DNA of 33,644 nucleotides from NCBI GenBank assembly GCA_013001285.1, contig JABDMU010000083.1, positions 1-33,644 on the forward strand, read 5' to 3'. The position numbers and the translations under genes are program-made. The notes below the pieces were generated by a model. It saw nothing but the letters and a program-made list of their open reading frames with translations, ran no database searches and was not told the DNA's origin. Positions 1 to 33,644 of this stretch are shown here, one piece after another (the stretch's first letter is position 1; each line of letters starts with the position of its first letter). The stretch comes from Flavobacteriaceae bacterium. GTDB taxonomy: Bacteria; Bacteroidota; Bacteroidia; Flavobacteriales; Flavobacteriaceae.

Positions 1-3000
1 GTTGGACTCAATTGCTTCAACAATTTTCCAAACCTGTCAAATATATAAATTTTTGCACTAGGTTGCGTCGCGATACCTGCGATATTCCAAGTGTCATGAT
101 ATCCATCTCCATTTGGTGTAAAGAACAACGGATAATCTATTACTAATATTGTGGTAAACCCTACTCCACAACCATTCTTATCTCTGGCTCTGACAATATG
201 TTCGCCTGAACTTACATTTGTAAAAATGCCACTGTCCTGCCATGGCCCATCATCTAAACTGTACTCATAAACACCTGGTCCTGTAGCCGTAGCCTCGATT
301 ACATTCTCATCTGCAAATACCAAACTACTCAATACTGCAGTCACTACTGGTGGTGCACTCTCGGTAACTATGGCTGTATCTGTACTTGAACACCCTGTAA
401 CATTATCTGTGACCGTTACACTATAACTACCTCCCTGTGTAGGTGCTAAACTTGAACCCGTCTCTCCTGCCAGGTCAACACCATTCAAACTCCATACAAA
501 ACTATAGTCTGCCATCGATAAGCCTGTATCTAATACGGGCTGATCGATCACCTCTGTACCATTGGTGTTCACACATAAAATATAATCTTCCTCTAGATCA
601 AATACAGGTATTGGATTCACCTGTAGTGTCAAATCGCTTACTGCATAGCAGATAGAGTCTGCTGTCGTATCATTGTCAACACGTACATAGATCACCTGTG
701 GGTTGATGATGTTCTCATATAAACTCGTTAGTGGGTTCACTCCTAGCTCTGCATCCTCAAGAGTTGCATAATAGCTAACCGTGTAATTCAAGGGGTCCTG
801 ACCATCTAATACCAAGGCGTCCATCGCCGTCAGATCAAACTGTACACTATCATTACTAGGATCACCATCTGTCTCCATATTATCATCACATAACTCATAC
901 AAGATAGGCTCGCCATCACTATTGGCCTGTGCACCTTCCTGTACTTCAATGTTAAAACTCATCGAAGCAATATCACAGCCCGTGAGCGTATTGGTGATGT
1001 TTACAAAAATCTGTTGTGGATTGCTTAAATTAATGTACGGACTCACAAGAGCGTTTGCTCCATTCTGCGCATCGGCAAGCGTGGCATGATAGCTCACTGC
1101 AAAAACCGCTGCGTCCTGACCATTTAAAACCTCTTCATCCTTACTTGTAAGATCAAATGGATAAAATCCATCTGTGCCGATCTCACATACAATATAATCG
1201 GTCAAGGCTACATCCTCTGGTAATGGGTGCACGATAATTGCAAAGGTCACTAAGGTATAGCAGCCCGTCACATCATTGGTCACTCTTACCCAGATCGTTT
1301 GTGGCGTACTGGTGTTGGTATACATCGTTGGATCAACTATAGCATTTAAGCCATCCTCGGCGTCTTCTAAAGTCTCATGATAAGTAGCTGTTACGCCTGC
1401 CTCCCCATTGATGATATAAGCCTCGTTAACCGTTAGATCAAATACCTCTTGCGCATCACCTGTATTGGTGTCATCGCATAGCTCCAAATCATCCGGATCT
1501 AAACTCGGTGTTGGATTTGGTAAAACCCGAAGTGTTAAAGTCGTGAAATCATAACAGCCCGTATCTGTATTGGTAACCCGTACATATAAGGTCTGGGGAT
1601 TTGCAGCATTCCCATTAACCGAAGTATTGGTGTACGCTGTTGCCGGATCTATAACATTACTATCTGCCTGTGCATCAGCATCGGTCTCGTAATAACTCAC
1701 TGACCAACTGCCATTGCCAGCTGTGATCTCAGCATCCTTCACCGTAAGATCAAAAACAGTGATCTCATCAGCTATCTCATCATCACAAAGCTCTAATGGG
1801 GTGGGTTGAACAAGTAATGGTAATGGATGCACAATAAGCTCTAAGGAAGTAACCTTATAACAGCCCGTTGCGTTATCCTCTACCCTGATCCATACTGTTT
1901 GTGGATTCGTGATGTTGGTATATGACGTTGGTACGCCTATAGCATTGGTGGCTGCATCTGCATTAGACTGAGTCTCATAATAGCTCACTGTAAACAAACT
2001 AGGATCTAAACCATTGAGCACCTGAGTTGAGGATTGTGTCAAATCAAACTGAACAAAGCCATCTGCATTGTCATCACATAACGCTAATGCATCTAAATTT
2101 AACTCTATCTGTGGCTCCGGATTTACAATAAGAACAAGCTCTACTATCGTATAGCAATCTGTGGCTATGGTAGCACTCTCTACCCTCGCATAAAGCGTCT
2201 GGGTGTCTTCTACTATATTATTATAAGGACTCAATAGCTCGTTTACATTATTTTCTGCGTCTGACAAAGTCTCATGATAACTCACCGTTACCCCTGGCAC
2301 ACCTCCTGTGATCTCCAGATCAGCATCGGTGAGGGTAAATACCCCAAAACCATCAGCGTCAGGATCACAATACTCCAAAGGTGTTGGTGTGTTCGCAATT
2401 GGTGCCTGCTCCACAACTAGATCTAAAGACACCGTAGAATAACATCCCGTATTGATGTCTTGTCCTCGTGCATAGATCGTCTGCGGATTAGAAATATTCG
2501 TATAAGGTATCGCCAGTTGATTCGTAGCTGAATCAGCATCTAACTGCGTTAAATAATACGTGATCGCATAATTTGGATTACCGCCTCTGATCTCATCATC
2601 CTTTACACTTAAATCAATACTGGTAATCCCATCAGGTACATTGTCGTCACAAACCTCTAAAGGCGTTGGTGCGATCAATGCAGGAATTGGATTTACAATT
2701 AATTCAAAACTTCCGATATCGCCACACAGCGTTGTATTATTTTCGATTACATACCAAATAGTTTGCGGATTAGAGGTATTTGAGTAACCATTTGGATTTA
2801 AATTGTTTATTTGTGCTTGAGCATCAGCTAAAGTCGCATAGAAGGAAACTGTAGTTGCCGCCTGTCCATTTTGAATTTCTCCAATCTTCGTAGTAAAAAC
2901 AAAAGATTCCACTTCATCACCAGGATTATTATAATCACAGAGTTCATAATCTGTAACAGCAATTATTTCTGGTAAAGCATTTACAATAAGTACCAATTCT

Positions 3001-5957
3001 ACCACATCAAAACAACCTGTGGTCACATCATAAACATGAGCATACACAGTTTGTGTATTAGGAACTATATTATTGTACGGACTAGCAATGGGGTTGACAT
3101 TATTTTGTGCATCAGACAAAGTTTCGTGCCAAGTGACTGCAACACCTGGTGCTCCACCAGTTACTTCATTGTCTTTTAACGTTAAATCAAATTGAGTAAA
3201 ACCATCATTATCATCATCACAAGCTTCCAATGGCGTTGGTGTATTTACAACCGGGATTGGATTCACAATTAGTTGTAATGACGTCGTATTAAAGCATCCT
3301 GTAGTTCCATCTTCTAATCTGATATATACCGTTTGAGGATTACTCACATTGGTATAAGGACTCGCTAATGGGTTGCTATCAGTATCAGCGTCAGCCTGTG
3401 TTAAATGGTAAGTTACATTAATTCCAGCTTGACCATTTAGTGCTTCCCCATTTTTATCGGTTAAAGTAAACTCAGCAAAACCATCGGAGTCATCATCACA
3501 GACCTCTAAAGGGGTCATAACAACAACATCTGGTGTTGGATTTACAATGAGTTGAAAATTCGTAGAACCATAACAGGATGGATTAGCAAGTTCCTCCACT
3601 CGCACATAAATGGTTTGAGGATTACTAATATTGGTATAAGGACTAATTAGCGCATTTATTCCTGCGTCAGCATCTGCTTGAGTTTCGTGATATGTTACCA
3701 CAAATAAAGCAGGATTTTGAGTGCCTAAAATAGTCGCTGTTTGAGATTCAAGATCAAATTGGGCTACACCGTCATTACTAGGGTCATCACAAACCAACAT
3801 ATCTGAAGGTTGGGTAGCGGAAGCTTGAGGGTTGACAATGAGATCAAAAACAGGTAAAGGTGAAGCTATATAACAATTGGTATCACCCGCACTTTCAACT
3901 CTTACGAAGATCGACTCTGGATTTGCAACATTTGTATATGGACTTACCAATGAATTTGTTCCTGCATCAGCATCTGCGAAATTAGTATAATAGGTCACCA
4001 CGAAATCCATGGGATCTTGGGCACCCAGAATTCCCAAAGTCTGTGATTCCAGGTCAAATTGTGCAAAGCCATCGTTACTAACATCATCACACTCTTCAAG
4101 ATCAAGCACTGGATTGATTAGTGGTTGACCTGAAACATTTAAAGTAAATGACGATGTAATGAAACAGTCGGTTGTTAGGTAGTCTACTCTAACATATATC
4201 GTTTGTCCATCAGTTCCAACATAAGCATTTGGTGTACCAATCGGATTTACATCATTATCGGCATCAGCTAGTGATTCATGAAAGGACAATTCATAATCTG
4301 CAGGATTAGGGTTTGACGCCATGACCACAGCTTCATTTTGAGTAAGGTCAAAAATATAAGGGGGTAGTCCAGTATCACAAACAAACAAGTTATTTGGCGG
4401 ATCATTCACTATTTCAGGATACAGTTCAATACACACTACCTCGGTCCATTCACAGCCAAAATCATCAATGGCTCTATAGGTATAGCAATGCGTTCCAGGA
4501 GTAGTTGGTTCAACTGTAATTTGATTTCCGGCTGTAGCAATTATGGATGCATCCGGATCCCATGATTCTGAAATAATTACCGGCGTAAACGAATATTCTG
4601 GTGGTTGAATTGATGGGTCAAAACTCATACCCCATTCAAAAATATAACCATTATCAATACTTAAGTTATCTACTATTTCTATACACCAATCCCCGTTTAA
4701 AGGACTTCCTAATAATGCAGCAAACGATTCTTCCGGCAAGTACGTTCCGGCGGCTATTGAATTTCCTGGTGGATTTATTCCATCTATTACAGTTGGCCCA
4801 TTAACCAGAGTTACTGTTCCGGACATCGAAAAACAATAATCGGCACCTACTCCAGGCGTATTGGTACCGTCGTCATTTGCACCTCCTAAATAGGTACCTC
4901 CTCCACCAGCTCCAAAACTCTTTAAGGTTGCTTGTTGCCCGTTTGGACTCGTAATAAAAATATCAAGATCCCCTAAATAGGAATGCTCCATATTAACACA
5001 AATCTCAATGAGTTGACTTATATCATCTAGCGTTTGATTTGATTCGTAGCAGTCTACTGTAATACAGGTCGTATAAGAGGCGCCTGATCCATCTGGCAAA
5101 AAGGTCGTTCCGCTCACCGGTGGTGTACAATCGTTTATATATTCAACAGGTTGAGAAACCCCAAGAATAATTGTGGTGTTATCTTCAAAACAAAGCGTAT
5201 CATCTGCAGCACCGGTACCTCCAAAATCAGGACGAGTTGCAACCTGAACCACTTGATTGATCAAATTCGTATTAGAGCATCCTAATGGATTTGTATCTGT
5301 AATATTTAAATTAACAATATAAACTCCAGGATCAGGATATGAAAACGTTGCTGTTTGTCCTGCAATAAAATTGCCATCACCCAGATCCCATTGATAAGTC
5401 GCTCCAGTTCCGTCATTCGAAAATTGGCCACTACCTTCTAATGTGATCACTTCATCTGGACAAACACGAATATAGCCATCACCATTTGGTGCTGGCGTTG
5501 CGCTATCTATTTGTGAAACTATAGTTTGACAAGGTTCAAAACAAGAAATTTCAGCTACCCAACCTGTTGTTGTTGCGGCAGCATCACTGGTCCATTCAAT
5601 GGTCAAACAACCACTCGCATTAGCTTGCGTAGCAGTTACTAATCCGGGACTGCTTGTTGCTCCTCCAGAATACATTCCAAAAGCAGGCGCAGTATTGTCA
5701 GGACCATTGTAAATGATCATAATATCGGCGTTCAATTGGGTACTCCAGGTTGTAAAATCGAGTTCTATGAGTTGCCCTGGATTTTCAGGACATATAGTAA
5801 AAGACAATGTTTCATTATTAGCGTAATTTCCTCCGGCACCACCAGTATCATAAAATGTACCTGAGCAGGTGTTCACCGTACCATTTTGCATTAAATAATC
5901 TTGAGAATATACCGTAAAAGAGGCTATGAGGGATATGAATAAAACAATTTTTTTCAT
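1..5957 (-). CDS. Giant T9SS-secreted repeat adhesin, 3' end cut off by window
   Basis: The reading frame is open from the ATG at 5957 to the left edge (at least 1985 residues); frame and absence of stops were checked by hand at several places (about 1-120, 600-630, 1560-1620, 2400-2520, 3250-3540, 4380-4680, 5340-5400). Order of parts: signal peptide (residues 1-19), CUB-like domain (about 28-135), PKD domain with WDLGDG near residue 191, a proprotein-convertase P-like domain (about 285-440), then about thirteen tandem repeats of about 97 residues (about 517-1783) with recurring CDD, YHET-like, NPQT(I/V) and TGC motifs. The last part begins the gliding-motility-type C-terminal domain (FFTPNGDGYHDTW near residue 1940), which in known proteins directs T9SS type B export and surface attachment; roughly 40 residues of it should lie outside the window. 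Probably an extracellular adhesin or matrix protein (inference); no enzymatic domain was recognised. Confidence 0.9.
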   Translation of the reverse strand, partial: MKKIVLFISLIASFTVYSQDYLMQNGTVNTCSGTFYDTGGAGGNYANNETLSFTICPENPGQLIELDFTTWSTQLNADIMIIYNGPDNTAPAFGMYSGGATSSPGLVTATQANASGCLTIEWTSDAAATTTGWVAEISCFEPCQTIVSQIDSATPAPNGDGYIRVCPDEVITLEGSGQFSNDGTGATYQWDLGDGNFIAGQTATFSYPDPGVYIVNLNITDTNPLGCSNTNLINQVVQVATRPDFGGTGAADDTLCFEDNTTIILGVSQPVEYINDCTPPVSGTTFLPDGSGASYTTCITVDCYESNQTLDDISQLIEICVNMEHSYLGDLDIFITSPNGQQATLKSFGAGGGGTYLGGANDDGTNTPGVGADYCFSMSGTVTLVNGPTVIDGINPPGNSIAAGTYLPEESFAALLGSPLNGDWCIEIVDNLSIDNGYIFEWGMSFDPSIQPPEYSFTPVIISESWDPDASIIATAGNQITVEPTTPGTHCYTYRAIDDFGCEWTEVVCIELYPEIVNDPPNNLFVCDTGLPPYIFDLTQNEAVVMASNPNPADYELSFHESLADADNDVNPIGTPNAYVGTDGQTIYVRVDYLTTDCFITSSFTLNVSGQPLINPVLDLEECDDVSNDGFAQFDLESQTLGILGAQDPMDFVVTYYTNFADADAGTNSLVSPYTNVANPESIFVRVESAGDTNCYIASPLPVFDLIVNPQASATQPSDMLVCDDPSNDGVAQFDLESQTATILGTQNPALFVVTYHETQADADAGINALISPYTNISNPQTIYVRVEELANPSCYGSTNFQLIVNPTPDVVVMTPLEVCDDDSDGFAEFTLTDKNGEALNGQAGINVTYHLTQADADTDSNPLASPYTNVSNPQTVYIRLEDGTTGCFNTTSLQLIVNPIPVVNTPTPLEACDDDNDGFTQFDLTLKDNEVTGGAPGVAVTWHETLSDAQNNVNPIASPYNNIVPNTQTVYAHVYDVTTGCFDVVELVLIVNALPEIIAVTDYELCDYNNPGDEVESFVFTTKIGEIQNGQAATTVSFYATLADAQAQINNLNPNGYSNTSNPQTIWYVIENNTTLCGDIGSFELIVNPIPALIAPTPLEVCDDNVPDGITSIDLSVKDDEIRGGNPNYAITYYLTQLDADSATNQLAIPYTNISNPQTIYARGQDINTGCYSTVSLDLVVEQAPIANTPTPLEYCDPDADGFGVFTLTDADLEITGGVPGVTVSYHETLSDAENNVNELLSPYNNIVEDTQTLYARVESATIATDCYTIVELVLIVNPEPQIELNLDALALCDDNADGFVQFDLTQSSTQVLNGLDPSLFTVSYYETQSNADAATNAIGVPTSYTNITNPQTVWIRVEDNATGCYKVTSLELIVHPLPLLVQPTPLELCDDEIADEITVFDLTVKDAEITAGNGSWSVSYYETDADAQADSNVIDPATAYTNTSVNGNAANPQTLYVRVTNTDTGCYDFTTLTLRVLPNPTPSLDPDDLELCDDTNTGDAQEVFDLTVNEAYIINGEAGVTATYHETLEDAEDGLNAIVDPTMYTNTSTPQTIWVRVTNDVTGCYTLVTFAIIVHPLPEDVALTDYIVCEIGTDGFYPFDLTSKDEEVLNGQDAAVFAVSYHATLADAQNGANALVSPYINLSNPQQIFVNITNTLTGCDIASMSFNIEVQEGAQANSDGEPILYELCDDNMETDGDPSNDSVQFDLTAMDALVLDGQDPLNYTVSYYATLEDAELGVNPLTSLYENIINPQVIYVRVDNDTTADSICYAVSDLTLQVNPIPVFDLEEDYILCVNTNGTEVIDQPVLDTGLSMADYSFVWSLNGVDLAGETGSSLAPTQGGSYSVTVTDNVTGCSSTDTAIVTESAPPVVTAVLSSLVFADENVIEATATGPGVYEYSLDDGPWQDSGIFTNVSSGEHIVRARDKNGCGVGFTTILVIDYPLFFTPNGDGYHDTWNIAGIATQPSAKIYIFDRFGKLLKQLSP
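609..4405 (-). repeat. About 13 tandem ~290-bp repeats coding adhesin modules
   Basis: Unit boundaries, taken from the recurring codons for I/V-N-P, fall near 609, 955, 1225, 1511, 1820, 2114, 2400, 2690, 2970, 3250, 3535, 3830 and 4115, ending near 4405. Each unit carries an acidic CDD start, an FDLT-like strand, a TYHET-like strand, DA-rich helix, an SPYTN turn, NPQTVYVRVE and TGC, ending in the next V-N-P-x-P. Units are clearly related in protein but well diverged in DNA. Some pairs are closer than the rest, for example the two units at 3535-4115, and the units starting near 2114 and near 2970, which suggests past block duplication. Confidence 0.85.
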
Positions 5958-5974
5958 TGCAAATGTATTTAGTT

Positions 5975-6442
5975 TTAGTGCTGCGATTTGATAAGGATAT
6001 AGTAACTGGTATTATCAACGCGGTACAAATGTGAGCCTCTAGAATAGAAGTCAAAATTATACTTCAATGGATTAAAAGTATGCTTATTAAATTGTTGGTC
6101 TCTTTGAAGATCGTTTACGTAATAATCAAATAAGCTGACTTCTGAGAGTAAAGTACATTGCTTTTGATCTTTAGAGTTCGCAAATTCAAGGATTTGAACA
6201 CGATTTCGAAGTATATTCTTAATCGCTTTAAGACGTTCAGGTTGACTTAAAACATAGGATTGAAGTTTATTTCCGTAAACTTCTTCTAATTTTAGTCGTT
6301 CGGATGACGTTAATGGTGCATTAACATTTTGATCATAATTGGCCAAAGGTAAGGGCTGTCGCTGATCATTTGACTGTGCATTGAGGGTAAAAGTGAATAA
6401 ATATAGCACCAAAACCACAAGGTGTGGGAATTTCAATTTCAT
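5975..6442 (-). CDS. Small secreted protein of unknown function
   Basis: The 155-residue product starts with a clear signal peptide (about residues 1-23, ending LNAQ), so it should be exported to the periplasm or beyond. The rest is hydrophilic, with a charged helical middle (about 48-95) and an aromatic C-terminal part (about 110-155) rich in Tyr and Phe. I recognise no known domain. Its stop is 17 bp before the start of the giant adhesin, so the two are almost certainly one transcript, with this gene first. That position suggests a role linked to the adhesin, such as chaperone, anchor or partner, but this is inference from context only. Confidence 0.7.
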   Translation of the reverse strand: MKLKFPHLVVLVLYLFTFTLNAQSNDQRQPLPLANYDQNVNAPLTSSERLKLEEVYGNKLQSYVLSQPERLKAIKNILRNRVQILEFANSKDQKQCTLLSEVSLFDYYVNDLQRDQQFNKHTFNPLKYNFDFYSRGSHLYRVDNTSYYILIKSQH

Positions 6443-6632
6443 CGCTTTTTTTTATTAAAATGGAACACGAAATTTAGTAAAATTTTAGGAAATCGAAGAT
6501 TTTATTCGTTGAAATGAAAACTTTCAGCATCCTACGTATACAACAGTTTCAATTAAAAAACTCCTACCCCTACATCAAAATTTTTTTTATGCTTATCTTT
6601 GTGCCTTAAATTAAGCCCTTATAAAGAAGAAA
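6443..6632. promoter_or_regulatory. Divergent promoter region, folE and adhesin operon
   Basis: This 190-bp AT-rich gap separates two divergent transcripts. On the plus strand TATCTTTG at 6594-6601 matches the Bacteroidota -7 box TAnnTTTG and lies about 31 bp before the folE ATG. No TTG was found at the expected distance upstream, so the match is partial. No clear box was picked out for the minus-strand operon. Confidence 0.45.
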
Positions 6633-7310
6633 ATGAAACTGGAAAATAATTCTCAAGACTTTGATGCTGTTGGTGATGACCATATTGGAACATCGGCCGA
6701 TACACCGCTACGTAGTGATGCCTTCAAATTAACTAAAGAAGAAAAGATTGATATAATTAAAGATGACATTCGTCATATCATGGAAACTTTAGGATTAGAC
6801 CTTTCTGATGATAGTCTGAATGGTACGCCCAATCGTGTTGCAAAGATGTTTGTAAAAGAGATCTTTGGCGGACTAGATCCTGACAAAAAACCCAAGGCCT
6901 CTACATTCGAAAATAAATACAAATACGGTGAAATGTTGGTTGAAAAAAATATAACGGTTTATTCAACTTGCGAACATCATTTACTCCCAATTGTAGGCAA
7001 AGCCCATGTGGCATACATATCAAATGGTACCGTGGTTGGACTTTCTAAAATGAATCGTATTGTTGATTATTTCGCTAAGCGTCCGCAGGTTCAAGAACGA
7101 TTGACCATTCAAATCGTTGAAGAGTTACAACACATATTAAATACAAAAGATGTTGCCTGTGTTATTGATGCCAAGCATTTATGTGTTAATTCCAGAGGGA
7201 TTAAAGACACCGAAAGCAGCACCGTAACCAGTGAATTTGGTGGCCAATTCAAAGACAAAACCGTAAGAAGAGAATTTTTGGATTACATTAAATTAGATAC
7301 TTCATTTTAA
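6633..7310 (+). CDS. folE: GTP cyclohydrolase I
   Basis: Converts GTP to 7,8-dihydroneopterin triphosphate, the entry step to tetrahydrofolate (and a route to queuosine precursors); cytoplasmic zinc enzyme. The 225-residue length fits. Cys113, His116 and Cys184 match the zinc ligands Cys110, His113 and Cys181 of the E. coli enzyme with a constant offset of three; the surrounding STCEHHLLPI and LCVNSRGI blocks and the GLSKMNRIVDYFAKRPQ stretch are family hallmarks. The first 30 residues are a poorly conserved extension. The cysS start follows 28 bp after the stop, so both may share a transcript. queE at 27559-28191 acts on the same pathway branch but is unlinked. Confidence 0.97.
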   Translation: MKLENNSQDFDAVGDDHIGTSADTPLRSDAFKLTKEEKIDIIKDDIRHIMETLGLDLSDDSLNGTPNRVAKMFVKEIFGGLDPDKKPKASTFENKYKYGEMLVEKNITVYSTCEHHLLPIVGKAHVAYISNGTVVGLSKMNRIVDYFAKRPQVQERLTIQIVEELQHILNTKDVACVIDAKHLCVNSRGIKDTESSTVTSEFGGQFKDKTVRREFLDYIKLDTSF

Positions 7311-7338
7311 TTTCAAATCTATTTCAAACCGAAACTAA

Positions 7339-8823
7339 ATGGCGCTTTATAACGACCAGCAAATAAAAATTTACAACTCACTTACAGGAACAAAAGACAA
7401 CTTCAAACCCATTAACGAAGGCTATATTGGCATGTATGTTTGTGGACCGACGGTTTACAGTAATGTACATTTGGGCAACGTAAGAACGTTTATGTCGTTT
7501 GATATGATCTATCGTTATTTTAAACATTTAGGTTATAAAGTACGTTATGTTAGGAATATTACTGATGCGGGGCATTTGGAAAATGACGCCGATGAAGGCG
7601 AAGATCGTATTGCTAAAAAAGCACGACTAGAACAAATTGAACCCATGGAGGTTGTGCAACGTTATACCGTTGACTTTCACAATATCCTGAATACTTTCAA
7701 TTTTTTACCACCAAGTATCGAGCCTACAGCTACTGGTCATATTATCGAACAGATTGAGATCATAAAGAAAATTCTTGAAAAAGGCCTCGCTTATGAAGTG
7801 AATGGTTCGGTGTATTTTGATGTGTTGAAATACAACAAAACCAATAATTATGGCAAATTAAGTGGGCGAAACATCGAAGATATGATCCATAATACGCGCG
7901 CTTTAGACGGACAAAGTGATAAAAAAAATCCTCAGGATTTCGCCCTTTGGAAAAAAGCCGAACCGCAACATATCATGAGATGGCCTTCTCCCTGGAGCGA
8001 TGGATTTCCGGGTTGGCATCTCGAATGTACTGCAATGAGCACCAAATATCTAGGCGAAAACTTCGATATTCACGGTGGTGGTATGGACCTGAAATTCCCA
8101 CATCATGAATGTGAGATCGCTCAGGCTGAGGCTTGCAACGGACATACACCAGTTAATTTCTGGATGCATGCCAACATGCTTATCATGAATGGTAAAAAAA
8201 TGGCAAAATCTACTGGAAATTATATTTTACCAAATGAGATCTTTACTGGTGAAAACGAGCACATCACGAAGGCATTTTCTCCAAGTGTAGCACGTTTTTT
8301 TATGCTTCAAGCCCATTACCGAAGCATTCTCGATTTTACAAATGCTGGAATGCTGGCAAGTGAAAAAGGATTTAATAAATTAATGGAAGCTCTGAATTCT
8401 TTAGATAAGATCGACTCCTTTTCGGAAACAAAAGGCTTCAACATTATAGAATGGAAATCGACTTGCTATGCTGCTTTAAATGACGATTTTAACACGCCAA
8501 CGCTTATTGCAGAGTTATTCAGTGCTGTAAAGTTCATCAATCAAATTAAAGACGGAAAAGCTTCAATAAGTGAAGCCGATCATAAAGTACTTAAGGCGTC
8601 TATTCATGCCTTTGTATTTGATGTACTTGGGTTAGAAAATGACTCGGTGCAAGGTGAATCTTCAGATAAATTAGAAGATGCTGTTGAAGTCCTTATCAAT
8701 TTGCGAAATGAGGCGCGTATCAATAAAGATTTTGCCTTGTCAGACCGCATTCGTGATGAATTGGCTGAAAAAGGCATTCAATTGAAGGATGGTAAAGATG
8801 GCACTTCATTTTCGACTAACTAG
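7339..8823 (+). CDS. cysS: Cysteinyl-tRNA synthetase
   Basis: Class I aminoacyl-tRNA synthetase that charges tRNA-Cys. The 494-residue protein shows the HIGH signature in its cysteinyl form (HLGN, residues 44-47) and KMAKS at 287-291. Zn-binding Cys35, Cys230, His255 and Glu259 keep the spacing of the E. coli ligands. An anticodon-binding helical domain follows after about residue 330. Start is ATG; the stop is two bases before yidD, so the two genes are co-transcribed. Confidence 0.97.
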
Positions 8824-8825
8824 TC

Positions 8826-9065
8826 ATGCTAAAAAAAATACTCATCGCGCCATTTATTTTTCTGGTACGTGTTTATCAAACTTTAATTTCCCCATTATTA
8901 CCGTCTACATGTCGGTATCAACCTACATGTTCGCATTACACGGTTGAAGCGCTTCAAAAACACGGTTTATTTTATGGAAGTAAACTGGCGTTGAAGCGTA
9001 TATTTAGTTGTCATCCTTGGGGAGGTTCAGGCTTCGATCCTGTTCCAGAAAAGGATGACAACTAG
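8826..9065 (+). CDS. yidD: Membrane protein insertion efficiency factor YidD, altered C-terminus
   Basis: Small (79 residues) amphipathic membrane-associated protein that assists YidC-dependent insertion of inner-membrane proteins. The family core is complete: [20 protein letters not shown], the ALQKHG helix and the [13 protein letters not shown] end. ATG lies two bases after the cysS stop. The last five residues (EKDDN) come from a stretch that is the exact reverse complement of gene sequence 33-46 bp upstream. A second copy of the last conserved block lies at 9130-9164 and reads on as PVPDKPKKD then stop, which may be the older C-terminus. Because the conserved core is intact the protein is probably functional. 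Confidence 0.92.
9005..9064. repeat. 14-bp perfect inverted repeat at the end of yidD
   Basis: TAGTTGTCATCCTT at 9005-9018 and its exact reverse complement at 9051-9064 enclose a 32-bp loop. The right arm encodes the last residues and part of the stop codon of yidD. In RNA this would fold as a long-looped hairpin; no T-run follows, so it is not a standard terminator. Confidence 0.85.
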
Positions 9066-9164
9066 GCCAACGCGCCATCTCGCTTGTTCGCTAGAAATGT
9101 ACGGTGTACATTTCAATTTCGCTCCAACGCCTTGGGGAGGTTCAGGCTTCGATCCTGTTCCAGA
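9015..9164 (+). repeat. 35-bp perfect direct repeat, 115 bp apart
   Basis: The stretch 9015-9049, inside yidD, is repeated without a mismatch at 9130-9164, after the stop codon. It encodes [11 protein letters not shown]. The flanking bases differ on both sides, which sets the limits at 35 bp. The 80 bp between the copies hold the inverted-repeat arm and a small palindromic element. Confidence 0.9.
9066..9129. repeat. REP-like palindromic insert after yidD
   Basis: Between the two copies of the 35-bp repeat lies a GC-richer stretch with a perfect hairpin: GAAATGTAC (9094-9102), loop GGT, GTACATTTC (9106-9114). The words CCAACGC and TTCGCT occur on both sides of the hairpin. No T-run follows, so it does not look like a terminator. 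Form and place resemble short repetitive extragenic palindromes, but no other copy was seen in this window. Confidence 0.5.
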
Positions 9165-9231
9165 TAAACCTAAAAAGGACTAGGCTTTCTTCATTTCAAA
9201 TCAATATATTTACAGTCTAAAAATTCATCAT

Positions 9232-10089
9232 ATGCATTTTTTACAGATCGTCTGGAATCCAACTTCCGAAGGCATAAAAATTACCGATAGTTTCACTATT
9301 CATTATTATAGTTTAATGTGGATCGTAGCATTTTTGTTAGGCTACTATATCATGAAAAAAATATACAATCGTGAAAATGAAACTCAAGAACGACTGGATG
9401 CCCTTTTTATTTATTCCGTCGTTGGGATCTTATTAGGTGCGCGCCTGGGTGAAACCTTTTTTTACAGCTGGGACTATTTTAAGGATCATCTTGTCGAGAT
9501 CTTGTTGCCCATTCGCGAAGACCCTAATGGTAGTATCTTAGGCATAAAGGGCTATAAGTTTTATGGATTTAGAGGATTAGCGAGTCATGGTGCCGCTGTA
9601 GGTATGATCATTGCCATGTTCCTGTATTCAAGAAAACATTTGAAGCGCTCCGTACTTTGGATCTTAGATCGCGTTGTACTTCCAGTTGCTATTGGTGCCA
9701 TATGTGTTCGCATTGGAAACTTCTTCAATTCTGAAATGATAGGTAAAGAAACCAACAGTAGTTTCGGAATAATATTTAAACAAATTGATAATGTTGTTAG
9801 GCATCCAGGGCAACTTTATGAAGCCTTCGGTTATATATTTGTGTTTTTCACCCTCTGGTATTTCTATTGGAAAACCGAAAAAAGAAATCAGTTAGGATTT
9901 TTATTCGGATTGTTCCTTGTCATGTTGTTTTCAATTCGATTATTTGTGGAACGCTTTAAAATTGCTCAAGTTGACGGACGCGAAGACTGGCTCTTTTCAT
10001 TAAATACAGGGCAAGTCTTAAGTATTCCGTTTATTTTAATAGGATTGTATTTTATGTTCGTGTTCAAATCGAAAAAGACCTCAAAATGA
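9232..10089 (+). CDS. lgt: Prolipoprotein diacylglyceryl transferase
   Basis: Inner-membrane enzyme that moves a diacylglyceryl group from phosphatidylglycerol to the lipobox cysteine of prolipoproteins, the first step of lipoprotein maturation. The 285-residue protein has about seven hydrophobic segments and the family blocks RGLASHGAAVG (114-124, with His119), VRIGNFFNSE (159-168), RHPGQLYEA (190-198) and RLFVERFK (236-243). The next gene overlaps its end by four bases (ATGA), so the two are translationally coupled. Many predicted lipoproteins in this window would be substrates. Confidence 0.97.
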   Translation: MHFLQIVWNPTSEGIKITDSFTIHYYSLMWIVAFLLGYYIMKKIYNRENETQERLDALFIYSVVGILLGARLGETFFYSWDYFKDHLVEILLPIREDPNGSILGIKGYKFYGFRGLASHGAAVGMIIAMFLYSRKHLKRSVLWILDRVVLPVAIGAICVRIGNFFNSEMIGKETNSSFGIIFKQIDNVVRHPGQLYEAFGYIFVFFTLWYFYWKTEKRNQLGFLFGLFLVMLFSIRLFVERFKIAQVDGREDWLFSLNTGQVLSIPFILIGLYFMFVFKSKKTSK

Positions 10090-10580
10090 GAAGAAAATGG
10101 ATCACAGCCTGGGTTTTTATAATAATAATTGGATTTTCAGCATGTAAAGAAGATTCAAAAAAAGTGGTCAGTCCGGTTAAGATTGAATTTAAAAAAGAAG
10201 GTGAACTTCAAGTCCTAAGGTCACATTCAGATTCTTTATTGGCAACTTTCGATATAGAAATTGCTGATAATGAATACGAGCGACAAACAGGATTGATGAA
10301 CCGCCAAGACATGCAGAATGATCAAGCCATGCTTTTTATTTTTGATGAAGAGGATTACCGTTCATTTTATATGAAAAATACGTACATCCCATTAGACATC
10401 ATTTATCTGGACGATCAGGGTGAGATCATCAGTTTTCAATATGATGCCAAGCCCATGGATGAAACTTCTCTCCCATCGATAAGTCCAGCAAAATATGTAC
10501 TTGAGATCAAAGCTGGGCTTTCAGAAAAGTTCGATATTCAAATCGATGATAAGATCAAATTTACACGTATAGCTAACTAA
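10086..10580 (+). CDS. DUF192-family lipoprotein
   Basis: A 164-residue protein with an N-terminal signal and lipobox (FSAC, Cys20), so probably membrane-anchored after processing by Lgt, which is encoded just upstream with a 4-base overlap. Residues about 65-160 form a DUF192 domain: GLMNRQDM, MLFIFDEE, FYMKNTYIPLDIIYLD and YVLEIKAG are typical. The biochemical role of DUF192 is not established. A terminator follows directly. Confidence 0.88.
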   Translation: MRRKWITAWVFIIIIGFSACKEDSKKVVSPVKIEFKKEGELQVLRSHSDSLLATFDIEIADNEYERQTGLMNRQDMQNDQAMLFIFDEEDYRSFYMKNTYIPLDIIYLDDQGEIISFQYDAKPMDETSLPSISPAKYVLEIKAGLSEKFDIQIDDKIKFTRIAN

Positions 10581-10602
10581 ACGCAAAAAACAAAAGCCAT
10601 AA

Positions 10603-10634
10603 AAAAAGCCTTTCAAAGTATTGAAAGGCTTTTT
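10603..10634. terminator. Bidirectional terminator, lgt operon / secDF
   Basis: Perfect 14-bp stem (10603-10616 with 10621-10634), loop AGTA, core GCCTTTC/GAAAGGC with A-run on the left and T-run on the right. It sits between convergent genes and can serve both strands. Confidence 0.93.
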
Positions 10635-10655
10635 ATATATTTAGAATTCACTTCG

Positions 10656-13634
10656 CTATTCAGCATCGGAATTTTCAGATTTCTTAAGTGAATCATACAT
10701 GATCGGAGTTGCGATAAATACCGAAGAGTAAGTTCCTACAATGACACCAACTATAAGTGCAAATAATAATCCTCTTAGGGAATCAGCACCAAATGTGAAC
10801 ATTGATAAAAGTACCACTAAAGTTGTTAAGGAGGTGTTCAATGTTCTACTCAATGTACTATTCAAGGCTGTATTTACGGTGCGATCAAACTCCCATTTGG
10901 TATGTTCGTTCAAAAACTCTCTAATTCTATCGAATACAACCACGGTATCATTCAGTGAATATCCAATAACCGTTAATATGGCCGCAATAAACGCCTGATC
11001 GATCTCCATACTAAATGGCATGAACCTCCAGGTAATTGAAAAGATACCTAATACGATCAAGACATCATGGAATACTGCCGCAACTGCACCAAGAGAGAAT
11101 TGCCATTTTTTAAATCGGAGTAATATATAAAGGAATACCACTATCAATGATCCTAAAATCGCCCACACAGACGAACGTTTGATATCATCGGCGATTGTTG
11201 GACTTACTTTACCCGAGTACATTTTACCTACATTGTTTTCGGCATCAACAAATTGCTCATAAGTATAACCATCTGGTAAGAAAGGTCTAATGGCTTCAAA
11301 TAATTTATTTTGTACATCTTCATCAGCTTCAGCTGAATTCTCACTGATATTGTATTTAGTTGAAATCTTTAACTGATTGGCATTACCGATAGTCTTCACC
11401 TCAGAACTTCCAAAAACAGCATTTACAGCCCCTTTAACTTCTTCGGCATTGACATCCTGTGCAAAACGCACTTGATAGGTTCGACCACCAACAAAATCAA
11501 TACCTTCATCTAAACCTGTAGTAAATAATGATCCCAATCCACCTAATATGATCACAGCCGAAATAACATAAGCCATTTTTCTTTTTTTCAAGAACTTAAT
11601 ACTGATATTTCTGAATAGCCCTTTTGTAAGCTTAGTTGAAAAAACTAATTTTCCTCCTTTATTTACGTACCAATCAATCAATAATCTTGAAATGAATATG
11701 GCTGTAAATAAGGATGTCAAAATACCGATCAATAAGGTTGTTGCAAATCCTTTAATTGGACCTGTTCCAAATACGAAAAGAATTAAGGCCGTTAAACCTG
11801 TGGTAATGTTTGCATCAAGAATGGATGATAAGGCGTTGCTAAAACCATCTTGAATGGATTCCTTCTGACCTTTACCTTTAGCCAACTCTTCACGAATACG
11901 TTCGTAAATAAGTACATTTGCATCAACAGCAATACCTACAGTTAATACGATACCGGCAATTCCAGGGAGGGTTAATACGGCTCCTAATCCAGAAAGGATC
12001 CCAAAGATCAATAAGATGTTCAATAATAAGGCAATATCTGAAAAGATACCCGCTTTACCATAGTAAAAGATCATCCATATTAATACAAGGATCAATGCAA
12101 TAATAAACGATTTAGAACCTGAATCAATAGCCTCCTGGCCTAAAGAAGGACCAACTTCTTCGGCTTGAACGATATCTGCAGAAGCTGGTAGCTTACCTGC
12201 TCTTAAAACGTTTGCTAAATCTTGAGCTTCACTTAAATTATAATTTCCTGTAATACGAGAACTTCCACCTGATATTGGACCCGTAGTAACACCAGGAGCT
12301 GAATACACGATATCATCTAGGACAATAGCGATTTGAGTCCCCTGATTAAAGGCTCTTCCCGTCATTTCTTCCCAGATCTTCGCACCTTTCATGTTCATGT
12401 CCATAGACACAGCTGGCTTACTGAATTCGTCATAAATTTGACGTGCATCTGTAATAACAGCACCACTTAATTCAGGTTTATTCTCTCTATTCCCTTTAAG
12501 GGCATACATATTGACAAATTCATTATTTTCTTGTTCAATACCGAAAGCAAAATGCGTATACTTTTGATCAGCTGGTAAATAAACTTTAGCCTCTTCAGAC
12601 TTCAAATATTCTCTGATCATAGGAATATCTGCCTTGTTCACCGACACAAGAGCAGAAGCATCCTGAGGTGCGTAAAAGAATTGTTTAGCGTTATCTAAAG
12701 CAGCATCAACTTCGGTTGAGTCGGCATTAGTTTCTCCTAAAAGTTCGTTGATCTGAGAATCTTCGTCATCTTCGGCTTGCTCTTCACCTTCTTCTTGAAC
12801 CTCTTTTGTTGGGTTCACCATTGCTTGTAATGCTTCATTAGCATTTGCAAGGAATACATTTAGGTTTTGCCCGCTTTCAACATCCCAAAATTCTAATTGT
12901 GCTGTACTCTGAAGTAAATTCTTTACACGATTCACATCCTTTGCACCAGGCAATTCAACTAAAATACGACCAGAATTACCCAGACGTTGAATGTTTGGTT
13001 GGGTCACCCCAAATTTATCGATACGTTTTCGCAGGACTTCAAATGCCGACACAATAGATTCATCGATCTTTCGTCTAAGAATAGGTTGCACCTCATCATC
13101 GGTCATATTGAATGTGATCTCTTCACTTAAGGTTCTGTTTGCGAAAATATCCGGAGAGGCTAATTTTGTATCTCCTTTAATTGCGTCAAATGCGATAAAG
13201 AAATCATCGATATAAGCATTCTGGCTATTTTTTTGAAGTTCTTCAGCATCGTCTAAAGCCTTTCTAAAAACTGGGTCCTTACTATCGTTGGCCAATCCTG
13301 ATAATATATCTCTTACTGAAATTTGAAGAATCACATTGATACCACCTTTAAGGTCCAAACCAAGATTCATGGCCTTATCTTTAACTTCGTTGTATTTAAA
13401 TTTGGCAATACCTAAATTATACACGTAGTCGAGGCCAGAAAGAGAGTCTAGATATCTTGTTTCAGCTTGGTCTCGTTTGGCATCATAGTCAGCTTCAGTT
13501 TCTGAAACTTTACTAATTGCATATTGTTTGGCGGCATCTTCAATTTGATTTCCTTTAAAGGTAAATGACAATTGATAAATACTTACCAATCCAAATAAGA
13601 GTGCAAATAATTTTACTAATCCTTTATTTTGCAT
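10656..13634 (-). CDS. secDF: Fused protein translocase subunit SecDF
   Basis: Proton-driven inner-membrane partner of SecYEG that pulls exported proteins across. SecD and SecF are joined in one 992-residue chain, usual in Bacteroidota. The SecD part runs to about 660: a first TM (about 7-25), LGLDLKGG (91-98), periplasmic region with GVTQPNIQRLG (209-219), and TM helices from about 510 with the DANVLIYERIREEL motif at 571-584 following Asp571. SecF starts near 675 with GIDFVGGRTY (711-720) and carries DTVVVFDRIRE later. A very acidic linker (about 278-292) lies in the periplasmic part. It has its own promoter and is separated from mdh by a terminator. Confidence 0.97.
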   Translation of the reverse strand: MQNKGLVKLFALLFGLVSIYQLSFTFKGNQIEDAAKQYAISKVSETEADYDAKRDQAETRYLDSLSGLDYVYNLGIAKFKYNEVKDKAMNLGLDLKGGINVILQISVRDILSGLANDSKDPVFRKALDDAEELQKNSQNAYIDDFFIAFDAIKGDTKLASPDIFANRTLSEEITFNMTDDEVQPILRRKIDESIVSAFEVLRKRIDKFGVTQPNIQRLGNSGRILVELPGAKDVNRVKNLLQSTAQLEFWDVESGQNLNVFLANANEALQAMVNPTKEVQEEGEEQAEDDEDSQINELLGETNADSTEVDAALDNAKQFFYAPQDASALVSVNKADIPMIREYLKSEEAKVYLPADQKYTHFAFGIEQENNEFVNMYALKGNRENKPELSGAVITDARQIYDEFSKPAVSMDMNMKGAKIWEEMTGRAFNQGTQIAIVLDDIVYSAPGVTTGPISGGSSRITGNYNLSEAQDLANVLRAGKLPASADIVQAEEVGPSLGQEAIDSGSKSFIIALILVLIWMIFYYGKAGIFSDIALLLNILLIFGILSGLGAVLTLPGIAGIVLTVGIAVDANVLIYERIREELAKGKGQKESIQDGFSNALSSILDANITTGLTALILFVFGTGPIKGFATTLLIGILTSLFTAIFISRLLIDWYVNKGGKLVFSTKLTKGLFRNISIKFLKKRKMAYVISAVIILGGLGSLFTTGLDEGIDFVGGRTYQVRFAQDVNAEEVKGAVNAVFGSSEVKTIGNANQLKISTKYNISENSAEADEDVQNKLFEAIRPFLPDGYTYEQFVDAENNVGKMYSGKVSPTIADDIKRSSVWAILGSLIVVFLYILLRFKKWQFSLGAVAAVFHDVLIVLGIFSITWRFMPFSMEIDQAFIAAILTVIGYSLNDTVVVFDRIREFLNEHTKWEFDRTVNTALNSTLSRTLNTSLTTLVVLLSMFTFGADSLRGLLFALIVGVIVGTYSSVFIATPIMYDSLKKSENSDAE

Positions 13635-13675
13635 TATTGAAAAATTTTGGTCTTTTCTGATTTTTTAAAAACGAG

Positions 13676-13706
13676 CAAATATATGATTTACGTAGTGAAT
13701 TGACAA
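13676..13706 (-). promoter_or_regulatory. Predicted secDF promoter (TTG-N20-TATATTTG)
   Basis: Read on the minus strand, TTG at 13706-13704 is followed after 20 bp by TATATTTG at 13683-13676. This fits the known Flavobacterium pattern TTG, 17-23 bp, TAnnTTTG. It lies about 42 bp before the secDF ATG at 13634 and is the best housekeeping promoter match I found in the window. Confidence 0.7.
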
Positions 13707-13725
13707 TACATTTGGTCGATTTAAT

Positions 13726-13758
13726 AAAAAAGAGCAACGAAAAAAATTGCTCTTTTTT
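13726..13758 (-). terminator. Terminator after mdh
   Basis: Stem of 12 bp (13726-13737 with 13747-13758, core GAGCAA/TTGCTC), 9-base loop, long T-run when read on the minus strand. It lies 43 bp after the mdh stop and before the secDF promoter. A/T runs on both sides mean it could act in either direction. Confidence 0.88.
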
Positions 13759-13800
13759 TAAAAATATGTAATTGGACTGACCTAAACATTGGCAAACGCC

Positions 13801-14727
13801 CTACAGTTCAAGTAATCCGTTTGTTTTTTTAACACCTTCAGCACTTTCTTTCAAATGATCAGCTTCAGCACTATTCAATTGGATTTCAACAATTTTTTCA
13901 ATACCATTTCTTCCTAAGATACACGGTACTCCAATGGAAAGATCATTCAATCCATATTCACCTTCTAAAAAAGCAGAACATGGAAACATTTTTTTCTGAT
14001 CGCAAGCTATGGCTTGAACCAGTGCACTAACGGCAGCTCCTGGTGCATACCAAGCAGAAGTTCCCAATAATTTAGTTAGTGTAGCGCCTCCTACTTTCGT
14101 GTCTTCTTTTACTTGATCTAAGCGTTCGGCCGATAAAAATTCTGAAACTTTTACGCTATTACGAGTCGCGTGATTGGTTAACGGCACCATACCTTTATCG
14201 CTATGTCCTCCAATGACCATTCCATCAACATCGCTGATTGGTGCTCCTAAAGCTTCTGCTAATCGGTATTTAAATCTGGCAGAATCTAAAGCACCTCCCA
14301 TTCCAATAATCTTGTTTTTAGGCAAATTTGTTGTTTTATGCACTAAGTAGGTCATCGTATCCATGGGATTACTAACAACGATGAGTACAGTATTTGGTGA
14401 ATGTTCTATTAAGCTTGACGATACAGATTTCACGATCCCAGCATTGATACCTATGAGTTCTTCACGGGTCATTCCAGGTTTTCTAGGAATTCCAGAAGTG
14501 ATCACACATATATCGCTATTTGCTGTTTTACTATAATCGCCAGTGGTTCCAACAATTTTTGTATCGAATCCGTTAAGCGATGCTGTTTGCATCAGATCCA
14601 TGGCTTTACCTTCGGCATAACCTTCCTTGATATCAAGCAAAACAACTTCAGATGCGAAATCTTTTATGGCAATATATTCGGCACAACTAGCGCCAACTGC
14701 TCCTGCCCCTACTACTGTAACTTTCAT
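13801..14727 (-). CDS. mdh: Malate dehydrogenase
   Basis: NAD-dependent oxidation of malate to oxaloacetate in the citric acid cycle. The 308-residue protein is of the LDH-like bacterial type: GAGAVGASCA (7-16) is the Rossmann glycine loop, Asp32 is placed for NAD binding, Arg82 and Arg88 (IPRKPGMTR) are in the mobile loop, Asn120, Asp148 and Arg151 bind substrate, and His175 (IGGHSDKGMVPL) is the catalytic base. Arg82, not Gln, at the specificity position favours malate over lactate. A TAATTTTG box (14772-14765, minus strand) lies 38 bp before the ATG but has no clear TTG partner. Confidence 0.96.
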   Translation of the reverse strand: MKVTVVGAGAVGASCAEYIAIKDFASEVVLLDIKEGYAEGKAMDLMQTASLNGFDTKIVGTTGDYSKTANSDICVITSGIPRKPGMTREELIGINAGIVKSVSSSLIEHSPNTVLIVVSNPMDTMTYLVHKTTNLPKNKIIGMGGALDSARFKYRLAEALGAPISDVDGMVIGGHSDKGMVPLTNHATRNSVKVSEFLSAERLDQVKEDTKVGGATLTKLLGTSAWYAPGAAVSALVQAIACDQKKMFPCSAFLEGEYGLNDLSIGVPCILGRNGIEKIVEIQLNSAEADHLKESAEGVKKTNGLLEL

Positions 14728-14795
14728 AAACTTAGTATTTAATTTGTGTTGAAATTAGAGATTGCAAAATTACAAATTAAAATGCTCTAAATAAA

Positions 14796-14824
14796 AAAAG
14801 CACGAGAATAAATCCCGTGCTTTT
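14796..14824 (-). terminator. Terminator after the DUF6588-type gene
   Basis: Nine-bp stem AAAAGCACG (14796-14804) with CGTGCTTTT (14816-14824), 11-base loop and T-run on the minus strand, 22 bp after the stop of the gene at 14846. Confidence 0.85.
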
Positions 14825-14845
14825 AACCAATAAAACTAAGTAAAC

Positions 14846-15859
14846 TTAGAAAGAAAAATGTATTCCGAAGGAGGCACTATCAAATTCGGCTAATGTATAA
14901 TCTACATTAAATCCAAAAAATCCCACTTTCAAACGTGCTCCTAAGGTGGTTCTTAGTCCAGAAACTTTTTGTTTAACTGAAAATGGATCTATAATTTCCT
15001 CTGAAAAAATAACCCCGTTCGTCACCCGATACGTTCCTAACAAGTCGGAGTTAGATGTTCCTGTCATGTAGCCTAAGGCTCCATAAAAATTAATGATCTT
15101 GATCTTTGTCGACACAATGAGTTCGGCCAGAAATGTATTGACTTGAGTTTCAACACGCTGTTCTTCGCCGTCAACAAGGCTAGAATCTGTAAAATCATAA
15201 CTTGCATCTAAATGTGTATATGCGACTAAACCAGAAATGGCCACTGGCCAAATTTTTTCAGCCGGAAGAAACCCAGTAAAATTTTGCTGGACACCAATGC
15301 CGTATAATCCAATTTTTGTGTCTTCTGTAGTAATCTTTGGAAAGAATCGACCTTTTATCTCTGTTCCCTTAAAGGGCGCAAAACTTGCTTGTAAAAAAGC
15401 TGTAGGTATTAAATTTACATTGGCTGATCCTATTCCAGTTGGTAAGGTTAGCTCGACTTCCTGATCTCCAAAAATGGGATCATCATATGTGACAATTACG
15501 GTCTGTTCAGGATCATTATGCCCAAGAGCTGTTGCCACTGATTTTGATGGACTATCATCTGGAAATCTCACATTCTCATATTCGGAAACATCCAGGATAA
15601 AAGATTTTTTTTCATCTTTTATAAAACCTATATTTCCCGAAAGACTCAATTCAAATCCAAGTCGATTTAAGGTTTTTCCATGATTAAACCAGCCATTATT
15701 AATTCCATAGGCCACACCATCTGTAGCTGGCATTAAATAATCTGTACTAAATCGTTTGGCATCACTGATACCAGCCGCCAAAAGATCATCAATATTTTCT
15801 TGTGCTTGAGTGAGTCCTATACCAAGTATAGTGCAAAAAAGAAACCACTTCTTTATCAT
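14846..15859 (-). CDS. Outer-membrane DUF6588-type beta-barrel protein
   Basis: The 337-residue protein starts with a signal peptide (about 1-19, ending TQAQ) and then shows many alternating short strands, Gly- and aromatic-rich turns and a C-terminus ending in Phe (FGIHFSF), all typical of an outer-membrane barrel. I assign it to the DUF6588 type by general resemblance; the function is not known. It stands alone between mdh and the TonB receptor gene with its own terminator. A minus-strand TATTTTTG box at 15888-15881 lies about 22 bp before the ATG and may be its promoter. Confidence 0.65.
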   Translation of the reverse strand: MIKKWFLFCTILGIGLTQAQENIDDLLAAGISDAKRFSTDYLMPATDGVAYGINNGWFNHGKTLNRLGFELSLSGNIGFIKDEKKSFILDVSEYENVRFPDDSPSKSVATALGHNDPEQTVIVTYDDPIFGDQEVELTLPTGIGSANVNLIPTAFLQASFAPFKGTEIKGRFFPKITTEDTKIGLYGIGVQQNFTGFLPAEKIWPVAISGLVAYTHLDASYDFTDSSLVDGEEQRVETQVNTFLAELIVSTKIKIINFYGALGYMTGTSNSDLLGTYRVTNGVIFSEEIIDPFSVKQKVSGLRTTLGARLKVGFFGFNVDYTLAEFDSASFGIHFSF

Positions 15860-15949
15860 AGGTTCAATAGATTTAGATTACAAAAATAACAAATATTTTA
15901 AAAATAACGTATTTTGTCGGATTTAATTGCTCTTAATCGGATAATTAGT

Positions 15950-18490
15950 CTAGAAATGTACTCTAAAACTCAAATTCGGCGTTAAGCCCAGTGATTTATT
16001 ATCGATTTGAATAGCATTATCAGAATTATTTGGATCAACCTCAAAATAGCGATTAATACTATTTCGTTGATTCGTTAAATTAATCACACCAGCCCTAAAC
16101 GAGGCATTTACCGAATTGCTAAATTTAAAGGTGTAATGAAGTGAGGCATCCAATCGCATAAATTCATCCAGTCGTTCACGATTTGGTGTGTCATAATTCA
16201 CCACTGTCGTACTTCCATTTTGAATAGTTTCATTACCTTCAACTGGTTTAGTATACGGTTGGCCAGTTCGCCACATACCTCCCAAAGACACTTTTAACTG
16301 TTCCAGAATATTTAAACTTAGTGCCATTGATACTGAATGTTCTATATCAACATTATTAGGAAAAATAGAAGGCGTCAAGGTTTTAAATTCATAGTCATTC
16401 GAACTATTGGTATAGCTTATCCATGCACTATAAGTGTCCGTAGTCTTATTCGCTAAAAACTCGATGCCTTTTACGGTATAACTTCCCGAAGCATTGAGAT
16501 ACTGAAAATTATTATAAAATCCTTGATTAGATACCGTTATACCGTCAACATCCTTATAAAATGCTGTAAGGTTAATGCTCAAATCATTCTGACTAAATTC
16601 TGCGCCAAATGATAATTGCTGACTCGTTGAAATGGGAATATTTTCTTCGTTGGCCAAGATCCATCGTCTGTTCTCCACACCTAAAAAATCGTCCTCAAAA
16701 TCTACAATTTGGGTTGCTGACTGGTTTTTAAACTCACCTGCCAACTCTAAGGCGAGGGCGTTCACTATTTTTTGTCGAATACTAACTCGGGGCTCTATGA
16801 GTAATTTATCGAATTTTTGAAAATAATTCAATCGTGCTCCAAGACGAACAAACGTAAAGTGCTTTGCAAACTCCATTTCGGTATAAACCGCGTGATTACG
16901 AAGCACATCTTTTTTTGTACGTTCATATGAAGGTGCGCTTACCGTGGTTTCATTCAAAATGCCAATTTCACTAAACTCGTAGCCATTTAGCAAAGTTAAA
17001 TGTTTTGAAATGTCATAATAGGTATTCAACTTTGCTCCGGTCTCCAATACTTCATTGGCCTGAGCAAGTATTTGATTTGTTTGCACACGCTCATCAGATG
17101 CATCGACATTGTATTTAGAATAGAACCCGGAAACCTTGGTTCTGAATTTTTTAGACCATTGTGCTGTCCAACTGCCTCCTGCACCAAGATTCTCTTGTGA
17201 TAAATTACTGGATTTAGAAATTGAATCGCCCTCATTTGTTTTATAGGCTTCGCTGTAATCAAGGTTATTAGATATGCTAATGACATTTGCCCGTATTTTA
17301 TGATCAGAGTTTATATCATACAGTAATTTAGCGGTGTAATCATAAAACAAAAATTCAGAATTCGTCATTCCATCTGATAAATTTGGATTGGTTTCTATAT
17401 CACTATCCTGAAAGCTTCGTTCAAAATATTTGTCGTAAGTGGGAGACGTAAATGCATCCGTGAATGAACGACGTCCAGAAATATGAAGTCCTAGATTATG
17501 GCTCAATGGAATTTCAAGAAATGCATCAGCGCTAATTAAATTAAATCCAACACCTCCGGTAAAACTTGTACCAATTTTATCTTTTGTAGACATATTAATT
17601 GTACTTGAAACCCCGTCACTATACTCACTACTTGTGCCATTTTTGGTAACAATGACCTTATTGGTAAGGTTAGGATTATAAGCAGATATCAATCCGAAAA
17701 AATGGCCGGAATGGTACATTTTAATATCATCCCAGAGCATCAAATTTTGATCATTGGTTCCGCCTCTTACATTTATATTGGCAATACTTTCATTGGTGCT
17801 TTCAATTCCAGGTAAGGCTTGTATAGATTGCAGAATATCAGGTTCGGTAAGTCCTGGAAGAATTCCAAATTTTTCGGTGTTCAGAAGGGTACTTCCATCT
17901 TTTAATTTTTGTAAACCTGTGGTCAGAAACTTGGTGATCACCACTTGATTTAAAGCTTGTGCTTCTTCAAGTAAATAAATCGTTTTACAATCGTTGGTAA
18001 CCGTAAAGAAATCTGAAGCAGGAAATGATTCTGATTTAAATCCGATAAACGAGATCACAATTTTCGCATTGACTGGAATATTATTCAATTCAAATTTTCC
18101 ATCAAAACTTGTAATAGCACCTTTGCTCGTTCCAGACACGATGATGTTGGCACCTAGTAAAGGCGCATAATTATTTTCCTTTACAAATCCACAGATAGAA
18201 ATTTCCTTATTGAGAGGAGTTACAGTAATATAGCGCTCATCTAGGATCTCAAAATTAAGTAAGGTATTTTGATTAAGGTATGTAATATATTCACTTAAGG
18301 AGAGTACTTTATCAGGGGATTTAATAAACAAATCCCTAACATCGCTTACAGCATATGAAAATTTAACCTCATGTTGGGCTTCAATTTTCGTCAATAATTC
18401 AATTAGGGGTTCTTTGTTAATGCGTTCCTGCCCTTGAATTAACTGACAAACAAATAGCATTAGTAAAAGTACCCATTTAGTTTCCTTCAT
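15950..18490 (-). CDS. STN-domain TonB-dependent receptor (FecA-like transducer)
   Basis: Outer-membrane receptor that should both import a ligand and signal its presence. I prefer the ATG at 18490, because the signal peptide then starts MKETKWVLLL; an in-frame ATG at 18502 also exists. Numbered from the longer start (850 residues), the domains are: signal peptide to about 25, STN signalling domain (about 28-96, working through FecR in known systems), carboxypeptidase-regulatory-like domain (about 102-178), plug (about 185-310, with ANINVRGGTNDQN) and a barrel ending in LSFRVHF. The start overlaps the fecR end by 14 bp (26 bp with the longer start), so the two are coupled. The ligand cannot be told; the gene is not next to a SusD homologue, and the short barrel differs from SusC proteins. 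Confidence 0.93.
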   Translation of the reverse strand: MKETKWVLLLMLFVCQLIQGQERINKEPLIELLTKIEAQHEVKFSYAVSDVRDLFIKSPDKVLSLSEYITYLNQNTLLNFEILDERYITVTPLNKEISICGFVKENNYAPLLGANIIVSGTSKGAITSFDGKFELNNIPVNAKIVISFIGFKSESFPASDFFTVTNDCKTIYLLEEAQALNQVVITKFLTTGLQKLKDGSTLLNTEKFGILPGLTEPDILQSIQALPGIESTNESIANINVRGGTNDQNLMLWDDIKMYHSGHFFGLISAYNPNLTNKVIVTKNGTSSEYSDGVSSTINMSTKDKIGTSFTGGVGFNLISADAFLEIPLSHNLGLHISGRRSFTDAFTSPTYDKYFERSFQDSDIETNPNLSDGMTNSEFLFYDYTAKLLYDINSDHKIRANVISISNNLDYSEAYKTNEGDSISKSSNLSQENLGAGGSWTAQWSKKFRTKVSGFYSKYNVDASDERVQTNQILAQANEVLETGAKLNTYYDISKHLTLLNGYEFSEIGILNETTVSAPSYERTKKDVLRNHAVYTEMEFAKHFTFVRLGARLNYFQKFDKLLIEPRVSIRQKIVNALALELAGEFKNQSATQIVDFEDDFLGVENRRWILANEENIPISTSQQLSFGAEFSQNDLSINLTAFYKDVDGITVSNQGFYNNFQYLNASGSYTVKGIEFLANKTTDTYSAWISYTNSSNDYEFKTLTPSIFPNNVDIEHSVSMALSLNILEQLKVSLGGMWRTGQPYTKPVEGNETIQNGSTTVVNYDTPNRERLDEFMRLDASLHYTFKFSNSVNASFRAGVINLTNQRNSINRYFEVDPNNSDNAIQIDNKSLGLTPNLSFRVHF

Positions 18491-19382
18491 ACTTATATAC
18501 AATCACGTTTTTACCGTCTATCTTATAACTCAATTGCAACGGAATTGTTATTGATTTTAAAGCTGTATTTTTATTGTTATGAGTAAAACTTCCTGTAAAC
18601 AGTTGATTTTCATCTACTTGTTTCATTTCTATTTTTAGATCGAATTGACGCTCAAATTCGGCAATCACTTCCTTATATGGTACCTCTTTAAAGCTTGATT
18701 CGTCCGATAACCATTCTGGAGCAAGCGTTCCAAAATCTGTAACATCACTTGGCTGACCGTTCACGATTCTAAAGGTTTTACCTTTTGAAAGTTGAAGTTG
18801 TGAACCATTATAAGACACTGCAACTAAACCTTCATAGCAATGCACTTCAAAATAATCATCGCGCTCTTTTACGTTAAACTGCGTTCCTAGAACTTGCACC
18901 TTACCCTGGCTTGTAATAACTGTAAACTTCTGGCCTTTTTCGACTTTAAAATAAGCTTCACCATTCAACTCGAGATCCCTTTGTTCTTTCCAGGACTTTT
19001 TATTGAATGAAATTGAAGAATTGGCATTTAAGGTCACTTCCGATTGATCGGGTAAATTAAAATGAATGGTTTGTGCTATATCGGTTTGGTAGGATTTGGT
19101 GGTATTAAATAATGTGAAATAACCAAGAGCTAAAACGACAATTGCAGCCACTGCCATTTTATAATATCTAGAAACATGCAATCTTCTAACTTTTACTTTT
19201 TCAACCTGAGCAGTACGCGTTTTTATATTCGCTAGAGCCGACTCGACGTCTACTTTAGGAACATCAATATGTGACGCATAATGAGCGATCTTTTCAAAAA
19301 TACGAGCATCTTTATCTGCTCCTAAATCTTCTTGAGATCCTTCGCGGTTAAACCAGTTCAATATGTTTTTTTCGTTTTGCAT
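18477..19382 (-). CDS. FecR-family anti-sigma factor
   Basis: Inner-membrane regulator that holds the ECF sigma factor and receives the signal from the receptor's STN domain. The 301-residue protein has a cytoplasmic N-terminal part (1-73), one TM helix (about 75-92), a periplasmic FecR domain (about 105-195, with GEAYFKVEKG and VLGTQFNV) and a C-terminal DUF4974 (about 230-300), the usual Bacteroidota form. The gene follows the sigma gene after 65 bp, and that gap holds a predicted ECF promoter, so fecR and the receptor can be induced apart from sigma. Confidence 0.94.
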   Translation of the reverse strand: MQNEKNILNWFNREGSQEDLGADKDARIFEKIAHYASHIDVPKVDVESALANIKTRTAQVEKVKVRRLHVSRYYKMAVAAIVVLALGYFTLFNTTKSYQTDIAQTIHFNLPDQSEVTLNANSSISFNKKSWKEQRDLELNGEAYFKVEKGQKFTVITSQGKVQVLGTQFNVKERDDYFEVHCYEGLVAVSYNGSQLQLSKGKTFRIVNGQPSDVTDFGTLAPEWLSDESSFKEVPYKEVIAEFERQFDLKIEMKQVDENQLFTGSFTHNNKNTALKSITIPLQLSYKIDGKNVIVYKYEGN

Positions 19383-19401
19383 TATATGGGCATTCTGATA
19401 T

Positions 19402-19431
19402 TAAGACACTTATATTTATCTATACCCTACC
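19402..19431 (-). promoter_or_regulatory. Predicted ECF promoter before fecR
   Basis: Minus strand: GGTAGGGTA (19431-19423), 12 bp, AGTGTCTTA (19410-19402). Both boxes and the spacing are identical to the motif at 20078-20107 before the divergent lipoprotein gene; the spacers differ. The fecR ATG at 19382 is 19 bp past the second box, so the leader would be very short. Confidence 0.75.
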
Positions 19432-19447
19432 TTTTTATTAAAAATAA

Positions 19448-19963
19448 TTAAATATTATCAAATTTTGCTCTTAACAATTTTAACGCAGCAGACATGTGTT
19501 TTTCAACTGTTTTTTGTGATACATCTAATTCATCTGCAATCTCGCGATACTTTTTACCTTCAATTCTATTCAATAAAAACACCTCGCGTTGGGAAGGCGT
19601 CAAGTCTTCAATAGCCTCTAACAGTTTCGCCTTAAATTCATCCTCTTCAAGTAAAAATTCTGGATTTTGATTATCTCTATCTATATATGGTGTCTCTTTT
19701 GCATAATTCAGAACCACCTTTTGATGTCTAACTGAATTAAGGAACATATGATTAACTGTGGTCCATAAATAAGATTTTGCCTTAGAAAAATCAACTTTCG
19801 CGCAATTTTCCCAAAGCTTTACGAAGGCTTCCTGAACTAGGTCAAGTGCTTCGGCTTGATTTCCACATTTGTAAAAGGCAAAATTACTTGCTGCCTGCAC
19901 ATGTGTTGTATAAAATTCATTGAATGTAGGTTCTTTACAAAGATTTCCTTTAGGGGTTTCCAT
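19448..19963 (-). CDS. ECF sigma factor, FecI-like
   Basis: RNA polymerase sigma factor of the extracytoplasmic-function class. The 171-residue protein has region 2 (about 20-90, with DLVQEAFVKLWEN) and region 4 (about 112-168, with LTPSQREVFLLNRIEG and a helix-turn-helix around YREIADELDVSQKTVEKHM), and lacks regions 1 and 3. Its neighbour is a FecR anti-sigma gene. The ECF motif found before fecR and the lipoprotein operon is not seen before this gene; instead a TATTTTTG box (20003-19996, minus strand) suggests constant expression from the housekeeping sigma factor. Confidence 0.94.
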   Translation of the reverse strand: METPKGNLCKEPTFNEFYTTHVQAASNFAFYKCGNQAEALDLVQEAFVKLWENCAKVDFSKAKSYLWTTVNHMFLNSVRHQKVVLNYAKETPYIDRDNQNPEFLLEEDEFKAKLLEAIEDLTPSQREVFLLNRIEGKKYREIADELDVSQKTVEKHMSAALKLLRAKFDNI

Positions 19964-20172
19964 TTAATGCTATTAATTATTGGAACTTATGGGTACAAAA
20001 ATAAGATAAATTTGATTAATTATAAATTATTGATTTTTAATTACTTATGCTGAAATACCTAATTTTTTTTGTTTTTTGGTAGGGTACTTTCTTTTTTGAG
20101 TGTCTTACTTATAGAAAGCGAAATTAGATCGCTGTGAAAATTAAAAATCATTTAACCCAAAAAAACGAAATC
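19964..20172. promoter_or_regulatory. Divergent control region of the ECF locus
   Basis: This AT-rich gap of about 209 bp lies between the sigma gene and the lipoprotein operon. It holds a housekeeping-type -7 box for sigma on the minus strand and the ECF-type promoter for the plus-strand operon. No other gene was seen. Confidence 0.6.
20078..20107 (+). promoter_or_regulatory. Predicted ECF promoter before lipoprotein operon
   Basis: GGTAGGGTA (20078-20086), 12 bp, AGTGTCTTA (20099-20107), the twin of the site before fecR. The ATG I favour for the lipoprotein is at 20173, giving a leader of roughly 60 bases. Confidence 0.75.
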
Positions 20173-21225
20173 ATGAAAAATTTAAAATTAATGTCCGTAA
20201 TTATGTTAGGTCTTTTATTTGGACTTACATCATGTCAAGATGAAATTGACAATGAAAATGGAAATAACCCAAACACAAACTCAGCCGATTCGGTTACTGC
20301 AAGTAACTTAGAACGATCAGCCAAACATGATGGTTCTTTCGATGACTTTTTAGATGGAATTTCTTGTTCTTCTATCTTATTACCAGTTACCGCAACTGTG
20401 AATGGAAGTCAAGTTTCAGTTGTTTCAGAATCAGATTATCAACAAGTCCTGGATATTTTAGGTCAGTTCAATACTGATGACGATCAAGTCGTATTACAAT
20501 TTCCACTTACAGTGAAATTAAGTAATTATACCGAAGTGGTCGTTACAAATCAGATGGAATACGATGCTTTAATTGATGCTTGTAATCAAGCCGAATCAGC
20601 AGGTCAAGATGCAATTGCTTGTTTAGATATTAATTTCCCGATCACCATTTTAACCTACAGTTTGAATTTTGATCAGACCGGAAGTGTGGTTATCGAATCT
20701 GAACAACAACTGTACAACTTCATGAACAACTTTAGTGATGATGAATTGTTCTCAGTTGACTATCCGATTACTGCTATTATAAATGGAGATTCTAATGTGA
20801 CGCTTTCAAGCGATATCGATCTTATGTCACGGATTAACGAATGTTTAGCTACTGAAGATGCTATGGATGAAGCTGAAGAAAGTGCAGACACATTAGAAAC
20901 AATTCTTGTTGATGGCTTATTTCAAGTTGAATCATTTGTAAATTCAGGAATAGACACTGCAAATGACTATGCTGAATATACCGTAGATTTTGCTAATGAT
21001 CTTACAGTTACAGCTGTAAACACGGTAGATATGGCCGCCCAAGATGTTCAAGGTACCTATGAGGTAACTTCAGAAATTGACGTCTATTTATCATTGAATT
21101 TTACAGGAAATGCTTCCTTCGAATTGCTTAACCAAACTTGGGAAGTTACAAGTTATTCCGAAAATAGCATATCATTACAAAGTACAGTAAATGCTTCAGT
21201 AACACTGATATTGTCTCAAATCTAA
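20173..21225 (+). CDS. Lipoprotein with four internal repeats, unknown function
   Basis: I start it at the ATG at 20173 (350 residues), since this gives a clean lipoprotein signal (MKNLKLMSVIMLGLL, lipobox LTSC, Cys21); an in-frame GTG at 20134 would add 13 unlikely residues. The mature part begins with a low-complexity Asn/Asp stretch. Then four repeats of about 42 residues follow, each opening LPVT, FPLT, FPIT or YPIT, with two strands, a short S/T-E-x-x-Y/L helix and often a closing Cys. An acidic helix (DAMDEAEESADTLE) and a strand-rich C-terminal domain complete it. Surface exposure is likely. It heads the operon under the ECF motif, so it is probably a main output of the sigma factor. 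No enzyme motif is seen; ligand binding or adhesion is a guess. Confidence 0.8.
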   Translation: MKNLKLMSVIMLGLLFGLTSCQDEIDNENGNNPNTNSADSVTASNLERSAKHDGSFDDFLDGISCSSILLPVTATVNGSQVSVVSESDYQQVLDILGQFNTDDDQVVLQFPLTVKLSNYTEVVVTNQMEYDALIDACNQAESAGQDAIACLDINFPITILTYSLNFDQTGSVVIESEQQLYNFMNNFSDDELFSVDYPITAIINGDSNVTLSSDIDLMSRINECLATEDAMDEAEESADTLETILVDGLFQVESFVNSGIDTANDYAEYTVDFANDLTVTAVNTVDMAAQDVQGTYEVTSEIDVYLSLNFTGNASFELLNQTWEVTSYSENSISLQSTVNASVTLILSQI

Positions 21226-21268
21226 ATTAAAATTTTAGCTTTAGTTGCTAATTATGTTGTGGTTGAAA

Positions 21269-21301
21269 TAAACAGCTGTTGGACCCACCAGCAGCTGTTT
21301 A
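21269..21301 (+). promoter_or_regulatory. Intercistronic hairpin before the metalloprotease gene
   Basis: A 14-bp stem (21269-21282 with 21288-21301) has one U-G pair and a 5-base loop ACCCA. It ends 13 bp before the ATG at 21315 and has no T-run after it, so it is not a classic terminator. It could protect the 3' end of the lipoprotein message or lower translation of the protease gene. Confidence 0.7.
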
Positions 21302-21314
21302 AAATTAAAGAAAA

Positions 21315-22112
21315 ATGAAAAAGATAACTTATTTTTTAATTTGTGTTTTAAGTCTGAGTTTGAGTTGCACTAAGGAAGATGTTTCTTCTAATGACAACTC
21401 TTCTGGTAACGGAAATGGAAATGGTAGCATTGACACTTCGGCTAATCAACAAGCCACAGGAACCTCGGCCAACGCGCTTTTGTCGGATACTGAGTTTAAT
21501 CAACTGATAATTGAACTGGCTTATGTAGAAGGCTTTTCGCCATCAAATACGGCAGTCGATAATCTCATTGCGTTTTTAACTGAAAGAACATTTAAACCAA
21601 ATGGCATTTCCGTAGTTACTCAAGTAATTCCTTCACAGGAAAATATAGAATTAACCGTCAATGATATTATAGCAATTGAAGATAACTACAGAACACAGTA
21701 TAATTCTGAAGGTACAATAGCTGTCTGGGCCTTTTTTACGAATGGAAGTTCAGCAAACAATACTGAAAATGGTGTTGTTCTAGGTACCGCTTATAGAAAC
21801 ACCTCATTCGTTATTTTTGAAGAAACCATTCATGGCTTGAGTGACGGTACCTTTGAACCCAACAGATCGGTTTTAGAATCGACTGTCATATTACATGAAA
21901 TAGGTCATTTACTGGGCTTAACCAACCTAGGCACCGCCTTGCAAAGTGACCATGAAGATCAGGATCATCCTAAACATTGTAATGTCGAAACTTGTTTGAT
22001 GTATTTTTCGGCTGAAACAGGATCTGGAATCGAAAACTTGATTGGGGCGAATTCGGCACCTGAGCTAGATGCTCAATGTATTGCCGATTTACAAGCCAAT
22101 GGCGGAAAATAA
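21315..22112 (+). CDS. Lipoprotein zinc metalloprotease, metzincin-like
   Basis: Predicted surface or periplasmic peptidase of 265 residues. A signal with lipobox SLSC (Cys18) is followed by a Ser/Gly/Asn-rich linker (about 24-55). The catalytic site HEIGHLLGL (194-202) supplies zinc ligands His194 and His198 and catalytic Glu195; a third ligand may be His213, His218 or His221 in the His/Asp-rich stretch. CNVETCLMYF (222-231) gives a C-x4-C-x-M pattern that recalls archaemetzincins and acts as Met-turn. Such proteins are often called membrane metalloproteases in flavobacteria. It lies between the repeat lipoprotein and the barrel gene in the ECF-controlled operon; its substrate is unknown. 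Confidence 0.85.
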   Translation: MKKITYFLICVLSLSLSCTKEDVSSNDNSSGNGNGNGSIDTSANQQATGTSANALLSDTEFNQLIIELAYVEGFSPSNTAVDNLIAFLTERTFKPNGISVVTQVIPSQENIELTVNDIIAIEDNYRTQYNSEGTIAVWAFFTNGSSANNTENGVVLGTAYRNTSFVIFEETIHGLSDGTFEPNRSVLESTVILHEIGHLLGLTNLGTALQSDHEDQDHPKHCNVETCLMYFSAETGSGIENLIGANSAPELDAQCIADLQANGGK

Positions 22113-22141
22113 AAACAACAATTTTTACTAAAACTAAAATC

Positions 22142-22732
22142 ATGAAAAAAACAATTTTAACAATCGTAATAGGTCTGACATTAATCCTGTCTTCTATTGC
22201 ACAGGAATCTACCGATCGCAGTAGTACTGCAGGTCTTAAAGGTGGCTATAATTTGGCTGCTGTAAGTTATGATGACGACAGCGAAACCGGTCAGCGACAC
22301 GGGTTTCATATTGGATTTTATGGCGAATCTTTTTTAAGCAAAGCTGTTGCACTTCAATTAGAAGTTAATTATTCGCAACAAGGTTATGAACTTAAAGATG
22401 GTGGCGGCACATTCACTCAAAAATTGAATTATATCAATTTACCGGTGATGCTTAAAATTTATCTCGACACCAACTTCTTTTTGGAAGTAGGTCCTCAAGT
22501 GGGACTGGCTATTTCACATAAGGAAGAATTTGATAGCAACTTTAATCTCTTTGATACGTCACAGGAATTTGATCCACAAAATTTTGATTGGGGTGTAAAT
22601 TTTGGGGGAGGATTCAAAACTGACACCGGTGTCACAATTGGTGTCCGATATCATTCAGGGATGGGTGACATTTATGATGAAGGAAATCCGAAGAATCGCG
22701 TGTGGCAATTCTCAATTGGATTTGATCTTTAA
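22142..22732 (+). CDS. Small outer-membrane beta-barrel (porin-family) protein
   Basis: I start it at the ATG at 22142 (196 residues), where a proper signal peptide begins (MKKTILTIVIGLTLILSS, cut near AQ); an upstream in-frame ATG at 22076 lies inside the protease gene. The mature chain has about eight amphipathic strands with GLKGGYNLA, LEVNYSQQGYEL, INLPVMLKIY and FLEVGPQVGLA, typical of the 8-stranded barrels of Bacteroidota (PorT/OMP_b-brl_2 type), and ends FSIGFDL. It is last in the operon, 29 bp after the protease, and is followed by a terminator. Role unknown. Confidence 0.85.
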   Translation: MKKTILTIVIGLTLILSSIAQESTDRSSTAGLKGGYNLAAVSYDDDSETGQRHGFHIGFYGESFLSKAVALQLEVNYSQQGYELKDGGGTFTQKLNYINLPVMLKIYLDTNFFLEVGPQVGLAISHKEEFDSNFNLFDTSQEFDPQNFDWGVNFGGGFKTDTGVTIGVRYHSGMGDIYDEGNPKNRVWQFSIGFDL

Positions 22733-22749
22733 CATAAACAAAGAGAATT

Positions 22750-22781
22750 AAAAAAGGCGCCTTTTTCAAGGCGCCTTTTTT
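22750..22781. terminator. Bidirectional terminator, barrel gene / gyrB
   Basis: Stem AAAAAGGCGCC (22751-22761) with GGCGCCTTTTT (22770-22780), extended by one A-T pair, 8-base loop, T-runs on both strands. It lies between convergent genes. Confidence 0.93.
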
Positions 22782-22795
22782 TATAATTATCAATT

Positions 22796-24739
<1,944 letters not shown>

Positions 24740-24775
24740 TTAAGTATGTTTATTTCTTATTTTTGAACATAAAAA

Positions 24776-24796
24776 AATGATACTCAACGTATCATT
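24776..24796 (-). promoter_or_regulatory. Terminator-like hairpin in gyrB leader
   Basis: Read on the minus strand, AATGATAC, loop GTTGA, GTATCATT, then a run of T: an 8-bp stem with U-tract, 40 bp before the gyrB ATG. It lies directly after a likely promoter, so it would sit near the 5' end of the message. Confidence 0.6.
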
Positions 24797-24807
24797 CTCG
24801 CTATACA

Positions 24808-24815
24808 CAAATATA
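24808..24815 (-). promoter_or_regulatory. Likely gyrB -7 box TATATTTG
   Basis: Exact match to the Bacteroidota TAnnTTTG box on the minus strand, 71 bp before the gyrB ATG. No TTG was found 17-23 bp upstream, so the promoter call is moderate. Confidence 0.5.
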
Positions 24816-25030
24816 CGACTAAAAAAACTCATTTTAACGCCTTTTAAGACATTTATCACATTTTTATTAACAATAATTTTTTTATATAAAATCGCTTAAA
24901 ACGGCTCTAAGGCATCTTAAATTGCATTTCGAAAAATTTTTTGTTGGCGTCAAAATGAAAAATTAAAATCATCGCTTAGAAGGCAAAAATTAGGGGGCCT
25001 TTGCTTAAAATAGTCGACCATTTATCACCA

Positions 25031-25060
25031 AAAAACGCCAACATCTCATGTGGCGTTTTT
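25031..25060 (-). terminator. Terminator after asnB
   Basis: Ten-bp perfect stem AAAAACGCCA (25031-25040) with TGGCGTTTTT (25051-25060), 10-base loop, T-run on the minus strand, 18 bp after the asnB stop. Confidence 0.9.
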
Positions 25061-25078
25061 AGTGTCGTTAAAGATCAA

Positions 25079-26743
25079 TTAGTAGGCATCGTCATGCACT
25101 TTTGCAACTGCTCTTCCGCTAGGATCATTCATGTTTTTAAATGCTTCGTCCCATTCTAATGCAATTTTGGTACTGCATGCCACTGATGCTTCTTGAGGGA
25201 CGCACAAGGCTGCCGCATCGCTTGGGAAGTGCTCTTCAAAAATAGATCTGTAATAGTATTCTTCCTTGTTCTGAGGTGTTTGAATTGGGAATCTGAAATG
25301 TGCATTTTCCATAAGTTCATCCGAAACTTCTTTATCAACGATGTCCTTCAATGTATCTATCCAGCTGTAACCAACACCATCACTAAACTGTTCTTTTTGA
25401 CGCCAGGCTACGCTTTCAGGTATCATATCTTCAAATGCTTTTCTTACCACCCATTTTTCCATGCGTTCACCATTTATCATTTTATCTTTCGGATTGATCC
25501 TCATGGCAACATCCATAAATTCTTTATCTAAAAATGGAACACGACCTTCAATTCCCCATGCGGCTAAACTTTTATTGGCACGCAAACAATCATACATATG
25601 TAACTTGCCTAGTTTTCTTACCGTCTCCTCGTGAAATTCTTTAGCATTTGGTGCTTTGTGGAAATAGAGATACCCTCCAAAAAGCTCATCGGCACCTTCG
25701 CCAGATAACACCATTTTAATACCCATAGACTTGATCACCCGAGCCATTAAGTACATAGGTGTTGAGGCTCTAATCGTTGTGATGTCATATGTTTCTAATT
25801 GATAAACCACATCCTTAATAGCATCTAAACCCTCTTGTATGGTGAATTTGATCTCATGATGGATCGTTCCAATATGATCAGCTACTTTTCTTGCAGCTTC
25901 AAGATCCGGAGAGCCTTCCAGTCCAACAGAAAATGAATGTAACTGCGGCCACCAGGCTTCAGTTTGGTCGTCAGATTCAATACGCCGTTGCGCATATTTT
26001 TTTGCTATTGCTGAAGTCACCGAAGAATCCAGTCCGCCCGACAGTAACACACCATAAGGTACATCACTCATTAATTGTCTGTGTACGGCATCTTCGAGCG
26101 CTTTTTTTATGTCTTCAATTTTTGTTTCATTCTCTTTTACTGCTTCATAATCTTCCCAATCGCGCGAGTACCATTTTACCATTTTTCCATCTTTGCTGGA
26201 CATATAGTATCCAGGTGGAAACAATTCTATCTTGGTGCAATGCCCTTCTAAAGCTTTAAGTTCGGAGGCGACATAAAATGTGCCATTTTTATCCCATCCA
26301 ATATATAATGGAATAATACCCATATGGTCACGGGCCACAAAATAAGTATCGGCTTTAACATCATAAAGTGCAAATCCGAATATCCCGTTCATGTCATCAA
26401 TGAAATCGACTCCTTTTTCTTGATATAGAGCTAATATCACCTCACAATCACTTTGTGTTTTAAATTCATATTTGCCTTTTAATTGCCCTCGTAATTCTCG
26501 GTGATTATAGATTTCACCATTAGCTGCCAAAATTAAATTTTCGTCAGGGCTTATCAAGGGTTGTTTCCCAGAAGCTGGATCAACAATAGCCAATCTCTCA
26601 TGGGCCATAATGGCTTTTTCATTACTAAAAATACCACTCCAATCAGGACCACGATGACGAATTTTTTTTGCAATCTCTAATATTTGAGGTCTAAGGATCT
26701 CCGTTTTTTCTTTAAGGTCGAATGCACAAACTATTCCACACAT
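25079..26743 (-). CDS. asnB: Asparagine synthase B, glutamine-hydrolysing
   Basis: Makes asparagine from aspartate, ATP and glutamine in the cytoplasm. The 554-residue protein begins MCGIV, so after Met removal Cys2 is the glutaminase nucleophile; HERLAIVD (48-55) and NGEIYNH (75-81) complete the class II glutaminase site. The synthetase half holds the ATP pyrophosphatase loop SGGLDSS (235-241), and GEGADELFGGY further on. Length agrees with the E. coli AsnB type (about 554). It is transcribed alone; an AT-rich gap of 232 bp separates it from the divergent DUF2911 gene. Confidence 0.97.
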   Translation of the reverse strand: MCGIVCAFDLKEKTEILRPQILEIAKKIRHRGPDWSGIFSNEKAIMAHERLAIVDPASGKQPLISPDENLILAANGEIYNHRELRGQLKGKYEFKTQSDCEVILALYQEKGVDFIDDMNGIFGFALYDVKADTYFVARDHMGIIPLYIGWDKNGTFYVASELKALEGHCTKIELFPPGYYMSSKDGKMVKWYSRDWEDYEAVKENETKIEDIKKALEDAVHRQLMSDVPYGVLLSGGLDSSVTSAIAKKYAQRRIESDDQTEAWWPQLHSFSVGLEGSPDLEAARKVADHIGTIHHEIKFTIQEGLDAIKDVVYQLETYDITTIRASTPMYLMARVIKSMGIKMVLSGEGADELFGGYLYFHKAPNAKEFHEETVRKLGKLHMYDCLRANKSLAAWGIEGRVPFLDKEFMDVAMRINPKDKMINGERMEKWVVRKAFEDMIPESVAWRQKEQFSDGVGYSWIDTLKDIVDKEVSDELMENAHFRFPIQTPQNKEEYYYRSIFEEHFPSDAAALCVPQEASVACSTKIALEWDEAFKNMNDPSGRAVAKVHDDAY

Positions 26744-26975
26744 AACATGTTTCTTTTTTTAATTATTAAACAAATATCTACAATATAATATTTATTATAA
26801 ACCATAAATACATTTTTTATTACTATTTATAATCTTATATTATGATTTTATATCGATTTGTAACTTTAATATAAAATTAATAAGTTAATACTTGCAACTG
26901 TAAAGTTTAACATGATTTTTCGACTTTTAAAAAACCATATATATAATTTTACGAATCAATAAACAAATACACATT
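26744..26975. promoter_or_regulatory. AT-rich divergent promoter region, asnB / DUF2911 gene
   Basis: A 232-bp gap with very high A+T between divergent genes must hold both promoters. On the minus strand GATATTTG, about 28 bp before the asnB ATG, is one base off TAnnTTTG at its first position. No confident box was found for the other gene, and no small gene was seen. Confidence 0.4.
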
Positions 26976-27509
26976 ATGAGAAAATCGACATTTATTACAA
27001 CAGTAGCATTTGCATTTATGATGCTTTTCACCTCACAGATCCAGGCGCAAAACTTTTCAGAACTAGATAAGAGCCCGATGGACGCCGCTTCGTTCCCGAG
27101 TAGTTATAAGGTGTCTGATAAGCAGGTAAAAGTGGTTTACAGTAGACCCCAATTAAAAGGAAGAGAATTATCAAGTCTAGTAAAAAACGGCGAGCAATGG
27201 CGCTTAGGTGCTAATGAGGCTGCTGAGATCACCCTCTATAAAGATATGATGGTTGGGGGAACTTCTATTCCAGCAGGAACGTACACGCTTTCGGCAATAC
27301 CTGGTGAAAAAGAATGGACTTTAATTTTTAGTTCTGATTTGAATGTTTGGGGTTCTTATTTTTATAATGAAGCCAATGATGTTGCAAGAGTTAAAGGGAA
27401 AGTATCTAAAGGCGATAAATCTTTGGAAGCATTTTCAATTACATTTGACGACAAAGGAAATATGCACCTAGGATGGGGCACTTTGAGAGTCATGGTAACG
27501 ATGGGATAA
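26976..27509 (+). CDS. DUF2911-family secreted protein
   Basis: The 177-residue protein has a signal peptide (about 1-24, ending QIQAQ) followed by one DUF2911 domain covering nearly the whole mature chain: VVYSRPQLKGRE, WRLGANEAAEITLYKD, IPAGTYTLSAIPGEKEWTL and the closing LGWGTLRVMVTM are characteristic of this Bacteroidota family. It should be periplasmic or surface-exposed; no function is known. It is a single gene with its own terminator. Confidence 0.9.
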   Translation: MRKSTFITTVAFAFMMLFTSQIQAQNFSELDKSPMDAASFPSSYKVSDKQVKVVYSRPQLKGRELSSLVKNGEQWRLGANEAAEITLYKDMMVGGTSIPAGTYTLSAIPGEKEWTLIFSSDLNVWGSYFYNEANDVARVKGKVSKGDKSLEAFSITFDDKGNMHLGWGTLRVMVTMG

Positions 27510-27532
27510 TCCTTTAAAAATCAAATAATTAT

Positions 27533-27554
27533 AAGCCCTAATTTTTTAGGGCTT
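27533..27554 (+). terminator. Terminator after the DUF2911 gene
   Basis: Stem AAGCCCTAA (27533-27541) with TTAGGGCTT (27546-27554), loop TTTT, then a T-run, 24 bp after the stop. On the minus strand the T-run is weak, so queE may need another signal. Confidence 0.88.
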
Positions 27555-27558
27555 TTTT

Positions 27559-28191
27559 TTATGGAATATTTAAATATTTATGGGTTTGAAGTGAGACTTT
27601 CCATTTTGGATTTTTCATGACATAATCAACAATCAAAGGCACCATCTTTTCACGTTTGCTCCATTCTGGTTGTAAATACAGTATGCACTTCTTATTGACC
27701 TTTGAGGCTTGTTCTTCAGCAAATCTAAAATCATCTTTGTTGTAGATGATCATTTTTAATTCATTGGCGACTTCGTAAATTTCCTCTTTAGGCAATTTCA
27801 TTTTCTTAGGTGACAAACAAATCCAATCCCATTGTCCTGATAATTTATAGGCGCCCGAGGTTTCAATATGAACTTTTAGGCCTTTATTCTTCAAACCTTT
27901 TGTCAACTTACTCATATCCCAGGTAAGCGGTTCACCTCCTGTTACAACAACAGTATCGCTAAAACGTGCGGCGTTTTCAACAATCATTGTGGTTTCGGTC
28001 GGTGGATGTAATTCGGCAATCCAACTTTCCTTGACATCACACCAATGGCATCCCACATCACACCCCCCAATTCTGATAAAATAAGCAGCCGTTCCTTTGT
28101 GAAAACCTTCTCCTTGAATGGTATAAAACTCCTCCATTAATGGTAATAAATCACCACTATTGACACGTTTTTGTATTTCTCGTTTTAACAT
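27559..28191 (-). CDS. queE: 7-carboxy-7-deazaguanine synthase (radical SAM)
   Basis: Radical SAM enzyme that turns 6-carboxytetrahydropterin into 7-carboxy-7-deazaguanine on the way to queuosine. I prefer the ATG at 28191 (210 residues), since the protein then starts directly with the conserved region; an in-frame ATG at 28242 would overlap the RidA-like gene and add 17 residues unlike the family. Cys44, Cys48 and Cys51 form the CxxxCxxC iron-sulfur site (GGCDVGCHWCD), preceded by FYTIQGEG; VVTGGEPL follows. TATATTTG at 28205-28198 (minus strand) matches the -7 box and would start the message at or next to the ATG. FolE earlier in the window supplies the same pathway. Confidence 0.94.
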   Translation of the reverse strand: MLKREIQKRVNSGDLLPLMEEFYTIQGEGFHKGTAAYFIRIGGCDVGCHWCDVKESWIAELHPPTETTMIVENAARFSDTVVVTGGEPLTWDMSKLTKGLKNKGLKVHIETSGAYKLSGQWDWICLSPKKMKLPKEEIYEVANELKMIIYNKDDFRFAEEQASKVNKKCILYLQPEWSKREKMVPLIVDYVMKNPKWKVSLQTHKYLNIP

Positions 28192-28228
28192 AGGCTGCAA
28201 ATATAATAAAGAAAACCGCCATTTAATT

Positions 28229-28681
28229 TTATTTGGCAGCAATTACATCGATCTCAATTTTTGCGTTGCCGGCAAGATCAGATGCAGCAAATGTAGTTCG
28301 CGCAGGTCTCTTGGGAAAATAGGTCATATACACTTCATTAAATGCTTGAAAATCATTTATATCATTTAGAATCACCGTACATTTTACCACATGGTCTAAA
28401 CTTGAATCATGATGTTCTAACACCGCTTTAATATTTTCAATAGCTTGTTTTGTCTGGGCCTTGATGCCACCATCAACTATGATCCCAACAGTATGATCTC
28501 GCCCAATTTGTCCAGCCAAAAACAACATATGTTCAGTTTCTACGACATCACTAAATGGGGTATTTTGACGTTTTGGTTCATGTGAAGAATGAAAAGTGAT
28601 TTCAGGGTCTCCAAGATTACAAGACATAGTTATTATCAAAATGAGAACGCTAAAAATGATGTTCTTGATTTTCATATCCAT
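28229..28681 (-). CDS. RidA/YjgF-family protein with lipoprotein-like signal
   Basis: RidA proteins deaminate reactive enamine/imine intermediates in the cytoplasm. This 150-residue copy keeps the fold and key places: LAGQIG (55-60), DHVVKCTVILNDINDF (96-111), Arg128 in RPARTTFAA, which matches the catalytic Arg of RidA, and IEIDVIA at the end. Unlike typical members it starts with a hydrophobic segment (about 5-20) and MSC with Cys21, which looks like a lipoprotein signal, so it may act outside the cytoplasm. An in-frame Met3 is an alternative start. The queE start follows 37 bp after its stop; it may share that transcript in part. Confidence 0.85.
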   Translation of the reverse strand: MDMKIKNIIFSVLILIITMSCNLGDPEITFHSSHEPKRQNTPFSDVVETEHMLFLAGQIGRDHTVGIIVDGGIKAQTKQAIENIKAVLEHHDSSLDHVVKCTVILNDINDFQAFNEVYMTYFPKRPARTTFAASDLAGNAKIEIDVIAAK

Positions 28682-28731
28682 TTGGTTTTAAAGTTGATTA
28701 AAATTACACTATTTTTAGCAAAAATTATGAC

Positions 28732-30261
28732 ATGAGTCGGAGAGATCAATTTATTGAAACCATAAAGAAAGGCTACACCTTCAAAGGGGATTATTTGACC
28801 TTAGGCGCTGGGATACTAGACAATGAAACCGTCACAAATTCCTTGGTGAATGTGCCATTAAAAACAATGAATAGGCACGGATTAATAGCTGGTGCAACTG
28901 GAACTGGAAAAACTAAAACGCTTCAGGTCCTAGCTGAAAACCTAAGCGACAAAGGAATTCCTGTTGTGCTTATGGATATTAAAGGTGACCTTAGTGGTTT
29001 AGCCCAGCCAAGTCCTGGGCATCCAAAAATTGATGAACGACATGAGAAAATTGGCATTCCATTTAAAGCCAATTCTTTTCCAGTTGAGATCTTATCGCTA
29101 TCTGATCAAGACGGTGTTCGACTTAGAGCAACAGTGAGTGAATTTGGTCCTGTATTGATCTCAAGGATTTTAGATGTATCTGATGTTCAAGCTGGAATTA
29201 TTGCCGTTATTTTTAAATATTGCGACGATAATAAATTACCTCTACTCGATCTTAAGGATTTTAAAAAGATATTGAATTACGCTACAGCGGAAGGCAAAAA
29301 AGAATTTGAAGACGCCTACGGACGCATTTCAACGGCTTCAACAGGTGCCATACTTCGTAAATTGGTTGAATTGGAACAACAAGGTGCAGATCTGTTCTTT
29401 GGTGAAAAAAGTTTTGAAGTCGAAGACCTTGTGCGTACAACACGTGATGGACGCGGTTACATCAATATCATCAGGTTAACCGATATTCAAGACCGTCCGA
29501 AATTATTCTCAACATTTATGCTGAGTTTATTAGCGGAGATCTATGAAACTTTCCCTGAACAAGGTGATAGTGATCGTCCAGAACTCATTATGTTCATCGA
29601 TGAAGCTCATCTTATTTTTAATGAGGCATCAAAAGCGCTTTTAAATCAGATTGAAAGTATTGTTAAACTCATTAGATCTAAAGGAATCGGACTTTATTTT
29701 GTGACCCAAAACCCAACTGATGTACCTGAAGCGGTATTAAGTCAGCTAGGATTAAAGGTGCAACATGCCCTTAGAGCATTTACTGCGAAAGATAGAAAAG
29801 CCATCAAACTCACTGCTCAAAATTATCCTGACACAGACTTTTACGATACCGCAGAAACCCTTACGTCTTTAGGTATTGGAGAAGCATTGGTTTCGGCTTT
29901 AGACGAAAAAGGAAGGCCATCGCCTTTGGTAGCTACAATGATGCGAGCACCAATGAGTCGTATGGATATTTTAACGCCAACAGAATTAAACTCACTTCTG
30001 GCAGATTCGAAATTGGTCATGAAATATAATGAAGAAATCGATCGCGAAAGTGCTTATGAAATGCTGAACAAAAAAATAGAGAAAGCAGAAGCAGTAAAGG
30101 CAAAAGAGGAAGAAAAGATCGCCAAGGAAAAGGAAGAAAAGAAATCGCGATCTAGAAGCACAAGTTCACGACGTTCAACCCGTCAAAATCCTGTTGTAAA
30201 AGTTTTAACAAGCGCTACTTTTATTAGAGCGGTTTTCGGAATTCTTAAAAAAGTTATGTAA
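28732..30261 (+). CDS. HerA/DUF853-family ATPase (YjgR type)
   Basis: P-loop ATPase of the HerA/FtsK group with 509 residues. Walker A is GATGTGKT (54-61) and Walker B LIMFIDEAH (285-293); VTQNPTDVP (324-332) holds the sensor-like Gln, and LRAFTAKDRKA (about 344-354) an Arg-rich finger region. The layout fits DUF853 / E. coli YjgR. The C-terminal part (about 445-490) is a charged Lys/Glu and then Ser/Arg-rich tail, followed by a short hydrophobic end. Function of the family is not settled. No NurA or other partner nuclease is nearby, so a role in DNA-end resection is not supported here. Confidence 0.9.
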   Translation: MSRRDQFIETIKKGYTFKGDYLTLGAGILDNETVTNSLVNVPLKTMNRHGLIAGATGTGKTKTLQVLAENLSDKGIPVVLMDIKGDLSGLAQPSPGHPKIDERHEKIGIPFKANSFPVEILSLSDQDGVRLRATVSEFGPVLISRILDVSDVQAGIIAVIFKYCDDNKLPLLDLKDFKKILNYATAEGKKEFEDAYGRISTASTGAILRKLVELEQQGADLFFGEKSFEVEDLVRTTRDGRGYINIIRLTDIQDRPKLFSTFMLSLLAEIYETFPEQGDSDRPELIMFIDEAHLIFNEASKALLNQIESIVKLIRSKGIGLYFVTQNPTDVPEAVLSQLGLKVQHALRAFTAKDRKAIKLTAQNYPDTDFYDTAETLTSLGIGEALVSALDEKGRPSPLVATMMRAPMSRMDILTPTELNSLLADSKLVMKYNEEIDRESAYEMLNKKIEKAEAVKAKEEEKIAKEKEEKKSRSRSTSSRRSTRQNPVVKVLTSATFIRAVFGILKKVM

Positions 30262-30282
30262 CCTAAATTGATCTCAAATCGA

Positions 30283-30843
30283 ATGTTAAAAAAATATGCC
30301 ATTGCCTTGACACTAATAACCTTGTTTGTTGGCTGTCAAACAGAAAAAAAAGAAAACCCTTTTTTAATTACGAATCAGAGTGTTGGTGTCCTAACAGACT
30401 CCACCGAAGTTAAAGATCTAGAGCGTCTTTTTTTTAATGATTCTATAGTTCGTTATGTTGGAGGTGATGAATTCACTGGTAACATCAACGATATCGAAAT
30501 CTATGAAACATCTGGCAATCTTCTTATGGTGTTAACACCATTTGAAGCTTTAGACTCTACATCAACCATAAAGACGATAAGGATTGCCGACCCAAGATTC
30601 AAAACATCAGAAGGTTTGAATAAGAATTCAATTATTAAAGATATCATTGCAAAACATAAGATTTCTAATGTTCAAAACACCCTAAGTAATTTGATAGTAT
30701 CCTTGGAAAAAAGCAATGTTTATTTCATTATTGACAAAAAAGAACTCCCTCCTGAGATGAGGTATGATATGAATCTGAAAATTGATCCGATTCAAATTCC
30801 GGATCAAGCAAAAATTAAGCATTTCATGGTAAGTTGGTATTAA
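30283..30843 (+). CDS. Lipoprotein of unknown function
   Basis: I start it at the ATG at 30283 (186 residues), which gives a typical lipoprotein signal (MLKKYAIALTLITLFVGC, Cys18); a TTG at 30268 in frame adds only five residues. The mature chain is of mixed strands and helices with a repeated pattern of short hydrophobic strands (VLTDSTEVKDLERLFF, DIEIYETSGNLLMVL, VYFIIDKKELPPEM) and ends FMVSWY. I recognise no domain. It starts 21 bp after the HerA-like ATPase gene and is followed by the YitT gene 15 bp later, so it is probably in one operon with them. Confidence 0.72.
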   Translation: MLKKYAIALTLITLFVGCQTEKKENPFLITNQSVGVLTDSTEVKDLERLFFNDSIVRYVGGDEFTGNINDIEIYETSGNLLMVLTPFEALDSTSTIKTIRIADPRFKTSEGLNKNSIIKDIIAKHKISNVQNTLSNLIVSLEKSNVYFIIDKKELPPEMRYDMNLKIDPIQIPDQAKIKHFMVSWY

Positions 30844-30858
30844 GAAATTCAATATAGA

Positions 30859-31830
30859 ATGAAGGCATCTATCAATGCATTAATAAAAATACTCGCAAGA
30901 AAGCGTCTTGAGAAAAGGAAGTTGGCCGAGAAAGATTCTGACACACTTCTTGAACCGACAGCAAGCAATATACGCGTTGAATTAAAAAATGGAATTCGGG
31001 AATGGTTCTTAATCATTATTGGAGTGTTTTCAGCAGGCTTCGGATTAAAAGGATTTCTATTACCCAATCAATTTATTGATGGTGGTGCAACTGGAATTTC
31101 ATTACTCATTGAAAATATATCCAGTATATCTTTAAGTTATTTACTGATCCTTGTCAACCTTCCCTTTTTAATATTGGCATCTCGTACCTTTAGTTTCAAG
31201 TTCGCTGTAAAAAGTATGATTGCCATTACGTTTTTGGCGCTTGTTGTACATATCATACCCTATCCAACCATCACACAGGACAAATTGCTAATTGCCGTAT
31301 TTGGAGGGTTTTTTTTAGGTCTGGGAATTGGTATGGCCATGAGAGGTGGTTGTGTGATTGATGGCACTGAGGTTTTAGCGATTTACTTAAGTAGGAAATT
31401 ATCTCTTACCATTGGTGATATTCTCCTTTTGATCAATATCATTATTTTCTCATTCGGAGCTTATGTTCTTTCCCTGGAGGTAGCCTTATATGCCATTTTA
31501 ACTTATTTAGCAGCAGCAAAAACAGTTGACTTTGTGGTCGATGGTGTTGAAGAATACATTGGCGTCACGATCATTTCTAATGAGCACGAAGAGCTAAGGG
31601 AAATGATCGTAAATAAACTGAGAAGAGGGTGTACAATCTATGCTGGAAAAGGCGGCTATGGCGAAGCCGGAGATAGTTACGATCGCGACATTATCTATAC
31701 TGTCGTGACCCGTCTAGAACTAGCGAAGCTACATACAGAAATTGAGAAAATCGATAAGAACGCCTTTATTATTATGGGAATTGTTAAAGATCTGAAAGGT
31801 GGAATGATCAAAAGGAAACCACTAAAATAA
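30859..31830 (+). CDS. YitT-family membrane protein (DUF2179 C-terminal domain)
   Basis: Integral inner-membrane protein of 323 residues. After a charged N-terminal extension (1-45) come about five to six TM helices (about 48-225), with the family motifs FLLPNQFIDGGATGISLL and GGCVIDGTEVLAIYLSRK. The C-terminal soluble part (about 230-315) is a DUF2179 domain with GCTIYAGKGGYG and IIYTVVTRLELAKL. YitT proteins are common in bacteria but their transport substrate is not established. The N-terminal extension is longer than usual. Next gene starts 6 bp downstream. Confidence 0.9.
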   Translation: MKASINALIKILARKRLEKRKLAEKDSDTLLEPTASNIRVELKNGIREWFLIIIGVFSAGFGLKGFLLPNQFIDGGATGISLLIENISSISLSYLLILVNLPFLILASRTFSFKFAVKSMIAITFLALVVHIIPYPTITQDKLLIAVFGGFFLGLGIGMAMRGGCVIDGTEVLAIYLSRKLSLTIGDILLLINIIIFSFGAYVLSLEVALYAILTYLAAAKTVDFVVDGVEEYIGVTIISNEHEELREMIVNKLRRGCTIYAGKGGYGEAGDSYDRDIIYTVVTRLELAKLHTEIEKIDKNAFIIMGIVKDLKGGMIKRKPLK

Positions 31831-31836
31831 ACAACA

Positions 31837-32199
31837 ATGAAAAATTACATTATTCAGAAAAACCCTTTTGTAGTACCAACAAATGATGGCAAGTTAATAG
31901 AAGAGCATTTTGGTAATGCTACAACAGGAGATTCTCATATTAGTATTGCACACATGATTGCACCTCCAGGCTGGAGTGAGCCATTTCAAACTCCAGAATT
32001 TGATGAATACACTTATATCATATCTGGTCAAAAGCAATTTATCATTGGTGAAGAAACACTTATTTTAAAAGCAGGCCAATCCATCAAGATCTTTAAAAAT
32101 ACGCGCATTCAATATTCAAATCCATTTAATGAGCCCTGTGAATACATAGCGGTTTGTTCTCCGGCATTTTCAATGGATGCTGTAAATCGTGAAGATTAA
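31837..32199 (+). CDS. Small cupin-domain protein with non-canonical metal site
   Basis: A single cupin beta-barrel of 120 residues without a signal peptide, so cytoplasmic. Cupin strands are seen around ISIAHMIAPPGWS (35-47), YTYIISGQKQFIIG (58-71), LKAGQSIKIFKNT (77-89) and YIAVCSPAFS (103-112). The standard HxH metal ligands are absent; in their place EPFQTPEFDE (48-57) offers Glu and Gln side chains, and Arg90 stands where the second-motif His is expected. Function unknown. It lies 6 bp after the YitT gene and its stop touches the ATG of the hydrolase gene, so the three are one operon. Confidence 0.85.
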   Translation: MKNYIIQKNPFVVPTNDGKLIEEHFGNATTGDSHISIAHMIAPPGWSEPFQTPEFDEYTYIISGQKQFIIGEETLILKAGQSIKIFKNTRIQYSNPFNEPCEYIAVCSPAFSMDAVNRED

Positions 32200-33027
32200 A
32201 TGTCAGATCGTATTCCAAAAATAATTGGCTCTTCAATCAATCTATTAAGCCATTTTTCGCCGCGTTTGGCTGCCAAACTATCTATTGAAATATTCTCAAG
32301 ACCACTAAAAGGAAGGGTAACAAAAGAACAAGCTGTTTTTCTTGATCAAGCAGATCAAAAAGTGATCTATTGTGAAAAGACACCTGTGATGACTTATCAT
32401 TGGACTGGTAAAAATGACACCATTTTATTAGCACATGGTTGGGAGAGCAATAGTTCAAGATGGGAAGAACTTATTAATGCACTCAATGCCCTGAACTATA
32501 ATGTAATTGCTTTGGATGCACCTGCACACGGACGTTCTGGTAGTCCCGTTTTTAATGCACTACTTTATTCTGATTTCATTGATGCAGTTTCGCAACAATT
32601 TCGTCCTCAAATAATAATTGGTCATTCTGTAGGTGGTATGGCAACTGCCTTTAAGTACTCAGAAAATCAATATGATCATTTAAAAAAACTCGTTCTGTTG
32701 GGAGCTCCAGCACATTTTGAAGGCGTTTTCAACAGGTATGTTGATCTTATGGGATATAATAAACGCGTTGAAACCAAAATTCATAATATGGTTTATGAAC
32801 GTTTCGGGAACTGGCCTAGTTATTATTCTATCGCAGAATTGAGCAAGAATTTTAAAATCCCAGGCTTGATCATCCATGATAAAAACGATAAGATCATTCC
32901 CTATGAAGATGCTCTACTTATAGCATCAAAATATAAAAATTCGGAACTCGTAACTACAAAAAATTCAGGACATGGACTTAAGAATAAGGACATATATAAT
33001 ACTGTTTTAGAATTTATTAAAGCGTAA
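32200..33027 (+). CDS. Alpha/beta hydrolase
   Basis: Serine hydrolase of 275 residues without signal peptide. Catalytic triad: Ser143 in the nucleophile elbow GHSVGG (141-146), Asp230 (HDKNDKIIP, 226-234; Asp227 is less likely) and His258 (SGHG). HGW (79-81) forms the oxyanion region, and DAPAHGRSG (106-114) is typical of lysophospholipase/thioesterase-like members. Substrate cannot be predicted. The start codon directly follows the stop of the cupin gene with no gap, so translation is coupled. Confidence 0.92.
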   Translation: MSDRIPKIIGSSINLLSHFSPRLAAKLSIEIFSRPLKGRVTKEQAVFLDQADQKVIYCEKTPVMTYHWTGKNDTILLAHGWESNSSRWEELINALNALNYNVIALDAPAHGRSGSPVFNALLYSDFIDAVSQQFRPQIIIGHSVGGMATAFKYSENQYDHLKKLVLLGAPAHFEGVFNRYVDLMGYNKRVETKIHNMVYERFGNWPSYYSIAELSKNFKIPGLIIHDKNDKIIPYEDALLIASKYKNSELVTTKNSGHGLKNKDIYNTVLEFIKA

Positions 33028-33048
33028 TCTTTATTGTAAATTAGCATT

Positions 33049-33644
33049 ATGAAAGAAGAACTTACTCGTCTGAATAAATATCTAAGTGAAATAGGCTATT
33101 GCTCGAGACGGGCTGCAGATAAACTTATAGAAGCAGGTCGAGTTACAGTTAATGGAAAAGTTCCAGAAATGGGCACAAAAGTAGTATCGGAAGATATTAT
33201 AGCGGTCGATGGTGAGATCTTGAAATCTAGAAAAAAAGACTTTGTTTATTTAGCATTTAATAAACCCGTTGGTATCGTCTGTACCACTGATACTCGTGTC
33301 GAGAGAGATAATATTATTGATTTTATAAATTACCCTAAACGCATCTTTCCAATTGGTCGGTTGGACAAACCTAGTGAAGGGCTCATTCTTTTGACCGATG
33401 ACGGTGATATTGTGAATAAGATATTAAGAGCAAGCAATAATCATGAAAAAGAATATGTTGTAACGGTTGATAAGCCTATTTCACAAACTTTTATCAAACG
33501 AATGGCTAACGGGGTTCCAATTCTGGATACCGTTACTAGAAATTGTAAAGTTGAAAAAATAAACAGCACCACTTTTAAAATAGTTTTGACTCAAGGCCTT
33601 AATAGACAAATTAGGCGAATGTGTGAATATCTTGATTATGAGGT
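33049..33644 (+). CDS. rluF: 23S rRNA pseudouridine synthase RluF, 3' end cut off
   Basis: Enzyme that makes pseudouridine in 23S rRNA (U2604 for E. coli RluF). Only the first 198 codons are in the window. An S4-like RNA-binding domain (about 5-58, [20 protein letters not shown]) precedes the catalytic domain with [10 protein letters not shown] (71-80), RDNIIDFIN and the active-site motif [10 protein letters not shown] (103-112, Asp106). [28 protein letters not shown] and [14 protein letters not shown] match RluF rather than RluB or RluE. ATG is 21 bp after the hydrolase stop. The remaining C-terminal residues lie beyond the right edge. Confidence 0.93.

Follow-up and report, generated by a model that had tools for sequence, protein, structure and literature searches.

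The window, that is, the whole stretch of 33,644 nucleotides from a Flavobacteriaceae genome that was analysed here, carries a gene for an ECF sigma factor, which is followed by genes for a FecR-like anti-sigma factor and a TonB-dependent receptor and is flanked on its other side by divergent genes for a lipoprotein, a zinc protease and an outer-membrane barrel. On each side of the sigma gene lies a promoter-like site composed of a -35-type element GGTAGGGTA, 12 bp and a -10-type element AGTGTCTTA. The features are as follows.

15950-18490, minus strand: TonB-dependent receptor gene, with plug and carboxypeptidase-like domains (Pfam), overlapping the end of fecR; its start codon is our choice
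18477-19382, minus strand: FecR-like anti-sigma factor gene (fecR), 301 aa, PF04773 and PF16344 above cut-off
19402-19431, minus strand: promoter-like site 1, between the stop of the sigma gene (19448) and the start of fecR (19382)
19448-19963, minus strand: ECF sigma factor gene, 171 aa, TIGR02985 Sig70_bacteroi1 at 128.8 bits (cut-off 126.4), PF04542 and PF08281 above cut-off
19996-20003, minus strand: candidate -7 box TAnnTTTG (TATTTTTG) of the housekeeping sigma-A, 32 bases before the sigma ATG, assigned from the -7 box alone
20078-20107, plus strand: promoter-like site 2, GGTAGGGTA-N12-AGTGTCTTA, facing the divergent lipoprotein operon
20173-21225, plus strand: lipoprotein gene, 350 aa, downstream of site 2
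21315-22112, plus strand: metzincin-like zinc protease gene, 265 aa, a lipoprotein with HEIGHLLGLTN (HExxHxxGLxN) and CLM
22142-22732, plus strand: outer-membrane beta-barrel gene, 196 aa from the chosen ATG, PF13568 and PF13505

The sequence-only reading had described two 30-base sites in these places and on these strands, and had stated that the sigma gene itself lacks the motif; both sites were recovered exactly, no copy points at the sigma gene, and the earlier calls of the sigma factor, FecR and the outer-membrane barrel agree with Pfam. The two exact sites compare with an expectation of 0.00 from 100 dinucleotide shuffles, and the window holds no further site even when up to 3 mismatches are allowed.

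The product of the lipoprotein gene has no Pfam or NCBIfam match, and its structural model (mean pLDDT 86) consists of four beta/alpha repeats, a long helix and a C-terminal barrel. No Foldseek match of the model reaches E 0.001; the top one is a weak match to ToxR/ToxS (0.0027), followed by weak matches of the C-terminal barrel to small, lipocalin-like proteins of Bacteroides (from 0.0035) and to potempin E (from 0.0084). Potempins are protease inhibitors, and it is only a guess that the lipoprotein might inhibit the neighbouring metzincin-like protease. The model of the latter (mean pLDDT 72) is best matched by archaemetzincin 2x7m (E 2.4e-5) and then by profragilysin (E 9.4e-4), and the protein misses the cut-off of the NCBIfam archaemetzincin family NF033823 by far (21.3 vs 145 bits). 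Among 80 named loci, the best 80 of 552 relatives, the protease gene lies beside the lipoprotein gene in 20 and the barrel gene in 14, and other loci have the lipoprotein gene without these two.

On the other side, the receptor N-terminus is weakly like FecR_C (E 0.08, and 0.00019 for the paralogue, both below cut-off) and has no STN match. A 337-aa protein with no NCBIfam match is encoded at 14846-15859, 90 bp past the receptor gene and possibly on the same transcript. Among the locus proteins scanned with Pfam and NCBIfam there is neither a SusD-like partner nor a glycan enzyme.

Placement and spacing of the sites in related loci

The arrangement recurs in loci that were chosen by their sigma factor. 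A first sigma search gave 30 loci (of 45 matches, 60 relatives), including the window and a paralogous locus on contig C49 of the same genome; with at most one mismatch, the core GTAGG-N17-TGTYWTA occurs in the sigma-fecR gap of 19, on the divergent side of 23 and in both places of 18, and in none does it point toward the sigma gene or stand reversed in the gap. A second set was drawn from separate named genomes, as the best 80 of 552 relatives by sigma factor, of which 5 with reused sigma sequences were dropped to leave 75. In these 75 loci (best 80 of 552) the core at up to one mismatch is found in the gap of 73, on the divergent side of 69 and in both of 67, while it is directed toward the sigma gene in 0/75 and reversed in the gap in 0/75. 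With exact cores only, the same loci of the best 80 of 552 give 49, 38 and 30, again with none toward the sigma gene and none reversed. Throughout the set (best 80 of 552) fecR follows the sigma gene (75/75, once 1.7 kb away), and a lipoprotein-family gene is divergent in 63/75. Moreover, the spacing is rigid: a spacer of N17 gives the 73 and 69 loci, and any other spacer from N12 to N23 at most 11 (best 80 of 552). Many loci of this set are from Flavobacterium and the loci are related, so these counts are not independent events.

Starting from the motif rather than from the sigma factor, we scanned 249 Flavobacteriaceae genomes for exact GTAGGGTA-N13-KTGTYTTA and examined the stretches around every site. 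The motif occurs at 112 places in 67 of the 249 genomes, against 5 for the reversed control, so that about 5 of the 112 are expected by chance. The lipoprotein family is faced by 42 of the sites and fecR, from the sigma-fecR gap, by 21; one faces a small gene of the C49 locus (orf91, see below), 37 face other ORFs, and for 11 there is no ORF of 200 bases or more within reach. The gene starts faced by sites are mostly within about 70 bp. None of the 112 directly faces a sigma gene, although in two cases one lies farther downstream, at 678 and 696 bp, with another gene in between. A sigma factor of this group (E 1e-40 or better) is present in all 67 motif genomes, compared with 177 of the 249 overall (Fisher 1.1e-12, relatedness uncorrected), and often there are one to four of them per family genome. 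Two numbers count against the promoter reading given below: 48 of the 112 sites have neither fecR nor a lipoprotein-family gene in front of them, and 67 of the 177 sigma-bearing genomes have the exact strict motif.

The sequence-only reading needs an amendment here, as other genomes have more sites and 37 of 112 precede other ORFs. By a crude rule, 29 of these 37 ORFs have a signal-like start, against 105 of 374 background ORFs, and 13 of the 37 belong to one histidine-rich family of about 150 aa. Members of this family (for example L107:6753-7217, L098:8502-8957 and L188:3363-3818) combine a signal-like start with a stretch rich in histidine and cysteine, and often lie downstream of the lipoprotein operon with a site of their own; a search that had no positive control did not find the family in the genome of the window. 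In three other loci (L191:3495-5781, L119 and L146) there are two tandem lipoprotein-family genes, each with its own promoter site.

As for the sigma gene itself, it often has a housekeeping -7 box in place of the ECF-type motif, as far as the box can be taken as a sign of such a promoter. TAnnTTTG is described as the -7 box of the primary sigma factor of this phylum in passages of PMC7366714 and PMC9723704. Within 120 nt before the sigma gene and pointing at it, the box is found in 40 of 73 loci, against 3 in the antisense direction and a shuffle mean of 6.7 (maximum 15); in the second set (best 80 of 552) the bias is weaker, 34/75 vs 14/75 antisense. The proportion of loci with the box is therefore from under half to just over half.

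Paralogous systems and the base at the -10 element

The own assembly (88 contigs, 99.7% complete) was searched as a whole for GGTAGGGTA-N12-AGTGTCTTA with up to 3 mismatches, which gave 4 places vs 3 for the reversed control: the 2 exact sites of the window, one with 1 mismatch on contig C49, and one with 3 mismatches on C75 that lies inside an unrelated ORF and was taken as chance. A looser form, AGGGTA-N13-17-GTCTTA, added one place, on C28, with a different spacing. The exact core GTAGG-N17-TGTYWTA occurs at 5 places, 2 in the window and 3 on C49, against 1 for the reversed control, and all 5 fall in two paralogous loci. The small regulon anticipated by the sequence-only reading is matched by a tiny set of sites, 3 of the window type and 5 with the related type included, except that the third window-type site lies outside the window, in the paralogous locus. 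The features of the latter are the following.

C49, 7257-7772: paralogous sigma gene, with fecR, a receptor gene and a PagL-like gene; divergent from these, orf91 and a gene for an 803-aa lipoprotein
L005:6903-7178 (on C49): orf91, 91 aa, without Pfam match, between the sigma and lipoprotein genes and preceded by a window-type site

In this locus the sigma-fecR gap and the lipoprotein gene have a second promoter type, GGTAGGAGTTTT..TGTTTTA, and the third site, of the window type, faces orf91. Only 2 of the 249 genomes have orf91 at E 0.001 or better, namely the own genome and G243, where the homologue (L269:1501-1773) is 55% identical and has the same position in its locus. There, GGTAGGGAAAATT..TGTCTTA precedes the orf91 homologue, and GGTAGGAGTTTT-type sites are found in the sigma-fecR gap (with 1 mismatch) and before the next lipoprotein gene. 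Since G243 repeats the mixture seen on C49, a promoter with the -10 type of the window has been kept inside the locus of another system. The conservation of the orf91 promoter suggests a cross-wiring of the two systems, two genomes being thin evidence for it. In the own genome, besides the systems of the window and C49, a third sigma-fecR-receptor system lies at a contig end (L181:358-4206, on C54), and its gap has a looser site with 2 mismatches.

If each locus has its own reader, the two promoters of a locus are expected to vary together. In the first set, 46 of 49 loci indeed have the same -10 base, the one that distinguishes TGTC from TGTT, at both of their promoters; shuffles give a mean of 26.0 and 0 of 5000 are as high. 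The exceptions are the orf91 site of C49 (L005), L140 and L116, the last of which has an equally good second site that does match. In the second set (best 80 of 552) 66 of 67 loci show this agreement (shuffle mean 38.5), with L208 as the exception. As for the base that follows GTAGG, 45 of 49 first-set loci have the same one at both promoters (shuffle mean 35.1), and in the second set (best 80 of 552) it is invariant; the W of TGTYWTA, at 30/49 vs a shuffle mean of 28.4, does not agree within loci beyond shuffles. The base composition of the genome is not the cause of the agreement, because paralogues of one genome differ while each is internally consistent: C/C in L067 and T/T in L091 of G023, C/C in L177 and T/T in L081 of G028.

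Among the columns of the sigma factor, residue 58 holds the most information on the -10 base, and other columns come near to it. Of 18 TGTC loci in the first set, 16 have D or E at this residue, and of 42 TGTT loci one has D; in the second set (best 80 of 552) all 21 TGTC loci have D, as does one of the 54 TGTT loci. Both D-bearing TGTT rows (L140 and L208), which were labelled by their gap site, have a TGTC divergent promoter. The region of residue 58 is presumably the loop by which ECF sigma factors read the -10 base. On the sigma tree, just 3 changes are enough to explain the TGTC/TGTT label, and D/E is missing at this position from the second TGTC lineage (L145, L177), so that the tracking of the -10 base by residue 58 is suggestive and not proven. 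Such natural pairs of a sigma residue and a -10 base could be useful for understanding how ECF sigma factors choose their promoters.

Taken one step further, the two systems may be separated by a promoter code, with GGTAGGGTA vs GGTAGGAGTTTT at -35 and TGTC vs TGTT at -10, the latter tracking residue 58, and orf91, driven by the sigma factor of the window, may be a deliberate link from the first system to the second. We rate this reading at a little under an even chance.

Proposed circuit and competing explanations

We consider it very probable that both sites are promoters of the ECF sigma factor whose gene they flank and that this sigma factor stays outside its own regulon. Given the conserved twin placement and the lack of any site facing the sigma gene, its predicted targets are the anti-sigma factor, the receptor and the divergent secreted operon, and do not include the sigma gene itself. 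This is what the sequence-only reading had proposed, and at the level of sequence the proposal is supported both by the placement in the relatives (73/75 in the gap, 69/75 divergent and 0/75 toward the sigma gene, best 80 of 552) and by the joint variation of the -10 base together with the presence of the sigma factor in every motif genome. The sites, with their placement, orientation, rigid spacing, conservation, covariation and rarity in the genome, are seen in the sequence; that they act as promoters, are read by this sigma factor and give one transcript on each side is inferred.

In such a circuit, the sigma gene would be transcribed by the housekeeping polymerase and its product held by the FecR-like anti-sigma factor. 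By analogy with FecI/FecR/FecA systems, an outer signal would be passed via the TonB-dependent receptor to FecR, upon which the sigma factor would be freed. The freed sigma factor would transcribe fecR and the receptor gene, and so raise the amounts of its inhibitor and its sensor, and would also transcribe the divergent operon of the lipoprotein, the metzincin-like protease and the outer-membrane barrel. The extra FecR may serve as a brake that ends the response once the signal stops. The main conserved output of the group would be the uncharacterised lipoprotein family.

Several other explanations deserve attention. The paralogous sigma factor of C49 might also, or instead, read the promoters of the window, which we find unlikely; in its "also" form this is compatible with our main explanation, and the odds of the two overlap. 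The two sigma factors share 48-49% identity and the promoters of both loci have GGTAGG and TGT-TTA in common, but those that C49 has in its own gap and before its lipoprotein gene are of the GGTAGGAGTTTT type, and the agreement of the base after GTAGG within loci, above the shuffle mean, also speaks for separate readers. Very unlikely, in our opinion, is the possibility that the sites are bound by another regulator, an activator or a repressor, flanking the sigma-fecR loci. It would account for the sites that occur away from sigma genes; however, two unlike elements at one fixed spacing, mostly so close to a gene start, are not what it predicts, nor is a -10 base that varies with the sigma factor of the locus, even between paralogues within a genome.

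The outward orientation of the sites around the sigma gene also resembles that of inverted repeats, as if they were the ends of a mobile cassette carrying this gene, and in one locus of G023 (L091) the sites at 1404-1432 and 2006-2034 are identical over 30 bases, spacer included. Nevertheless, in other loci the spacers differ and the elements are constant, single sites precede other genes, and fecR, the receptor and the lipoprotein, all outside the pair, accompany it in most loci, which leaves this explanation scarcely credible. We give equally little credence to an action of the motif as RNA, in a hairpin or leader element: the RNA of site 2 can form a hairpin of 12 pairs, but the folding is no better than that of shuffles (z -0.79, -0.60) and site 1 is without that hairpin.

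Comparison with known systems

In titles and abstract openings, with most subscription papers outside the scope of the search, we found neither this motif nor the twin arrangement, of which a prior description is possible, nor any description of the targets of this sigma group; the pattern predicts such targets from sequence. Among Bacteroidota, the promoters of F. psychrophilum SM6 and of B. thetaiotaomicron PM2/SigW-1 have, like those here, CGT or TGTT near -10 (passages of PMC9723704, PMC7366714 and PMC12596196). The comparison covers the -10 region; GTAGG is absent from the main text of PMC9723704, and the targets given in these papers, namely T9SS, oxidative stress and sulfatases, differ from those of the window. 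The ECF sigma/anti-sigma pairs of Bacteroides PULs, such as BT1877/BT1876, also lie beside a TonB-linked transporter according to the relevant part of PMC11501099; unlike these, the locus of the window shows no SusD-like partner or glycan enzyme among its scanned proteins.

With FecI/FecR/FecA of E. coli, as outlined in the review PMC9249621, the locus shares an ECF sigma factor, a FecR-type anti-sigma factor, a TonB-dependent receptor and a sigma gene that is not autoregulated. There, however, fecIR is described as one unit under sigma-70 and Fur, whereas fecR of the window has a putative sigma-type promoter of its own. An anti-sigma gene without the promoter of its sigma factor, as in the E. 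coli fec system, is thus not what is found here, where the gap site is present in the window and in 73 of 75 relatives (best 80 of 552).

The closest likeness is to the HasI/HasS/HasR system of Serratia marcescens. According to the sections on Has in PMC9249621, the genes are in the order sigma, anti-sigma, receptor, and HasI drives the genes of its anti-sigma factor and receptor and not its own; the brake logic at the end of the signal is likewise given for HasI and hasS. The wiring predicted here is the same, with a sigma-type site before the anti-sigma gene and none before the sigma gene. The elements differ, the likely HasI element being TTTACGGGTTT in the part of the review concerned, against GGTAGGGTA/AGTGTCTTA here, and the window adds a divergent lipoprotein-protease-barrel operon. 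Moreover, the same sections present HasS as the exception: other sigma factors for iron uptake are said to activate neither the sigma gene nor the anti-sigma gene. What the review regards as exceptional appears here to be common within a family. Putative sigma-type control of the anti-sigma gene recurs among the loci examined, and the Has-like wiring appears to be their common form.
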